A stretch of 64,000 nt of DNA, taken from the NCBI GenBank assembly GCA_036984305.1, contig BQWY01000001.1:3679501-3743500 (forward strand), given 5' to 3'. Below are positions 1-64,000 of this stretch, one piece after another. This DNA is from Nitrospira sp. GTDB lineage: Bacteria; Nitrospirota; Nitrospiria; Nitrospirales; Nitrospiraceae. Positions within the stretch are counted from its first letter, which is position 1. Every line of letters starts with the position of its first letter. Both the position numbers and the translations under genes were made by a program. Below the pieces are notes generated by a model that was given only the letters and a program-made list of their open reading frames with translations, had not been told where the DNA came from and did not search any database.

Positions 1-2
1 GC

Positions 3-767
3 ACCACGCCAAATCGTAGCCCCGGCACGATTGTGCCTCGCTACCTCGTATTCCATTACACGGCGGGAAGGAGCGTTCAGGAATCGTGCAATTGGTTGTG
101 TAATCCTGAGGCCAGGGCGTCGGCGCATCTCGTCATCGGGCGCGACGGCTCCGTGACGCAATTGGCGCCGTTCAATATCAAGACATGGCACGCGGGTATC
201 AGCCAATGGGAAGGTCTCACAGGACTGAATGGCCATGCGATCGGAATCGAGATGGACAATGCCGGCTGGTTCCGTGAATCCGGCGATCGCTTGCTGGCTT
301 GGTTCGGCGATACCTACTCCAAAACACAGGCCATTCAGGCTCGGCATAAGCTCGAGCAAGACCAGCGCTGGTGGCATACGTATACTGACATCCAGTTGCA
401 GCGCGCGCTCGACCTTGCCCTCTTGCTAGTCCGTCACTATGCATTACTGGACATCGTGGGGCATGACGACATTGCGCCGGACCGCAAGCGCGACCCGGGA
501 CCGGCGTTTCCACTCGACTTCATCCGTGCTCGAGTGGTCGGCCGTCAGCAGGACGAACGCGAGCGCGTGCGGGTCATCGCAGACGCACTGAACATCCGCA
601 AGGGGCCTGGAATTGAGTTCGAACTAGCGGGCGCCCCACTGGCTCGAGGCACCGAGGTGTTTATCCTAGAAAAGGGAGCACGCTGGACCAAGGTCGACGT
701 CAGCGACGACACGGATTTGGAAGGCTGGGTCGCCAATCGATTTATCGAGGCAATAACGGACCGATGA
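3..767 (+). CDS. N-acetylmuramoyl-L-alanine amidase with C-terminal SH3 domain (5' partial)
   Basis: This is an AmpD/Ami_2-type zinc amidase that cleaves the bond between MurNAc and the peptide stem of peptidoglycan. The frame is open to the left edge. The codons before the GTG at 33 read TPNRSPGTIVPRYLV, which looks like the normal family N-terminus, so the true start lies upstream of the window. Counting from that GTG, visible zinc-ligand candidates are His8 (FHYTAG), His144 (GHDDIAP) and Asp154 (RKRDPGP). Residues from about 177 to 240 form a bacterial SH3 domain (ALNIRKGPG ... GWVANRFI) that probably binds cell wall. No signal peptide can be judged because the N-terminus is missing. The next gene follows closely on the same strand, so co-transcription with the SLOG and patatin genes is possible. 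Confidence 0.85.
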   Translation, partial: TTPNRSPGTIVPRYLVFHYTAGRSVQESCNWLCNPEARASAHLVIGRDGSVTQLAPFNIKTWHAGISQWEGLTGLNGHAIGIEMDNAGWFRESGDRLLAWFGDTYSKTQAIQARHKLEQDQRWWHTYTDIQLQRALDLALLLVRHYALLDIVGHDDIAPDRKRDPGPAFPLDFIRARVVGRQQDERERVRVIADALNIRKGPGIEFELAGAPLARGTEVFILEKGARWTKVDVSDDTDLEGWVANRFIEAITDR

Positions 768-804
768 CCATGGTGCGTCGGCAGGAACTGGTCACGGAAT
801 CGGC

Positions 805-1743
805 ATGGTACCGGACATCGGACAGGGTCCGCTGGGCAGCAGCGCTCCCGCCCACTATCCTGCGATGAACCCTTCACCCTCGATGGCCAACCGTCTCAGC
901 CAATGGCGGATTTATTTCGACCGCGCATTGGCGCATGAGGCCCTCGGCGATCTGCTCATGCTAGCAGAGGAGGCCCCGTCGTCCACGCTGCGAATCGAGG
1001 CACGTCGTCTTCTGGCGAAACGATTGCTCGACAAAGATCACCGTCGATTGGCTCGCAATCAAATCAAGGCGATTTTGTCGAATCATCCTTCTGACGCATA
1101 CGGGCGTGCGCTCCTCGCAACAATTGACGCAACGGAGGCACGCGTTACCGGCGCGTCGCCGCGGCATGGTGCCCAAGCCGTCTTGTTCAGCGGGCATATG
1201 ATCGATGCTCCGAACAGACCGAGCCCACGGTTTCCCCCTGACAAGGAATCCGTGGCGGCGGGCGCTATCGGGAAGGCGCTGGATGACATCCACGTGCAAT
1301 CGACGGATTTGGCCATCTGCGGCGGCGCGTGCGGAGGCGATACGCTATTCGCTGAGGCCTGCCTGGCACGAGGGATGCGGGTGCAGCTCTATCTTCAATT
1401 CGAGGAACCGACGTTTCTGGATGCGTCGGTCGCCTTCGCCGGACCCCAGTGGGTCGAACGTTATCGCCGCATCGCCTCGAATGCACGCACGCGCGTCCGA
1501 ATCATGCCGCGTGAATTAGGTCCGGCGCCAACCGACACGAATGCGTACGAACGAAACAACCGGTGGCAACTTGATAATGCCCTTGCCGTAGGAGCCGTGC
1601 ACTGCATTGCCTTATGGAACGGTCAAGGCGGCAATGGCCCAGGCGGAACTGAACACATGCTCGACACCGTAGGACAGTATGGAGGCCAGGTCACCATTCT
1701 GGACACGACTCTGTTATGGTCACCGCCGCAAGGTCTACGCTAG
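805..1743 (+). CDS. Helical-repeat plus SLOG-like Rossmann domain protein
   Basis: The protein has two parts. Residues to about 110 are helical and repeat-like, resembling TPR (ALGDLLMLAEEAP, RRLAKRLLDKDHRRLARNQ). The rest is a Rossmann-like domain with the marks of the SLOG/LOG/DprA superfamily: VLFSGHMID at the first strand, ICGGACGGDTLFAEACLARG as the nucleotide-binding turn and helix, and a late LWNGQGGNGPGGTEHM segment. SLOG domains are proposed ligand sensors or nucleotide-processing domains in bacterial conflict systems, so a sensor role is inference. The start is uncertain: ATGs at 805, 865 and 883 are all in frame, and the one at 883 begins the recognisable helical part. The patatin gene starts 9 bases after the stop with a good ribosome site, so the two are almost certainly co-translated. 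Confidence 0.65.
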   Translation: MVPDIGQGPLGSSAPAHYPAMNPSPSMANRLSQWRIYFDRALAHEALGDLLMLAEEAPSSTLRIEARRLLAKRLLDKDHRRLARNQIKAILSNHPSDAYGRALLATIDATEARVTGASPRHGAQAVLFSGHMIDAPNRPSPRFPPDKESVAAGAIGKALDDIHVQSTDLAICGGACGGDTLFAEACLARGMRVQLYLQFEEPTFLDASVAFAGPQWVERYRRIASNARTRVRIMPRELGPAPTDTNAYERNNRWQLDNALAVGAVHCIALWNGQGGNGPGGTEHMLDTVGQYGGQVTILDTTLLWSPPQGLR

Positions 1744-1752
1744 GAGGCACGC

Positions 1753-2877
1753 ATGGCCCTCGCGACACGCATTCGGGATTCAGGGCCGAAAAAGATTCTG
1801 GCACTGGACGGAGGGGGCATTCGGGGCATGATCACCGTCGAGATTCTTGCCTGTATTGAGGAGCTGCTCAAGAAGGCGCTGCCTCCCGACAAGCAAGCGT
1901 CGTTCGTTCTGGCGGACTACTTCGATTTTGTGGCGGGGACGAGTACGGGTGCGATTCTGGCGGCATGTATCTCATTGGGGATGCCGGTCGCAAGGATCCG
2001 AGACTTTTACGTCACGAGCGGCGCCGACATGTTCGATAAGGCATGTCTGCTCCAGAAATTCCGACATAAGTACACTGACGAGGGGCTCGCCAACAAGCTG
2101 AAGCAGGAGTTCAAACCAGACACGACCTTAGGCAGCGACAGGATCCGTACGCTCTTGATGATGGTCATGCGGAACGCCACGACTGATTCCCCCTGGCCGA
2201 TCTGGAACAATCCCAAGGCGAAATATAACGACCGGGCGCGCCACGACTGCAATCTCAACCTGCCGCTGTGGCAACTGGTGCGCGCCAGTACGGCAGCGCC
2301 GGTGTATTTTCCTCCTGAGCTCGTCACATTGGGTGAGCGTGAATTCATCTTCGTCGACGGGGGCATCACGCCGTACAACAATCCCGCATTTCAGGCCTTT
2401 CTCATGGCGACGACCGAACCGTTCCACCTGAACTGGCCGACCGGGGAGACACAGATGCTCGTTGTCTCCATCGGCACGGGAACCAGTCCGGATGCCAACC
2501 AGGACCTGCACCCGGGCGAGATGAATCTGCTGTACAACGCCAGCTCCATTCCCTCTGCTCTCATGTTCGCGGCCCTGACCGAGCAAGATTTTCTCTGTCG
2601 AGTGTTTGGCCGATGTCTGGCGGGTCACAGGCTGGACCGCGAGGTCGGCGATCTGGTCGGCGCGAAGGGGCCGGTTTCGCCAAAACTGTTTACATATGTG
2701 CGCTACAACGCGGAATTGAGCAGGCTGGGCCTGAACGACCTTGGTTTGTCTGACATCAAACCTGAAGACGTGCAGCAGCTTGACTCGGTCCAGCACATCG
2801 ACAAGCTACAGCGTGTCGGCCAGGCCGTCGCCAGGTTCAAGGTGTTCCCGGAGCATTTTGCAGGATTCAGCGTGTAA
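1753..2877 (+). CDS. Patatin-like phospholipase
   Basis: This is a patatin-family lipid acyl hydrolase, 374 residues, using a Ser-Asp dyad to cut membrane phospholipids. All signature elements are present: the oxyanion-hole glycine loop DGGGIRG (residues 19-25), the nucleophile elbow GTSTG with Ser64, and the DGG motif with Asp202 followed by TPYNNP. There is no signal peptide, so it acts from the cytosol. It starts 9 bases after the SLOG-like gene behind AGGAGG. Patatins of this cytosolic type occur as CBASS effectors (CapV/CapE) and also as housekeeping lipases. The pairing with a SLOG-like protein favours a regulated effector, but that is inference. The gene converges with a caspase-like protease gene 40 bases away. 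Confidence 0.9.
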   Translation: MALATRIRDSGPKKILALDGGGIRGMITVEILACIEELLKKALPPDKQASFVLADYFDFVAGTSTGAILAACISLGMPVARIRDFYVTSGADMFDKACLLQKFRHKYTDEGLANKLKQEFKPDTTLGSDRIRTLLMMVMRNATTDSPWPIWNNPKAKYNDRARHDCNLNLPLWQLVRASTAAPVYFPPELVTLGEREFIFVDGGITPYNNPAFQAFLMATTEPFHLNWPTGETQMLVVSIGTGTSPDANQDLHPGEMNLLYNASSIPSALMFAALTEQDFLCRVFGRCLAGHRLDREVGDLVGAKGPVSPKLFTYVRYNAELSRLGLNDLGLSDIKPEDVQQLDSVQHIDKLQRVGQAVARFKVFPEHFAGFSV

Positions 2878-2917
2878 ATGACGGCGAGATCCCTCTCGTG
2901 GAGGTCCGCTGTTCCCG

Positions 2918-3754
2918 TCAGCTCAAAAACTGCCGGTCGAACGACTTCTGGTTGCCCTCAAGCTGGGGGACTTGGTCGAACGACTTCCGCCGAAGCTTTG
3001 CCACCGTCTTCGCGTGGAGTTCGCGATACGTCAACTTGCCCTCGGCCTCTGTGATGGTCTCCGCCAGGTAGTAGGTCAGCGCACCGTTGTAGGTCCCGGC
3101 TATATAGGCATCGGCTGAGGTCTGGGTGTCGCGGCATCCGGTTACGAGCAGTTCCGATATATTCGCGGGAACGACATCCTTCCGTGCCCTGGTGGCGCGA
3201 GACGACGCGCGCAGCCCCCCGCTCCTCTTCCCACGAAGGTCTCGACCCGACTCCACGGCCACGAGATCCCATGGGCTCGGCAAATACCGCGCTCTGACTC
3301 GCACGTCGAGCGGCATGATCGCACGTGTAATCGTGCCCGAATGACAACAGTCCATGATGACCGTCAATCGGACGCCCGCCTTCACCTTGTTGAGCGTTTT
3401 TCTGATCCAATCGTCTCGAAGGGGATCCTTCCAATCTAAATCAGTCGGGCACAAAATTTCGTCCCTGTGGTCCGCCTCATCACCATCGTCATCCGGCACG
3501 TTGGATCCATGGCCGGAATAGTGCAGGAGCAAGATATCGTCTTTTTTCGACCGCGCGACCAGTTTGCGAATCCCTTGTTCAATCGCCCGCTTCGTCGCCT
3601 TGTAGTCAGTCAAAATGGAGATGTCCTTGGCCGCAAAGCCGTAATACCGAGTGAGGACTCGCTGCATGTTGCGGACATCGTTCACACAGCCGCGCAAATC
3701 GGCACCCGGCACCCGATATTTATTGATACCGATGAGCAATGCTCGTTTCCGCAT
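2918..3754 (-). CDS. Caspase-like (metacaspase-type, C14) protease
   Basis: This is a stand-alone caspase-fold protease of 278 residues. It opens directly with the first strand (RALLIGINKY), followed by the GCVNDVRNM helix. The catalytic dyad is intact: His82 in HYSGHG and Cys137 in DCCHSG. An acidic stretch, DDDGDEADHRDE (residues 88-99), resembles the calcium-binding or linker region of prokaryotic metacaspases. No signal peptide or second domain is seen, so it is a minimal enzyme expected to cut after basic residues. A good ribosome site (AAGGAG) precedes the ATG. It faces the patatin gene convergently with no obvious terminator between them. Caspases and patatins are both used as suicide effectors in bacterial immunity, but here that is only suggested by position. 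Confidence 0.88.
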   Translation of the reverse strand: MRKRALLIGINKYRVPGADLRGCVNDVRNMQRVLTRYYGFAAKDISILTDYKATKRAIEQGIRKLVARSKKDDILLLHYSGHGSNVPDDDGDEADHRDEILCPTDLDWKDPLRDDWIRKTLNKVKAGVRLTVIMDCCHSGTITRAIMPLDVRVRARYLPSPWDLVAVESGRDLRGKRSGGLRASSRATRARKDVVPANISELLVTGCRDTQTSADAYIAGTYNGALTYYLAETITEAEGKLTYRELHAKTVAKLRRKSFDQVPQLEGNQKSFDRQFLS

Positions 3755-3870
3755 GGCGTCTCCTTATGGAAGATTTTCGGAAGTCTACGAATCCGCATCG
3801 ACGCTGTCAACGAGTGGCTTCGTGCCCACACGCGTGACACCGACAACACCGTCGGATCCCGCTGTCGGCC

Positions 3871-5064
3871 TCACTGCATGTCAACGCCAACGACGAGGCA
3901 GGACAAGTAGGATGTTTCCGGAATGGCGTCCACGATCGGATGATCGAGGCTCGCACCTCGACGTTCGACCACGTGCACGTGCCGTCGCATTCTTCTGGCG
4001 GCACGTACCATGGTCTTCTCGAGATCCGACGTGGCGATGTGATGGGAGCACGAACAGGTCGTGATGAGACCTCCCTCTCTGACTAATGACAATGCCATTG
4101 AGTGGAGATGCTCGTATCCGTCCAGTGCCGTTCCTTTGGCGGCGCGCCGCTTTGCGAACGGTGGCGGATCGAGAATCACCAGATCGAAGCGTTTGCGGGA
4201 ACCTCCTAGCTTTTTGAATGCGTCGATCGCCTCACTCACCCGGAAATCGCACACGACCCGCACCTGATTCAACTCGGCGTGCGTGCGGGCCTGGTCGATC
4301 CCAAACCGGCTCCGGTCAAGACCTGCCACGGATCTGGCACCGGCCACGGCGGCGTGCACCCCGAACGCTCCCGTGTGGCAAAACGCATCTAACACGTCCT
4401 TCCCTTTCGAGAGGGTCGCAACGGCGAGACGATTTTCACGCTGGTCGCAAAACCACCCGGTTTTTTGTCCTTCCTCAACATCGACCAGAAATCTTGAGGG
4501 CCCCTCTTGAATTTCAAGACGTGTCTGCCCCTCGCCTCGGACAAACCGCTTCTCGAGAGCCAACCCTTCGAGTGCTCTCGACGGTGCGTCGTTTCTCGCA
4601 TAGACCGCAGTCGCCCCCGTAGTCGACTGAAGGAGTTCCGCGAGCAATTCCTTCCGTCGATCCATACCGACCGTGAGAGTTTGCATCACCAGCGTCTCGC
4701 CATAGCGATCGACAATCACACCAGGGAGGCCATCCGCTTCGGCATGCACCAGACGGTAGGCGGTGGTCCCTTGGATAATTCCTGCCCGGTGACCAATTGC
4801 CTTGTGCAAACGGCCGGCCCAGAACGCCTCTCCGATCGGTTCGACATCCGTCGTGATCAATCGCGCACGGATCCGGGACTGCGGGCTGTATAGTCCGAGG
4901 CCCACATTTCGTTCGCCAGCTGCCACGACCTGGACGACATCTCCCGGCTTCGGCATCCCCTGCACCGACGCCACGTCACGGTCATAGACCCAGCAATGCC
5001 CGGCCATGATGCGCCGTTCAGCTTCGGGAAGGATAAAAACGCGACCTGTTGGGTCGTCAGACAT
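3871..5064 (-). CDS. rlmI: Class I SAM-dependent rRNA methyltransferase, RlmI/YccW type
   Basis: This matches the RlmI family (23S rRNA m5C methyltransferase), 397 residues, the usual length. The first 75 or so residues form a PUA RNA-binding domain. The central part has the family signature GQKTGWFCDQRENR. The Rossmann methyltransferase follows with motif I DAFCHTGAFG and the catalytic motif ILDPPPFAK, and CSCSHH lies near the C-terminus. The exact target base is taken from the family and cannot be read from sequence. It lies 116 bases behind the caspase gene on the same strand, but the spacing and function suggest an independent housekeeping gene. Confidence 0.85.
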   Translation of the reverse strand: MSDDPTGRVFILPEAERRIMAGHCWVYDRDVASVQGMPKPGDVVQVVAAGERNVGLGLYSPQSRIRARLITTDVEPIGEAFWAGRLHKAIGHRAGIIQGTTAYRLVHAEADGLPGVIVDRYGETLVMQTLTVGMDRRKELLAELLQSTTGATAVYARNDAPSRALEGLALEKRFVRGEGQTRLEIQEGPSRFLVDVEEGQKTGWFCDQRENRLAVATLSKGKDVLDAFCHTGAFGVHAAVAGARSVAGLDRSRFGIDQARTHAELNQVRVVCDFRVSEAIDAFKKLGGSRKRFDLVILDPPPFAKRRAAKGTALDGYEHLHSMALSLVREGGLITTCSCSHHIATSDLEKTMVRAARRMRRHVHVVERRGASLDHPIVDAIPETSYLSCLVVGVDMQ

Positions 5065-5207
5065 CCACCACCTGTTTCAAACCGTATCGGCAGCACCGAA
5101 AAAATCGGACGGCCCGCATGGGGCGCCTCCGTCTGCGGGGCGGGTCAGACTGGCTTTATTTTGTTCGATGCTTGTGGCCTACCGATTAGGATGCCCCACT
5201 GTTCCGT

Positions 5208-5656
5208 CTAGCACCCACTTCCAGTCCGGCCAGCGATGGAACATGATTCCGTCTGTTTGGCATCCCCCGCCGAAATTTCTTTTAGCTTGTCTTCCAGCAG
5301 GGTTAGCACTTGAACTCGGGCTGTTTCGATCTCCTCATCGCGATCATGATAGAACCTGTTGCAGGTCACGAGATCCACCGCACTGTGAGACAGCCGCTTC
5401 TCGACCAAATACTCGACGTCGGTCAACAGTGCGTCCGGGACGGTCGACTCAAACAGTAAGCAGTGAAGATTTCGGTTTTGACCTGTTTACAGGAGTGATG
5501 ATACGGGCCGTGCACCGTTCCATCCTCGACCTTGTACGGCGCCGTCACGTGCAAGCCAACTCCGGTGGCCGGGCCAGCTTCATGGCTGCCGTCTTCGTTT
5601 GTACGCACCCGCAAGCAACACGCCACCGCATCAAAGACCAACGCGTGGCGCGTCAT
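5208..5656 (-). pseudogene. Small unknown gene split by a probable frameshift
   Basis: The start at 5656 is very well supported: GAAGGAGG sits 5 bases before the ATG. The first frame encodes MTRHALVFDAVACC and continues convincingly to about HHSCKQVK, then turns into unconvincing sequence and stops at 5423. In the -1 frame the sequence continues as a plausible protein (NRNLHCLLFESTVPDALL, then LTDVEYLVEKRLSH) to a stop at 5208. The switch falls at a run of four A on the coding strand (TTTT at 5476-5479 on the plus strand). A single missing A, a sequencing error or a -1 slip would explain it. Read as one gene it gives roughly 145 residues of unknown function. The alternative is two translationally coupled small genes overlapping at 5423-5426, with TTG as the second start. 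Confidence 0.5.
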
Positions 5657-5724
5657 GCTTCCTCCTTCGTGAACGCGTGCAATGGAGTGCCCTGCTCATG
5701 ACCGAACAGGGCTGTAGATTATCC

Positions 5725-6804
5725 CTACTTGGGCAGCTTCGGAAATTCGAACGCAATGGCTTCGCCGGTCAACGCATGAAGAAAAGCCACGAGGTCGGCT
5801 TGCTCTCCCGGGCTGAGCTTGAGCGGTTTGATGAAAGGATCCAGGTGTTCGTTGGGTCCGCCTCCGGCGTCGAGAAACCCGACCACCTCCTCCAGCGTCT
5901 TAAAAGCACCATCGTGCATGTACGGCGCCGTCTCAGTGATGCTGCGGAGCGTGGGCGTTTTGAACGCACCCTTGTCTGTTTCCACGTGGGTTACGTTGTA
6001 GCGTCCTAAATCCATTTTGAACGGTCCGACTTGGGGAACACCTAAGTTGTGAAACCCGTTATCGGTAAAATTGGGCCCGTAATGGCACAGAATGCATCGA
6101 GCCTTACCCTTGAAGAGAGCCAGACCTCTCACTGCCGCCTCGCCCATCGCCGTCTTGTCACCCATGACGTACTTGTCAAAAGGCGAATTGGTCGAGATAA
6201 CGGTCCGCTCATAGGTCGCGATCGCCTCGGCAATTCCCTGCAGGCTCACCTCGGTTCCAAAGACCGCCTGAAACTGGGTTCGATAGCCGACGATCTTGTT
6301 CAGTTTCTTAACAACATGTTCATGGGACTCGCCCATCTCGATCGGGTTGTGGATCGGCCCAATCGCCTGTTCTTCCAATGTCCCGGCGCGCCCATCCCAA
6401 AACTGAACCGGATTGAACCCAGCGTTCAGGACGGTCGGGGCCTGGCGCCCTCCCACTTTTCCGTCGATTCCGATCGATGTTTGGCGCGGATCGGCAAAAC
6501 CGGCTCCCGGCGTGTGACAAAAGGCACAGGAGATCGCCCCGCTCCTAGACAGCCGCCCATCGAAGTAGAGCTGTTTGCCCAAATCCACTTTGGCTTTGTA
6601 GAGGAGGTTTCCAGGCGGAGTGGGCACGACCGTCGGAAGCGGACCAATGTCGGGCACCGTGATCCCCTCGACGGTCACCAGCGGCCAGCCTCCTTCGCCC
6701 AATTCGTGAGCGTCGCTCACCCAGACGAGGGGGTTGATGCCGACTGCGAGAATTGCGACCCCTAGCAAGAGTCGCGAACATAGACCAATGCGAGAGACGA
6801 GCAT
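5725..6804 (-). CDS. Dihaem cytochrome c peroxidase (MauG/CCP family)
   Basis: This is an exported dihaem protein of 359 residues. An N-terminal hydrophobic segment (about residues 11-30) is a signal peptide or anchor. Two haem c attachment sites are present: Cys93/Cys96/His97 in CAFCH and Cys237/Cys240/His241 in CILCH. The length and spacing fit bacterial cytochrome c peroxidase and MauG relatives, which act in the periplasm and reduce hydrogen peroxide with electrons from small c-type cytochromes or oxidise protein substrates. The conserved NPIEMG and FKTPTLR segments of the family are also visible. The ATG is preceded by GGGGAGGT. It stands alone between a small unknown gene and the cyclopropane synthase gene, so sequence alone does not say which of the two activities it has. 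Confidence 0.88.
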   Translation of the reverse strand: MLVSRIGLCSRLLLGVAILAVGINPLVWVSDAHELGEGGWPLVTVEGITVPDIGPLPTVVPTPPGNLLYKAKVDLGKQLYFDGRLSRSGAISCAFCHTPGAGFADPRQTSIGIDGKVGGRQAPTVLNAGFNPVQFWDGRAGTLEEQAIGPIHNPIEMGESHEHVVKKLNKIVGYRTQFQAVFGTEVSLQGIAEAIATYERTVISTNSPFDKYVMGDKTAMGEAAVRGLALFKGKARCILCHYGPNFTDNGFHNLGVPQVGPFKMDLGRYNVTHVETDKGAFKTPTLRSITETAPYMHDGAFKTLEEVVGFLDAGGGPNEHLDPFIKPLKLSPGEQADLVAFLHALTGEAIAFEFPKLPK

Positions 6805-6921
6805 GGACCGACCTCCCCTCGTGCCATCTATTCACGGTGGCAATTTCTTATAGGCTGTCGCGGTAGGGGCGTCAAGCTGCATCCTGGAGCCGAACACGTG
6901 AAGAACGCGTCTGCTCGTCGA

Positions 6922-8289
6922 TTAGGATGAACTCAGGACTGAATCCGTGGCGACGGAACGATACCAGTCTTGTCGAGTTAAAGGAACGCGACTGTCACCG
7001 GCGACAGGCTTCGAGAGGAGGGTTTGGTACAAATCACAACGTCCTATGCGGAAACTGTCTGCACACGCGGCCATGTACAGGCGCCAGACACGGTAAGCCT
7101 GCTCGCCCACTAGACCAACGGCCTCATCATGATGGGACTCCAACCGGCGGACCCAGTGCCGGAGAGTCAGGGTGTAGTGCTCACGCAGACTTTCCACGTC
7201 GCGTACCAGAAATCCCACCCGTTCGGCCTCGCACACCGTCGTATCCAAAGGAATCAACTGGCTGTCGGGGAATACGTACTGATCGAGAAACTCGCTCCGC
7301 TCGCCCAACTTTCCCGCCCGGCTCGCAATACCATGGTTGAGAAACACCCCACCGGGACAAAGCACCCGCCAGATTGCATCGAAATAGGCCGGGAGGCGGC
7401 GGTGCCCCACGTGCTCCACCATGCCAATACTGACGATCTTGTCGAATTCCCACTCGGAAGGCAGGTCCCGATAATCCTGTAGTTCCACGCGACAGCGCGC
7501 CGCCAAGTCCCGCTCTTGTACTTTGGCCGAAACGTATTCCGCCTGGCTCGTACTGAGCGTAATACCGACTGCCTGGACCCCATACCGTTCCGCCGCATGT
7601 AGGATCAATCCGCCCCATCCACACCCGATGTCGAGCAGGCGATCGCCCGGCCTCAAGCGGAGTTTCCGGCAGATATAATCCAGTTTATTCAATTGCGCAG
7701 AATCAAGATCCTCGTCAGCATGCAAAAAGTATCCGCACGAATAGACCATCCGACGATCAAGCCACAGCGCGTAGAATTCATTCGAGAGGTCGTAGTGGTA
7801 TGAGATCGCCTGCCGATCCCGCTCTTTGGAATGCACCGTGCCCTGGAGTTCTGCTGAGGGATACCCGTGTTCCGCCAATTCACCCTTGGCGAGCTCGTGC
7901 AGCCAGCGTCCGTAGCGCAGCAAATCGCGGAACTTCCACCGCCGAGTAGACAGATACCGCCCCAGAGTGGTTGCGGCTTCAAGGTCGCCTTCGACGTCAC
8001 AGTCCTGAGCTACGAACGCCTGTGCCACGGTGGCCTGATTGGGGCGGAGAAACAAATTCCGCAGCGCCCGAGGGTGGTTTAAGACGAGCGTGAACTTGGT
8101 CTCACAGCCAGCCTCGGCCTGCCAGACTTGTCCGTCCCAGCACCGGACTGCAAAATCACGTGGATGCAGCCCGCAAAGAACTCCTTGGAGAAAATCAAGG
8201 GTACGGGCACTCTGTGAGGAGGCGGACCCCATCGAGCGTGGGTCTTCGGGAGCGTGGGAACGCTGGCGTTGAAGGGATAGGATCGCCAT
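6922..8289 (-). CDS. cfa: Cyclopropane-fatty-acyl-phospholipid synthase
   Basis: This SAM-dependent enzyme adds a methylene bridge to unsaturated acyl chains of membrane lipids. It has 455 residues, slightly longer than E. coli Cfa because of an N-terminal extension of about 50 residues. The Rossmann motif I LDIGCGWGGLILHAAERYG and the downstream GITLS are typical of the mycolic acid cyclopropane synthase family, as is the Cfa-like stretch FYALWLDRRMVYSCGYF. The VEHVGH and DLYQTLL stretches also fit. GGAGGAGG lies before the ATG at 8289. There is no export signal; the enzyme works at the inner face of the membrane. It is divergent from the PstS-like gene across a 303-base gap. Confidence 0.9.
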   Translation of the reverse strand: MAILSLQRQRSHAPEDPRSMGSASSQSARTLDFLQGVLCGLHPRDFAVRCWDGQVWQAEAGCETKFTLVLNHPRALRNLFLRPNQATVAQAFVAQDCDVEGDLEAATTLGRYLSTRRWKFRDLLRYGRWLHELAKGELAEHGYPSAELQGTVHSKERDRQAISYHYDLSNEFYALWLDRRMVYSCGYFLHADEDLDSAQLNKLDYICRKLRLRPGDRLLDIGCGWGGLILHAAERYGVQAVGITLSTSQAEYVSAKVQERDLAARCRVELQDYRDLPSEWEFDKIVSIGMVEHVGHRRLPAYFDAIWRVLCPGGVFLNHGIASRAGKLGERSEFLDQYVFPDSQLIPLDTTVCEAERVGFLVRDVESLREHYTLTLRHWVRRLESHHDEAVGLVGEQAYRVWRLYMAACADSFRIGRCDLYQTLLSKPVAGDSRVPLTRQDWYRSVATDSVLSSS

Positions 8290-8592
8290 CGAGGCCTCCT
8301 CCCGCGTGCCGGTGCACCGGAGAAAGTATTATGCTGTTGGTTGAGGGCAAGGCGTAACGCGGCCCTCCCCCACCCCATACTTTAGTTCATTCCATAGCAA
8401 TCACAATACCAGTCCCCAGCCCGGAAATTGCCTAGGATTGTCCCCTGTTGCTACACCCCTGGCCCGCAAGCCCCTCCGTTTCAGGGGTAGAATGCAACAC
8501 ACGCCGTTGCGGACTCGGCCATTCCGTATCGGTCGAATCGGCGGTAGAATAAAACCGAGAGGACGGACATCGTTCAGACCTGACTTTGGAGT
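8290..8592. other. Intergenic region between divergent cfa and PstS-like genes
   Basis: This 303-base gap must hold the promoters of two divergent genes. No clear -35/-10 pair, sigma-54 site, hairpin with T-run or small gene is recognisable. Confidence 0.4.
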
Positions 8593-9483
8593 ATGACCAT
8601 GACGAGTTGGCTGACGGCATCTAGGTCTGTGACCCTCCTGGTTGGTGGCGCTGTCGTATTCGGTATGGGAGCGTGGGGGGCTGTCGGTGCGGGAGGACGG
8701 ATCCTTGTCGTTGGGCACGGTCCTGAGCAACCGGTCATACAGACTTTGGCTCGAGAGTTTGAACGGGCCCATCCCGGCTCGATCGTGGATCTGGAGTGGG
8801 ACCACGTTCTAGATACGACCGAGATGGTGAAAAGCGGCCAGGCCGATCTCGCTGTGGACGGATCCGATGAGCCCGGTCTTCGGTCCGAACAGGTGGCATG
8901 GGACGGTGTGGCTATCATTGTGAACTTTACCAATCCACTGGTAGACGTGAGTACGCAGCAAGCGCAATCTCTGTTTACGGGAAAACTCTCCCGATGGTCG
9001 GAACTCGATGGAGCCGACAAGGGTGTGGAAGTCATTCGGCGGACCGCCGATCAGAATATTCAGACGGGATTCGAGCACACGTTGGGCATTAAGGGACGGA
9101 TGGTGGCGTCCAAGCGCGTGGCACGGCGCGACCAAAAGGCCCTGGCAAGCGTCTCCGGGCGCGACAATGCGGTTAGTTATGTTTCGATGAAAAGTGCTCT
9201 GGAAGCCCAAGAGCTTGGCGTCCCAATCCGTATTCTGACCGTCGATCAGGTCGAGCCTGGTGATCCGACGATCAAGAACGGACGCTATAAGATCCGCAGG
9301 CCCGTGCTGTTCTTGTCGAAGCTCAATGCGCCGCCGCTGGTGCAGTCGTTCACCGAGTTTGCCCTCTCGGCCGAAGGGCAGAAGATTCTTTCCAAGATGT
9401 ATTCGCCTTATGAGCGCAGTTCAGCTTCGCCCGCTCAAGCCAAGCCCTCCCCTTCTCGCTCTGAAACTCCATCCAGGGGATGA
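8593..9483 (+). CDS. PstS-like periplasmic substrate-binding protein
   Basis: This is a type 2 periplasmic binding protein related to phosphate-binding PstS, 296 residues. An N-terminal hydrophobic segment (residues 12-32) gives export. The mature part starts with LVVGHGPEQPV and keeps family landmarks: ADLAVDGS, GVAIIVNFTNPL, LFTGKLSRWSEL, and a C-terminal FTEFALSAEGQKIL helix. No pst permease or ATPase genes follow. The next gene is convergent, so it is an orphan binding protein and the ligand is not certain. The C-terminal tail is rich in Pro and Ser. GGAGT precedes the start; an ATG at 8599 is an alternative. Confidence 0.8.
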   Translation: MTMTSWLTASRSVTLLVGGAVVFGMGAWGAVGAGGRILVVGHGPEQPVIQTLAREFERAHPGSIVDLEWDHVLDTTEMVKSGQADLAVDGSDEPGLRSEQVAWDGVAIIVNFTNPLVDVSTQQAQSLFTGKLSRWSELDGADKGVEVIRRTADQNIQTGFEHTLGIKGRMVASKRVARRDQKALASVSGRDNAVSYVSMKSALEAQELGVPIRILTVDQVEPGDPTIKNGRYKIRRPVLFLSKLNAPPLVQSFTEFALSAEGQKILSKMYSPYERSSASPAQAKPSPSRSETPSRG

Positions 9484-9524
9484 TTCGACGGACCGTAAGG
9501 CCATCATGGAGGCGTCGACTGGCG

Positions 9525-10124
9525 TCAGGATCTCGTCGTTGAGCGCATGAGGCTGTCGGCCTGCGGCGGAGAAAATCCGCGGTATCCCGCGTGACGCTCG
9601 GTCAATTCGAGAACCGAGAACGGCTCGCCGTCTACAGTTTCTGGGGCGCTGAATATCTGCCGCAAGACTCCCCCCCGCTCCCCGACGATGCCACCGGCAA
9701 AGACGATTCCCTTTCTTTCCAACCGCTCGATCGACAGCTCGATATTGGCCACGCGCACCGCCAGGTGGTGGAACAGCCGATCGCCGAACTTGTCGACCCA
9801 CCGCGGAATCACGCTGCTCTTCCCCCGGGCATCTGGATAGGCTTGGTCGACGAAGAGCGCAGGATAGCCGGGCGCTCGGTAGACCTTGGCATACCAATCC
9901 CCATACTCGATCGTTTGATCGTACGCATAGCCCAAATCGACGAATTCCTGAGCGCGGCGATCGATATCTGTGGTGCGAATGGTGAGGTGATCGAGCACCG
10001 GCCAGAGCCCAACGGCAATGCCGTCCAAGTCGGCCTTGATGGCTTGCGCTGCCCGGTTCTTCGAGACGTACTCCGCCACCATCGGCTCGATCAACGCATC
10101 CAATTGCGCGCCCCGTACCACCAT
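9525..10124 (-). CDS. DUF1338/HglS-like VOC-fold protein, candidate 2-oxoadipate dioxygenase/decarboxylase
   Basis: The start at 10124 is chosen because AAAGGAGG lies just before that ATG; a TTG at 10151 would overlap the aldehyde dehydrogenase stop. The 199-residue protein has the vicinal-oxygen-chelate look of the DUF1338 family. His46 (DHLTIR), His120 (FHHLAV) and Glu173 (VLELTER) are spaced as possible Fe(II) ligands, and Arg50 sits four residues after His46 as in HglS. HglS converts 2-oxoadipate to D-2-hydroxyglutarate in lysine catabolism. This protein is much shorter than HglS, so the match is to the core fold. It is last in an operon with aldehyde dehydrogenase and saccharopine dehydrogenase-like genes, which supports the role. 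The specific reaction is inference. Confidence 0.6.
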   Translation of the reverse strand: MVVRGAQLDALIEPMVAEYVSKNRAAQAIKADLDGIAVGLWPVLDHLTIRTTDIDRRAQEFVDLGYAYDQTIEYGDWYAKVYRAPGYPALFVDQAYPDARGKSSVIPRWVDKFGDRLFHHLAVRVANIELSIERLERKGIVFAGGIVGERGGVLRQIFSAPETVDGEPFSVLELTERHAGYRGFSPPQADSLMRSTTRS

Positions 10125-10147
10125 GGCTAGCCTCCTTTGGAGTGGCG

Positions 10148-11680
10148 TCAAGAGGGAAGATCGAAGGCAATTCCCTGTGCCAATGGCAAATCAGTTCCCC
10201 AATTGATGGTACTGGTCTGCCGCCGCATGTACGCCTTCCAGGCGTCCGATCCGGCTTCACGGCCCCCTCCCGTTTCCTTTTCGCCGCCGAACGCCCCACC
10301 GATCTCCGCCCCGGACGTCCCCAGGTTGACGTTGGCAATGCCACAGTCGCTTCCGGTTCCTGACAAAAACCGTTCGGCGTGCCGAAGATGAGTGGTAAAG
10401 ATCGCCGAGGACAGCCCCTGCGGCACGTTATTCTGGATTGCGATCGCTTCCTCGACCGTCTTGAACGACATCACGAAGAGAATCGGCGCGAAGGTCTCAC
10501 GCCGGACGACCTCCCAGGAGGACTGCGCACGAACGATGGTAGGCTCGACAAAATTGCCCTGCCGGTCGAGCACCCGCCCCCCGAACAGGATCTCTCCGCC
10601 TTGCCCGACCGCCTCCTTCAATGCGGATTCGTAGGTCTTGACCGCCTGCCGATCGATGAGCGGTCCCATGAAGACATGTGCGTCGAGCGGATCGCCGATT
10701 GCCACGGACCGATAGGCCGCAATCAATCGAGGAAGCAGCCGTTGGAGTTGGGACTCGTGGACGATGAGCCGCCGCGTGGTCGTACATCGCTGTCCCGCAG
10801 TCCCGACGGCGCCGAACACGATGGCTCGAACGGCCAAGTCGAGATCGGCTTCTTCGTCGACGATGACGGCGTTGTTGCCGCTTAACTCCAGCAATGTGCG
10901 ACCGAGTCGTCGGCCGACGACCTCCGCCACGCGCCTGCCGACGGGAACTGATCCGGTAAATGAAATCAGCGGCAATCGGACATCGGCCACCATATACTCC
11001 GCGTCATCGACCCGATCCGTCACGAACAACGTGAACACACCAGAGTGCCCCGCTGCCTCGAGCACGCGATTACAGAGGTGCTGCACGGCAAGGGCGCACA
11101 GGGGCGCCTTGGGAGACGGCTTCCAAATGACCGTGTCACCGGCAATTGCGGCGAGGAACGCATTCCAGGCCCAGACCGCGACCGGGAAATTGAATGCCGT
11201 GATCACCCCGATCGAGCCCAAGGGATGCCATTGCTCGTACATGCGATGATGGGGCCGCTCCGACTGCATCGTATGGCCGTACAGCATCCGCGATTGACCG
11301 ACGGCAAAATCTGCCATATCGATCATCTCCTGCACCTCGCCGTCACCCTCAGCTTTGATCTTTCCAACTTCCAACGACACCAATGTGCCAAGCGCATCTT
11401 TGTGCTGGCGCAAGGCTTCTCCAACTCGCCGAATGATCTCTCCACGCCTCGGCGCCGGGACGAGGCGCCATCGTTGAAACGTATCCTGTGCAGTGCGCAC
11501 CACGCGCTCGTAGTCGTCGCGGGTTCCCAGGGTGACTGCGGCGAGCGGCGTACTGGTGGTGGGGTTGATGGATTGGAGCCGGTGCCCGCTTGTCACGCCC
11601 GACCACCACACCCCAGCATTGGCCCCCGAGTTGAGCGAGGCGAGGCCAAGGGACGTGAGAATCTGGGCAGAATCAATCAT
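10148..11680 (-). CDS. Aldehyde dehydrogenase, alpha-aminoadipic semialdehyde (ALDH7) type
   Basis: This NAD-dependent aldehyde dehydrogenase of 510 residues probably oxidises alpha-aminoadipic semialdehyde (or its cyclic form, piperideine-6-carboxylate) to 2-aminoadipate. Motifs are the NAD-binding FTGSVPVGRR loop (residues 241-250), Glu265 in LELSGNN and the catalytic Cys299 in GQRCTTTRR. The segments RMYEQWHPLG and TAFNFPVAVWAWN and the C-terminal GGAFGGEKETGGGREAGSDAW are typical of the ALDH7/antiquitin group. It lies between a saccharopine dehydrogenase-like gene and the HglS-like gene, all on the minus strand, which fits lysine degradation through the saccharopine or pipecolate routes. 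GAAAGG precedes the ATG. Confidence 0.85.
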   Translation of the reverse strand: MIDSAQILTSLGLASLNSGANAGVWWSGVTSGHRLQSINPTTSTPLAAVTLGTRDDYERVVRTAQDTFQRWRLVPAPRRGEIIRRVGEALRQHKDALGTLVSLEVGKIKAEGDGEVQEMIDMADFAVGQSRMLYGHTMQSERPHHRMYEQWHPLGSIGVITAFNFPVAVWAWNAFLAAIAGDTVIWKPSPKAPLCALAVQHLCNRVLEAAGHSGVFTLFVTDRVDDAEYMVADVRLPLISFTGSVPVGRRVAEVVGRRLGRTLLELSGNNAVIVDEEADLDLAVRAIVFGAVGTAGQRCTTTRRLIVHESQLQRLLPRLIAAYRSVAIGDPLDAHVFMGPLIDRQAVKTYESALKEAVGQGGEILFGGRVLDRQGNFVEPTIVRAQSSWEVVRRETFAPILFVMSFKTVEEAIAIQNNVPQGLSSAIFTTHLRHAERFLSGTGSDCGIANVNLGTSGAEIGGAFGGEKETGGGREAGSDAWKAYMRRQTSTINWGTDLPLAQGIAFDLPS

Positions 11681-11739
11681 GATCGCCTTTCGGACAACAT
11701 TGGCCTCTCTTCATGCAATCGGATCCTTCCACAAACAGG

Positions 11740-12849
11740 CTATGCCGACGCCGACCGTGCATCCCTATAGCAAGTGCCGAATCGATTTTGCAGGATGTCG
11801 GCGAGCATTAACGTCTCCTGGGTCACAAACCCGTGATAGTCGCCCTGATTCGACAGCACAAGATCCACGACGCAACAGAGCGCCGAGGCCGTGGTCACTT
11901 GAATCGCCGACCACAATCGTCCGGCAATCGTCTCCGGATACACTTTCTTGGCGTAGGTCTCTTCGAACAGGTCTCCGTGGCGCATTCCAACGACCGAGAC
12001 ATAGATCAGCACCACGTCTTGTTGGGTCTGAGGAATGGCGCGTTCAAGGATCCGCTTGAGGGTCTTCCGATCTTCGTTCAATTTTAGATCGTTCATGAGC
12101 AGGTGGATCTTTTCGCAATGTCCCGGATATCGTAAGGTCTTGTAATTCATCGTCTTGACGCGGCCGGAATAGGTATCGGCCAGGGTGCCCAATCCCCCCG
12201 ATGTGTTGAATGCCTCATACAGCAAGCCGTCGAGCTCGATGGTTTCATATCCCTCGAGGGGCTGGAGGGCGATTTTTCGGCCTTGCTCGATTCCAAAGCA
12301 CGTGTTGCCATACTCATTGATCAGTCCGTCCGTTGACCAGGTGAGCGAATATTTCAGGGCATTGCTGGGATGCACGGGCAGCGCTCCAACCCGCATTTTG
12401 ACCGTATCCAGGCTTTCAAAATGCGTGATGAGGTCGTGCGCGACGATGCTGATGAATCCGGGAGCCAAGCCACACTGCGGGACAAAGGCCGTCCTCGCCC
12501 CGCGGCTCAATATCTTGATCTGGTCCGTCACGCCGACGTCTTCGGTCAAGTCGAAGTAATGGACGCCGACTTCACGCGCCGCCTCCGCGACCCCCACGTT
12601 GCAGTAGTAGGGCAAGCTGGATACCACAGCGACCGGGCCATGCCGGCCGAGATACTCACGAAGTGCCTGCTGGTTCCGCGCGTCGATCGAAGCCGGAACG
12701 ATTTCAGTCAGATCTAGGTCTTTGATGATCCGTTGAGCGGTGTCGAGCGTGAGGTCCGCTAGATGGACGAGATAGTCGCCACTTCGCGCAAGTTCACACG
12801 CGATGAGGGATCCGATTTTGCCTGCGCCGAGGACCAAGACGGTGTTCAT
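11740..12849 (-). CDS. Saccharopine dehydrogenase-like oxidoreductase
   Basis: This Rossmann oxidoreductase of 369 residues starts with the NAD(P) loop LVLGAGKIGSLIA. It continues with features of the saccharopine dehydrogenase family: SLPYYCNVGVAEAA, HYFDLTEDVG, the PQCGLAPGF turn, and the substrate-domain segments WSTDGLINEYGN and RYPGHCEKI. The family includes saccharopine dehydrogenases, lysine 6-dehydrogenase and carboxynorspermidine dehydrogenase. The reaction cannot be fixed from sequence, but the ALDH7-type gene 59 bases downstream points to formation of alpha-aminoadipic semialdehyde from saccharopine or lysine. It is the first gene of the three-gene minus-strand operon. Confidence 0.8.
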   Translation of the reverse strand: MNTVLVLGAGKIGSLIACELARSGDYLVHLADLTLDTAQRIIKDLDLTEIVPASIDARNQQALREYLGRHGPVAVVSSLPYYCNVGVAEAAREVGVHYFDLTEDVGVTDQIKILSRGARTAFVPQCGLAPGFISIVAHDLITHFESLDTVKMRVGALPVHPSNALKYSLTWSTDGLINEYGNTCFGIEQGRKIALQPLEGYETIELDGLLYEAFNTSGGLGTLADTYSGRVKTMNYKTLRYPGHCEKIHLLMNDLKLNEDRKTLKRILERAIPQTQQDVVLIYVSVVGMRHGDLFEETYAKKVYPETIAGRLWSAIQVTTASALCCVVDLVLSNQGDYHGFVTQETLMLADILQNRFGTCYRDARSASA

Positions 12850-13165
12850 TATGAACAGGCTCTTGGAACAGATTCACTCTAGCGTGCAAAGAACGGTAGA
12901 AATTGACGCCGCTCTCCGTCCAAGGATACGACGCTGCTCAGAGGAAGAAAAGCCCGAAAGCCCTGTAGCCTCAAAGCACAGTCTCGCCTAAATATTGGCG
13001 TCATGTCGGATTCTGATTTATCTCACAACTAATTGATTAATAAAGTTAATATTTCATTCTGGAAGGGTCGGTTACATGTGCTAGGCTAGGTATGGCGGAG
13101 GCCACGTCAATCGGCACTCTTGTCATTTTTCATTGTGAACATATGGCCCCAGAAGGATTCTTTTC
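12850..13165. other. Intergenic region with an AT-rich segment
   Basis: This gap lies between two divergent genes. Positions about 13010-13060 are clearly more AT-rich than the surroundings (TTGATTAATAAAGTTAATA) and could contain promoters for either direction. No convincing -35/-10 pair with correct spacing could be picked, and no small gene or terminator is seen. Confidence 0.4.
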
Positions 13166-13414
13166 ATGTCTCGTATCCCCAGTCGAGTTGTCCTCCCCTT
13201 TGGGTACCGGATTGTCGTCAAGCAGGTGACCGATACCGAGATGGACGCTCGCGACCACGACGCCGACGGTGTGTGGGACAGCGATACCCGCACCATTTAC
13301 ATCAGAAAACGGCTTCCCATGACCCGCCGTCGCTACATCCTCGCCCATGAACTGGGGCACGCGTGGCTGGACTGGCAGCATCGGTATCTTGATAACGGCA
13401 AAGCGTCGACTTGA
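13166..13414 (+). CDS. Small HExxH protein, ImmA/IrrE-like mini-peptidase
   Basis: The protein has only 82 residues. Its second half has a zinc-protease helix, AHELGHAWLDWQ, preceded by DSDTRTIYIRKRLP, an arrangement typical of ImmA/IrrE-type (M78) metallopeptidases. Those normally have a third ligand and more sequence after the helix; here the protein stops about 20 residues later, so it is a minimal or truncated form and may be inactive. AAGGA lies 7 bases before the ATG. No XRE-type repressor, the usual partner of ImmA, is next to it. The opposite-strand EVE gene follows. Confidence 0.55.
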   Translation: MSRIPSRVVLPFGYRIVVKQVTDTEMDARDHDADGVWDSDTRTIYIRKRLPMTRRRYILAHELGHAWLDWQHRYLDNGKAST

Positions 13415-13489
13415 AGGTCGGAGAAGGCGATGGAGCGGCAAGAATTGGGCCGCAACCCAGGCGACCTCCTCCGGTTTACGGTCGAGCGT

Positions 13490-13972
13490 TCAGCTCACGC
13501 TTGAATCGGCCAGCTTCATGATGAGCTTCCACTCTCCCGGACGAACCGATTGGACCGAGAGTCGCGAGCCCTTACGCAGGAGCTCCATGTTCTTGAGGCC
13601 GGGATGCGTACGCAACCACTCCAGGCTCAGGGGCTTCGCAAACTTCTTCACGAAACGGATATCGACCATATCCCAGGTCGGCGCCGCCCGCCGACTCTTC
13701 GGATCGAAGTGTGTGTCACGCTTGTCGAACGCGCTCTCGTCTGGGTACGCCGTTCGCACCACTTCAGCCATACCCGCCACAGCCGGCGGATCGGCATTGC
13801 TGTGATAAAAGAGGACCTGGTCTCCCAGGGCCATCGAACGCATGAAATTCCTGGCTTGGTAGTTGCGCACTCCATCCCAGCAGGTGCACTGGCCCGGCGC
13901 TCGCTGCAAGTCGTCGATTGAAAACACGGAAGGCTCTGATTTCATCAGCCAGTATCGTCGCATCATCCGCAT
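13490..13972 (-). CDS. EVE domain-containing protein
   Basis: This 160-residue protein is almost entirely one EVE domain, a PUA-like fold that binds modified bases in DNA or RNA. It opens with RYWLMKSEPSVFSIDDL, the classical family start, followed by CTCWDGVRNYQARNFM and FYHSNADPPAVAGMAEVV. The C-terminal half has WDMVDIRFVKKF and LSVQSVRPGEWKLI, also typical. The ATG at 13972 is supported by AAAGGA at proper distance, although ATGs at 13966, 13963 and 13945 are in frame. Bacterial stand-alone EVE proteins are common and their physiological role is unsettled. The gene follows the 124-residue unknown gene on the same strand. Confidence 0.88.
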   Translation of the reverse strand: MRMMRRYWLMKSEPSVFSIDDLQRAPGQCTCWDGVRNYQARNFMRSMALGDQVLFYHSNADPPAVAGMAEVVRTAYPDESAFDKRDTHFDPKSRRAAPTWDMVDIRFVKKFAKPLSLEWLRTHPGLKNMELLRKGSRLSVQSVRPGEWKLIMKLADSSVS

Positions 13973-14006
13973 CGCTCATCCTTTCGAGATCACCCTGCCA
14001 GACCCG

Positions 14007-14381
14007 TCAACTCTCCGTGTCGTCTTGCCGTTCGAGAAAGGCGAGCAGGGTCCGATAGGTCAGCTCCCGCGTACGGCTTCGGGAGGACGCGTCCGCGCTC
14101 AAACTGCTTTCCATCCACACCTGCTGGCAGACCGCATTGCTCGCCTCGTTGCAGAAGGTCCACATCCGGTGTAGAAAACCCTCCGGCAAACCCACCTGCA
14201 ATCCTTCCGATTCGACCCGATCGTCGAGAATCGCCAGTAAATCGGAGATGGCTTGATCCGGTCGGTAGGGCGGCGCGGTAAAGCCGAATGTCCGCTGGGC
14301 CTCGTCTTCCTGCCTCGCTTGCTCGACAAGGTCGCTCATGTATTCACGCAGAATTCCAGCCTCGTGTCCGGTGAGCTTCAT
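14007..14381 (-). CDS. Conserved-looking hypothetical protein (124 aa)
   Basis: No family is recognised. The start at 14381 is chosen because GGAGG precedes that ATG (MKLTGHEAGILREYM); a TTG at 14399 would add six residues. The protein is acidic and mainly helical, without a signal peptide or membrane segment. The C-terminus (RTRELTYRTLLAFLERQDD) looks like an amphipathic helix. It ends 34 bases before the EVE gene on the same strand, so the two could be one transcript. Confidence 0.55.
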   Translation of the reverse strand: MKLTGHEAGILREYMSDLVEQARQEDEAQRTFGFTAPPYRPDQAISDLLAILDDRVESEGLQVGLPEGFLHRMWTFCNEASNAVCQQVWMESSLSADASSRSRTRELTYRTLLAFLERQDDTES

Positions 14382-14511
14382 CCGGCCTCCATAAGTCAAG
14401 AGTAGCCGCTGGCATAGCCGGGCGGCAAGTCTGCCGTTTGCCCTGGCGGTTGTATCCTCGCTTGACCCCTCTCTCGTTTGTCTTCTATCCTGAGCCGCTC
14501 AGTCTGCTGGA

Positions 14512-15330
14512 ATGAACGGCTCTTTCACCACGGAACACTGCGAAGTCGGGCTGGAAACGCCTGCTGGCCGTATCACGACCTCGGTCGAGATCCCAACGGG
14601 CTTCGTGCCCGTGACTGCGATCCTGCCGCTCGCACGACAGCTGGCCGCTCACTCACAACAGCTGGATGTGGACCAAGTACGACAAGGGGGAGGTACGATT
14701 TCGTGCCGGCAGGGATGCGCTGCCTGTTGCCGCATGCTGGTTCCGATGTCCCCTCCGGAAGCATTTGCGCTCCGGACGTACGTCTCGGAATTGCCGGAGG
14801 AACGCCGTCAGGCACTTCAGGTTCGCTTGGATCGCACCATTGACGCCCTCAACGCGGCCGGCTTGTATGAACCACTCGAGGCCGTCGCGGAAACGGACCG
14901 CGTCGTGTCCGACCCTGAGTTGGAACCATTGAACCAAGCCTACTACGCCCTCCGATTGCCCTGCCCATTTTTGGAATCGGAACAATGCACGATTTATGAG
15001 GCACGACCGGCGGCCTGTCGGGAGCTTCTGGTGACCACGCCGTCCGAATGGTGCAGCAATATGGCGGAGAACCCCGTGGCCTCGGTGCCGGTCTCGATTA
15101 GGATGAGTACAGCACTTGGGCTCTTGTGGTCGACGATTCGACAAGAGGCCCCTCGCTTAATTCCGCTCCCTGTTTCGCTTCAGTGGGCGGAACGCCATCT
15201 TTCGGCGCAGACGACCGGAGATAGAGGCACTGCCATCCTGGAAAGTTTTCTCGACCGACTCTGGCGTCTACTCAGCCAGGAATTCAGAGCGCGGGGCCCC
15301 ACCCCACCACACTGTGACGATAACCCCTAG
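14512..15330 (+). CDS. YkgJ-type cysteine cluster protein
   Basis: This is a 272-residue protein with the zinc or iron-sulfur chelating cluster of the YkgJ/UPF0153 (CxxCxxCC) family: CRQGCAACCRM with the pattern C-x3-C-x2-CC, plus later cysteines in SEQCTIYEARPAACRE. Most family members are 100-150 residues; this one has an extra N-terminal part of about 60 residues and a C-terminal helical region. The biochemical function of the family is not firmly known. The start is uncertain since no strong ribosome site is visible. It is followed after about 40 bases by thrH on the same strand. Confidence 0.75.
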   Translation: MNGSFTTEHCEVGLETPAGRITTSVEIPTGFVPVTAILPLARQLAAHSQQLDVDQVRQGGGTISCRQGCAACCRMLVPMSPPEAFALRTYVSELPEERRQALQVRLDRTIDALNAAGLYEPLEAVAETDRVVSDPELEPLNQAYYALRLPCPFLESEQCTIYEARPAACRELLVTTPSEWCSNMAENPVASVPVSIRMSTALGLLWSTIRQEAPRLIPLPVSLQWAERHLSAQTTGDRGTAILESFLDRLWRLLSQEFRARGPTPPHCDDNP

Positions 15331-15372
15331 AGATGAGATCACCTATCTTCACGTCATCACGTTGAGGAGACC

Positions 15373-15987
15373 ATGCAGCAGCCTGTGATCGTCTGTTTAG
15401 ACCTGGAAGGTGTACTCGTACCGGAAATATGGATCAACGTCGCCATCAAGACCGGGATCGAAGAATTGAAGATCACCACCAGAGAGATGCCGGACTACGA
15501 TAGACTGATGAAGCAGCGGCTCGGCATCCTAGCGCGTCACAATCTAACCATTGGAGATATTCAAGAAGTCATCGACCACATGGGACCTCTCGAAGGAGCC
15601 TCGGACTTTATCGCTTGGCTTCAGGAGCGTTGCCAGGTGATCATCCTCTCCGACACCTTTTACCAGTTTGCCAAGCCGCTCATGCGTCAACTCGGTTTTC
15701 CCACTCTCTTTTGCAATCAACTCGAGATCGACGGAACCGGCCGCATCGTCAATTACCACATGCGAATGCCCAATCAGAAAAAGCACTCCGTCGCCGCATT
15801 CAAATCTTTGAATTTTTTCACTCTGGCGGCCGGCGACGCCTACAACGACACGGCGATGCTGGGCGAAGCCCATGCCGGTTTTTTCTTCCGGCCGCCCGAA
15901 CACTTACCCAAAGAGTTTCCCCAATTTCCGGTGACACAGACCTATCCGCAGTTGCAAGACAGGTTCAGTGCTGCCGCTAAGTTATGA
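15373..15987 (+). CDS. thrH: Phosphoserine phosphatase / homoserine phosphotransferase ThrH
   Basis: This HAD-family protein of 204 residues closely follows ThrH along its whole length: CLDLEGVLVPEIW at motif I (residues 8-20), YDRLMKQRL, GDIQEVIDHMGPLEGA, ILSDTFYQFAKPLMRQLGF with the motif II serine, and AAGDAYNDTAML at motif IV. In Pseudomonas, ThrH dephosphorylates phosphoserine and can transfer the phosphate to homoserine. It could therefore serve serine synthesis here, and in principle supply phosphohomoserine for the threonine operon at 59-63 kb. GAGGAG precedes the ATG. Confidence 0.88.
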   Translation: MQQPVIVCLDLEGVLVPEIWINVAIKTGIEELKITTREMPDYDRLMKQRLGILARHNLTIGDIQEVIDHMGPLEGASDFIAWLQERCQVIILSDTFYQFAKPLMRQLGFPTLFCNQLEIDGTGRIVNYHMRMPNQKKHSVAAFKSLNFFTLAAGDAYNDTAMLGEAHAGFFFRPPEHLPKEFPQFPVTQTYPQLQDRFSAAAKL

Positions 15988-16158
15988 GAGCATGTCGAAG
16001 GCCAGATCAAAGAACCGGATTATATCGAAAGCGACAGTAAGCACTGCATGAACGCCCTGCCACGGCCTGAACTGGCTTGACCCTACAGAACCTCGTGCAG
16101 TATCGTTGCCGCCGAACCGATTCGGTTCCTACCTGCCATACGGGGAGAGGGGCGAACT

Positions 16159-16392
16159 ATGCGATTGTTGAAATGGGCGTTTGCCGCGATGTTGCTCATC
16201 GGCTGTTCGCAGACCGAGTATGTGCACCCTTATAAGACCAAGGAACAGTTCTTGAATGACTACAACCGATGCGACCGTGCCGTGACGGACTACAGCTCAA
16301 CGGCGCTCATCCCACAGAACGCGTACGCTCAAAATCAGATGATCGAGAACTGTCTGCGCAAGGACTACGGCTGGGTCAAGAGGTCAGAGTAG
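16159..16392 (+). CDS. Small putative lipoprotein
   Basis: This 77-residue protein has a lipoprotein signal: MRLLKWAFAAMLLIGC, with the lipobox LLIGC and Cys16 as the lipidated residue. The mature part is short and polar (KTKEQFLNDYNRCDRAV, then a second Cys near the end). No family is recognised with confidence. GGGGAGAGG lies upstream of the ATG. The neighbours are thrH and a convergent lipoprotein gene. Confidence 0.6.
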   Translation: MRLLKWAFAAMLLIGCSQTEYVHPYKTKEQFLNDYNRCDRAVTDYSSTALIPQNAYAQNQMIENCLRKDYGWVKRSE

Positions 16393-16456
16393 CCATAGCC
16401 GATTTTGCTTTCAGTGCGATCGCTTCAGAGCGACCGAAGACCGGATGCCGACCCCG

Positions 16457-17209
16457 TTAGTGTGTCCATGACTCCTGCATGTGCATAACAGCCTGCTCCA
16501 GCGCCTCGTCCCCCGCAATGCTTCGTAGGATGTCCTTGGCATTGTCTTCCTTCGGGTAAATCGGCGCGACCCGGCCCGACCGATGAATAACGGGATAGGC
16601 ATTCGAGGCCACCGGGGCGTACAGCCGATTCAGCCGTGTCCAGGCGCGTCCGTTCGATCGCAGCAGCGTCGCCCCACTCTCAACACGAACCAGGGCCAGT
16701 TCCGATAGGGCATAATTGACCGCCTCAAATCCGGGGACCAGTGGCCGAGTTCCGCCCTGTTGCGGATCGCCTGTCAGCGGGAGATAGGTCGGCACCTCCG
16801 ATTCCGCGCTCGAGAAGACGGCCACCATGACGTAGGGGAATCCGTGTGCACGCGCCGTCCCGAGGAACGCACCCGGCTCTGCATTGTCTCCCACTTGCGG
16901 TGAGTACAGAACATCCACGATCTTAATCGGCAGACCCTGCTCAATACGTTGTCTCGCCTGGTTGCTCAGGAACGCCTTCGCCTTCTCCGACAAAGCCGGT
17001 GCCGAATCGGGCTCCACCGTGTCGTTGATCAGCACCAGGCTCGCTTCGATCGGACCTTCAGATTCACGCTTCTCGGGAAGCCCCTGCAATTGCGGGTCGG
17101 TCACGGCGGCGCCAACGTAGGCATCCATGCGCGGCAACGGCTTTACGGTACACGATGACAGGCCTCCCCCTAGGAGTATCAACGCCAACATGGCCGTCCA
17201 GATCTTCAT
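16457..17209 (-). CDS. Putative lipoprotein (250 aa)
   Basis: The N-terminus is a lipoprotein signal with the lipobox LSSC (Cys20), so the protein is expected in the outer or inner membrane facing the periplasm. The mature region holds no motif that I recognise. It has an alternating strand-helix character (ALSELALVRVESGATLLR, FPYVMVAVFSSAES). It is divergent from the pseudo-caspase lipoprotein gene across a 185-base gap, and both are lipoproteins of similar codon use, so they may share a regulatory region and work together. Function unknown. Confidence 0.65.
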   Translation of the reverse strand: MKIWTAMLALILLGGGLSSCTVKPLPRMDAYVGAAVTDPQLQGLPEKRESEGPIEASLVLINDTVEPDSAPALSEKAKAFLSNQARQRIEQGLPIKIVDVLYSPQVGDNAEPGAFLGTARAHGFPYVMVAVFSSAESEVPTYLPLTGDPQQGGTRPLVPGFEAVNYALSELALVRVESGATLLRSNGRAWTRLNRLYAPVASNAYPVIHRSGRVAPIYPKEDNAKDILRSIAGDEALEQAVMHMQESWTH

Positions 17210-17394
17210 GGGGCGCCCTCCTTCTCAAGGCGATGGCCCTGTGTCATCACGACAACGAATGCAGCCAGCAGCGGGTATGTTCGCGCATGAAACAAGGCCA
17301 GTCAAGCCGAGGGCATGGGCGACATTCTGAGGACAGCTTTCCGTATCCGTGGCTTGTTGCACCTCGACTCGCGTTCCGGTACCGTAGGGCGCTG

Positions 17395-18924
17395 ATGAAA
17401 TCGTTCTCACTTATGTGTGTCTGGGCCCTGTTGGTCTCGGCGGTTACGCTTGCCGCCTGCGACCAGTTCAATATGCCTCGACTGACGAGGGAGCAGCCGA
17501 AGTACCCCCGGATGCCACTTGCTCTGACGGTGGTCTTGGACGATCAACTCCAGCGAGCGACTCTCGAGCAGCCGGCATGCGCGGATTCGATCTGGGTAGG
17601 TCCTGTAGGTGAAGCTCTCCAGACCTCCCTGAAGACTACCGGTCAGACGAGAGTCAATCGGCTTGATATTGTCCAGGCGAACCTTTCGCAGCCAAACGCC
17701 ATACCAGCCAGTTCATCCGACTACATTGTCTTGCTCACACTGACCGGCAAAGAATTTACAGCTGTTACGCGAGGAGGCGATTCCGATCAATATGAAGCAC
17801 GGATCGCTCTCAATCTCCTCGCGACCTACCTGGACGGTTCGGGACGGACGCTCGGAGCGGGACCCCTGACGTACTCTGACAACGTCCGCATCTTTACTCC
17901 ATCCGTCAGCTCGGGTGGAACCGTCTGCATGACGGGCGAGTTGGACACGACGCTGGCGAAGGCAGCGGATGGTCTCACCGATCAACTTTTTTCAACCGTC
18001 GCCCGCTTTCCCAGACAGGGACCTCCGACCGTGACCGCCTCACAGGAACCGCCAGGCACACCGCCTTCGCAGAAGCTTGCGCCTGCAGCCGCCGCGGCTG
18101 GCACGGCGACAATCGGCCACGCGCGTATCGTCCCTTCGGCTTCGCCACCGATCACATCGGCGAACGCTGGTACATCCACTTCATCGTCAACAGCTGCCTC
18201 TACACGCTCGCCAAATCAATACGCCGTCGTGATTGGGGTGCAGCGATATCGTGATCCCTGGCCCACCCACGCTCCAGCACAGGACATCACAGGCATCGTG
18301 AATGTCCTACGGGATCAAGCCGGGGTACCGCTCAATCACATTATGGTGCTCGAGGACGAATTGGCCAATCGCCTCGACATCGAGGAGACGCTCACCCAGT
18401 GGCTGGCTTCGCGTGTGAATCCTCAATCGATCGTTTATGTGTATTTTCTCGGCCAGGCCGTCCTCGCCCCACAGACCGGTGACGTGTACCTTGCTCCGTA
18501 CGACGCCACCCGGCGCGACCCGCTGACTCGATTTGTTTCGCTCAGTCGATTTCAGAATCACTTGGCGAGAGCCAATGCCAAGCTGACGTTGACCTTTATT
18601 GACGCGCCTTTGACCAAGCTTGCAATGGCCTCTTCGGGAAAGAACCGCAAAGAGACCCCGCCCGACGTACCCGCCAACTGGCGAGGCACCCTTGGGAGTC
18701 ATTCGGATAGCGCCGGCCTCGTCTTACAGTTTGCCCGAAACGGCAGTGCGGATGAGGCGCCACGACCCCTGTTGGCGGGGCTCTCGGGAAGCGCGGACCT
18801 CGATCAGGATGGACAGGTGACCGCTGGCGAACTGCTCAAATCGCTCAAAGGCATCACAGCGACGGCACCGTTGGTGTCGGCCTCGAGTCCAGCCCTGGGC
18901 ATCGTTCTGTCAAGCCAGAGATAG
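17395..18924 (+). CDS. Lipoprotein with degenerate caspase-like domain
   Basis: The start at 17395 is chosen because it gives a clear lipoprotein signal (MKSFSLMCVWALLVSAVTLAAC, lipobox LAAC); an in-frame ATG at 17155 would place 80 unlikely residues before it and overlap the divergent gene. Residues from about 30 to 200 form an unknown domain. A Pro/Ala/Ser/Thr-rich linker follows, then a caspase fold (YAVVIGVQRYRDPW, DITGIVNVLRDQAGVP). The catalytic positions are gone: the strand that should end in SGHG reads YVYFLGQAV, and the DxCHSG strand reads LTFIDAPLT. It is therefore a pseudoenzyme or scaffold. An EF-hand-like DLDQDGQVTAGE loop lies near the C-terminus. Confidence 0.65.
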   Translation: MKSFSLMCVWALLVSAVTLAACDQFNMPRLTREQPKYPRMPLALTVVLDDQLQRATLEQPACADSIWVGPVGEALQTSLKTTGQTRVNRLDIVQANLSQPNAIPASSSDYIVLLTLTGKEFTAVTRGGDSDQYEARIALNLLATYLDGSGRTLGAGPLTYSDNVRIFTPSVSSGGTVCMTGELDTTLAKAADGLTDQLFSTVARFPRQGPPTVTASQEPPGTPPSQKLAPAAAAAGTATIGHARIVPSASPPITSANAGTSTSSSTAASTRSPNQYAVVIGVQRYRDPWPTHAPAQDITGIVNVLRDQAGVPLNHIMVLEDELANRLDIEETLTQWLASRVNPQSIVYVYFLGQAVLAPQTGDVYLAPYDATRRDPLTRFVSLSRFQNHLARANAKLTLTFIDAPLTKLAMASSGKNRKETPPDVPANWRGTLGSHSDSAGLVLQFARNGSADEAPRPLLAGLSGSADLDQDGQVTAGELLKSLKGITATAPLVSASSPALGIVLSSQR

Positions 18925-19202
18925 CGTCTGTTCCGCCATCGGCCATCCTCCGCAGTAAGAAGATCTGTCGGTCGCCGCCCGCAACACATTGGCTGGCGTA
19001 AGCACGGTCGCATATCCCAATTCAAATCACGGATTCCGCGACGACTGATCCTGAGTTCAGGGAGTCACAATTGACTGGCAGGCTGGATGCTTATGGGGGC
19101 ACGGCGAATCGGCTACTGATCTGCTCACGAATGAATTCAATGGGGTGCGGGATTGTAAGCTGAGCTCCGCGCCCTCACGAAAATTGACGCATGGATGGTG
19201 GT
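18925..19202. other. Intergenic region between convergent genes
   Basis: Nothing recognisable as a gene or RNA is seen. It ends at the porin terminator. No separate terminator for the plus-strand lipoprotein gene is visible. Confidence 0.35.
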
Positions 19203-19246
19203 AAAAAAATGAGGCCCGCCGGAGTTCAAACTCCGGCGGGCCTCAT
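19203..19246 (-). terminator. Intrinsic terminator of the porin gene
   Basis: A perfect inverted repeat has arms 19211-19224 and 19231-19244 with a 6-base loop, extended by two more pairs outside. On the minus strand it is followed by seven T (19203-19209). It lies 22 bases after the porin stop codon, so it ends that transcript. Confidence 0.92.
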
Positions 19247-19267
19247 CAGACAGTTACTTCCTCTCGG

Positions 19268-20899
19268 TTAGAAGTTGATGTGCAGCTGGGTATAGCCCCA
19301 TGTCTGGTTAGACGCCTGGAGGCCGCCTGTCGCCTGCCCATCGACGAAGCTCCCGGCAAACATGTAGCTGACACCGGTTTGCCACGCCACCTTGTTCCCC
19401 TTGAAGAACAGGGTGTAGATGAAGTCGATTTCGTCGAACAGATGCGAACGCCCATTGTCGTTCGTGAAGTAGGCGTTCTGAGCCGCACGATACCACGCAT
19501 CCCCAGAGTTTGCTTTGCGGAAATTCCAGTACCGGAACTCAAAATGATTCGCGGCATAGCCCATCGGCTTGAACTGGAAGCTGGCGCTGTAGGCCACCAT
19601 GTTCCGCCACGACATCAGGTCCGCGTACCCCATCACGATATGGTTCGTCGGATAGAGGTTTTCAAACGTATTGGCGGTCCCGTTACAACCGGCGCCGGTC
19701 GTTGAGTTACAATTCAAGCCATCGCCGTCTCCGGATGCATAGTTGAACTCCGCTCCAACACGAGGGGCCCAGCTTCCCGGCAACGTGATGCCGCCCTCGA
19801 AGGCCAAGGCATAGGCGCTGATGTGCAATCCATTGCCACCCAAGAGGTTCATGGTGCCGAACTGGTAATACCCTTCCGCGGTTCCGTCGAACATGCCCTT
19901 ACGCAACGCCGCACGACCACCGACCGTATGGCGGCTCTGGGAGGCCGCATGGGCAGCCAGCACGGACGTGGCCGCCGGGCCGCCAGTTGCCGGGGTATCG
20001 TTCTTGAACCAGACCCACAAGGGCTCCAAGGAGAGCCCTGCCATGGGCTTCCAAGCGAACCGCGTAAACATCATATTGGCATCCGATCCACCGGTTCGAC
20101 CAGACGTATTGTTCGACACGCCGGGCGGGACCACACCAAACGAGCTTGTGTTGGCTCCAAAGCTCGCAAAATCGAACTCCGCCGCGCGCAACCAGCCGCC
20201 CCAGAGTTCCCAGGTGGGCTGTGAGTATTGGACGGTCACACCATCGTGCGAAAACCCGGTGTTCGCCCAATCAAAGTGCCCGAACAGGCGGTGGTTACCC
20301 ATGACGATTAACTGGCGCCCTGCCTTGATGTTCAGGTTCTGCACCCCCACATTCCTGATCATCATGAACGCCTGCCGCAGGAACAGGCTGTCTCCCTGCC
20401 CCACGTTGAAGGAATCGTTGGCGCAAATGCCGGCACCGCACGGCGAGCCGGGCCCGCTGGCAATGCCCGCACCACTTACATTCGCAGCGCCCCAATTCTT
20501 TGCCCACTGCGGTTGAATGAAGAAGTCGACATCGGGTGAAACTGCATAGTCGATCCCCAACCGCGCCCACTGCTGAACATACCAGTCGTTCTGCTTGTTG
20601 GGTGTGGAACTCGGTGCACCTGTTGAGACATTGAATGTCGCGTTGGTTCTGAACTCCGGCCTCACTCGCATATCGCCGGAGACAGTCAAGTTCTTGAGGT
20701 CGAACAACGGACTTTTCGGTGGGTCGAATGCCCAGTAGGGCGTGAGATCAGGCATACCGCGCGGCACCGGTGGGATGTTCACCGGGGAGGTTTTGACCTT
20801 GTCCTCCGGCAATACCGGTGGATCGGCAAATGCCGGTGCGGCAACGCCTGCCAGCAGTAGTGCCCCTACGGCCAGCGATAGCACTCCTCGTTTAGTCAT
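19268..20899 (-). CDS. Outer membrane porin, alginate-export-like beta barrel
   Basis: The start at 20899 is set by AGGAGG just before that ATG, giving MTKRGVLSLAVGALLLAG, a clean signal peptide with cleavage near AFA. The mature part of about 520 residues is rich in alternating aromatic and polar residues typical of transmembrane strands, and ends in the outer-membrane signature YTQLHINF with a terminal Phe. The arrangement VSGDMRVRPEFRTN near the start and LFDEIDFIYTLFFKGN near the end fits the alginate_exp/porin family common in Nitrospira. Substrate unknown. It is monocistronic, with its own terminator, and probably strongly expressed. Confidence 0.8.
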   Translation of the reverse strand: MTKRGVLSLAVGALLLAGVAAPAFADPPVLPEDKVKTSPVNIPPVPRGMPDLTPYWAFDPPKSPLFDLKNLTVSGDMRVRPEFRTNATFNVSTGAPSSTPNKQNDWYVQQWARLGIDYAVSPDVDFFIQPQWAKNWGAANVSGAGIASGPGSPCGAGICANDSFNVGQGDSLFLRQAFMMIRNVGVQNLNIKAGRQLIVMGNHRLFGHFDWANTGFSHDGVTVQYSQPTWELWGGWLRAAEFDFASFGANTSSFGVVPPGVSNNTSGRTGGSDANMMFTRFAWKPMAGLSLEPLWVWFKNDTPATGGPAATSVLAAHAASQSRHTVGGRAALRKGMFDGTAEGYYQFGTMNLLGGNGLHISAYALAFEGGITLPGSWAPRVGAEFNYASGDGDGLNCNSTTGAGCNGTANTFENLYPTNHIVMGYADLMSWRNMVAYSASFQFKPMGYAANHFEFRYWNFRKANSGDAWYRAAQNAYFTNDNGRSHLFDEIDFIYTLFFKGNKVAWQTGVSYMFAGSFVDGQATGGLQASNQTWGYTQLHINF

Positions 20900-21302
20900 A
20901 ACGGTCCTCCTGTGAGTAAGTAAGATAACTTGTTGCTCCACTGACAGCCCCCAGTTCTACCAGCACAGAAACACCTACTGTCAGGTTGCATACGTACTGC
21001 CCCCAGGCAAGGATCATACCTATTTATGAATTCTTTCTTACCCTTGTCGCTGAGTGAGGCCTGATGTGACCTTGCCCCAGTCTCGATTGCCCGAGAACAG
21101 GGTCACGGGAGGAAAACACCGTGACGTAAACAACACACTCGCGTGATTTTCGACAACGACTTTGTCCACCTCCGTTCGGTTGTCTATGAGGCCGTTCGGC
21201 CCTATTGAGCGGATTGAATTCGCCGGTATTTAGTGAATTGCGATGTTCGATTGGTTGCTGGTGTTGGTCCTCTTTCCTGGTTGCTGTCTCGCCGGGATCC
21301 AC
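20900..21302. other. Upstream region of the porin gene
   Basis: This 403-base gap should contain the porin promoter. An AT-rich stretch at about 21015-21045 could be part of it, but no -35/-10 pair is certain. A reading frame on the minus strand (92 codons) lacks a ribosome site and protein-like composition and is not called. Confidence 0.35.
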
Positions 21303-21593
21303 CTAGCTTAACTTGGACGCGCTATTGTCTGGCTCGTCCGGCGTGGATGCCCGGGTGATCTCCTCTTCTGCCTCCTTAATTGATGATTCGATGTCCTGCT
21401 GAGCCATTTTCACTTCTTGCTGTAATAAATTTATTTCCGGCTCCACAGTTTTTCGAAGATCGTCCGTCGTCTCCTTAAATCCCTTCACCGCCTTCCCCAC
21501 CTGCCGGCCGATTTCTGGCAATTCCTTCGGGCCGAAGAGGAGGAACGCAATGACCAGGATGATGAGTATTTCGCCAGCCCCGAGGCCAAACAT
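21303..21593 (-). CDS. Twin-arginine translocase subunit, TatA/TatB family
   Basis: The start at 21593 gives MFGLGAGEILIILVIAFLLFG, the standard TatA/B membrane anchor, followed by PKELPEIGRQVGKAVKGF, the amphipathic helix. A longer charged tail (ETTDDLRKTVEPEINLLQQEVK, continuing as a probable coiled coil) is more like TatB, although the Phe-Gly hinge and overall composition allow TatA. It is part of the Sec-independent export machine for folded proteins in the inner membrane. A second TatA-type gene lies just upstream; no tatC is in the window. Confidence 0.82.
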   Translation of the reverse strand: MFGLGAGEILIILVIAFLLFGPKELPEIGRQVGKAVKGFKETTDDLRKTVEPEINLLQQEVKMAQQDIESSIKEAEEEITRASTPDEPDNSASKLS

Positions 21594-21761
21594 GTCGGAT
21601 AATCCCGTGTTTCCCTTGTCCGACCGCCACAAGGCTTATCAAGATTCTGAAGCAACCTCGAGCGATGCCTTCGTTGGGCGCTGTATTCGAGCTTCGCCCA
21701 CTCGCTCCCTACGCTGAACCTGACCCTACGAGCACATTCAAATTATCTGTTCAAGCACCAG

Positions 21762-22022
21762 CTAGCCATGTTTCACGGGCTGCTGAGGGACGGTCCCTTC
21801 GGCAGGCGGCGTCGATTGCTGTTGTGCCTGCATCGGTGGGGGAGCCTCTCCTTCCGTCCCGGGCGTCACATCGATTGCATCTGCCTCGTGAACGGTCTTC
21901 TTGAATCCCTTGATGGCTTTGCCGATCCCTTCCCCCAGTTGAGGCAATTTCCCGGCGCCGAAAATGATCAGGACGATGATCAAGATCAGCAGTAGCTCCA
22001 TCCATCCGAACGACCCAAACAT
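21762..22022 (-). CDS. tatA: Twin-arginine translocase subunit TatA
   Basis: This 86-residue protein has the TatA layout: short periplasmic end MFGSFG, one membrane helix (MELLLILIIVLIIFG), the hinge AGKLPQLGEGIGKAI and amphipathic helix KGFKKTVHEAD, then a Gln/Pro-rich tail. TatA forms the export pore together with TatC. It precedes the second Tat subunit by 168 bases on the same strand, so they may be co-transcribed. Confidence 0.88.
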   Translation of the reverse strand: MFGSFGWMELLLILIIVLIIFGAGKLPQLGEGIGKAIKGFKKTVHEADAIDVTPGTEGEAPPPMQAQQQSTPPAEGTVPQQPVKHG

Positions 22023-22303
22023 CGGCTATACCTCTCGGACCGTTATGCTTCTAGGGTCACGTGTACGAGTGGGAAAGTAGTCTTACAAGAGAACCATCAC
22101 CCCGCTGGGAGTATCGCGATGGAGCCCATCGGACTATCCCCCTTAAGGAAATACGGACAAATTGGGGCAGAGGCTAATGAAATTTCAGAAAATAGTCAAG
22201 AATTAAGAGCGGGATTGTGCGATCAGGACCTATCATGACCCTTGCGATACTTCAGCCAACGAGAATGGCGAAAACGGACACAAGGACATTCATTCCTTCA
22301 CGT

Positions 22304-23728
22304 TTAGGCAGACCGGCAGTGCCAATGAACGTAGTCAATGCCGGCTGGAGGTGCGTCGAGCGCCATCAACACCGCGTCCCGATCATACCCCAGGTTTTCG
22401 AGACCGGGAAGCGCTGCCATGACTTCGTCCTCTGTCAAATAGGCAGCGGTGTTCGGGACGCCATGCTGACTAAGGTTGGCGAGCAGGTCCTGGAGGGCGA
22501 GTCGCTCGGACTCGGGCATATCGGGAGAGAGTGGGAACTGCATCGTGCGATGGTACGGACTTCGATAGTGCTGATTGAGAACCTGGAGTGTTTGCACGAC
22601 CAATCTGTCCTGTTGCCACTTGCTCAACCGTCCCAACTCAGGATGGCTGGCCAAGATGTCGGTGAGAATCATGACATTGACGCGGAGGTTTCGACCGATA
22701 AATTCCCGTTGCGACTCGATCCTCAGGTCTTTGGCGCCCAAGTGTTTCGCAACGGCTTCGATCAGAAGAAAGTTCACCATGACGCTATAGAGCCCGCCGA
22801 TTTGTCCTGAACAGGGCTTCTCCGGGCTGCTGAGCGCTTCGTATGTGGCTGCTCCTGCGTCGAAGCTGCTATATCCGATCGCATCGGGGGCCATGATGCG
22901 GAGCGCCTCCTTGACGGTGTCGAATGCACCCAGGTTTACGGGAATGAGCACCTCATCCTCAAACACCTTGAGGAATTCCATGATCGTTTTTCGGTACGGC
23001 ACGGCCTTCCAATCCACTTTTTGGTATTCCCGCTCCCAGATAAGCTCATCGAAAAAGTCTGAATCCGGTCCCAATTTCGCCACATCCTGCTGGACAAAGG
23101 CGCGAAGAAATCCGGACCAGTCCTCGACGCGGGCATGGCGCGCCTCGCTCAAATTCGGCCGAACCTGCTCCTCCTCGATGTCTCCCTTGTTTTTGGCCAC
23201 CAGCTTGGTTGGAAGTTCGGTCCAGAGTTCATTACAGATAATTCGATCGACTGATCCGGACGGTACCGTCGCCAGGTTCGCCACCGAACCGCAAAGGGTC
23301 TGCACCCGAGCATGATGGGGGGCAAGGTCCGGATGGGCCAGGGCCGCGGACAATGCCTCCTCTCTCATATCGACCAATACATACGTGAGCCGGGGGTAAA
23401 TGTCGCCGGCCTTGTCCAAGTCTTGCAGATGCCCCAAGAAGCATGCGGCTAGGTTGCCATGCCCACATCCCCACTCGTGCACGACGAGCGCGTGCTTTTG
23501 ATTGTGATCGTCCCCTTCCTTTTTCGCCCGGGCCCGTACGTGCTCGAAATAGTCGACTGCTAACGCGTGCGCAAGACGATAGTCGGACGAAGCGAAGGTT
23601 TGGAAGTATTCCTGTGCCTGGTGCCCACGAAGAGCGTGGAAGAGCGCGTTGACGTGCGCCTGCCATCGGTCGACCGGTTCATACTCGCCCATCGGTTGAG
23701 GAACAACATCCAGATGCTGTGGCAACAT
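22304..23728 (-). CDS. SAM-dependent methyltransferase-like protein, function unknown
   Basis: The start at 23728 (MLPQHLDVVPQPMG) is preferred: earlier in-frame starts extend into the divergent neighbouring gene. The 474-residue protein has a Rossmann methyltransferase core with motif I HEWGCGHGNLAACFL, then YVLVDMREEAL as motif II and IICNELWTELPTKLV at the motif IV position. The layout and the NEL triad recall the MidA/NDUFAF7 family of arginine methyltransferases, but this one has a long C-terminal region (IGRNLRVNVMILTDIL, LTEDEVMAALPGLE) not typical of MidA. The substrate is unknown. No partner genes are evident. Confidence 0.6.
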   Translation of the reverse strand: MLPQHLDVVPQPMGEYEPVDRWQAHVNALFHALRGHQAQEYFQTFASSDYRLAHALAVDYFEHVRARAKKEGDDHNQKHALVVHEWGCGHGNLAACFLGHLQDLDKAGDIYPRLTYVLVDMREEALSAALAHPDLAPHHARVQTLCGSVANLATVPSGSVDRIICNELWTELPTKLVAKNKGDIEEEQVRPNLSEARHARVEDWSGFLRAFVQQDVAKLGPDSDFFDELIWEREYQKVDWKAVPYRKTIMEFLKVFEDEVLIPVNLGAFDTVKEALRIMAPDAIGYSSFDAGAATYEALSSPEKPCSGQIGGLYSVMVNFLLIEAVAKHLGAKDLRIESQREFIGRNLRVNVMILTDILASHPELGRLSKWQQDRLVVQTLQVLNQHYRSPYHRTMQFPLSPDMPESERLALQDLLANLSQHGVPNTAAYLTEDEVMAALPGLENLGYDRDAVLMALDAPPAGIDYVHWHCRSA

Positions 23729-23914
23729 AGAGTGATACCTTTCGGGCAATTCGGCGCGGCTTGTGAAAGAGGGTATATTACCAAAGCCATTTTGCGCCCA
23801 GCAATGGGACCTCTCGAACGCTTTATCGGGACTTCGTCGGCCCGATGCGGATGTAAACCGATCAGCGTGCCAACGTGCCTTGACAGTATCTCGCCGCCAG
23901 TGTAGGAGCAGCAC

Positions 23915-24517
23915 ATGCATCTGAGCTGGCTCTCAATACCCAGTTTGAGCCTCTGGTCCCTGACCGTCCTGGTACCAATTGGATTGCCCTCTTCAGATGC
24001 GCAAGAACAAGAAATGGAGATCACGCCGGACGCACCCATCGAGCAGTTTCAAAACCGGCCCGAAGACCAGCACCCGTACGATTTTAATGCGCCTCCTCAA
24101 GGCATGTTTCTTTCCATCCAACTGGCCGAAAATTATGAGGAAGAGCTAGGTTTTCGCCGCACACACGAAATCGTCCCGGTCAATCCCACGGAGCACTTCG
24201 GACCTGAATCTCCTGCGGTCTACATCGTGTTTCAGCTGCACCAGCACTACCAAGCCTTTAAGGTTTTTGGCCTCTGTTACCTCGACGCCGACCCGGAGGC
24301 GATACCGGCTCCCGTCTCGCGCGATGCGATGTACATCACCATGGAAGACGAATCAGGGTACCTACGCCTGCCCGCTCCCAACGGAGGGTGGAAGCCGGGT
24401 CGGTACAAGGTGGAAATTCATGTCGGCGAACAAATTTCCGAACTTTCGCTGATGGGCACCATGCGCTTTACGATCGCCGGCTCCCCCTCCGTGTCACACG
24501 CAGCACCGCCTCTCTAG
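23915..24517 (+). CDS. Exported hypothetical protein
   Basis: This 200-residue protein has an N-terminal hydrophobic segment (LSIPSLSLWSLTVLVPIGL) fitting a signal peptide with cleavage near SDAQ. The mature part is acidic and strand-rich, ending in a region (GRYKVEIHVGEQISELSLMGTMRFTI) that resembles an Ig-like or C2-type sandwich. No family is recognised. It is divergent from the methyltransferase-like gene, and a hairpin follows the stop. Function unknown. Confidence 0.6.
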   Translation: MHLSWLSIPSLSLWSLTVLVPIGLPSSDAQEQEMEITPDAPIEQFQNRPEDQHPYDFNAPPQGMFLSIQLAENYEEELGFRRTHEIVPVNPTEHFGPESPAVYIVFQLHQHYQAFKVFGLCYLDADPEAIPAPVSRDAMYITMEDESGYLRLPAPNGGWKPGRYKVEIHVGEQISELSLMGTMRFTIAGSPSVSHAAPPL

Positions 24518-24538
24518 GCACCACGCATAGAAACTACG

Positions 24539-24555
24539 GGGCGGTTTGACCGCCC
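24539..24555 (+). other. Short perfect hairpin between genes
   Basis: Seven base pairs (24539-24545 with 24549-24555) and a 3-base loop lie 22 bases after the stop of the exported hypothetical gene. There is no T-run, so it is at best a weak terminator or an RNA 3'-end stabiliser. Confidence 0.35.
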
Positions 24556-24620
24556 TCAGTGCTTCGACTAAAATACATTGTCACTCTTGAGTTCTCTCCA
24601 AGACGGAACCGTTCCCCCGT

Positions 24621-25388
24621 ATGACCACTACCCCCGTTTGGGCTTCGATCGTGATCCCCATTAAGGATGAACGCGACAATCTTTCGCCCCTCACCGAACG
24701 ACTGATCAAGGTACTGGACGCTCGACCAGAGTCTCAGACGGCCGGCTATGAAATTCTATTTGTTGACGACGGGAGTACTGACGGCAGTGGGGAAATGCTC
24801 GACCGTTTGGCCGCCGCCTACCCCTCCGTGATGGCGTTACACTTGGACCGCAACCATGGGCAGACCGCCGCTTTCGACGCCGGGTTTCGACACTCACAAG
24901 GCGATTTCGTCATCACGCTCGACGGCGATCTCCAGAACGACCCCGGTGATATCGACACCCTGATGACCTACACCCAAACATACGACCTGGTCTGCGGATG
25001 GCGAAAGGACCGGCACGACAATCTGACAAGAAAGGTCTCCTCGCGCATCGCCAATGCCGTGCGTAGCGCAGTGACCGGTGATCGAGTACACGATACGGGT
25101 TGCTCGCTCAAAATTTTCCGACGTAACGTAGTCGACCGTCTTCAACTCTTCTCGGGTATGCACCGGTTTTTCCCGGCGTTAGCCCTCATGCACGGCTTTA
25201 CGGTGACGGAAGTCCCGGTCCACCACTACCCTCGAGCGCATGGCGTGTCCAAATACGGTGTGGGGAATCGCCTCTTTAAGGGCTTGTACGATCTTCTCGC
25301 CGTCCGTTGGATGCAGTCCCGCATTCTTCGTTATCGGATCGTCTCCACGACCGCTTCCATCTCATCTCGACAGACGCGTTCCTCATGA
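24621..25388 (+). CDS. Family 2 glycosyltransferase (polyprenyl-phosphate sugar type)
   Basis: This GT2 enzyme of 255 residues is related to dolichyl-phosphate mannose synthase and ArnC. It has VIPIKDERDNLSPL near the start, FVDDGSTDGSGEML for nucleotide-sugar binding, DRNHGQTAAFDAGF, and the metal site ITLDGDLQNDPGD. The later SLKIFRRNV and FPALALMHGFTVTEVPVHHYPR are typical of the polyprenyl-phosphate branch. Only a short C-terminal tail follows, without the two membrane helices of ArnC, so it may rely on its partner. The downstream gene begins inside its stop codon, indicating coupled translation with the LAB_N protein. Confidence 0.88.
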   Translation: MTTTPVWASIVIPIKDERDNLSPLTERLIKVLDARPESQTAGYEILFVDDGSTDGSGEMLDRLAAAYPSVMALHLDRNHGQTAAFDAGFRHSQGDFVITLDGDLQNDPGDIDTLMTYTQTYDLVCGWRKDRHDNLTRKVSSRIANAVRSAVTGDRVHDTGCSLKIFRRNVVDRLQLFSGMHRFFPALALMHGFTVTEVPVHHYPRAHGVSKYGVGNRLFKGLYDLLAVRWMQSRILRYRIVSTTASISSRQTRSS

Positions 25389-25693
25389 GTTCGACTGAAA
25401 TGATGTGGGTGGGAATCGGATTTCTCGGGCAAGGTCTCTTTTTTGGCCGCTGGGTTGTGCAATGGTTGGTCTCCGAACGCAACGCGGAGAGCCGGGTCCC
25501 CGTCGCGTTTTGGTATATGAGTTTGACCGGCGGACTGATTACGCTCGCCTATGCGATCTATCGCCGTGACCCCGTGTTTATAGCGGGCCAGAGTGTTGGA
25601 GCGATCGTATATATCCGGAATCTGATGTTCATTCAGCGAGCGAGTCGGAACGCCAAAGCCGCCTCTTCGGCCTCTCCTTCCGCCACCACATGA
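25385..25693 (+). CDS. Lipid A biosynthesis N-terminal domain (LAB_N) small membrane protein
   Basis: The ATG at 25385 overlaps the upstream TGA as ATGA. The protein has about 102 residues with three membrane segments: MMWVGIGFLGQGLFFGRWV, VAFWYMSLTGGLITLAYAIY and IAGQSVGAIVYIRNLMFI. The QGLFFGRWVVQWLVSERN signature is the LAB_N domain, found at the N-terminus of some LpxB proteins and as stand-alone proteins beside GT2 and ArnT-like enzymes. It is thought to help in lipid A glycosylation; its exact role is not established. Confidence 0.85.
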   Translation: MSSTEMMWVGIGFLGQGLFFGRWVVQWLVSERNAESRVPVAFWYMSLTGGLITLAYAIYRRDPVFIAGQSVGAIVYIRNLMFIQRASRNAKAASSASPSATT

Positions 25694-25735
25694 ACCGTTG
25701 ATGCCCGTTTCCTGATTAGATTTGTTTTTTCCACC

Positions 25736-27487
25736 ATGAAACGCCCACGTCATTGGTTTCACCTACCGGTGCTGATCCTCCTCTGCGGACTGTTGTTTTT
25801 CTCCGGTCTCGGAAATCTCGGCCTCACCGATCGGGACGAAGGCAGCAACGCCGAAGCGGCACGCGAGATGGTCGAGTCGGGCGACTGGATGAGTCCCACA
25901 CTCAACTATGAGCCGCGGTTCGCCAAGCCTGCCTTCACTTACTGGATTATGAGCGTCATCTATCTCATCTTCGGGGTGAATGAACTGTCGGCCAGGCTGC
26001 ATGCCGCACTATTCGGCTTGTTGCTCATCGTCTTGCACTACGCCTTCCTCGCTAAGATCCGAGGACCTGGGTTCGCATTCATCGGCAGTCTCATGTTGGG
26101 CCTCAATATCGAAATGGTGGCCATCAGCCGCGTGGCGCTTACGGACAGCGTATTGATTTTCTTCACGACGCTCTCGCTGTATGCCTTTTGGTTGGGGCTC
26201 TACCATGAGGAGCGCTCTCGTTCGTGGATCTGGGTCTTTTACGTGGGTATGGCCTTTGCCACCCTGACGAAGGGGCCTGTGGGTCTCCTCATCCCGGTCT
26301 TGGCAGTAGCCACATATCTGACGATGAGCCGGCAATGGAGAGACTTCGGGCGTCGGGGTCATCCCTTGCTTGGCAGCATCATTACGATCGCACTCGCGTT
26401 GCCCTGGTACGCGGGGATGCTATGGCTGCACGGTGAACGCTACACGACATCGGCACAAGCCGATACGGTCGGTCGGTTTTTCTCGATGATTGGCGGCCAT
26501 GGCGGCACGATCCTTTTTTACGTTCCTATCCTGTTGTTCGGATTTTTCCCTTGGAGCGGATTCATGGCCGTCCGTTTGTGGCAGACGGTCAAGGACTGGC
26601 GAGCTTCCCTGCGCTCCCAAGGGATCAACGCTATTGGGGGTGGAGCCTGTTCGGATCGGTCATCCGCGCTGGATCTCTTCGCCGCAGCCTGGTTGTTGTC
26701 TCTCTTCGTCTTCTTCAGTCTTTCTGCCACACGGCTCCCGCACTACATAGGGCCTCTGTTCCCCGCGGCTTCCATATTGGCAGCCTCGTTCTGGTATCGT
26801 GCGACAAGCGACATTCGTTCCCCCGGAGTCGCAGCAGCCTTTGGGATCTTCACCGTCGCCGGGTATCTACTCGGCTTGACGTTGCTTTCGGCTCCCTACC
26901 TGTATGCGACATTCGTTTCGGTCGTGGAGAAGGAATTCCCGCTGGCGCAAGACTACTCACCGGGCCTCGGGCCGATCCTCGCGGGAGTCCTTTTAGTCGG
27001 TGGAACCGCGTTGGCCCATGCATTCGGCCGGTCCGATACCAAACGCCCCGGCGCATTTTGGATAGCCGCAGCCAGTCTCACACTGGCGCTCCTGATGATT
27101 ATTCACATCACGTTGCCTCAATTTCACCAGAATTTCATCAGTCCGCCGCAAACGTTGGCGACCATCGCAGGATACAATCTGGGGCGAGATGACCGATTCA
27201 TCACCTATGGTCCGCACAAACCATCCTGGACTTTCTACGCTCGACATAAGACGATTGTTATTCGTCCTGGGGAAGAAGAAAAATTGACATCTAACTTGGA
27301 GCACTCAGGACGCACGATCGTCCTGCTCCCGACACGTCTCCGATCCAAACTGCCGATAGAGACCGAACACATGGAACTGCTGCTGGAGCGAAAGGGATAT
27401 ACGCTGCTCGCCGATCGGGCGATGGTGAAGCTACCGCCAAAGCCGGCAGGACCGCCCCCGATCCCGGACCATGCCTTCGGCCGCTAG
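25736..27487 (+). CDS. ArnT-like membrane glycosyltransferase (GT83/GT39 family)
   Basis: This is a polytopic GT-C enzyme of 583 residues. After the first membrane helix comes the catalytic loop LTDRDEGSNAEAAREMVESG, with the DRDEG acidic pair, and then PRFAKPAFTYW, both typical of the ArnT and PMT group. About ten further hydrophobic segments follow, then a soluble C-terminal part (IAGYNLGRDDRFITYG, TIVIRPGEEEKL). Such enzymes move a sugar from a polyprenyl-phosphate donor to lipid A or protein at the periplasmic side. With the GT2 enzyme just upstream as donor synthase and the LAB_N protein, this forms a complete transfer module. Sugar and acceptor are unknown. Confidence 0.85.
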   Translation: MKRPRHWFHLPVLILLCGLLFFSGLGNLGLTDRDEGSNAEAAREMVESGDWMSPTLNYEPRFAKPAFTYWIMSVIYLIFGVNELSARLHAALFGLLLIVLHYAFLAKIRGPGFAFIGSLMLGLNIEMVAISRVALTDSVLIFFTTLSLYAFWLGLYHEERSRSWIWVFYVGMAFATLTKGPVGLLIPVLAVATYLTMSRQWRDFGRRGHPLLGSIITIALALPWYAGMLWLHGERYTTSAQADTVGRFFSMIGGHGGTILFYVPILLFGFFPWSGFMAVRLWQTVKDWRASLRSQGINAIGGGACSDRSSALDLFAAAWLLSLFVFFSLSATRLPHYIGPLFPAASILAASFWYRATSDIRSPGVAAAFGIFTVAGYLLGLTLLSAPYLYATFVSVVEKEFPLAQDYSPGLGPILAGVLLVGGTALAHAFGRSDTKRPGAFWIAAASLTLALLMIIHITLPQFHQNFISPPQTLATIAGYNLGRDDRFITYGPHKPSWTFYARHKTIVIRPGEEEKLTSNLEHSGRTIVLLPTRLRSKLPIETEHMELLLERKGYTLLADRAMVKLPPKPAGPPPIPDHAFGR

Positions 27488-27510
27488 ACAGGCAGAGAGA
27501 ATTGAACCGA

Positions 27511-28653
27511 TCAGTGGATCGGGAACAGCCCGGGCAGATTCCAGATTGCGAAGAGCCCAGCGCACAGTCCAATCGACGACATCGTCGCAGACAACCAACG
27601 ACACCACGCAGAATCAGGGCTTGAAGAGGCGGACCGGTCTTTCGTAGACACACCGCTTTGCCACCGACCGATCATCACCAGGCCCCCGAGCGCGACAATC
27701 GGGCCCGACCCGGTCGCGACTAGGAGACCCACACCCCCGGTATAGGTCCAAATCGTGGCATGTCGAGCCGAGGAGATGTCCTCGTGTTGCATGCCGGCGT
27801 GGACCCTGCCGACTATTCCGGTCACCACCAGCAGCGTTCCGATTCCGAATAGGACCATCGCAACCGTGTCGCGCTCCAATGGATGCGTGGCCACCCAGAA
27901 GGTTCCGTACAGGCCGACCAGCCACGGCGCGCCGGAATGAAGAGCACTGACCAGCGAGCGATGCCACTCGGCCAACGGGTGACTCAGCAGCCATCCAACC
28001 GCAAACCCGATGGCCGCGCCGGCGATGACATCGGTGGGGAAATGCGACGACCGGATGACGCGGCTGGAGGCTATGGTCGCGGCGAGCCCATACCAAATCC
28101 ATCGTGTTCGAGGAAAATGCACGGCCAGCACGGTGGCTACCGCGAACGAGGCTGACGCGTGGCCGGATGGGAACGAGTCGAATCCGTTATCGAGCGACGG
28201 CCAGAGCTGAAAGTCGCCGGCGTGACTGAACTTTGGACGAGGCCGTCCGATCGTTCGCTTCATCACGTTGGTCAGCACTGCAACCAGCGCATGTGCCAGG
28301 AGGCTTTGGAGTCCAGCCAATTGCCAGGGCCTCCAACTGAGCATTCGGCCGATAACCCAACAGAAGATGCTCAGTAACACCAGTTGAATGCCTCCGCCCA
28401 GCCGATCACCCCAGAAACTGAGCTGAGCCAGCCATGGATCCAGAAGAAAGCCCAGCGGATGTTGGAGTGAGCGCACGAACCGGGCGATGGGAACGTCCAA
28501 GAGGAACATCTGATAGAACGCCCAGCCGACGGCCAAACTAGCGGCAAGCACACCGACCCACGAAACGACACGGTTTCGCAGGGTCGAGGCGCCATGGGAT
28601 GATGGAGGAGCGACGATCAGCCAAAGTCGCTCACGCACGATCAGGGGACCCAA
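27511..28653 (-). CDS. PAP2-family membrane phosphatase
   Basis: This membrane protein of 380 residues has the three acid phosphatase motifs: KRTIGRPRP (motif I), PSGHASASFA (motif II) and SRVIRSSHFPTDV (motif III). They lie between hydrophobic helices with the active site on the periplasmic side. The family covers undecaprenyl-diphosphate phosphatase, lipid A phosphatases (LpxE/LpxF) and phosphatidylglycerophosphatase. The added C-terminal half has four more hydrophobic segments, which is unusual. It is convergent with the ArnT-like gene, and its first codons overlap the end of the TolB-like gene by 13 bases. A lipid A or lipid-carrier phosphatase role is inferred from that context. Confidence 0.85.
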   Translation of the reverse strand: MGPLIVRERLWLIVAPPSSHGASTLRNRVVSWVGVLAASLAVGWAFYQMFLLDVPIARFVRSLQHPLGFLLDPWLAQLSFWGDRLGGGIQLVLLSIFCWVIGRMLSWRPWQLAGLQSLLAHALVAVLTNVMKRTIGRPRPKFSHAGDFQLWPSLDNGFDSFPSGHASASFAVATVLAVHFPRTRWIWYGLAATIASSRVIRSSHFPTDVIAGAAIGFAVGWLLSHPLAEWHRSLVSALHSGAPWLVGLYGTFWVATHPLERDTVAMVLFGIGTLLVVTGIVGRVHAGMQHEDISSARHATIWTYTGGVGLLVATGSGPIVALGGLVMIGRWQSGVSTKDRSASSSPDSAWCRWLSATMSSIGLCAGLFAIWNLPGLFPIH

Positions 28654-29915
28654 TCGGCAAGAAAGATATTGAATTCTCCTGGCTTCGTCGCATTGCGATC
28701 CGAGACCCAGACCACGCGTTTCCCGTCAGGGCTAAACATCGGAAAACTGTTGAAATTTCCGATGGTCGTCACTGGTTCCAGTCCCGTCCCGTCATCCTTA
28801 ATGAGGTACAAATGAAACGCCCGTTCGCCCGGAGTGCGATTCGAAGCGAAAATGATTCGCCGGCCGTCGGGATGAAAATACGGGGCAAAATTGGAGGCCC
28901 CATTGTCGGTGACCTGGCGTTTGTTGCTCCCATCGGCATCCATCACGAAAATTTCGAGCCGATTCGGTTTGACGAGCCGTTGGTGAAGCAAAGACCGGTA
29001 CTCATCGACTTCCTCCACAGTCTGCGGATGTTGCGCTCGATAGACGATGCGCCGGCTGTCAGGAGAAAAAAAGGCACCGCCGTCATAGCCAACCTCAGTG
29101 GTGAGCCGGCGCATATGCGTGCCGTCCAGGTTCATGGCGTAGAGATCCAAGTCACCGTCCCGCACGGAGGTCCATACAATGGTCTTGCCGTCGGGCGACA
29201 CCGTGGCCTCCGCGTCATAGCCCGGTGTGGAGGTGAGACGTTGCATTTGCTGCCCGTCCAACCTGGCCGAATAGATGTCATAGTCGTCCAAGGCCCACCG
29301 ATAACCTTGTTTTCGATTGGGCTTCGGTGGACACCCTGCAGCCACTCCGTGTGTCGACGAGTACAAGACCCGTCGCCCGCCGGGGAAAAAATACCCGCAC
29401 GTTGTGGCCCCGATCCCCTTACTGACTAACCGAACTCGGTTGGTATCCAGATCCAACACGTACATTTGATAACAGCCGAGGCCGGCCCTTGGGGGCACGT
29501 CGGCCTGTGGCAGCGGATCCCCTGCAGCCTCAGTCCAGTCGTTGGTCGATTGGAACACGAGCTTGTCTCCCTCAAACGAGAAATAGGCCTCGGCATTCTG
29601 CCTGCCGGCCGTGAGTTGGCGAATATTGGTCAAGTGCCGCTCGAGGCCAGGTGTCGCAGTGACCATACCAGACTTGCTATCCAGATCGTCGTTCCCTGCT
29701 TTCACCAAGGGCACGTTGAACAGCACGGATACAAGGAGCGCGCTACCTACTAACGCATGACTGGCTCTGCGTCCCTCCCATGAAGCAAGAAGACCGTCGC
29801 CACAAGAAATGATATCGACATCGACGTCCGAGTGATATTTCAGCCTGCCTGCCTCGTTCTTCGTCTGAGCGCGAGCCACATCGCCTGCCGTCCCGATTAA
29901 CGTGCTATCAGTCAC
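28641..29915 (-). CDS. TolB-like beta-propeller (PD40 repeat) protein
   Basis: The protein of 424 residues carries several PD40/WD40-like repeats of the TolB type: SPDGKTIVWTSVRDGDLDLY, SPDSRRIVYRAQ, HPDGRRIIFASNRTPG and SPDGKRVVWVSDRN. A hydrophobic segment near residues 53-70 (ALVGSALLVSVLFNV) may be a signal anchor; the first 50 residues look unusual, so the true start may be later. TolB-like propellers act in the periplasm, often as protein-protein scaffolds. It overlaps the M1-type peptidase stop by 8 bases and the PAP2 gene by 13 bases, so the three form one transcript. Confidence 0.78.
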   Translation of the reverse strand: MTDSTLIGTAGDVARAQTKNEAGRLKYHSDVDVDIISCGDGLLASWEGRRASHALVGSALLVSVLFNVPLVKAGNDDLDSKSGMVTATPGLERHLTNIRQLTAGRQNAEAYFSFEGDKLVFQSTNDWTEAAGDPLPQADVPPRAGLGCYQMYVLDLDTNRVRLVSKGIGATTCGYFFPGGRRVLYSSTHGVAAGCPPKPNRKQGYRWALDDYDIYSARLDGQQMQRLTSTPGYDAEATVSPDGKTIVWTSVRDGDLDLYAMNLDGTHMRRLTTEVGYDGGAFFSPDSRRIVYRAQHPQTVEEVDEYRSLLHQRLVKPNRLEIFVMDADGSNKRQVTDNGASNFAPYFHPDGRRIIFASNRTPGERAFHLYLIKDDGTGLEPVTTIGNFNSFPMFSPDGKRVVWVSDRNATKPGEFNIFLADWVP

Positions 29916-32181
29916 GAGTCACCTGTATTCGTCCCATTTCTGGTCCAATATCACCACGTGCCACGACGGCACCGTCCCGAAACACAAGGTAGCTCTGCCA
30001 ACCATAGAAGAACAAGAGGCGCGCGACTGTGCCGGCCGCTTCCGGCGTCGCGCCGAAAAACAACGTGACGACGTGGCCTGATCCCTTTGCACGGTGACAA
30101 CTGACGAGCAGCGCAAGGCCTGCGCCTTCGAATGCCTCACCATCCACGCTGATCCGGCCGTTCTCTTCGCGGACCTGCGAGGCGCACGATGGATCGGCTC
30201 GTTCCCTCCAGTGCTTCAATTGATCGGGGCCCAAAAAGAGAACCGATCCGGCAACCGCGCTGTCAGCACGATCCAGTGATTCCACGACGATGACTGCAGT
30301 CCCAGCGTCTCCTCCTCCCGCTTGCTGAGTCAGTCTCTCGACGATCCGCCGATAGATGCTCTCCTCCTCGCTATCACGCCCCTTAGACACCACAATCGTT
30401 CTCGCGTTATCGGTCACCAACAAATTTAACATCGGTGGCAGGTCTGCTCGATCGAGGCGGCGAAACACGTGGAAATCCGGGTCCACCTGGACCGCAATCG
30501 CGTCGAAGAGCACCGGTATTCGGAACGACTGGGCGCCTTCGGACAGTGCGACACTGGTTTCATATCGCGCTCCATTCTTTCCGAGCACCACCAACGGAAG
30601 TGTGAGGCGATAGGTTGGTGCCGTCTGTCGGATATGAACCTCGATAGCACCGCTCTCCGCATGGCCGCTTGAATCCGGGCGGAGCGGCAAGGCCCTGACC
30701 GACGCGGTGAGGACCGGTGCCCCAGCTCCATCGATCCATTGGTCAAAGAACAAACCCAAGGACTGCCCGCTCTCCTGACTGAAGAGTTCCTCCAGCATGT
30801 CCCAGTCAACCTGCCGACCACGAAACTCTTCTCCCAGTCGCTTGACGGTTCTCCAAAACACCGCTTCACCGACGTGACACCGCAGCATGTGAAAGACCAT
30901 CGCGGACTTCTGATACCCAATTGCATTATCCGTCTGGTCGAACTTTTGCTTGAATTGCGCGACCGGATAGTCGCGGTCGGGCGGCACGTACACGGCGTAG
31001 CCGGCCAGCATCAGCCTCCGCTGTTCTCGGGCCTGCTCCATTTGACCCTGCAGTTCGTCATAATAGTAGTTTGCCAGGTAGGTCGTCAGCCCCTCGACCC
31101 AATTGCCTGTACCTGAGCGATTGAAGACGGAGTTGCCAATCCAGGAATGAACGATCTCGTGACCGAGCGCGTAAGGCTGCGTGTAATGCCGTCGGATGAC
31201 TCCGCTTCCAAGCAACGTAAACGACGGCATACCAAGGCCGCTGGGAAAGAAATTTTCTACCACCGCGAACTTAGTGAACGGATATGGCCCAAGTATGCGG
31301 CTGTACACCTCAAGGTATCGAGCCGACGCGTCGAGATATTCGTCAGCCAACTTCGCATTTGCAGGGAGCAAATCGGTTTCCAGTAAGACGGTCCGGCCTG
31401 TCTCGTCCGCCCATTCCCGAGTGCTCCGGATGAATTGATTGGCGACCAACGTGAGCGCCTCGGTGGGATCAGGCACATCCCAGATAGTCGTGTGGGTGGC
31501 ATCGGACTTCGCCTCCACGGGCAAGCGCATCTGTCCGTGTGTCACAGCAGACCATCCGACCGGCAGCGTGACGTTCACTCGAAAGGTCGGGAGGGAACCT
31601 CCTAGATCGGGATACCATTGCGACTCACTGCTGAGGTACACCCCTTCCGGGCCGATATACCCTGACGTATCGCTTGGGGTAACAAAACGGAGATGTCGCG
31701 GCTCCCTCGGTGAGTCGTGAATGATGCCTTCGTACCTCCATTCCAAGTGAAGCAGGCCGCTCGAGAGGGTGTCGGGCAGAATAACCGCAACTACTTGTGT
31801 CGATTCTCCCGCCATATCTCGAGACAAACGGTTGTTGCTGGTAAACCGAACCGGTAGTGTCCGGCCTTCCTGCTCGGCCCGAAGCCGGGTCACGCGAAGA
31901 CCGGGCGCCAATGTAAACTCCAGACCTGTGGGCATCGGTGAGGGTAGATGCAGCGTCAGGCGATCGGCCGCCATGATGCGATGCGTCACTGGATCGAGAG
32001 TGACTGACAATTCGTGGCGAACTATGGAAGCAGTGGAGGAGGAGACGACCGGATTATCGGCAGAAATAGCGGCGGCAAGTCCAGGCCTGGTCAGGACACC
32101 GAGGACGACAAACAGACTTAGGAGGAAAATGAAGCGGCCTTGGCAAACAACTCCGGCATTGCACGACTCGAGCATAGCCAC
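29908..32181 (-). CDS. M1-family zinc metallopeptidase, exported
   Basis: This aminopeptidase-type protein of 757 residues begins with a signal peptide (FIFLLSLFVVLGVLT). It carries the zinc helix GHEIVHSWIGN (HExxH) and the third ligand in NWVEGLTTYLANYYYDE. The preceding LGMPSFTLLGSGVI loop replaces the classical GxMEN motif, so exopeptidase activity is not certain. The C-terminal region includes a beta-sandwich and an end domain (AVIVVESLDRAD) that I cannot assign. It is first in a run with the TolB-like and PAP2 genes. A role in periplasmic or surface protein processing is inferred. Confidence 0.8.
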   Translation of the reverse strand: MAMLESCNAGVVCQGRFIFLLSLFVVLGVLTRPGLAAAISADNPVVSSSTASIVRHELSVTLDPVTHRIMAADRLTLHLPSPMPTGLEFTLAPGLRVTRLRAEQEGRTLPVRFTSNNRLSRDMAGESTQVVAVILPDTLSSGLLHLEWRYEGIIHDSPREPRHLRFVTPSDTSGYIGPEGVYLSSESQWYPDLGGSLPTFRVNVTLPVGWSAVTHGQMRLPVEAKSDATHTTIWDVPDPTEALTLVANQFIRSTREWADETGRTVLLETDLLPANAKLADEYLDASARYLEVYSRILGPYPFTKFAVVENFFPSGLGMPSFTLLGSGVIRRHYTQPYALGHEIVHSWIGNSVFNRSGTGNWVEGLTTYLANYYYDELQGQMEQAREQRRLMLAGYAVYVPPDRDYPVAQFKQKFDQTDNAIGYQKSAMVFHMLRCHVGEAVFWRTVKRLGEEFRGRQVDWDMLEELFSQESGQSLGLFFDQWIDGAGAPVLTASVRALPLRPDSSGHAESGAIEVHIRQTAPTYRLTLPLVVLGKNGARYETSVALSEGAQSFRIPVLFDAIAVQVDPDFHVFRRLDRADLPPMLNLLVTDNARTIVVSKGRDSEEESIYRRIVERLTQQAGGGDAGTAVIVVESLDRADSAVAGSVLFLGPDQLKHWRERADPSCASQVREENGRISVDGEAFEGAGLALLVSCHRAKGSGHVVTLFFGATPEAAGTVARLLFFYGWQSYLVFRDGAVVARGDIGPEMGRIQVTRD

Positions 32182-32207
32182 ACCCTACACAGAGTGGGCA
32201 TCACTAC

Positions 32208-32993
32208 TCAACACTCTCGACACACCAGGACGACTTGGACTGCGGTGAGGAGCCGGTCGAGGTCGACCGGCTTAAAAAGGACCTCCTGCACGCCCAAATC
32301 CCACGTGTCCTGCAAATCCTCCTGGTTTTGACTACCTGTGAGCACAACAATGCCCCCCCCATAGGCCTTCGCTTGGAGCGCTCTGATGACATCGACGCCT
32401 GTCATCTCGGGCATAGCGAGGTCTAACAAGACAAGTTCAGGCTTCAGACGATCGACGAGATCCAGGGCTTCCTCGCCGGATGCCGCTCCTGATACGCGAT
32501 AGCCCCTCATGCTCAGGAACCGGATCAACAAATCCCGAACCAGCGGTTCGTCATCGACGACCAAAATGGTTTCGTCCTTGTCCCGGATCGACTCACCACC
32601 CGGCAATGCTCCAGAGGGAACCGGTACGCGTACCGAGAGTTGTGCCGCATGATTGACACTCCGGATCAAGACATCAAGCGAAAGCCCCTTTCGTAAAAAA
32701 TCCGTCACACCCAGCTCCCGAGCAAGATTCTCGTGCAGATCCGTCGCTCCCCCACCAAGCATCACGACTGGGGCATAAGGGTCGTGCGCACGAATCTCCT
32801 TCAATACGGCAAGCCCGTCCATTTGTGGCATTCGAAGATCCAACACCGTCACGCTGGGATGATGGGTGTCGAACATTTCAACGCCCTCGCGCCCACTGAG
32901 TGCCGTCATCACGTGGTAGCCGTGGCGGGAAAACACCGACTGAATCAGGTCGCAGTTCAGACGATCGTCATCGATGACCAACATGGTCAACAT
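32208..32993 (-). CDS. Response regulator with two tandem receiver domains, no output domain
   Basis: The start at 32993 is placed before MLTMLVIDDDRLNCDLI, with AAAGGGG upstream. There are two REC domains. The first has the acidic pair VIDDD, phospho-acceptor Asp in VTVLDLRMPQMDG and a poor lysine region (DFLRKGLS). The second has LVVDDEPLVRDLL, Asp in LVLLDLAMPEMTG, and the conserved Lys in EVLFKPVDLDRLL. No DNA-binding, enzymatic or kinase domain follows, so it acts through partner proteins, as in CheY or phosphorelay proteins. No histidine kinase is adjacent. It follows ftsY on the same strand. Confidence 0.88.
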   Translation of the reverse strand: MLTMLVIDDDRLNCDLIQSVFSRHGYHVMTALSGREGVEMFDTHHPSVTVLDLRMPQMDGLAVLKEIRAHDPYAPVVMLGGGATDLHENLARELGVTDFLRKGLSLDVLIRSVNHAAQLSVRVPVPSGALPGGESIRDKDETILVVDDEPLVRDLLIRFLSMRGYRVSGAASGEEALDLVDRLKPELVLLDLAMPEMTGVDVIRALQAKAYGGGIVVLTGSQNQEDLQDTWDLGVQEVLFKPVDLDRLLTAVQVVLVCREC

Positions 32994-33120
32994 AGGCGAC
33001 GTGCCCCTTTCGCTTCGACAACAGCGCGTCGTCACAGACGACCACGCGATTCGCTCACAGCGTAGCACAGGAGGCTAAGATGACCAAGAAAGTGCGAGTT
33101 TCAGGACAGCGCGAAGCTCC

Positions 33121-34056
33121 CTAGGGCCCGGATGAGGGAGCGGCACCAAGCAGGGCGCGGACGAAATCGGACGCCTGGAAATCCTGTAGATCGTCCTCGG
33201 ACTCGCCGACGCCGATGAGTCGCACAGGAACTCTGAGCGCCTCGGCAATAGCCACCACGACTCCTCCACGCGCCGTCCCATCCAACTTCGTCAGCGCGAT
33301 CCCCGTCACGCCGACGGCCTCATGAAATTGCGTGGCCTGGGAAATTGCGTTTTGCCCAACCGTAGCATCCAATACCAGCAGCACCTCATGAGGCGCGCCG
33401 GGTAGTTCCCGAGCGATGACACGCTTGACCTTCTTCAGTTCATCCATAAGATTGGACTTTGTGTGAAGTCGTCCTGCTGTGTCGATCAATACCACGTCCA
33501 CCCCTCGCGACTTGGCAGTCGCGAGTCCGTCGAAAACAACCGCGGCAGGATCGGCTCCCGTCCGCTGGTGGACGACATCCACTCCGATACGCCGCCCCCA
33601 GACCTGGAGTTGCTCGATCGCAGCTGCCCGGAAAGTATCCGCTGCTACGAGCAACGGCGAGATACCGGCCTGCTGCAGCCGCTGGGCAATTTTTGCCACC
33701 GTCGTCGTCTTTCCCACCCCATTCACCCCGACTGTCAGAACCACGAAGGGGCGGGGGCCGGCACGAATGATCGATACGAGCGAATCGCTGTGGCAAGATT
33801 GGAGAACCTTCAAGATATTGATTTGCAGGATGGCGTGAATCTCGTGCAACGCACTGTTCTGGGAGAGCGTGGTCGCACGGACTTGCTCCATTAATCGATC
33901 AACCGTCTTCACGCCAAGGTCTGCTCGAAGGAGCACGCTTTCCAACTCCTCGAGCGTCGCCGGATCAGCCCCACGACCCAAGAGGCGATCGAGGGATCCT
34001 CGGACGCTCGACCGGGTCTTGGCCAATCCATCCGTCAGCCGATCAAACCAACCCAT
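33121..34056 (-). CDS. ftsY: Signal recognition particle receptor FtsY
   Basis: This SRP-receptor GTPase has 311 residues and lacks the long acidic A domain of E. coli FtsY, like many short bacterial forms. The N domain ends in LRADLGVKTVDRLMEQV. The G domain has VGVNGVGKTTTVAKIA (P-loop), VAADTFRAAAIEQL, VLIDTAGRLHTKSNLMDEL and the base-recognition TKLDGTARGG. It docks ribosomes with SRP at the membrane for co-translational insertion. Its first codons overlap the ybeY gene by 14 bases, and phoH precedes that, so these genes form an operon. Confidence 0.95.
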   Translation of the reverse strand: MGWFDRLTDGLAKTRSSVRGSLDRLLGRGADPATLEELESVLLRADLGVKTVDRLMEQVRATTLSQNSALHEIHAILQINILKVLQSCHSDSLVSIIRAGPRPFVVLTVGVNGVGKTTTVAKIAQRLQQAGISPLLVAADTFRAAAIEQLQVWGRRIGVDVVHQRTGADPAAVVFDGLATAKSRGVDVVLIDTAGRLHTKSNLMDELKKVKRVIARELPGAPHEVLLVLDATVGQNAISQATQFHEAVGVTGIALTKLDGTARGGVVVAIAEALRVPVRLIGVGESEDDLQDFQASDFVRALLGAAPSSGP

Positions 34057-34534
34057 GTCGCCTCCCTGGCGAACTCGGCTCGACCAATATTTTGGGCATT
34101 CGTCCCAGCTTGTTCAGCACTTCCCGCTCCTTGCGAAACATTCTCCTGGCGTCCCGTGCCGTACGTTCATGATCGTATCCGCAAAGATGCAAGAGACCAT
34201 GCACGATCAACACCGTCAACTCGTGGTCTACCGTGTGACCTGCTTCCTTCGCGTGGCGCCGAGCCATCGGAACCGAAATGACGACATCACCAAGCAGAAG
34301 CCGGTTGGGGGGCGATTGTGACGCTTCCCTCATGGCAAAAGCCAACACGTCGGTCGGGCGATCCTTGAGGCGATAATCCCTATTCAAACGCCGCATCGTC
34401 CGATCGCCTACAAACGTCACGGCAATTCCGACCGACGAGTGGCCAAGTTCGCTCAGTCCATGACGGACGACTCTCTCGACCGCACGACGCCGGACGCCGC
34501 TGCGCCGCAGAAAGCAGGACACCCATATGGTCAT
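34043..34534 (-). CDS. ybeY: Endoribonuclease YbeY (rRNA maturation)
   Basis: This 163-residue protein has the zinc-binding helix HGLLHLCGYDHE with three histidines, as in YbeY. The upstream conserved DVLAFAMRE and GDVVISVPMARRHA segments fit the family. It is a single-strand-specific RNase involved in 16S rRNA 3'-end maturation and ribosome quality control. It starts at the phoH stop codon (TAATG arrangement), an association widely seen in bacteria. Confidence 0.95.
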   Translation of the reverse strand: MTIWVSCFLRRSGVRRRAVERVVRHGLSELGHSSVGIAVTFVGDRTMRRLNRDYRLKDRPTDVLAFAMREASQSPPNRLLLGDVVISVPMARRHAKEAGHTVDHELTVLIVHGLLHLCGYDHERTARDARRMFRKEREVLNKLGRMPKILVEPSSPGRRHGLV

Positions 34535-35604
34535 TAATGCGACTGTCCCCTGGAAGATTTTTGATGCAGTGGCAAGGCCGGTGGAAAGGATTGGCGAGAT
34601 TTTCTGGTGGTCGTGGCACCCTGCCCGCGGCCATGGTGAGCCGGCCCATCCTGCTTCTTCGCAGAGTGGTGCCGATCATAGGCCCGGATGATGTCCTGCA
34701 CTAACCGGTGTCGGACCACGTCTTTCTCGTCAAAGTAGACGAACTGTATTCCCTGAATCTCCTTCAAAATATCGATGATCTCTACTAGACCGGAGACTCG
34801 GTCATTGGGAAGGTCAACTTGGGTAATGTCTCCCGTCACCACCGCCTTGGAATTGTTGCCTAACCGAGTCAGGAACATTTTCATCTGCTCGGCCGTCGCA
34901 TTTTGCGCTTCGTCCAAAATAACAAACGAGTCGTTGAGCGTCCGGCCTCGCATGAACGCGAGCGGTGCAATTTCGATCTCACCCCGCTCCATCATGCGGT
35001 TGGCCCGCTCCAAATCCATCATGTCGTAGAGCGCGTCGTGAAGCGGGCGAAGATAGGGGTTGACCTTGGCAAACATATCTCCCGGCAGAAAACCCAATTT
35101 CTCTCCTGCCTCGACTGCCGGCCTCGCTAAGATTATCCGGCTCACCTCGCGCCGGGCCAGTGCCTGAACCGCCATCGCCATTGCTAGATAGGTCTTACCG
35201 GTGCCGGCTGGACCGATACCGATTACGATATCGTATTTTTCAATTGCTTCGACGTAGAGTCGTTGGGCAGGGGTCTTTGGGGCTACTGCGCGCTTCCTGG
35301 TAGCGATGGCAATCGGATTGCCGAGGAATTCCTTGACGGACCCCTCGCTCCCATGCCGCAGTGCAGCAAGTGCCACCTGCACATCGTCAGGGCGGAGATC
35401 GTATCCTTGAGTGATGAGCGCTGCAAGATCGTTCATGATCTGCTCGGCTTTGCGCTCGGCTTCCGGGCTGCCCTCTATAAGGAGCTCCTCGCCTCGAGCC
35501 GACATTCGTACACCAAGTTCGCCTTCGACGAGCTTTAGGTGCCGGTCATGGTAGCCGAACAGAACTGCGGTATTAATGCCCTCGCGAAGCTTTAGTTTCC
35601 GCAC
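34534..35604 (-). CDS. phoH: PhoH-family ATPase
   Basis: This 356-residue protein has the PhoH core: Walker A GPAGTGKTYLAMAMAV, the following RPAVEAGEKLGFLPGD, Walker B region ILDEAQNATAEQMKMFLTRLG, and VVTGDITQVDLP. An N-terminal KH-like region (residues 10-100) and a basic C-terminal tail (GRGQGATTTRKSRQSFPPAL) are present. It is thought to act as an RNA-dependent ATPase or helicase with YbeY. The first codon is GTG with AAGGA 10 or so bases ahead. The gene leads the phoH-ybeY-ftsY group. Confidence 0.92.
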   Translation of the reverse strand: MRKLKLREGINTAVLFGYHDRHLKLVEGELGVRMSARGEELLIEGSPEAERKAEQIMNDLAALITQGYDLRPDDVQVALAALRHGSEGSVKEFLGNPIAIATRKRAVAPKTPAQRLYVEAIEKYDIVIGIGPAGTGKTYLAMAMAVQALARREVSRIILARPAVEAGEKLGFLPGDMFAKVNPYLRPLHDALYDMMDLERANRMMERGEIEIAPLAFMRGRTLNDSFVILDEAQNATAEQMKMFLTRLGNNSKAVVTGDITQVDLPNDRVSGLVEIIDILKEIQGIQFVYFDEKDVVRHRLVQDIIRAYDRHHSAKKQDGPAHHGRGQGATTTRKSRQSFPPALPLHQKSSRGQSH

Positions 35605-35747
35605 GCCGGTGATTGGTATCCTTTTACCTGCAGTGCCTACCTCAGTTAGATGTTAGCAAAACCGTTTTCCCTAACACAAGCGAATGTGCCGGACTACTTT
35701 GGAAGAGATGACCCGGCTTCCGATTTCGTACACTCAATCGTCTGTAT

Positions 35748-36842
35748 TTAGGAAATTGGGGATATGGAAGCAGTTGGAGAGCTTGGCACGGCCACGTCGA
35801 ACTCCTGTGGCGCCATTCCATCGTGTCCATCGCTGACCTCGACGCGCACCCTGTACGATCCCTTGCTCTCCGGAGTCGGGGTCCACACAAGACGGCCTGT
35901 TTTGTCGTCGATAATCATTCCAGGCGGCGCCGCTCTCAAGGCAAATGTGAGCGGATCGCGGTCGGGATCGACCGCTGTGACCAAATACTGCAAACTAGCG
36001 CCCTCTGTTGTAAACGTCGGTGTCGAAGTGATGTGCGGCACACCATTGCCAATCGTTAGTTCTTCCGATCGTGCCGTTGTTCCCTCGGCGCGCCCATCGT
36101 GTGGAACGACCTCTACTGCGATCCGATCTCCTCGCTGCAATTCTTCCGGCGCGAGTTGAAACGACGAGCCGTCCTGAATGAGGATACCGTTCTTCAACCA
36201 TCGGTAGGACAGCGTGACCTCGTGGCGGTCCGAGTCGGTCACTTCGGCGAGGATGCTGAGCCGGTCACCAGCTCGCGGGGATGGTGGGTCAAATTTCAGG
36301 TTGAGGACCAACGGCGCGGCATTTCCCACCAGAAATACAGGTGTGGTGACCATCGCGCCGTCGATCTCTCCATTGTTCGGGATGACTTCTGCTAGTACGC
36401 GATCGCCCTGCTTAGCAAGCCCGAGCGGAAGCGTCGCCGCGGTCTGCCCCGGCACCGGCTCGCCGTTGACGTACCACTGAAAACGTGTCCCGATAGATGC
36501 TCCAGCCGATTGATTCAAGTCGACATGAACAGTTAGCATCCCACGCCCGTCCTGTCGCACCTGCGCAGTGCGAATCATCGGTGCGGCGACAGGATGAATG
36601 TCAAGTCCATTTGTCGGCTGAGGACCTGCACCGGATGGAGGAGAGACGTGGGGCCAGATCCAGAGACCGACCAAGAACGGCACCAGCGCCGCCCCGGTAA
36701 GCAGGTAGGGTTTGACCCTGCTGGCCCTCACAGGGGCATTATCATCTTTCAGGTCGCTGGCGAAGGAGGGAGGCGGAGCTGTCACTCTAGACTTCGGCTG
36801 CCACCTCCCCCGAGACGTCACTTTCGGTCTTGCATCTGGCAC
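35748..36842 (-). CDS. Membrane-anchored Ig-like domain protein next to PilY1
   Basis: This 364-residue protein has one membrane helix at about residues 48-63 (LLTGAALVPFLVGLWIW) after a basic cytoplasmic start. The outer part has repeated Ig-like beta-sandwich units (RFQWYVNGEPVPGQTAATLPL; LSYRWLKNGILIQDGSSFQL) and a final cadherin-like/He_PIG domain (AAPPGMIIDDKTGRLVWTPT). It begins at position 36842, just after the PilY1 stop at 36844, so co-transcription with the pilus genes is very likely. Function unknown; an accessory role in pilus assembly or adhesion is inference. Confidence 0.65.
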   Translation of the reverse strand: MPDARPKVTSRGRWQPKSRVTAPPPSFASDLKDDNAPVRASRVKPYLLTGAALVPFLVGLWIWPHVSPPSGAGPQPTNGLDIHPVAAPMIRTAQVRQDGRGMLTVHVDLNQSAGASIGTRFQWYVNGEPVPGQTAATLPLGLAKQGDRVLAEVIPNNGEIDGAMVTTPVFLVGNAAPLVLNLKFDPPSPRAGDRLSILAEVTDSDRHEVTLSYRWLKNGILIQDGSSFQLAPEELQRGDRIAVEVVPHDGRAEGTTARSEELTIGNGVPHITSTPTFTTEGASLQYLVTAVDPDRDPLTFALRAAPPGMIIDDKTGRLVWTPTPESKGSYRVRVEVSDGHDGMAPQEFDVAVPSSPTASISPIS

Positions 36843-36843
36843 G

Positions 36844-39800
36844 TCAATCCCGCTGATGAAGCCATGAGAGATACCTACTCCACGGTTTTCCGTTGAGGTT
36901 CACTCCTAGATTGAGAGTGGCCCCGGAATCCGTATGAATAAAGAGCATCCCGTTCGATGGCGTCCCTGTACCGCAGGTCGTACACCCTTCCGGCGTGGCG
37001 ATCACCTGAACCACTACCGAGGAGGCCAACCCGCTGCCTAGACCTACCGACGAATTGGCATTCGTGTTGCCAGCCCCGTCGCTGGTAGACCCAAGTACGG
37101 GATCCTTGTACGCCGTTCCGGTCTTGTAATAGAGTGCGTATAAGTTGCTTGTGCCGGTGGAGGCACAAATATCATTGGTCGGGACGAATGTAGGGAAGAA
37201 AATCGTGCCACCGACCAGTGTTGGTGGCACGATTGCCCGCTCCCCGACCGTTTTCAGCTTGGCGAACCAGCCATCCTTGCTTTGGACCAGAGCTATCATA
37301 CTTTGGAAATCGCTCGCTCCAGTCACACCACTGACCTGGTTACTAAGACCACTCGAGCACGTAATGCACAACTTCGCGTCGGATACATCGACGATGTTAT
37401 TGTTCCAACAATTAGCGATGCTGGATTCCGTGCATGAGCCCTTGGCTACTGAATCCTTGATCCCAAATATATACTGCTGCTCCGTACTGATCTTATCCGA
37501 AGCATTAAAATACCGACCCGTCCCGAAGAAGACCCAGGTATTGCTGGCATCATCCAGCGTGACGACTGGGGCCGCCATAATAGGACCGGTCTCCAAGCTC
37601 ACACCGGCCTTGTCTTGGAACGTATCGATCATTTCTGTCGGTGATCTCCCCACCCCATTTGCAATACCCCAAGTGTTCGGAGTGCAGGGGGCCGACGCGC
37701 AGCCTTTCGTCGAGAGACGGTAGAGCTTCCCTCGCCACGGCAAGGCTCCGTCGTAAATCGTCCGTCCGGCGTAGGCCATATCGACACGGAAATCGAGATC
37801 GCGGTCCGTCGCCACGATGTCAGACATGAACGAATTCCACGATCCGACGTCCATGGTCGTCACCAAACTATTATTGGTGCCCGGACCCGCCTTGAGATCG
37901 ATCGCATACATTTTCGCCGTCTGGCTCCCTGCGCTCAGGTCGGCTGCATAGCCGTTCGGCCCTGATCCCAGAATCAGATACCACTTCGCGTTCGTGGGAT
38001 CTGTCGAGGCATCGCCGGATGGGCTGACACGAGCAATTGTCGGGGAACCCGTCGTCAAGCCAAGTCCCGCGTCACTAAAACTCATCACGAGTTTAGGACT
38101 CACCTCTGGATTGGTAATGTCCAGGACAAAGTAGGCGCTATAGAATGTCCGATTGGTGCCGCCGATGTTTACGGTCATGGGAGGGGCGCCGGTTCCAGAG
38201 AGGCACTGCCCGCAACTACCACCCATACCGAACCCTCCCACGAGGATGGTTCCCCAACCACCGGGGTGGTCGGCATCTGGCGTGAAAATCTGCACGTCGA
38301 ACACCTTTGGCTTCAGGTCCACAAAGTAAACATGGCTGTAATCGGACTGTGTGAAGAAACGCAGCTGTGGGAGCAACTCATACGGCACGTATCCCCACAA
38401 TTCCTGTCCCAACTCTTTTCCGCTACTATTATCGACAGGATTCTTGGTAAACCATCCGCTTTCCACCTGGCTCGTCGTCGTTGGGTCATCGCCGGAATGA
38501 TAGTATCCAGCGTTGAACGCATGGAGCATGCCGTCGTTTGCCCCAACATAGATAACCTGCCGGCGGTTGCGATACTGCTGGAAGAAACTTAAGTAGCTCG
38601 CATCCCCATAGGCCAAGTGGAAATTGGACTGCGGAATACCCACAAGCGTCGGCGGGGAATGGATTGGGTCTCCGTATTTCCAGACCGACGGAGTAATACT
38701 TGCCCCGTTCTGTACGTCCATCATCCGGCTTCGCATTCCTGAGATTTCGTCACCTCGGATGAAGTTAATGATATTGTTGGCTGTCGTCGCGCCTGATGAG
38801 GTCGCCCGGATATATGGAGACAATGTGGCGGCATTCACCGTACTAAAGTCCATCTGCTCACCCGCATCAACGACTTTGTTGTTATTCAGGTCAACCCATG
38901 TGACAAGCGTTCTCGAGGCAGATGGTGTCAAGGCGAGTCGCTTGCCTGCCTCCCAAATCGGCTTGACGTCCTTAAGCTGTTGATCCGCCAAGGTAGGTGT
39001 CGTGCTATCAGCCACCCCATCACCATTGGCATCGACATATTTGTTGACCAGGACTTTCCCATAATTGATGCTCGAGGGGTTGTCATCATACCGCGTCGTA
39101 ATAATCATGTCGTCTTTATTGACCAGCCGGCCATCCTGATTCGTATCCTCTCGCAGGTTTCCGTAGCGATCGATGAAGAGCCCTTCGGTAAACCCAAGCC
39201 ACCGCACGTCGGCTCCACCAGTACCTACATCACTAACATAGAAATAGGCTTGGTAGAGGGCACCATCACCCGTAAGAGAGGAGGCCAAGACCGATACGGA
39301 ACTGCCCGAAGCACTTTTTCTCAAGATAGAGGTCAACGCCGCCAGTAGTCGATCCTGAAGATCATCGACATTCGAGGATTCAAAATAGGTGTCGGGAATG
39401 CAATCGGCGCTGCAGCCCGCCACAGTCGAACCAGTCGTTCCGTTCGCATTGTTGAACTTATCCCACTCGATCGGCAAGTCCGGAACGTTGTTTCCATTGC
39501 TGTCGTCAAACCCACCAAGTTGAGCAGCGTGCATGAGCAATTCGCGACCGGCGATATTCCCGAATGCGAAGAAGGTATAGACTGTCACGTTCTGGATTCC
39601 AGCAAGACAATGACCCGGGGTATTGATTACTGCGATGTTCGGCGTCGATCCTCCGCATGGATTCGAGCCCCCATTGTCGGGACGAAGGTCGTTGGTATGC
39701 ATCCAATAGGCCACGTCGTCCAGATAGTGGTTGCCGCTACTGGCATAATCGGTTTTGTGTTCGCCGAGTAAGGTCGCGGGAGGCGTGGCATTGTTTGTGT

Positions 39801-41241
39801 TGCACGTGCCGTTTGGTGTATGGATCGTCGTGCTGCCTCCGTTACAGTGTTGCCCGTGCTGACCGTGTGCATAGTCCTGCAATGCGGCCGGAATGTTCGT
39901 ATCCTGCGTCGGTTCGCCGTCGGTCACAATGATCACGAATGTTTTACAGCACCGCACTTGACTCGAGGTGCTAGCCCAAGCCGGTGTGTGATTACTGCCA
40001 TAGAAGTAGGGATCGCGCCCGCAGGCATTGGTGATATACCCGCTCGGGCAGGTTTCGGAACCGGTCAACACCGAAAGCTCAGACCCGCCGATTCCGCCTA
40101 TGCCGGAACTTTGGAACGCCACGCCATTGGAGTTACCACCAGAAAAGGCAATGGGGTAAATGTACGCGTTATTGCCTGACATCGTTGAGTTGACCTGGGC
40201 GATGTACCGTGCCGATTCGTAGAGCGATTCGGACAATGGAGTCCAGGTCGCGGGATAGGATTCCGCCAGTGCATCCAGAATGGCGGCCGTATTCGTGTTG
40301 AAGGTCTCAACGGTTGAACTGCTCCAGTTGATCGCCTGGCGCGCCCCAAGGCCGACTAACATGCGAGCGCCTTCCGAGTTGCTTTTGAACTCGAACAACC
40401 CGAATCGCGCCTTTGAGCCGATTTGCTGCACGACCCCTGTAGGCTCGCTTGACGCTGATAGCCGAAGAGCGAATTGCGACTCAGAAAATCCGTCGCCGTC
40501 GTTACAACTGTTAGCCGTACTGGACGGATCCGTACTGTCGTTGTCGACACAAAACGTGCCTTGCATCCCGGAGGTCCCGCCCCGAAGATGAATATACAAG
40601 TTGGCCGGGGTACCACTTGTAGCCGAGGTGGGGACACGGCCTGCGTATCCATTCGCACCACCGCTCGGAACGGGGTCTGTCGTATGATGGTTGCAGCACG
40701 CACCACTGTCGAATTGCGATTGCGCCTTGATGGTGATCTTGGCGGGCGACCCGGTGGGTGGGCACGTACCATTTGCATTACGCGTGACGACACAGTCTCC
40801 ACCAGACATGGATTTCTTCAAGGCATCGAAGCGTCGGAACGTCGCCCAGTTAAGGAAGTTGCCGTCCCACTGGGTGCTTGAACACACTGCGCTGACCGTC
40901 GCCCGGGTGGATGCAAGGTCGAAGCGGGTGTTTCCCGTATCGTACGTATAGCAGCCGGTTGTCTGGAAGAAACCCGTATAGGTGGTGGTGGAGACGAAGC
41001 TCTCCACGACCGGCGTCAGCGACCCATCCGAATGCACACCGCACCATGCCGAGTCGCAGGCTCTCCCCCCCATGCTTCCCGAGTTGTCCAGGATCAGCAG
41101 CACGTTCGGGGGCACGACGTCCGCCACGAACGGAGGTGTCGATTGATAATCTCCAATGGATTGAGCCCAGCCCTGTACCGGCAGGCTCACAGCTATCAAA
41201 ATCGCAAGGGCCGCAAGGTTGGTAATAGTCGCGCGTTTCAT
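36844..41241 (-). CDS. pilY1: Type IV pilus tip protein PilY1
   Basis: The start at 41241 (MKRATITNLAALAIL) has GGGAGGGG upstream and gives a signal peptide ending in QGWAQS. The protein has 1465 residues. The N-terminal von Willebrand A domain has the metal-ion site LLILDNSGSMG. The second half is the PilC/PilY1 beta-propeller. Calcium-loop-like sequences occur: DSNGNNVPD, DTNQDGRLVNKDD, DANGDGVAD and DLNNNKVVDAGE. PilY1 sits at the pilus tip with minor pilins and controls assembly, adhesion and surface sensing. It is clustered with pilX, pilW, pilV and fimT-like genes on the same strand, in the order seen in Pseudomonas. Confidence 0.92.
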   Translation of the reverse strand: MKRATITNLAALAILIAVSLPVQGWAQSIGDYQSTPPFVADVVPPNVLLILDNSGSMGGRACDSAWCGVHSDGSLTPVVESFVSTTTYTGFFQTTGCYTYDTGNTRFDLASTRATVSAVCSSTQWDGNFLNWATFRRFDALKKSMSGGDCVVTRNANGTCPPTGSPAKITIKAQSQFDSGACCNHHTTDPVPSGGANGYAGRVPTSATSGTPANLYIHLRGGTSGMQGTFCVDNDSTDPSSTANSCNDGDGFSESQFALRLSASSEPTGVVQQIGSKARFGLFEFKSNSEGARMLVGLGARQAINWSSSTVETFNTNTAAILDALAESYPATWTPLSESLYESARYIAQVNSTMSGNNAYIYPIAFSGGNSNGVAFQSSGIGGIGGSELSVLTGSETCPSGYITNACGRDPYFYGSNHTPAWASTSSQVRCCKTFVIIVTDGEPTQDTNIPAALQDYAHGQHGQHCNGGSTTIHTPNGTCNTNNATPPATLLGEHKTDYASSGNHYLDDVAYWMHTNDLRPDNGGSNPCGGSTPNIAVINTPGHCLAGIQNVTVYTFFAFGNIAGRELLMHAAQLGGFDDSNGNNVPDLPIEWDKFNNANGTTGSTVAGCSADCIPDTYFESSNVDDLQDRLLAALTSILRKSASGSSVSVLASSLTGDGALYQAYFYVSDVGTGGADVRWLGFTEGLFIDRYGNLREDTNQDGRLVNKDDMIITTRYDDNPSSINYGKVLVNKYVDANGDGVADSTTPTLADQQLKDVKPIWEAGKRLALTPSASRTLVTWVDLNNNKVVDAGEQMDFSTVNAATLSPYIRATSSGATTANNIINFIRGDEISGMRSRMMDVQNGASITPSVWKYGDPIHSPPTLVGIPQSNFHLAYGDASYLSFFQQYRNRRQVIYVGANDGMLHAFNAGYYHSGDDPTTTSQVESGWFTKNPVDNSSGKELGQELWGYVPYELLPQLRFFTQSDYSHVYFVDLKPKVFDVQIFTPDADHPGGWGTILVGGFGMGGSCGQCLSGTGAPPMTVNIGGTNRTFYSAYFVLDITNPEVSPKLVMSFSDAGLGLTTGSPTIARVSPSGDASTDPTNAKWYLILGSGPNGYAADLSAGSQTAKMYAIDLKAGPGTNNSLVTTMDVGSWNSFMSDIVATDRDLDFRVDMAYAGRTIYDGALPWRGKLYRLSTKGCASAPCTPNTWGIANGVGRSPTEMIDTFQDKAGVSLETGPIMAAPVVTLDDASNTWVFFGTGRYFNASDKISTEQQYIFGIKDSVAKGSCTESSIANCWNNNIVDVSDAKLCITCSSGLSNQVSGVTGASDFQSMIALVQSKDGWFAKLKTVGERAIVPPTLVGGTIFFPTFVPTNDICASTGTSNLYALYYKTGTAYKDPVLGSTSDGAGNTNANSSVGLGSGLASSVVVQVIATPEGCTTCGTGTPSNGMLFIHTDSGATLNLGVNLNGKPWSRYLSWLHQRD

Positions 41242-41329
41242 GACCATCCCCTCCCGTGGTGTTTCGTCGCCCTCGGCTGTCTCGTTCGTGTTCATTTCGT
41301 CTTGCAAGACCTGAGCGGTCGCGTGTTGT

Positions 41330-41683
41330 TCATCGGGGTAGGTACAAGACGATCTTGACTATCTTGTTCGGTTGCTGCCGTGTGACCAGAAATTGGACTT
41401 CCACCAATTCCCGAATCGCAGACGGCTCCAACAACTTCCCCTGTGGATCCACAATGACAGCGTCCGGAGCAAGCTGATAGCTTCGCCCATTGATATCAAA
41501 AGACGATTGATGCACAGCTGTGACGGTACCGGACTGAGCACCCGGCAGGACGACCGGTGAGTCGGAGGCCGCCAACACACAGTAATTCTGCCCAAGGAGT
41601 GTAAGCGCGCCGAATACGACCATGCCGATCAGCATCCCCCTGCATTTCAACGCGTATATTTCTCGCCCGTCAGCAGTGATCAT
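41330..41683 (-). CDS. Small exported protein in the minor-pilin operon
   Basis: This is an unknown protein of up to 117 residues with a hydrophobic signal-like helix (MLIGMVVFGALTLLG); an ATG inside, before that helix at 41635, may be the real start. The exported part is short and strand-rich (GTVTAVHQSSFDINGRSYQL, VQFLVTRQQPNKIVKIVLYLPR), resembling an OB-like small domain. It sits between pilX and pilY1, so a role in the tip complex is likely. Pseudomonas has PilE-like or PilP-like small proteins here, but no sequence match is claimed. Confidence 0.6.
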   Translation of the reverse strand: MITADGREIYALKCRGMLIGMVVFGALTLLGQNYCVLAASDSPVVLPGAQSGTVTAVHQSSFDINGRSYQLAPDAVIVDPQGKLLEPSAIRELVEVQFLVTRQQPNKIVKIVLYLPR

Positions 41684-41695
41684 GGGCGCCTCCCT

Positions 41696-42286
41696 CTACG
41701 TCGGCTGACGCTTGCAGCCTTGGTCGCCTTCGCCCGTGTAGCAATAGTATTCACCTCGAACGTTCGTGACAGATCCCGTCGCAATATTCTGGGCGAAGCA
41801 GTTGATGGTAAAGAACGTTTCGATGGTCGCCTTCCCAAATTCTCCACTTCCAGTTTGCTTACGAAAGTCCTTGTCGATATCGCCGGTCACCAGATAGACA
41901 GGATTGACTGTTGGGACATTCATTTGAAGGTTGGGAGTGGCGCCTGCTCCAATGGCAAAATCGGGATTGTTCAGGTTGAGTAAGAGGATCTCAGGCTGTA
42001 GCGCGGCCGTGTTGACGACCGGCCCTGCTGGCAGCGCCAAGGTGGCCGGTATCGAGCCTAGGTTCAGAACCTGTTGGATCACCTGAGCCCCTGTGTGTAC
42101 ACAGGCCTCAGCCGCTTGCACTCCGGCTTCGTTCGTGCGGGTGTAGCCAGCTGACGTGTTTTCCATGCTGGTCATCGTGATTGCCGCAATCCCCAGTGCA
42201 GTGAGCATGATCAGAATGACCATGACCGCCAACAAGGCAATGCCCTGCTCATTTGCAATCTGTCCCGTGGCCGTCGACTTTCTCAT
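41696..42286 (-). CDS. pilX: Minor pilin assembly protein PilX-like
   Basis: The start at 42286 gives MRKSTATGQIANEQGIALLAVMVIL, with the PilX-type hydrophobic helix and without the canonical Phe-Thr-Leu-Glu prepilin signal. The ensuing MTSMENTSAGYTRTNEAGVQAAEA segment matches the PilX N-terminal domain. Two to four cysteines near the C-terminus (TINCFAQ, YYCYTGEGDQGCKR) may form disulfides. It is part of the pilus tip complex. The 196 residues fit the family, and the gene overlaps the pilW-like gene slightly. Confidence 0.78.
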   Translation of the reverse strand: MRKSTATGQIANEQGIALLAVMVILIMLTALGIAAITMTSMENTSAGYTRTNEAGVQAAEACVHTGAQVIQQVLNLGSIPATLALPAGPVVNTAALQPEILLLNLNNPDFAIGAGATPNLQMNVPTVNPVYLVTGDIDKDFRKQTGSGEFGKATIETFFTINCFAQNIATGSVTNVRGEYYCYTGEGDQGCKRQPT

Positions 42287-42300
42287 GGGATTCCTCGAGC

Positions 42301-43440
42301 TCAACATACATCACAGAGCGCGAGATTCCGCGCATTGATGGTTTTGGTCAAAACGCGGCGACGCACGGACGCGTAGGGTGGGTTTTGGATCCCGAAATCC
42401 CCTCCCGCAAATACACCCGCTGCGTGATTGTGATCGCTGACCTGCAGTGGATTTGGCGTCAAGTTCGCCGTTGCATTCCCCTCACCCAATCCCTGATCCG
42501 AAGAGCGGGCAGTTTGCCGGGCGACGAGATTGACCTGCACAAGGCGAATACGCTCTGGCGTCATCGGTGGGATAGTCCACTGGTTATTGGTGATAAAGTC
42601 ACCAGGCGTAAACCCCGCAATCCCGTCCAGATTATCCATCACGCGCACCTGCAGATCGCCCGCCGTGCACTGATCGCACGCATAGGCCAACTGAAGGTCC
42701 TCGATGCCGTCCGCGATTGCCACTTGATTATTGATGCCCCCGATGCCAACCGGGCCGCGCATGAGGCATGGCAATCCAACCGCACCACATTGGGCCTGTG
42801 TGTTCGCGACCGAATATTGGATGCACTGCAGCAAGTACACCTGTGCCCCAGCCGGAAAACTTACATTGATATGAGCCGGCTGCGAGAGCTGAAGGCCGTT
42901 GGCTCCGCTCAGCCCGGTGACCTGTGCAGTGAGCCCTCCATTGATTGAAATCGCATTGGAACTGCTCAGCAGCCCGGCCGCTTGCATGGCGGCGACCGCT
43001 CCTGGCTGCAGTTGAATGGTCGAGAATGCCGGAGTGGTATTAGCAGCAAGTGTCCAGGTGGCAGCGACCCCTCCGAGTCCTTGGGTATTCGTCATGGGCA
43101 CCACCATACGAATTTGGTCAGGTGCGGTATCGGGGCCTGCTGGCGTTTGATCAAGCGGGACAATTGGAGCTGCGGTTCCCGTTGGTGTGATACAATTACC
43201 GACTTGAATGCCTGCTTGCCAGCCATAACCCGCCAGTTTGACGTCTCGCGAGATCAGCTCCATAGCCAGACGGACACTTTGTTGAGCGTCCACGATCTGG
43301 CCGTTGGTTCGTGTTGCTTTCTCGCTAGCAATTAGGACCCCAAAGCCAGCCCCGACGATGATGCCGGTGACGGCCAACGCCATCATGATTTCCACCAGCG
43401 TGAATCCGTGACGAGATTCCCAGATTGGCTGGCGCTTCAT
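42301..43440 (-). CDS. pilW: Minor pilin PilW-like
   Basis: The start at 43440 is backed by AGAGGAG upstream. The product has a prepilin signal, RHGFTLVEIMMALAVTGIIVGAGFG, with cleavage after Gly and Glu at +5. The total is 379 residues, long for a pilin and typical of PilW, with a region of cysteines (CIQYSVANTQAQCGAVG; YACDQCTAGD). Membership is supported by its place between pilV and pilX. The predicted role is a core subunit of the minor-pilin tip. Confidence 0.82.
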   Translation of the reverse strand: MKRQPIWESRHGFTLVEIMMALAVTGIIVGAGFGVLIASEKATRTNGQIVDAQQSVRLAMELISRDVKLAGYGWQAGIQVGNCITPTGTAAPIVPLDQTPAGPDTAPDQIRMVVPMTNTQGLGGVAATWTLAANTTPAFSTIQLQPGAVAAMQAAGLLSSSNAISINGGLTAQVTGLSGANGLQLSQPAHINVSFPAGAQVYLLQCIQYSVANTQAQCGAVGLPCLMRGPVGIGGINNQVAIADGIEDLQLAYACDQCTAGDLQVRVMDNLDGIAGFTPGDFITNNQWTIPPMTPERIRLVQVNLVARQTARSSDQGLGEGNATANLTPNPLQVSDHNHAAGVFAGGDFGIQNPPYASVRRRVLTKTINARNLALCDVC

Positions 43441-43509
43441 TCGGCTCCTCTGACAGGATGTCTTACTTGCGTTCATTGCTCCCGTCCGTGATTCGACCCT
43501 TGCAATCCT

Positions 43510-44019
43510 CTATTCCATAGACACGATGGATGTCATCGTGACGATCTGATTTCGTACAAATCCACCGGCACGTTCCTTCGCCTGCCAATTCACGGCAACG
43601 GCCACCTGATATTGGTTGAGCGGGGGGTTGGTAATAATGGGGGTCACGACGACCGTGCCAAAGGTATTTGTGAGACCACTTGCCGCCAGTGCCGCCGTCC
43701 ACTGCACGTAGTCTCCGCTCGCCTGCGGTTCGTTAGCCGCATTGGGTTGTGTTCCTGGGGCCTGCGTGTTGATTCCATTGTAGGGGCTGGCATTGGTAGC
43801 TGCGCGAATACGATTGAATTGGATACGCTCCATCATCGCACCGGCCAAGTTCGCAGCGACTGTAAGATCGTTGGCATCAACGTTTCGATTCATCGCGATC
43901 GTCTGCATGCCAGCTAACGCAAGAAGACCGACTGCCAGAATGCCCGCAGCGGCCATCCCTTCGATAAGGGAAAACCCGCTTCGCGCCGTGATCGTCCGTC
44001 GTTTTGTCGAAACTTTCAT
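43510..44019 (-). CDS. pilV: Minor pilin PilV-like
   Basis: The ATG at 44019 overlaps the upstream TGA (ATGA). The protein of 169 residues begins MKVSTKRRTITARSGFSLIEGMAAAGILAVGLLALAG: a class III signal with cleavage before FSLIE and a hydrophobic helix. The following MQTIAMNRNVDANDLTVAANLAGAMMERIQFNR is typical of PilV. It is one of the tip pilins, co-translated with the FimT/GspH-type pilin. Confidence 0.82.
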   Translation of the reverse strand: MKVSTKRRTITARSGFSLIEGMAAAGILAVGLLALAGMQTIAMNRNVDANDLTVAANLAGAMMERIQFNRIRAATNASPYNGINTQAPGTQPNAANEPQASGDYVQWTAALAASGLTNTFGTVVVTPIITNPPLNQYQVAVAVNWQAKERAGGFVRNQIVTMTSIVSME

Positions 44020-44585
44020 GGGCAAACCCCGCCTGGAGGAACCACGACACCGCACCAGCGGACCCGACCTCCCGGCGACACCGTCACGGAGTACACGATG
44101 TTCTGCGGAACATTGGAAATCGTCCATACGATGGCCGGCGCTCCGACTGGAGCCAACAGCCCTTGCGGGCTGAAATTGGCCGGAGTCAACGGTGCCCCAC
44201 CGGCATTCGTGATACTTGTTAGATTGGTGCCCTTCGTTTGAATACCGGCGGAGATGACATTACCTGTTACAGGATTGGTAAGAGGAAGCCCTGTATTCCC
44301 ATTCAACACCGCCACCGAGAGAGCTTGCCCTTCCGCTCCAGGTATAAGCTGAGGGGAGACAGCAACTGTAACATTCTGATTCATGGCCAGAAGTCGGGAA
44401 GTTTGAAGCGTGGAGGCAATATCTCGAGCCGCCTTTTCTACCTCATTTTTAGCTACCATCCGAGAGAATGCCGGGAGCGCCATGGCGGCCATGACGGCGA
44501 CAATCGACACAACTGTGATCATTTCGAGCAAGGTGAATCCATACTGGTTCCTTGCCGCCACGGTATGTCGATCAATGGTAAACAT
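44016..44585 (-). CDS. fimT: GspH/FimT-type minor pilin
   Basis: The start at 44585 is supported by GAGGTG upstream, giving a 189-residue product. The prepilin signal is NQYGFTLLEMITVVSIVAVMAAM, with Glu at +5. The GspH/FimT pattern continues in KAARDIASTLQTSRLLAMNQNVTVAV. The in-frame open region extends 324 bases further upstream but lacks a ribosome site, and translated it is not protein-like, so it is not included. It is the first gene of the downstream minor-pilin group and lies 11 bases or so after a possible sigma-54 promoter start. Confidence 0.85.
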   Translation of the reverse strand: MFTIDRHTVAARNQYGFTLLEMITVVSIVAVMAAMALPAFSRMVAKNEVEKAARDIASTLQTSRLLAMNQNVTVAVSPQLIPGAEGQALSVAVLNGNTGLPLTNPVTGNVISAGIQTKGTNLTSITNAGGAPLTPANFSPQGLLAPVGAPAIVWTISNVPQNIVYSVTVSPGGRVRWCGVVVPPGGVCP

Positions 44586-44614
44586 ATACTGACACCTCAG
44601 CGACCGCACTGATG

Positions 44615-44630
44615 AGCAAGGGATGTGCCG
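44615..44630 (-). promoter_or_regulatory. Candidate sigma-54 promoter for the fimT-pilV-pilW-pilX-pilY1 group
   Basis: On the minus strand the sequence reads CGGCACATCCCTTGCT. It has the -24 GG and -12 GC exactly ten bases apart, and close agreement with the consensus TGGCACG-N4-TTGCW (two mismatches). Transcription should start about 12 bases downstream, leaving a short leader before the ribosome site and the ATG at 44585. Sigma-54 control is well known for pilin genes. Confidence 0.65.
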
Positions 44631-45072
44631 CTCTGCACACTCCCAATCAAAACACGCAAGTCGCTGATTTATAGACCTCCATACCAGGCAGGAATTCCAA
44701 GTCAACCATTCTTGGCGGCTGCTACAACAGATTTTGTTCGCTTGCCGCTGCCGATTTTTGTCTCTTTCCCATACAACCGTGCCGTCTAGGTCTTTCCAAA
44801 ATGCCGAATTAAGTCTAGCAGGTAGTACGGTGCTGGCAACCAGAAACCAGATAGTTGCAGTGCTAGGACACACGTATACGGCGCAAGCGCTGCGCTGATC
44901 GGGAGCCAACGGGTTCGGTTCTAGGTAGGGAATGTTGTCGTTACTCAGGTCAATACATTGCGCAGATCACACTGTCTTGATGATTATTGATTCACGGCTC
45001 ATAGCGGAGCAAATATGCCAGCACGTGAGCACGAATGTGCCTTGGTGGACATTGCACGGATCCCTGTCTTTG
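44631..45072. other. Intergenic region upstream of the minor-pilin operon
   Basis: This is a gap of about 440 bases between the pilB-type gene (ending at 45073) and the sigma-54 candidate. It is the natural place for activator (PilR-like) binding sites, but none can be named. No RNA or hairpin is evident. Confidence 0.4.
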
Positions 45073-46893
45073 CTACTTTGAGGCCACTTTTCGGACCTCC
45101 GCCAAAGTGGTGCGCCCTTGCAAGATCTTGTCAATTCCGTCTTGTCCTAACGTCGTCATGCCCTCGCAGTGAGCGAGACGAAACAACTCATGGGTGCGCG
45201 CCTTCGATTGAATCAGTACTTTCATCTCCTCAGACCCCTGAAGCAGCTCATACAGTGCCAATCTTCCGCTAAAGCCCGTTCGGTTGCAGGCATCGCAGCC
45301 AATCGGGCGCCAGAGTTGCTCTACTACCTCGATCGGCTCCTTCGCTTTCGTCCAATTACTGACCCCATAAAATTGGGTCAGTTCTTGTCGTTCACGGTCT
45401 GATGGTCGATATGGCTCTTTGCAGCGTTCACAGAGACGTTTGCAGAGTCGCTTGGCAAGCACACCCAACATGGCATCTGCAAAGTTGAAGGCGTCGCATC
45501 CCATATCCAGCAGACGGGTCACGGTCTCGACTGCGCTGTTCGTATGGAGCGTGCTCAGTACGAGATGGCCCGTCAACGAGGCCTCGATCGCGATGTCGGC
45601 CGTCTCCTTGTCGCGCATTTCTCCCACCATAATGACATCAGGATCTGCACGCAGGAAGGCGCGCATGGCCGTCGCGAACGTCAAGCCGATCTTGGGATGC
45701 ACCTGCAATTGCCGGAGCCCTTCCTGAGTGATCTCGATCGGATCCTCGACCGTCCAAATCTTTCGCTGATCATCGTTGATCCGCGAAAGCAACGCATGAA
45801 GCGTCGTCGTCTTTCCCGAGCCAGTCGGCCCCACGCACAGCAGAATGCCATACGGACGCGAGACGAGTTGTCCCAAGGCGCGGATCATGGGAGCCGATAG
45901 ATCCATGCTTTCCAGTGGAAGCAGACCCTTACCCGTCAAGATGCGCATGACGACATCTTCGTTGTGCCCAGCCGTCGGGAGCGTTGCCACGCGGAGGTCA
46001 AGATCACGTCCCTCCCCCACTGAGAACACAATCTTGCCATCCTGCGGCTTGCGCGTTTCCGCAATATCCAAGTTGGCCATGATCTTGATTCGTGACACCA
46101 TGGCACGCCGATACGCAGCCGGAACCGACATATACGTAAAACATGTGCCGTCGACGCGAAACCGGACCACCATGTCCTTGCGAGCAGAGTAGGGCTCCAG
46201 GTGGATGTCAGAAGCGCCTAGTCGGTAGGCCTCGCTAATAACTTGATTTGTCAACCGGACGATCGCGGAGTTGTTCTCATCGATATTGTTCGCAACTTCG
46301 CATCGCGCCGCTGTCTCGATGTCTCGTACCAATTCCCCGAGAATGTCCTCGATGGACTCGCGTGGTGCCGCACCCGTGACAGCATCGAGCCAATGCATGA
46401 TGTCGGCCCTGAGGCCGACAGCCAATTCAATGCTCGCCCCAGAAAACAGCTGGTTAATCTCCTGCACGCGATACAGATCTCTGGGATCGTCTATGACGAT
46501 CTGCAGTAGCGAACCCTTCCGTTTAATTGGCACCCAACGGTTACGCCGCATGTAGCCAGGCTTGATATGTTTTACCAGCTCAGGAGAAACGACGACCCGA
46601 CGATCGAACGGTAGATAAGGACATCCGTAATAATCGCCCAACACATTGCCTAGTTGAGACGGTGTTATTTCGCACTCTTTCATCAGGACGTCTTCGAGAT
46701 CGTCTCCTCCTCGTACCCATTGTGACACCGCACGAGCCATTTCATCAGCCTTCAGCACTCCTCGGGCCACCAGCGTGTAAAAGGCCTCAGTGCGGCTATC
46801 CTTCGTCATGAACGACCTCATGACGTGGTTCTCCGCGCATTCCACTTTCTCTCGAGTCTGGCCAAACAGCTGTCCATCGTTCACCAGATTCAT
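45073..46893 (-). CDS. Type IV pilus/type II secretion assembly ATPase (PilB/GspE family)
   Basis: This 606-residue ATPase drives pilus extension or pseudopilus growth. The N-terminal MshEN-like region (about residues 30-165) is followed by the core: Walker A GPTGSGKTT (residues 355-363), EDPIEI Asp box, a Walker B region (FLRADPDVIMVGEMRD), and the His box GHLVLSTLHTNSA. The zinc-binding four-cysteine module is present (CKRLCERCKEPY and IGCDACNRTGF). The GSPII/T4P ATPase family assignment is certain; PilB versus GspE cannot be separated without pilC/gspF neighbours. The long upstream part of the N-terminus (MNLVNDGQLFGQTREKVEC) may start later. Confidence 0.9.
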   Translation of the reverse strand: MNLVNDGQLFGQTREKVECAENHVMRSFMTKDSRTEAFYTLVARGVLKADEMARAVSQWVRGGDDLEDVLMKECEITPSQLGNVLGDYYGCPYLPFDRRVVVSPELVKHIKPGYMRRNRWVPIKRKGSLLQIVIDDPRDLYRVQEINQLFSGASIELAVGLRADIMHWLDAVTGAAPRESIEDILGELVRDIETAARCEVANNIDENNSAIVRLTNQVISEAYRLGASDIHLEPYSARKDMVVRFRVDGTCFTYMSVPAAYRRAMVSRIKIMANLDIAETRKPQDGKIVFSVGEGRDLDLRVATLPTAGHNEDVVMRILTGKGLLPLESMDLSAPMIRALGQLVSRPYGILLCVGPTGSGKTTTLHALLSRINDDQRKIWTVEDPIEITQEGLRQLQVHPKIGLTFATAMRAFLRADPDVIMVGEMRDKETADIAIEASLTGHLVLSTLHTNSAVETVTRLLDMGCDAFNFADAMLGVLAKRLCKRLCERCKEPYRPSDRERQELTQFYGVSNWTKAKEPIEVVEQLWRPIGCDACNRTGFSGRLALYELLQGSEEMKVLIQSKARTHELFRLAHCEGMTTLGQDGIDKILQGRTTLAEVRKVASK

Positions 46894-46981
46894 TGTTCTT
46901 CTCCGCTTATGAGCACTGCACCAGTCTGACCGTGTACTCTACGATCTTCTCCAGTCTACGATCTTCTCTATTGTACCTTCC

Positions 46982-48433
46982 CTAGACAGTACGCCATGAG
47001 CCAGGGGCGACATAGACTAGCGGCAGTCCACGGTAGGATCCATTCCGAAAGTCGTAGTTAAACCACACCTCCAGACCCAAGCCGGTCGTCGTCAGCGATC
47101 CCTCATTTAGTACAGCTCCATACAGCCGCGCGGACTCATCGACCTTCAAATTGCCTGCAACATACAGCACGCCATTGAGGTGCACATTCGTGAGTTGCAC
47201 GGGCAGCCGAGTTCCAAGGGTTGCCGTATCTCCCGTCGGAGGTGACAGAACCGAAAGACTGGTACCAGATGCGCGCGGATGCCACGTGACATGTGCGTTC
47301 ACCACAAAGATGCCTTCGGCGTAAGCTGTCTCCAAAGAGAGGGTAGCCAGATTGTCGAGACGAGGTGGCTGCTGGTCCAGTGTATCGACAAAGACCAGCC
47401 CCCTATGTTCCCCAACTGCACGCGAGGACATGATGTCGTCGAGCGTCGATCCAGGCTCATTCGAAGACACCGCGTCTTTGTGCAAGCGCCCTTCTCCGTC
47501 CACAACATAGTAAGTGCCGTGGGTCTTGGCCAACCGCTTGAGTGTCGTATAACTCCACGTGTCTAAATCGAGACCTGGTATCGGCAGTTGGCGATCGGAG
47601 ACATTCTGGGGATACGACGGGTATTGCGAGTCAGATTGGAGCACGGTAATGACGCCGCCTACCCGCAACTGATACCAACGATCTTCGCGTAACGGGACCT
47701 CGCGATAGGATTGCCCGTTCACGGGGGCCGCGTCGAGACGAGACGGAACCTCCTTCCACCCTTGCACCGTCGCGTTCTCCACAACCTGGATGTCTCCCCA
47801 ATGAGCCAATACCGACGAGGCCGTCGTCCCTACAGAGACGATGTTTCCCGTACGTACGGCAGACCGGAGGGGCGGCATCGGCAAGGCTGCAAGCTGAACT
47901 CGAACGCGTTGAGGGGTATCAGAGACACGATGTGCGCCCTCGGCCGCCACCTCGACAGAACACAGTAAATCCGGCTGCGTCGGTGCATAGATCTTGAACT
48001 CAGTCACACGACCGACCTTTTCGAGCGATCGGAACCAGCCGTACTCTCGACCGTTCAAGACGGCGTCCTCTTGCGGTCTCCGTGCGTCCACAATCATGTC
48101 GGGTTGGTCCGGTGTTCCCTTAAACTGCGATCGACCCTCCGCGTCGAAGAATGAGGCGCCCGTCTTTATCGTGCCGGCCCGCTTCCTCAGAGCTTCCCGT
48201 AGTTCTGGTGATGGAATGGTTGACGGAGTATGCATCCACCCGATGACCAAGTCCGCCCCGGCTTCGGCTAAGTGACGGCCGGCAGCTTCGTCTCGCAGTG
48301 CGGTTACGCTGTCGATTTCTTGTGCCGCCAAGTGAAGTGCTGTCATGCCCAGAAGCGACACGGCCAAAACCATAAATAACGCGGCCATCAATGCAATCCC
48401 TCGTTGATCGTGCTGTACAGTGACCTTCCCCAT
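46982..48433 (-). CDS. Large PilX-type pilin-like protein
   Basis: The start at 48433 is supported by GAAGGAGGG upstream. The 483-residue protein begins with MGKVTVQHDQRGIALMAALFMVLAVSLLGM, a PilX-like helix without the FTLxE motif, then ALRDEAAGRHLAEAGADLVIGWM, the PilX domain. The remaining 400 residues are strand-rich, and the C-terminus (LNGVLYVAGNLKVDESARLYGAVLNEGSLTT) looks like a beta-helix or bactofilin-like repeat seen in PilX-like tip proteins. It sits at the end of a second set of pilin genes, 88 bases before the ATPase gene. Confidence 0.68.
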   Translation of the reverse strand: MGKVTVQHDQRGIALMAALFMVLAVSLLGMTALHLAAQEIDSVTALRDEAAGRHLAEAGADLVIGWMHTPSTIPSPELREALRKRAGTIKTGASFFDAEGRSQFKGTPDQPDMIVDARRPQEDAVLNGREYGWFRSLEKVGRVTEFKIYAPTQPDLLCSVEVAAEGAHRVSDTPQRVRVQLAALPMPPLRSAVRTGNIVSVGTTASSVLAHWGDIQVVENATVQGWKEVPSRLDAAPVNGQSYREVPLREDRWYQLRVGGVITVLQSDSQYPSYPQNVSDRQLPIPGLDLDTWSYTTLKRLAKTHGTYYVVDGEGRLHKDAVSSNEPGSTLDDIMSSRAVGEHRGLVFVDTLDQQPPRLDNLATLSLETAYAEGIFVVNAHVTWHPRASGTSLSVLSPPTGDTATLGTRLPVQLTNVHLNGVLYVAGNLKVDESARLYGAVLNEGSLTTTGLGLEVWFNYDFRNGSYRGLPLVYVAPGSWRTV

Positions 48434-48477
48434 GGTTCCCTCCTTCCAATCCTCAACCGATGCTCTGGTACCGCTAG

Positions 48478-49185
48478 TCATAGACGCAAACCGACCTCCT
48501 GTGTGATCCGACGCCGCTCACTACCCACGCTTACCGAGAGGCGAACGATCTTCATGCGGCGCACATCAAGTGTCGAACGGCCGTACGCGTCCCGATAATC
48601 GAAATCCACGGTGTGCAGATCGCCGATGAGGGTGTTCGCTCCCCCGTCGATCTGTCGCATGAGCTTGAAGGTCCCTCTCGTTCCAGGGAGAACGTAGTAC
48701 CGGACCTGGTTCATGACAGCTACCTCTGTCCCAGCCGGCAATGTCTCCGCAAGCGGTGTCGCGAGGGACAGACGGAGGCGTTGGCCATCTTTCGCCAAAC
48801 GACTCTCATAGCATCGGCCTTGAGCGCAGAGGCGGACCAGCTTTCCGCCCTGCCACTCGCTGCCGTCCTGCACAATCAACTCTCCTTGGCCGGCTAGTGC
48901 AGCCTCTGTTAATACCGTTTCCAAACCGTTCACGTTGGCACGAAATTCCAACACCGATGGTTCTGCTCGACGAAGCACTGTTCCATCCACCGAGTCTGTG
49001 GCCGCAGACATCACTTCCTGCGCAAACACTGCGAGTCCAAGTCTCGCATCTTGTTCCATCGCCATCCCTCGGTGCTGACCGCGAAATCGCCCCTCTAAAT
49101 CACCCACGACATGAAATGCCATCGCAATCACGACGAGCCCGATGCCTACGGACACGATTAACTCAGGTAGGCAATACCCTTTCAT
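48478..49185 (-). CDS. Minor pilin, PilW-like (second set)
   Basis: The start at 49185 gives MKGYCLPELIVSVGIGLVVIAMAFHVVG. The leader is only MKG, with cleavage before Tyr and Glu at +5, an atypical but usable prepilin signal; a start at 49227 would add an unlikely leader. The later part includes LRAVFAQEVM-like pilin features and a Cys pair (LCAQGRC). The 235-residue size and position suggest a PilW or GspJ equivalent. It overlaps the PilX-like gene region at 48478. Confidence 0.68.
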   Translation of the reverse strand: MKGYCLPELIVSVGIGLVVIAMAFHVVGDLEGRFRGQHRGMAMEQDARLGLAVFAQEVMSAATDSVDGTVLRRAEPSVLEFRANVNGLETVLTEAALAGQGELIVQDGSEWQGGKLVRLCAQGRCYESRLAKDGQRLRLSLATPLAETLPAGTEVAVMNQVRYYVLPGTRGTFKLMRQIDGGANTLIGDLHTVDFDYRDAYGRSTLDVRRMKIVRLSVSVGSERRRITQEVGLRL

Positions 49186-49239
49186 CGCATGCGTTCCGAT
49201 CAAACGACGTCCTCCTCCTCTCAGCATCGTTCTTCCTCC

Positions 49240-49752
49240 CTAGGACGGACCGACGAACCGCGGGTTGCCGCGCAACGTTCCGATCTCAACCGTTCGCATG
49301 CGGCCGGACAGCGTCCGATAAGTTGCCCTCGCGCGAATCGTCACATGTCCGCTTTCGGCGAGCATCCCGCGTTGACTGGGCTGGACTGTCCACGTCACGA
49401 CAATGTCATCCACCTCCCGTGCCATCGTATACACGCCATCGCCTGCAACCATATCGGGATGCCGTCCATCATCCATCATGGCCGTTTCCGATTCCCCATC
49501 ATCGGAAAGATCGATCAGAAGCCGATTCCATGGTGTCGCACGCTTCACCTCGACTTTCGATGTCGCCATGGCAAGAGCACGGGTTCCCAGCATTCCGAAA
49601 TGCCGCCCTTGCTCAGCCCAGTGTAGGAGGGCCACTCCCCCCGCTAACCCAATACTAGCCACAACGCTAGCCATCAATACCTCAATTAACGTCAGCCCCG
49701 CTTCGCTCCTCATCCATCTCCCTCCAATCCAGCGGCGGGAACTACCCTCCCG
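49240..49752 (-). CDS. Minor pilin, PilV-like (second set)
   Basis: A class III signal is present: MRSEAGLTLIEVLMASVVASIGLAGGVALLH, Glu at +5. Starts at 49764 (MRKLREGSS) or 49752 are possible, because the leader length varies; the sequence from 49806 overlaps the previous gene. The mature protein contains an acidic loop (DLSDDGESETAMMDDGRHPDMVAGDGVY), possibly calcium-binding, and ends in a strand-rich region. A GspI/PilV role is inferred from size and neighbours. Confidence 0.72.
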   Translation of the reverse strand, partial: REGSSRRWIGGRWMRSEAGLTLIEVLMASVVASIGLAGGVALLHWAEQGRHFGMLGTRALAMATSKVEVKRATPWNRLLIDLSDDGESETAMMDDGRHPDMVAGDGVYTMAREVDDIVVTWTVQPSQRGMLAESGHVTIRARATYRTLSGRMRTVEIGTLRGNPRFVGPS

Positions 49753-49760
49753 TAGCTTCC

Positions 49761-50201
49761 TCATGACACACTCACTCGACCGGCAATCGAAACCGTAATT
49801 TCCCACCTAGTACCCTCCTGTCCCCGCAGCACGATGGTCGCCGGGCTCGCGGACCTCCCGCTCGGCTGGAAGCGAAGCGTCCGCTCGCTCGGCCAGCCTT
49901 CAACAGTTAGCGCCCCCGTAGGCAACGGATAGGTCCGGAGCACAGTTTCGGGATCACCCGTCGCAGTCAATGTTACGGATCGACCATCGGGAGCAATGCG
50001 AGCATCGATTCGCACGTGGCGGGTCAGTGCGAGCATCCGGGCCGTACGCAGCTCAGACGCAAACTCTGCCACCGCCGCCCGCTCCCGAAAACGGGTTCCG
50101 GCCGATGCCAGTTGGGGTATCGCCATCGCGCTGAAGACGGCGATCAGCCCCATGACAACACTCAACTCCACTAGACTGTGTCCACGCTGATTCCTTTCCA
50201 C
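49761..50201 (-). CDS. GspH/FimT-type minor pilin (second set)
   Basis: This 146-residue pseudopilin starts with a short leader and signal MERNQRGHSLVELSVVMGLIAVFSAM, with cleavage after Gly and Glu at +5. The GspH/FimT region continues with FASELRTARMLALTRHVRIDARI and the late ERTLRFQPSGRS. It is the first gene of the upstream pilin group, transcribed towards the PilV-like and PilW-like genes of the same set. The next gene's start lies within its last codons or close by, so they are translated together. Confidence 0.82.
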   Translation of the reverse strand: MERNQRGHSLVELSVVMGLIAVFSAMAIPQLASAGTRFRERAAVAEFASELRTARMLALTRHVRIDARIAPDGRSVTLTATGDPETVLRTYPLPTGALTVEGWPSERTLRFQPSGRSASPATIVLRGQEGTRWEITVSIAGRVSVS

Positions 50202-50506
50202 GTTCGGACCATCCTTTCTCGGATACTCGCTAATGCGATACTAGAGTCGCCATGCGACCATCCAATTCCCATGCCAGGACAGCTCGCAAACCGGCATGAC
50301 GCGCTCCATCATTACAGTTTGCTTGCCGAACTTGTTGCATCCACACGGACTTCGCCGAACGCGATGAGGGAAGGGGTGGACACATCAGGGCAGATGAGTC
50401 AGGGCGAAGGATGCAGCGCTCGGGAATTCAGGAAAAAAGAGATACAGATGGCACACGAAGAGATACGGAGGGGAATAAGTACTTTCGAGGGGGACTATGG
50501 AGATCG
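50202..50506. other. Gap between prepilin peptidase and second minor-pilin set
   Basis: This 305-base stretch has no gene, RNA or terminator that I can support. It could contain the promoter of the second pilin set, but no -24/-12 or -35/-10 pair is convincing. Confidence 0.35.
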
Positions 50507-51283
50507 TTAGGGATTGGGATCCAGCAGACCCCAATACCAGTCGAGGATCGGCTGATGAAAGAACAGGGCTACGAGCGCGCCCAGTGCGAGAAATGGCCCA
50601 AATGGAATGTACTCATCGCGCCGCAATACTTTGAGCACGATCAGACCGACTCCGACCACGGACCCAGTGAGTGCCCCGATCATGATTGTTAGGAGCGCCG
50701 CACGCCACCCCAGAAACGCCCCCACCATCGCGAGCAGCTTGATATCCCCGCCACCCATGCCTTCTTTCCCAAAGAGATACGGGCTTACGACTGCGAGACT
50801 CCACAACAGACCACCGCCGATCAACACTCCTAGAAGAGCATTGACGATTCCCACAGGCAAAATAGTTGCCGCACAGATAAGGCCCACGGCAATGCCGGGC
50901 AGTGTCACGCTGTCGGGGATGATCGTATGCGACAAGTCCGTCCCGGTTATCACCAATAGCGCAGAGAACAGTGCGGCATATGCAGCGGCGACCGGAGTCC
51001 ATCCGAAATACGCCACAATAGCGACCCAGCCACATGCATTCGCCAATTCAACGATAGGATATCGAAGAGAGATCTTGGCCTGGCACGCCCGACATCGGCC
51101 TGCCAAAACCACGTAGCTGAGAACCGGAATATTATCGTAGGGTGCAATCGAACGGCAGCACGCAGGACAGTGGGAGGCCGGCCACGCGACTGACTCCTCG
51201 CGCGGGAGGCGGTAAATACACACATTAAGGAAACTCCCGACCAAGGCTCCAAATAGAAACACCACTATTAGCATGGCCTCCAT
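50507..51283 (-). CDS. pilD: Prepilin peptidase PilD (A24 family)
   Basis: This membrane aspartic peptidase of 258 residues cuts and N-methylates prepilins. The N-terminal methyltransferase part has the two CxxC pairs in HCPACCRSIAPYDNIPVLSY and GRCRACQAKI. The catalytic aspartates are in TGTDLSHTIIPD and MGGGDIKLLAM. Several membrane helices surround them. It is the first gene of the pilus block, which fits because the two minor-pilin sets are its substrates. Confidence 0.93.
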   Translation of the reverse strand: MEAMLIVVFLFGALVGSFLNVCIYRLPREESVAWPASHCPACCRSIAPYDNIPVLSYVVLAGRCRACQAKISLRYPIVELANACGWVAIVAYFGWTPVAAAYAALFSALLVITGTDLSHTIIPDSVTLPGIAVGLICAATILPVGIVNALLGVLIGGGLLWSLAVVSPYLFGKEGMGGGDIKLLAMVGAFLGWRAALLTIMIGALTGSVVGVGLIVLKVLRRDEYIPFGPFLALGALVALFFHQPILDWYWGLLDPNP

Positions 51284-51328
51284 GAGTCGTCTCTACGATA
51301 TGGACGGTAGGTACCTTTTCGTCGTGGT

Positions 51329-51366
51329 CGCAATGGCCTGGTACATATAAGCCATTGCGGGTTTTT
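51329..51366 (+). terminator. Terminator-like hairpin in the leader of the LuxR-type gene
   Basis: A perfect 9-bp stem (51329-51337 with 51351-51359) with a 13-base loop is followed by GG and five T at 51362-51366. No plus-strand gene precedes it; the coding start of the LuxR-type gene is about 80 bases downstream. It may be an attenuator, the end of a small RNA, or a protein operator. Confidence 0.5.
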
Positions 51367-51444
51367 CATGAAATTTGAAATACTTCGCTCGTCCGAAAGG
51401 GACCGCTACATTCCTCACTTGTCCGCTCCTAAGGAGACTTGATT

Positions 51445-51717
51445 ATGGCGAAGTCACCATCTCACGCCAAGCGCATCTTGGGGATCGTCACGCTGCCACC
51501 GCGGAAGAAACGACCCGAATCGCTCACGAGCCGCGAGACAGAGATCCTTCAGCTTATCTGGTCTGGATTTAAGAACAAGGAAATTGCGCAACGTCTCAAG
51601 ATCAGCGTCAAGACAGTCGAGGCTCACCGCGCCAACATGATGAAGAAGATTCGGGTGTCCAACACAGCGCAGTTGCTCAAGGCTGCCATTCAGGGAGGTA
51701 TGATTCGGGTCCGCTAG
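51445..51717 (+). CDS. Stand-alone LuxR/GerE-type DNA-binding protein
   Basis: The start at 51445 follows AAGGAG at 51431 with eight bases between; a TTG two codons earlier is less likely. The 90-residue protein is only a LuxR-type helix-turn-helix (LTSRETEILQLIWSGFKNKEIAQRL then ISVKTVEAHRANMMKKI) with a basic N-terminal extension. There is no receiver or ligand-binding domain, so its activity must be set by its expression level or a partner. It is the only plus-strand gene in a large minus-strand region, and its stop overlaps the rlmB stop by 4 bases. Target genes are unknown; the adjacent pilus genes are candidates. Confidence 0.88.
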   Translation: MAKSPSHAKRILGIVTLPPRKKRPESLTSRETEILQLIWSGFKNKEIAQRLKISVKTVEAHRANMMKKIRVSNTAQLLKAAIQGGMIRVR

Positions 51718-52490
51718 ATTGCTGGATATGCACGCGACCGCATCCGCTGACGCACTACTTCGAACAATGCGACTGAGGCGGCCACCGACGCGTTCAGCGA
51801 ACCAACCTTTCCTCGCATGGGGATGTGCACAGCTTCATCGCAAGCTGCAAGCACAGCGGGCCGCACACCCTGGCCCTCACCTCCTACCACAAGTCCTACC
51901 GCACCGGTATAGTCGACATCGCTGTAGCATTTGGTAGCGTCCGCAGCTAGGCCATAGACCCACAGTCCGCGTTCCTTCAATTCCTTCAGTATCTGCGACA
52001 CATTCACCACCTGCGCGACCGCGATATGTTCCACCGCGCCGGCCGAGCTCTTGGCAACAGTGCCGGTCAGGCCAACGGCACGACGCTCTGGTAGGATGAC
52101 CCCATGCACACCCGCCGCCTCGGCGCTACGCAGAACCGAACCGAGATTCTGTGGATCCTGAACCCCATCCAATACAATTACGAAGGGCGGTTCTTGACGC
52201 TTGTCGGCAACGGCCAAAATGGCATCTACAGAGGCATAGCGTCGGACCGCCGCCATAGCCACCACACCTTGGTGCCGAGCTCCCTGCACGAGTCGGTCGA
52301 GCATGACTTTGGGCTCGATGTGAATGGGGACACGCCGTGCTTTTGCCAGTCGGACCAGTTGCTCGAGTTGGCCATGGGTGTGCACTACCAGCACCCGCAT
52401 CAACGGGCGGCCTGCCTCCAGGGCCTCCATGACGGCATGAACCCCATAAAGGGTGTGGCTTTGCTCACCGCTTCCAGCGCGTCGTTCCAT
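51714..52490 (-). CDS. rlmB: 23S rRNA 2'-O-methyltransferase RlmB (SpoU family)
   Basis: This SPOUT methyltransferase of 258 residues starts with an N-terminal substrate-binding domain (LYGVHAVMEALEAGRPLMRVL). It has the SpoU motifs FVIVLDGVQDPQNLGSVLRSAEAAGVHGV, LVVGGEGQGVRP and IPMRGKVGSLNASVAASVALFEV. The family modifies a guanosine of 23S rRNA (Gm2251 in E. coli); a TrmH-type relative cannot be excluded. It overlaps the cysS end by 26 bases, a common bacterial gene pair. Confidence 0.9.
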   Translation of the reverse strand: MERRAGSGEQSHTLYGVHAVMEALEAGRPLMRVLVVHTHGQLEQLVRLAKARRVPIHIEPKVMLDRLVQGARHQGVVAMAAVRRYASVDAILAVADKRQEPPFVIVLDGVQDPQNLGSVLRSAEAAGVHGVILPERRAVGLTGTVAKSSAGAVEHIAVAQVVNVSQILKELKERGLWVYGLAADATKCYSDVDYTGAVGLVVGGEGQGVRPAVLAACDEAVHIPMRGKVGSLNASVAASVALFEVVRQRMRSRAYPAI

Positions 52491-53949
52491 CGGGTTTGTC
52501 TTCGATCGTGATTCCGTCTGACGCCAAGAGACTTCGAATTTGATCGGCTTTTTGGAATTCTCGCCTGCTCCTCAGGTCCGCTCTTTCGGCAAGCTTTTGT
52601 TCAATGTCGGCGTCAGAAAATCGAATTGCTGCCGCCCCGATATCGTTCACGTCGATTCGGTCTTCTATGTGTACTTTGCGTGGATTGAACTGCCATGTCT
52701 CCAATTGAAAAAGCTCCAGCACTGCCCCCAACCGTCGGAACTCTTCTCGCGCCTGACGACGACTCAAATCTGAAAGTCCCGTTTCGAGCAGCTTGTTGAC
52801 CTCGCCACGAAAGCGTTGGAATTCCGCCACTGCCACCGGGGTATTCAGATCGTCGTCCATGGCTCGCTCGAATCCCAGACGGATTCGATCGACCGACTCT
52901 TTTAACCTCTCATTCTCGATTGCGTCGTTCGATCCGGACTCTTTCAGCCGTTCAAAGAGATCGTAAAACCCATCGAGCGCGCTTTTCGCTTTCCGTAAGC
53001 CCTCGTCGGAAAAATCAAGCGGCCCACGATAGTGCGTGGCGAGAAGGAAATACCGCAGCACTTCCCCCGTCGTCTTTTCCGTCCACCCCTGTTCTGCGCG
53101 CAAGGTCTCGAAGATTTCTCGAATCGTGAAGAAATTACCGAGCGATTTTGACATCTTTTCCTTGTTGACCTGCACAAACCCGTTGTGTACCCAGAAACGG
53201 GCGAACTCCTTCCCGGTGGCTCCACAAGACTGCGCCATCTCGTTCTCATGATGGGGGAAGATCAAGTCCATGCCACCGCCGTGAATGTCGAAAGTTTCCC
53301 CCAGATGGCGGATCGACATAGCCGAGCATTCGATGTGCCACCCCGGGCGGCCGGGTCCCCATGGACTGGGCCACGCGGGTTCCCCAGGCTTGGACGCTTT
53401 CCAAAGCGCGAAATCCATCGGATTGCGCTTGCGCTCGTCCACCTCGATCCGGGCCCCAACGAGCAATTCAACCAACTTTCTCTTCGACAATCGCCCATAT
53501 CCTTCGTAACGTGCCACGTCGAAGTACACATCGCCGTTGTTCCGATAGGCGAGTTTCTTGGCAATCAAGATTTCTACCAGGTTGATGATATCCACCATAT
53601 GGTCCGTAGCCTTGGGTTCCCTAGTCGCCCGTCGGACGCCGAGTCGCCCCATATCGTCATAGTAGGCCTGGATGAACTTCTTGGTGACCATCTCATAGGG
53701 CACACCCTGATCATTGGCCCGTTTGATAATCTTGTCGTCCACGTCCGTAAAATTTTTGACAAACTCGACGGAAAACCCGCGGTATTCCAAGTAGCGCCGC
53801 AGCACGTCGAAGATCAATGCACTCCTCGCATGACCCACGTGGCAGTAGTCGTAGACCGTGACCCCACAGACGTACATCCTGACGGAACCCGGCACCAGGG
53901 ACGCAAACGTCTCCTTAGCACCTGACAGAGTATTGTAGAGTTTCAGCAT
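52465..53949 (-). CDS. cysS: Cysteinyl-tRNA synthetase
   Basis: This class I aminoacyl-tRNA synthetase of 494 residues charges tRNA-Cys. The signature CGVTVYDYCHVGHAR contains the zinc cysteine and HIGH-type motif, followed by the zinc region SAMSIRHLGETFDIHGGGMDL. The KMSKS loop is KMSKSLGNFF. The C-terminal helical anticodon region has the usual length. It sits between rlmB and the DedA gene, 3 bases from the latter, so they are one transcript. Confidence 0.96.
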   Translation of the reverse strand: MLKLYNTLSGAKETFASLVPGSVRMYVCGVTVYDYCHVGHARSALIFDVLRRYLEYRGFSVEFVKNFTDVDDKIIKRANDQGVPYEMVTKKFIQAYYDDMGRLGVRRATREPKATDHMVDIINLVEILIAKKLAYRNNGDVYFDVARYEGYGRLSKRKLVELLVGARIEVDERKRNPMDFALWKASKPGEPAWPSPWGPGRPGWHIECSAMSIRHLGETFDIHGGGMDLIFPHHENEMAQSCGATGKEFARFWVHNGFVQVNKEKMSKSLGNFFTIREIFETLRAEQGWTEKTTGEVLRYFLLATHYRGPLDFSDEGLRKAKSALDGFYDLFERLKESGSNDAIENERLKESVDRIRLGFERAMDDDLNTPVAVAEFQRFRGEVNKLLETGLSDLSRRQAREEFRRLGAVLELFQLETWQFNPRKVHIEDRIDVNDIGAAAIRFSDADIEQKLAERADLRSRREFQKADQIRSLLASDGITIEDKPDGTTRWKR

Positions 53950-53952
53950 CGC

Positions 53953-54600
53953 TTATACTGAACTCGCATTGTCCGTCCCACGACGAGGCCAATGGGACCG
54001 GAGAAAATAGACGAGAGCGACAAAGAGTGCGACACCAATGACAATATCGATCTGGTGAAAATACTGTCGCAGCCCGTCCCAGTGCTCCCCCATCACCATG
54101 CCGATGTAGGCCAGCAAGAGACACCACGGGAACGCGCCGATGAAGGAGTACACGACGAATCGCCAAAACGGCATCTTGGCAATCCCGGCAGGCAAGGAGA
54201 TGAACGTCCGGATAACCGGCAGGAGGCGACCGATCAACACCGCCCACTCACCATACCGCGCAAACCACCGATCGGCATGATCGAGATCCTGCGGGCGAAT
54301 CAGCATGTATGGTCCATACCGCTCCACGAATGGACGGCCTCCATACACGCCGGCATAGTACGCCACAATCGAGCCCAGGACGTTGCCGATTGTCCCGGCC
54401 AGCGTCACGCCGAGCAACGTAAATTGTCCGTTCAAGACCAGATAGCCCGAGAAGGGCATGATAATCTCACTGGGCAGAGGGATGCAGGCACTTTCAATCG
54501 CCATAGTCAGGACGATCCCCGTATAGCCCAAAGCAGAAATGGTCGCAATGATGAATCGACTCAGTTCGGCTACGATATATTCGATCAGCTCACCAATCAT
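53953..54600 (-). CDS. DedA-family membrane protein
   Basis: This 215-residue inner-membrane protein has the DedA fold: AISALGYTGIVLTMAIESACIPLPSEIIMPFSGYL at the start with the ESA and PSE motifs, and RYGEWAVLIGRLLPVIRTFISLPAGIAKM with the conserved R and G..R motifs. Four or more membrane helices follow. DedA proteins act as lipid flippases (including undecaprenyl-phosphate recycling in some members). Its first codon overlaps the surE stop as ATGA. Confidence 0.9.
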   Translation of the reverse strand: MIGELIEYIVAELSRFIIATISALGYTGIVLTMAIESACIPLPSEIIMPFSGYLVLNGQFTLLGVTLAGTIGNVLGSIVAYYAGVYGGRPFVERYGPYMLIRPQDLDHADRWFARYGEWAVLIGRLLPVIRTFISLPAGIAKMPFWRFVVYSFIGAFPWCLLLAYIGMVMGEHWDGLRQYFHQIDIVIGVALFVALVYFLRSHWPRRGTDNASSV

Positions 54601-55400
54601 GCCCCAGCCCCCTGGCTTACGCTACGTCGACGAGTACTCGTGCTGGTTTCGACAAAGGGAGGCCAGCGGCGAATCTCCTCTAAGACATCCACATGCGTCA
54701 TGTCGAGATGGAGCGGAGTCACCGACACATACCGCTCGCGCAAGGCGGTATGATCGGAATCAGCTTGGCGCTTCCACGTGATTCGTGTACCAGCAATCCA
54801 GTAATAGTGTCGCCCGTGAGGGTCGAGCTTTTCGATGATCGGGTTGTCAAATCGGCGTCGACTCAATCGCGTCACTCGCAAACCTCGAATCGCGGCTCTG
54901 GGCTGGTCGGGCACATTCATGTTCAGCAAGGTCTCCGGCGGCAAGGCCTGATAGAGCATCATCCGCGCCACAACCAAGGCATAGGCCGCTCCGACCGGAA
55001 ATCGGAAGCGTTCGCGTCCTTCTTGCGACACGGCCAGTGACGGGATTCCCATAATCGTCCCTTCAAGCGCCGCCGACACAGTTCCCGAATAGGTCACGTC
55101 GTCTCCGAGATTCACCCCTCGGTTGATGCCGGATACGAGCAGGGCCGGACGCTTGGGGAGCACCTGCTGCACAGCAAGGTTCACGCAATCGGTCGGCGTC
55201 CCGTTTACGCTATACCAGCGGGCCCGCACACGCGTGACCCGCAGCGGTTTGTGAAGCGTCAACGCATGGCCAACGGCCGTCCGTTCCCGATCAGGCGCGA
55301 CGACCCACACGGTCCCGAGACGTGACATGACCCGCGCCAGGGCCTGTAGGCCTACCGAGGAGATACCGTCGTCGTTGGTTATGAGTATGGTCGGCGACAC
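54597..55400 (-). CDS. surE: 5'/3'-nucleotidase SurE
   Basis: This 267-residue metal-dependent nucleotidase opens with ILITNDDGISSVGLQALA, the DD active-site motif of SurE, and later has the LALDKPLRVTRVRAR-like region and VSGINRGVNLGDDVTYSGTVSAALEGT, which is highly conserved. The start is GTG at 55400, with no strong ribosome site visible. It is preceded by tRNA-Pro and its terminator and is followed by the DedA gene with a 4-base overlap. Confidence 0.94.
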   Translation of the reverse strand: MSPTILITNDDGISSVGLQALARVMSRLGTVWVVAPDRERTAVGHALTLHKPLRVTRVRARWYSVNGTPTDCVNLAVQQVLPKRPALLVSGINRGVNLGDDVTYSGTVSAALEGTIMGIPSLAVSQEGRERFRFPVGAAYALVVARMMLYQALPPETLLNMNVPDQPRAAIRGLRVTRLSRRRFDNPIIEKLDPHGRHYYWIAGTRITWKRQADSDHTALRERYVSVTPLHLDMTHVDVLEEIRRWPPFVETSTSTRRRSVSQGAGA

Positions 55401-55411
55401 GGCCTAAATAC

Positions 55412-55435
55412 AAAAAAAGCTGCCTGAGGCAGCTT
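55412..55435 (-). terminator. Terminator after tRNA-Pro
   Basis: An 8-bp stem (55417-55424 with 55428-55435, 3-base loop) is followed on the minus strand by seven T (55412-55418). It lies between the tRNA-Pro gene and surE and should end the tRNA transcript. Confidence 0.85.
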
Positions 55436-55524
55436 CAATGTCCATCGTCCATTAAGCGTTGCGCGGGCCGAATGGGGTCAATCGCCGGGAGGACCCTCTC
55501 GCCAGCATACCTTGTCAAACATAC

Positions 55525-55601
55525 TGGTCGGGGCGGCGGGATTTGAACCCACGACCCCTCGCACCCCAAGCGAGTGCGCTACCGGGCTGCGCCACGCCCC
55601 G
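55525..55601 (-). tRNA. tRNA-Pro (anticodon GGG)
   Basis: On the minus strand a 77-nt cloverleaf is visible. The acceptor stem CGGGGCG pairs with CGCCCCG. The anticodon arm CTCGC-TTGGGGT-GCGAG gives anticodon GGG (codon CCC). The T-arm contains the GTTCAAATCC loop, and the CCA end is encoded in the gene. It follows the MerR gene and has its own terminator. Confidence 0.95.
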
Positions 55602-55666
55602 ACCCAAGCACGTTCGCCATCAGAACATACACCGCAACCGTCTCCGGAATCCACCATGAGATCACG

Positions 55667-56071
55667 TCACGACGCTTCGGTGCGGGAGTGGACCTCCAAC
55701 AATCGAAGAATGGCCTGCAGATCACCTCGGAGCCGCGTGGCGATCTCCCTGGGCGATTTCTTCCCCTGCGCATGGCGCCCCCGCCGCGACCAAAACCGCT
55801 TGACGCCTTCAAGGGTATGCCCCTCGTCATAGAGCATGCGGCGAATCTCAAGCACGGTCTCAATATCGCGCTGGACGTATAACCGTTGATTCCCACGGCT
55901 TTTCTTTGGCCTTAGGAAGGTGAACTGAGACTCCCAAAACCGAAGCACGTAGGCGGGCAATTTGGTGATTGCGCTGACCTCGCCGATTTTGTAGAACACC
56001 TTCGTCCCGAGCCTGGGGACGCTGTGGTGAGGATTGCTCCGCGCGGTGGAGGTAGACGTCCTAAGATCCAT
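55667..56071 (-). CDS. MerR-family transcriptional regulator
   Basis: This 134-residue protein has the MerR winged-helix domain: FYKIGEVSAITKLPAYVLRFWESQF, the recognition KSRGNQRLYVQRDIETVLEIRRMLYDEGHTLEGVKRF, then a basic C-terminus. It has no metal- or drug-binding C-terminal domain, which is typical for the short MerR genes next to ihfA. The ATG at 56071 overlaps the ihfA stop; a TTG one codon upstream is possible. The targets are unknown. Confidence 0.88.
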   Translation of the reverse strand: MDLRTSTSTARSNPHHSVPRLGTKVFYKIGEVSAITKLPAYVLRFWESQFTFLRPKKSRGNQRLYVQRDIETVLEIRRMLYDEGHTLEGVKRFWSRRGRHAQGKKSPREIATRLRGDLQAILRLLEVHSRTEAS

Positions 56072-56346
56072 CAAGAGTTGACGTATTTTTTAAACACCTG
56101 GCTTGGACGGAACGTCACCACGCGACGCGGCGTGATTCCGATCTCTTCTCCCGTCCGTGGATTGCGGCCCTTCCGTGGCCCCTTGCTACGCACAATGAAG
56201 TTGCCAAAGCCCGCAATTTTGACCGATTCGCCTTTGTTGAGCACGGCTTTCAGCATGTTGAGGATGAGCTCGACAATATCCGCGGCTTCGTTCTTCGAGA
56301 TCCCAACCTGCTTGAAGATTTCGTTCGCGATGTCAGCCTTTCTCAT
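56071..56346 (-). CDS. ihfA: Integration host factor alpha subunit / HU-family protein
   Basis: This 91-residue nucleoid protein belongs to the HU/IHF family: MRKADIANEIFKQVGISKNEAADIVELIL, then VKIAGFGNFIVRSKGPRKGRNPRTGEEIGI with the beta-arm proline in NPRTGE and the end VTFRPSQVFKKYVNS. It bends DNA as part of an IHF heterodimer; IHF is commonly needed for sigma-54 promoters such as the one proposed at 44.6 kb. The gene starts behind GCAGGGGGGA and is coupled to the MerR gene. Confidence 0.92.
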   Translation of the reverse strand: MRKADIANEIFKQVGISKNEAADIVELILNMLKAVLNKGESVKIAGFGNFIVRSKGPRKGRNPRTGEEIGITPRRVVTFRPSQVFKKYVNS

Positions 56347-56485
56347 GCTTCCCCCCTGCTACGCCATCGACGCCCAAAGCCCTGCCCAAGCTCTCGACTC
56401 GACAGAGGTAAATTTTCACATAAGTTACGCGAGGTTACCCGATCTGTCAAGCTAAACTCCACGCTGGCGGTGGCAATGGGCCTCT

Positions 56486-58132
56486 TTACTGCGCTCGATC
56501 CCGCCTCAAAAGCTTGTATTCAATGCCGTCCGCAAGGGCCTGCCAACTGGCCTCCATGATGTTTTCTGAAACCCCAACGGTCCCCCATTTTTCTTTTTGA
56601 TCTCCGGACTCGATCAAGACACGTACTTTTGCTCCCGTACCCTGAGTGGCCGCCAAGACTCGGACCTTGTAGTCCAGTAGGCGAACTTCGCGGAGTTCAG
56701 GGTAAAACTTTTCGAGCGCCTTCCGGAGCGCATGATCAAGCGCATTCACCGGGCCTTTCCCAACGGCAGCCGTATGCTCGACTTCGGCACCAACCTGAAC
56801 CATGACCGTTGCCTCCGAGCGTGATTCGAGATCGTTTTCCCCCTTTTCGACGATGACGCGGAATCCCAACAACTGGAAGGACGGACGATGGGTTCCGAGG
56901 GCCTTGCGCACCAACAGCTCGAACGAGCCTTCCGCACCTTCGTATTGATAACCCTCATTCTCCCGCGCCTTGAGCGTTGTCACCAGTTCGTGCGTCGCGG
57001 CTTGGTTTTTTCGCAGCGAAATGCCAAACCCCTCGACCTTTGCCAACAAACCGCTCCGCCCGGCATAGTCGGACACCAGGAATCGCTGGCGATTTCCGAC
57101 CAATTCCGGGCGTACGTGCTCGTAGGTGGAGGCATTCTTTTGTACCGCATGAATATGCACCCCGCCTTTATGAGCAAACGCCGAATCGCCCACGTATGGT
57201 TGATGCTTATCCGGCACCAGATTTGCGATTTCAGCCACGAAGTGGGAGACCACACGCAGTCGTGACATCCGTTCCCCTAGGACCGGTCTGCCCATCTTGA
57301 GCTGGAGGTTCGGAAGAATCGAACAGAGATTGGCATTTCCACATCGCTCACCGATACCGTTGATCGTTCCTTGGACTTGACGGACGCCGGTCTCAAGGGC
57401 CATCACTGAGTTGGCGACGGCCATCTCACAATCATTATGCGCGTGGATGCCCAGGGGGACCGGGACCACGCGACTGACCACGGAGCAGATCTCCCGAATT
57501 TCCCAGGGCATCGCCCCACCGTTCGTATCGCAAAGGATAATGCGCTGAGCACCAGCTTGAACGGCACGCTGCAATGTCCGGATCGCGTATTCGGGATCCA
57601 TTTTATATCCATCGAAAAAATGCTCCGCATCGTAGAACACCTGTCGCCCTTTCGACCGCAGGTAATCGATAGACTCACCGATGAGATCCAAATTCTTAGC
57701 GAGAGAGATGCCCAGCGCGTCGGTGACGTGGAGAGGCCAACTCTTGCCGAAAATCGTGATGGTCCCGGTTTCCGATGCCAGCAAGGCCTGGAGATTTGGA
57801 TCCCTTCGCACGGGATTGCTTGCCTTCCGAGTCGAGCCAAACGCCACAACTGTGGCGTGCTTCAGAGGTACCGTTTTGATGAGACGGAAAAACTCAATAT
57901 CTTTTGGATTAGCGCCCGGCCATCCGCCTTCGATGAAGTCGACGCCCAATTCGTCTAGCCGACACGCGATCAAGACCTTGTCATCGGCCGAGAAACTAAC
58001 GTCTTCAGACTGAGCGCCGTCACGTAACGTCGTATCGTATACTTCCAGGTCTGCCTTGGTAGCCGACACACGAGGCGACGCCATGACGTTGGACAACTGG
58101 GTGGACTGATGTCGTGATACTCGACGAGCCAT
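56486..58132 (-). CDS. cimA: (R)-citramalate synthase
   Basis: This 548-residue enzyme condenses pyruvate with acetyl-CoA to (R)-citramalate, the first step of the threonine-independent isoleucine route. The barrel starts with EVYDTTLRDGAQSEDVSF; further motifs are GADEL-like DFIEGGWPGANPKD, LCDTNGGAMPWEI, IHAHNDCEMAVANSVM and NGIGERCGNANL. The C-terminal regulatory LeuA allosteric-type domain begins near SFELLVRKALG. The length and DFIEGGWPG motif place it with CimA rather than LeuA. It follows the aspartate kinase gene by 36 bases, so it belongs to the amino-acid operon. Confidence 0.9.
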   Translation of the reverse strand: MARRVSRHQSTQLSNVMASPRVSATKADLEVYDTTLRDGAQSEDVSFSADDKVLIACRLDELGVDFIEGGWPGANPKDIEFFRLIKTVPLKHATVVAFGSTRKASNPVRRDPNLQALLASETGTITIFGKSWPLHVTDALGISLAKNLDLIGESIDYLRSKGRQVFYDAEHFFDGYKMDPEYAIRTLQRAVQAGAQRIILCDTNGGAMPWEIREICSVVSRVVPVPLGIHAHNDCEMAVANSVMALETGVRQVQGTINGIGERCGNANLCSILPNLQLKMGRPVLGERMSRLRVVSHFVAEIANLVPDKHQPYVGDSAFAHKGGVHIHAVQKNASTYEHVRPELVGNRQRFLVSDYAGRSGLLAKVEGFGISLRKNQAATHELVTTLKARENEGYQYEGAEGSFELLVRKALGTHRPSFQLLGFRVIVEKGENDLESRSEATVMVQVGAEVEHTAAVGKGPVNALDHALRKALEKFYPELREVRLLDYKVRVLAATQGTGAKVRVLIESGDQKEKWGTVGVSENIMEASWQALADGIEYKLLRRDRAQ

Positions 58133-58168
58133 AAATTGCCTGTCAATCTCTTTGTAATTACGCCGTGC

Positions 58169-59395
58169 TCATACAACGGGAACTGCATCCAACCCAAAGG
58201 CTGAATGGAGAGCCCGCATTGCCAATTCCATGTACTTTTCCTCTATGACACAGGAGATTTTGATCTCCGACGTGCTGATCATCATGATGTTGATCCGTTC
58301 GTGTGACAGCACGTCGAACATTTTGGCCGCCACACCTGAGTGTGATCGCATACCCACACCGACCAGAGAGACTTTTGCGATCGACTCGGTCACGGCCACG
58401 GATTTCGCCTCGACTTCTTTCGCCAGTTGCTGGACCAGGTCGACCGCCTTGGGAAGATCGACACGCGGAACCGTGAATGAAATGTCAGTCATATCGGCCT
58501 GGCTAACGTTTTGAATGATCATATCTACAAGGATGTTCGCCTCGGCCACCGGGCCGAATATCCTCGCTGCAATACCAGGGTGGTCCGGCACGCCCACGAT
58601 CGTGATCTTGGCTTGATTACGATCTCCACTGACTCCCGACACCATCACGCGTTCCATGTCGGCATCTTCTCGTGTCACGAGCGTTCCCTTTCCGTCCTTA
58701 AAACTCGACCGGACCTCGATCGGCACGTTGTATTTTGCCGCAAATTCGACCGAACGGCTCTGTAGCACCTTTGCGCCTAGGCTGGCCAACTCCAACATCT
58801 CCTCGTAGGCGACGCGGTCCAACCGTCGGGCAGCCGGCACCACGTTGGGATCGGCCGTATAAACGCCGTCAACGTCTGTAAAGATGATACAGCGGTCCGC
58901 TCTCAACGCACCGGCAAGGGCAACGGCCGTGAGATCGGACCCGCCCCGCCCAAGCGTGGTCACATCGTTCTGATCGTTGATACCCTGAAATCCAGCCACG
59001 ACGGGGACCACACCGCGCTCGAGAGCGTGCGTGATGCGTTCCGCCGTTACGCGGGTAATGCGGGCCTTCGTATGAGAATTATCCGTCATGATTCCCACCT
59101 GACGCCCTGTAAAGGAGCGGGCATCGACTCCCCGCCCTCGCAACGCCATCGCTAGCAATGCGATCGTCACACGCTCTCCGGTCGAGAGCAACAGGTCCAA
59201 TTCGCGCTCGTCGGGACGAGAGGTCATCTCATGGGCCAATCGAATCAGCCGATCGGTTTCACCGCTCATCGCCGACAAGACCACCACCACACGATGTCCT
59301 TCGCCGCAAGCCTTTGCCACCCGGTCCGCCACACAATGGATCCGTTCGACCGTTCCCACGGAGGTACCGCCGTATTTGTGCACGATGACGGCCAT
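58169..59395 (-). CDS. lysC: Aspartate kinase
   Basis: The start at 59395 is fixed by AAGG upstream, and translation begins with [19 protein letters not shown], the standard aspartokinase opening. The 408-residue enzyme has TFTGRQVGI-like and [39 protein letters not shown] motifs, and two ACT domains ([38 protein letters not shown]) near the C-terminus for lysine/threonine feedback. It phosphorylates aspartate to start lysine, threonine and methionine synthesis. Only the final seven bases separate it from the apgM-like gene. Confidence 0.95.
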
Positions 59396-59402
59396 TTCGA
59401 CC

Positions 59403-60644
59403 TTACTTTTTGAGCAAACGGGTGAGCAACCGCAACCCGTCCCGGATCGGGCTCCCCGAATCAGTCGCATGGGCCTCACTGAAGGCCATTCCGTTGCTTC
59501 GCTCGCCTGCCGCAGGATCGACGACCGCTGCGAGGGCCTTGTAACTGGAGTCGCGCGGGCTCGCCGGATCCTCGGAATGGTCGCACACCAGCATGACCCG
59601 ACCCGAGCCAGTTTTTCGCAACGACTCGACCAGAGGACCCACGAGATCACGGTCGAATGCTTCGATGGCCTTGGCTTGTTCCGCGATGGGCGCCCCACGG
59701 TCCACCAGAGCCGACAAGTCGGTATGCACACACACCAAATCCTTCCGAGCTAATTCGTGCAGCGCACCCTCTCGTATCGCCTGGAGTGCCCCCACCCGCG
59801 AGACCGCCTCATCGAGCTCGATGCTTTCAAAGCCCGTGCAGATCCCGAGCCCGCGATGCAGGTTGCTGGTCGAAACCATGGCACCGCTGATGCCATGCGT
59901 ATCCGGCAATGCTGGCCACCGCGGGGCCCGACCCTGCCCCCAGAGCCACACACAGGTCGCCGTGTGCTGCCCTGCCTCCCGACGATCAAGGTTGACGGGA
60001 TGATCCCGCAGCACCACCACCGAGGCATCCATCACCTTTCTGAGCATTTCCGCGCCGTCGCCGTTGGGAAGGTGCTCTCCGATGGCGTGTCCCTGCACGA
60101 GCAGAGGATCCGTACAACTCGCTCGGTACTTCCCATTCACCCAAACCATATAGTGGTGATGACCCAAACCGGGATAAAATTGAATGGTTTCCGAACCGAT
60201 ACCCTCGTTCAGCGCATCAATCAATTCGCGCGCTTCGTCCGTCTCGATCCCGCCGGCGTTCGCATCCTCCAATACGGCGGATGGACTCAATTTTTTGGCA
60301 TCGAGATTCATTGGCTTCCCGGATGAAGCATGTTCGGAACGCAAAGTGACCAACTGAGCCCGGTACACGATATCGTGTTCACCGACCGAAATCCCCAACC
60401 CCACCGCTTCAAGCGGCGCCGGCCCGGTCGAATATTTCTTCGGATCATAGCCTAGCATGCTGAGCCCCGTCAGCTCCGCTCGTGGCGCGAGACCTTCCAC
60501 GGGAATCGTCACCCAACCGAATTCGCCTGCCCGGGCCAGGCGATCCAAATTCGGGGTATGTGCCGCTTCGAGCAGCGACCTCCCCCCTAACGACGAGCGC
60601 GACCCATCCGCGAATCCTTCACCGTGAATGATGAGATACTTCAT
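59403..60644 (-). CDS. ApgM-like protein, candidate alternative homoserine kinase
   Basis: This 413-residue protein belongs to the cofactor-independent phosphoglycerate mutase (ApgM/alkaline phosphatase superfamily): [69 protein letters not shown] and a C-terminal [10 protein letters not shown]. Two expected active-site residues differ. The Asp in the N-terminal DGxAD is Glu9 here. The nucleophile Ser of the usual GSDVA is replaced (PRAELTG, Ala). It lies between aspartate kinase and thrC, in the place where thrB would be, and some ApgM-like proteins have been reported as homoserine kinases. A kinase role is therefore more likely than mutase. Confidence 0.7.
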
Positions 60645-60662
60645 GCGCGCAATGCTAACTGC

Positions 60663-61721
60663 CTACAGGTGAAGGAGCCGTGCCACCTCATCTCGACTGG
60701 CCTTCACGGTGATCGGTTGAACCGACACTTTCATAGCCGTGTCCGGGTCCTTGAGCCCATGCCCGGTCAAAGTGCAGACCACGATCTCTCCCTCGTGAAT
60801 CTTCCCCTCGCGCCACATCTTTGTAATGCCCGCTACCGACGCGGCAGACGCCGGTTCACAAAATACACCTTCTTCCCGCGCCACCAACTTGAAGGCCTCC
60901 AGAATCTCTTCATCCGTCACCATCTCAATCGCACCTGCTGATTCCTCCACAGCCGAAAGGGCGCCGTTCCAGCTGGCTGGATTCCCAATCCGAATCGCCG
61001 TGGCAATCGTTTGCGGGCACTCCACCTTGTGCCCCAACACAATCGGCGCGGCACCGGCTGCCTGAAATCCGAACATGCGTGGCACGCGGGAGACTTGGCC
61101 CGCCGTGCGGTACTCGGTATATCCACGCCAGTAAGCAGTGATATTACCTGCGTTGCCGACGGGAAGGGCATGGATCGTCGGTGGTTCGCCGAGTTGGTCG
61201 CACACTTCAAAACTGGCTGTTTTTTGCCCCTCAATGCGAAACGGATTCACTGAGTTGACCAATTCAATGGCATTCGATTCTGCCAGTTCTTTCACGATCG
61301 TCAACGCCTGGTCGAAATTGCCCTCTATCTGAATCACCGTGGCCTGATGCATCATGGCTTGAGAGAGTTTGCCGAGGGCAATTTTGCCAGCGGGGATCAG
61401 CACATACACAGCGAGGCCAGCCCGCGTACCATAGGCGGCCGCGGAGGCCGATGTATTTCCGGTCGACGCGCAGATGACGGCCTTCACCCCAGCCTCGCAA
61501 GCCTTAGAGATGGCCAGGGTCATCCCCCGGTCTTTGAACGATCCTGTCGGATTGGCGCCTTCGAACTTTAGATAGAGGCGTATACCGGGTGCAATGCGTG
61601 CGGCCAGGCGAGAGGCCGGGACGAGCGGTGTGTTGCCTTCCAGCAACGTCACCACGGGCGTCCCCTCCGTCACGGGAAGAAACTTGCGGTACTCTTCGAT
61701 TAAACCCCGCCAGCGCGCCAT
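60663..61721 (-). CDS. thrC: Threonine synthase
   Basis: This PLP enzyme converts O-phosphohomoserine to threonine. The start ATG at 61721 (GTG at 61724 also possible) is preceded by GAGGGA. The 352-residue product shows [15 protein letters not shown], the PLP lysine in [12 protein letters not shown] (Lys63), the glycine loop [13 protein letters not shown] for phosphate binding, and [17 protein letters not shown]. It is of the shorter, bacterial/archaeal type. It is 38 bases after hom and 18 before the apgM-like gene. Confidence 0.95.
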
Positions 61722-61762
61722 CACACGAATTCCCTCATAAGCTTCCTCAGAACGTGGACTCG

Positions 61763-63076
61763 CTATTCGTCAGGGCCTTCGACGCGAATGAGTGTTGTGG
61801 GTTCGGACACGAAGGGCATTCGATTAATCTCCTGCAATGCTGCCTGCACGGCCCGCTCGGTGGCCTGATGCGTGCGTATGACGACGGGCACCGTGTGGCC
61901 GTCCTTCCGTCCCTGTTGCAACACCGTCGAGATGCTGATGCGCTGATCGCCCAATACACCGGCAATGAGTGACAGCACACCCGGCTGATCCACAACCATG
62001 AAGCGCAAATAGTACAAGGATTCGATATCCGACATGGGACGGACGCGCAAAGGACGTCGTTGCTCCTGCTGAAATGACGCCGGTGGGACCCGGCCGATGC
62101 CGCCCCGGAGAAGATTGCGCGCGATGGACAAAATGTCACTGACGACGGCGCTGCCCGTTGGAAGAGACCCGGCACCGCGCCCGTACAGCATGACGTCGCT
62201 CACGGCGTCTCCGACCACCTGAATTGCATTGTACACCCCGTTAACCTGGGCCATGGGCGAGGTCACGGGAATCATGGTCGGATGGACGCGGGCCTCGATT
62301 TCGCCCTCGGTGAACTTCGCGATGCCCAGGAGCTTAATGGCATATCCAAACTCTTTCGCGTAAGCGAAGTCGAGCGGGGTCAGCTTGGTGATGCCCTCTG
62401 TCGCAATCTCCTTCACATCGACAGGTGTGCCATAGGCCAGATTCACCATGATGGCCAGTTTGTGCGCCGAATCGATGCCTTCGACGTCGAACGTGGGATC
62501 GGCTTCCGCGTAACCGGCACGGGTCGCTTCCTTGAGAACGTCGGCAAAACTCCGGCCCTCCTGCATCATTCGGGTGAGAATGTAATTCGACGTCCCGTTG
62601 ATGATCCCATAGATGGACAGGATCGTGTTGGCTGCAAGCCCTTCCGTCAGGGCACGAACAATCGGGATGCCGCCCCCGACGCTGGCTTCGAATCCAAGGT
62701 CGATGCCGCGCCGTGTCGCAGCCTCAAAAATCTCCTCGCCGTGCACCGCCAGCAGGGCCTTATTGGCCGTGACGACCTGTTTCCCTTTCGCGATGGCGTC
62801 GAGCATCACCCGCTTGGCAGCTTCGTACCCACCGATCAATTCCACCACGATGTCGATCGACGGATCGTCCAGAATGGCGCGTCCGTCCGCGATCAGCATG
62901 TCGGACGGCAGGGTGAGCCCCCGATCTCGCGATACGTCGAGGTCCGCCACGCGCACGAGCTCCACCGGTACGCCCACGCGCCTACGAATGATCTCGGCAT
63001 TCTGCAACAGAATTCTGGCGACACCGGTCCCAACGGTCCCAAATCCGATAATGCCGACACCAATGCGGGACTTCAC
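61763..63076 (-). CDS. hom: Homoserine dehydrogenase
   Basis: This 437-residue NAD(P)-dependent enzyme reduces aspartate semialdehyde to homoserine. The Rossmann loop is [17 protein letters not shown]. The catalytic region has [35 protein letters not shown] and [14 protein letters not shown], plus [20 protein letters not shown]. The C-terminal ACT domain ([21 protein letters not shown]) gives feedback control by threonine. The first codon is GTG and overlaps the aminotransferase stop by 4 bases. Confidence 0.96.
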
Positions 63077-64000
63077 GCCTTGGCCCCTCCCAACTTCAAC
63101 ACCCGCTTGATCCCGCGCACGGCCTGCCTAGTTCGATGCTCGTTTTCCACGAGTGCAAACCGGACGTACTCGTCACCACCCTCGCCGAAGCCGATACCGG
63201 GAGACACCGCGACCTTGGCCTCGCGGAGCAGGAGTTTTGAAAACTCCAACGAGCCCATGGCGTGGAATGCCTGAGGGATACGAGCCCAGACGAACATCGT
63301 GGCGCGAGGCATATCGACCGGCCATCCGATGCGATTCAGCCCGTTCACCAGTACGTTCCGGCGCTTTTGATATCGTTGCACCGTCTCTTTCACGCAATCC
63401 TGCGGTCCATTGAGTGCGATGATGCTGGCAATTTGGACCGGCTGGAAGATTCCATAATCCAGGTAGCTCTTGATCTTCCCCAGCGCCCCGATGATCTCTT
63501 TGTTTCCCACGCAGAAGCCGACGCGCCAGCCGGGCATGTTGTAGCTTTTCGACAGCGTGAAAAACTCAACCCCGATGTCCTTGGCCTCGGGAATCTGCAA
63601 CAAGCTCGGTGCCCTGTAGCCGTCGAAAACCAAGTCGGCATAGGCATAGTCGTGGATCACAATCAAATTGTGCTCTTTCGCAAAGGCCACGACCTTCTTG
63701 AAGAATTCCAGATCGACTACCGCGGTGGTGGGATTATGCGGAAAATTCAGGACCAAAATTTTTGGACGCGGCAGCGTCTGCTTATACGCTTGCAGCAAGT
63801 CGTCGAAGAAATCGCTATCGGGGCGCAAGGGCACTCCACGAACCTCGCCGCCTGCAATGATGACACTGTACATGTGAATCGGATACGTCGGAGTTGGAGT
63901 CAACACGACATCACCGGGACCAATCATCGCCAGCGCCAAATGGGCGATCCCCTCCTTGGAGCCGATCGTCACGATGGCTTCAGTCTCCGGGTCGAGATCC
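63073..64000 (-). CDS. Class I/II aminotransferase, AlaC-like (5' partial)
   Basis: The frame is open to the right edge ([17 protein letters not shown] continues past 63972), so the N-terminal part is outside the window. The visible 308 residues are a type I fold PLP aminotransferase: [14 protein letters not shown], the PLP lysine in [19 protein letters not shown], and [17 protein letters not shown]. The C-terminal [27 protein letters not shown] is typical. The closest group in memory is AlaC/YfdZ, alanine or glutamate-pyruvate aminotransferase, often next to hom. It heads the hom-thrC-apgM-lysC-cimA run. Confidence 0.9.

Follow-up and report, generated by a model that had tools for sequence, protein, structure and literature searches.

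An ApgM-fold protein with a degenerate active site in the homoserine kinase place of the Nitrospira threonine operon

Nitrospira-type nitrite oxidisers grow autotrophically in mineral media and so have to synthesise threonine, but no homoserine kinase can be assigned to them. The question raised by this locus is whether the ApgM-like protein encoded between thrC and lysC carries out the kinase step, and what it might do otherwise. A limited literature search returned no report of a Nitrospira homoserine kinase, of a pseudoenzyme reading or of a degenerate Nitrospira-type group.

The threonine operon and its ApgM-like gene

The window is the whole 64,000-nucleotide stretch of Nitrospira sp. DNA that was analysed. 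An earlier note, made from the letters alone, read an operon in the order aminotransferase-hom-thrC-apgM-like-lysC-cimA, found no thrB in it and placed the apgM-like gene where homoserine kinase belongs. All of this held. Every neighbour on the minus strand was named by NCBIfam (Table 1), thrB is absent among the neighbours of the apgM-like gene, and that gene occupies the homoserine kinase place in the threonine operon. The gene order is conserved across the window's family, referred to below as the Nitrospira-type family, and the apgM-like slot is the same wherever the flanks could be read. The apgM-like open reading frame is intact, with an ATG start and zero internal stops. On the 3' side of cimA, frames judged by eye resemble a MerR-like regulator (55667-56074, minus strand) and an HU/IHF-like protein (56071-56346, minus strand); a SurE-like frame (54597-55400) and a DedA-like frame (53953-54600), both on the minus strand, were also recognised by eye in the window.

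Table 1. Genes of the operon and active site positions of the ApgM-like protein in the window
Feature	Position	Strand	Basis
cimA, citramalate synthase	56486..58132	-	TIGR00977, 741 bits
lysC, aspartate kinase	58169..59392	-	NF005155, 635 bits
ApgM-fold, TIGR02535/ThrB2-related protein with degenerate active site	59403..60644	-	413 aa; profiles and structure
Asp365 in C-terminal metal-1 His column (3kd8 H351)	59550..59552	-	alignment
Asp355-His356, sole catalytic residues left (3kd8 D341-H342)	59577..59582	-	alignment
Arg316 in metal-1 His column (3kd8 H306)	59697..59699	-	alignment
Ala312 in metal-1 Asp column (3kd8 D302)	59709..59711	-	alignment
Ala56 in nucleophilic Ser column (3kd8 S60)	60477..60479	-	alignment and codon read
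Glu9 in metal-binding Asp column (3kd8 D13)	60618..60620	-	alignment and codon read
thrC, threonine synthase	60663..61724	-	TIGR00260, 327 bits; full-length match to 2zsj and 1uim
hom, homoserine dehydrogenase	61763..63076	-	NF004976, 549 bits
Aminotransferase, LL-DAP/alanine aminotransferase-like, truncated at window edge	63073..63999	-	NCBIfam

The window protein scored below every curated NCBIfam cut-off. The nearest families were PRK04200 (287.7 bits, cut-off 426), TIGR00306 (280.1 bits, cut-off 320) and TIGR02535 (277.9 bits, cut-off 446.3). Pfam returned PF10143 (137.1 bits) and a weak match to PF01676. The nearest solved structures by sequence are the ApgM proteins 3kd8, 2zkt and 3idd. 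An AF2 model built from a 22-sequence alignment had a pLDDT of 89.1 and a pTM of 0.88, and VIA-align superimposed it on 2zkt with Z 37.0 and an rmsd of 2.9 over 361 residues at 21% identity. Because the model is of this quality and matches 2zkt, and because the nearest solved relatives are ApgM, the window protein is assigned the ApgM fold. It is related to, and has diverged from, TIGR02535/ThrB2, which has been put forward as an alternative homoserine kinase. It is not a member of TIGR02535, since it falls below the score cut-off and lacks the catalytic site, despite occupying the ThrB2 place. In one FastTree run the window's family and its sister family formed a single clade (local support 1.0).

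Loss of the catalytic site and retention of the gene

The window protein was aligned with 3kd8, 2zkt and 30 canonical TIGR02535 proteins, which are the 30 top-scoring TIGR02535 matches from other classes of the same phylum. Columns were designated as metal ligands or nucleophile according to the known chemistry of cofactor-independent mutases, which we take to apply here. All seven of these columns (D, S, D, H, D, H and H) are intact in 30/30 canonical members. In the window protein Ala56 replaces the nucleophilic Ser and Glu9 replaces the first metal Asp, as the earlier note had proposed and as the codons confirm. The loss exceeds what was claimed, extending to A312, R316 and D365, and 2/7 catalytic residues are kept. 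Alignment error was considered as the source of the missing residues and rejected: in the window protein, S, T and C are all absent up to two residues either side of the nucleophile column, and the 22 residues that follow D355-H356 include no His.

The comparison was extended to 55 family proteins, those from the sampled family loci. None of them has all seven catalytic residues; between 1 and 5 are kept. The Ser column contains S in 39/55 proteins and G, A, P, T, R or N in the others, and the metal columns are likewise variable between orthologues. The aligned C-terminal His is absent in 55/55 proteins. Another His, in the following loop, is found in 18/55 and could replace the lost ligand; the window protein is not among these. 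Catalytic loss is clade-wide and reaches beyond the window protein.

Catalytic residues had a mean retention of 0.49 in the family, versus 0.59 for the remaining canonical-invariant columns (p 0.28 by permutation for a lower value). The corresponding means in the sister family were 0.29 and 0.59. The family treats the active site like any other part of the protein. Because catalytic residues are retained no better than the other canonical-invariant columns, the reading as an active enzyme is disfavoured. A different set of residues is well kept. R95, N218 and R221, among others, are present in 55/55 family proteins, and H7, E41, K118, R139, N146, E147, Q155 and R264 are invariant or nearly so in the family and not in the canonical group. 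R264 stands in place of a Lys that is invariant in the canonical group. Both R95 and R264 are variable in the sister family.

The apgM-like gene itself is retained. Of the family genomes with completeness of 90% or more and contamination of 5% or less, 80/80 carry it. A simple pairwise estimate (Nei-Gojobori) gave dN/dS values of 0.04-0.23 in 16 close pairs, including pairs without the Ser; the gene is thus under purifying selection. The values were higher than those of the neighbouring genes in most of the 16 pairs. The apgM-like protein also diverges faster than its neighbours: within the family it shares 43-62% identity with the window protein, where the aminotransferase and the hom, thrC and lysC products stay at about 68-92%. 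Since gene order is conserved across the family and selection is purifying, the observation is more than chance.

Sister-family genomes have the gene in degraded form, once as a pseudogene, and two otherwise intact operons lack it altogether. The G221 copy (L198, 4867-6044), between intact thrC and lysC, is frameshifted and has four in-frame stops. Nitrospira sp. SB0662_bin_26 (L204) and Nitrospirales MEX2-MAG7 (L207) keep aminotransferase-hom-thrC-lysC-cimA with the apgM-like gene missing; the gap between thrC and lysC is 169 bp (11059-11229) in the former and 286 bp (11059-11346) in the latter. The sister family may show the end of apgM-like decay. In one sister-family genus, which may or may not include L204 and L207, no TIGR02535 match and no GHMP ThrB rose above background. 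The GHMP ThrB search in the order covered genomes other than L204 and L207. No candidate kinase gene was seen beside the operon around L183, L194, L204 and L207, where frames were judged by eye from length and first residues. Frames near these loci resemble pdxJ, nnrD and tsaE, the last of which was confirmed by a profile scan.

The search for other kinases and mutases

By sequence ThrC is an ordinary threonine synthase, related to 2zsj and 1uim, so O-phosphohomoserine is probably still needed as its substrate. Known homoserine kinases were sought by profile. The GHMP kinase ThrB (TIGR00191) was above cut-off in 0/98 family genomes, with a best score outside the window's assembly of 54.5 bits. 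ThrB type II (TIGR00938, cut-off 255.9 bits) was likewise found in 0/98, the best score being 53.7 bits. In a phylum sample of 246 genomes, 23 had GHMP ThrB above cut-off, 123 had TIGR02535 and two (G104 and G158) had both.

A shikimate-kinase-like homoserine kinase of the DvMF_0971 type was also considered. Shikimate synthesis needs a shikimate kinase. Most relatives have one strong SKI match, which that pathway already requires, and this candidate was rejected. Weaker second SKI matches (about 31-49 bits) occur in some relatives' genomes only. In the window's genome two SKI matches are strong, and the suspect segment described below accounts for one.

The earlier note had asked whether a thrB exists elsewhere in the genome. 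The assembly does contain one, although its setting argues against a native gene. A GHMP homoserine kinase at C1:1345174-1345983 scores 277.5 bits with NF002288 (cut-off 194) and 167.3-167.7 bits with TIGR00191 (cut-off 168.25), and heads a thrB-thrC-hom-lysC set. It sits in a segment of ~38 kb (G000, C1:1337383 to about 1375100; L008, L071, L072) with a GC content near 65% versus 58-59% outside. Its start falls within tuf. Over 130 nt the C1 copy agrees with intact tuf, after which the sequences part abruptly, and the last base of contig C2 lies in tuf 3' sequence that is identical to the intact copy at 135/135 positions. The segment contains groEL-, dnaJ- and grpE-like genes (by eye, from first residues), a shikimate kinase and a tRNA, and its far end is near a groEL. 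This thrB is absent from 97/97 other sampled family genomes, a sample that does not include a congeneric genome. From the GC, the gene content and the tuf pieces, we judge it most likely that foreign DNA was joined in during assembly to give a chimera, real transfer being the alternative. The C1 gene was rejected on these grounds as proof of a native classical thrB.

The genome was also examined for phosphoglycerate mutases. No second intact ApgM paralogue and no GpmI were found in the window's genome. GpmA is present (L006; TIGR01258, 275.6 bits, cut-off 81.7), which answers the earlier suggestion to look for another gpm. A histidine phosphatase is encoded at L005 (1447-2109, minus strand); among NCBIfam profiles it comes closest to alpha-ribazole phosphatase and other phosphatases, all with sub-threshold scores.

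Explanations and comparison with known systems

The explanation we favour, to which we give about an even chance, is that the window protein is a pseudoenzyme of the threonine branch and that the kinase step is carried out by another enzyme of a type not yet recognised. The protein would descend from an alternative homoserine kinase of the TIGR02535/ThrB2 type, in whose operon place it sits. We read it as a pseudoenzyme because the two-metal, phosphoserine site has decayed across the whole Nitrospira-type family. It would keep the ApgM fold together with conserved residues, polar and basic, in the cap and in the presumed phosphate-binding region (R95, N218, R221 and the Lys to Arg264 change), and might serve the threonine branch non-catalytically. 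One such role would be that of a partner to ThrC, Hom or LysC that senses a phospho-ligand or forms a complex. Homoserine would then be phosphorylated by a kinase of the unrecognised type. Inactivity, a role in regulation and a separate kinase are all inferred. A counterpoint is that the substrate pocket could still act by other chemistry, given the polar or basic residues that are invariant or nearly so in the family and not in the canonical group.

The next explanation, possible but rather unlikely, is an active homoserine kinase with rebuilt chemistry. Transfer would be direct and in-line, using D355-H356 and the newly invariant residues and dispensing with the two-metal Ser site. Several observations fit: the gene is under purifying selection and occupies the ThrB2 place, no other ThrB type was found in the family, basic residues are family-invariant, and some enzyme must do the step in an autotroph. 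Against this, the catalytic columns vary freely between orthologues, with S, G, A, P, T, R or N in the Ser column and similar variation at the metals. We know of no working active site of the alkaline-phosphatase superfamily with columns that vary so freely. Furthermore, hom and thrC persist in sister genomes whose operon lacks the apgM-like gene, so another enzyme can presumably do the step there. The stronger proposal, that a metal- and nucleophile-independent homoserine kinase evolved within the alkaline-phosphatase-superfamily fold, with direct transfer by residues newly invariant in the Nitrospira-type family, we consider unlikely.

It is less probable that the protein has moved away from the homoserine kinase step to bind or convert a related phospho-metabolite. 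Conservation of the fold and of parts of the cap region would fit, and a Dehalobacter relative in TIGR02535 has been proposed as an L-threonine kinase (PMC4285132), but family members strictly hold the slot between thrC and lysC. It is less probable again that the gene is a functionless relic heading for loss. The broken (G221) and missing (L204, L207) copies of the sister family would suit a relic, but dN/dS is well below 1 and the gene is found in every one of the 80 near-complete family genomes.

We think it very improbable that the thrB on C1 belongs to the organism and that its arrival freed the apgM-like gene to decay. Its NF002288 score is well above cut-off and it heads a full thrB-thrC-hom-lysC set, but the segment around it, about 38 kb long and 65% GC, breaks into tuf at nucleotide 130, and C2 ends in the matching tuf 3' sequence. 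In addition, 0/97 other sampled family genomes carry this thrB, yet their ApgM-like proteins lost catalytic residues too. Finally, the fold and HMM similarity notwithstanding, the protein is almost certainly not the cell's phosphoglycerate mutase, a reading already contradicted by the sub-threshold TIGR00306 score and the presence of GpmA; an ordinary phosphoserine-forming mutase is ruled out with Ser and Asp gone, as the earlier note had argued.

If the pseudoenzyme explanation is true, a catalytically dead protein lies within a core amino-acid operon and a new type of homoserine kinase is still to be found. If the kinase with rebuilt chemistry is true, a known superfamily gained phosphotransfer without its metals. 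Annotation as phosphoglycerate mutase or ThrB2 is unsafe for Nitrospira-type proteins.

The earlier note mentioned ApgM-like homoserine kinases in Bacteroides and Desulfovibrio. The Bacteroides statement is borne out by the candidate BT2402/ThrB2 (PMC7311316, PMC9026213). TIGR02535 was proposed as a homoserine kinase, and BT2402 is needed for growth without threonine although it did not complement an E. coli thrB mutant (PMC7311316). ThrB2 and thrB occur complementarily in gut genomes (PMC9026213), and BT2402 retains its zinc sites (PMC9765024). The window protein resembles TIGR02535/ThrB2 in its fold, its place beside thrC and lysC, its full-length alignment (277.9 bits) and the complementary occurrence with thrB. 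It differs in scoring below the 446.3 cut-off and in having lost 5/7 catalytic residues. Since the zinc sites of BT2402 are kept and the canonical phylum members have every catalytic residue in 30/30 cases, and the window protein shares neither property, it cannot simply be filed with BT2402.

The archaeal ApgM proteins (2zkt, 3kd8, 3idd) have the same fold (Z 37.0 to 2zkt), but the window protein is without the nucleophilic Ser, has lost metal ligands and has other residues in place of the basic ones of the DRRAGR motif. Classical ThrB (TIGR00191) and ThrB type II (TIGR00938) share the presumed pathway step and belong to families unrelated to the window protein. The Desulfovibrio statement was mistaken as to type, as the homoserine kinase DvMF_0971 is related to shikimate kinase (PMC5764234); DvMF_0971 and, as a candidate, the window protein are both non-orthologous solutions to the homoserine kinase step, and the proteins are unrelated. 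Dehre_1608 of Dehalobacter, a TIGR02535 relative with the putative function of CbiU, an L-threonine kinase (PMC4285132), has a proposed role outside the homoserine step and lies in a corrinoid operon rather than a threonine operon.
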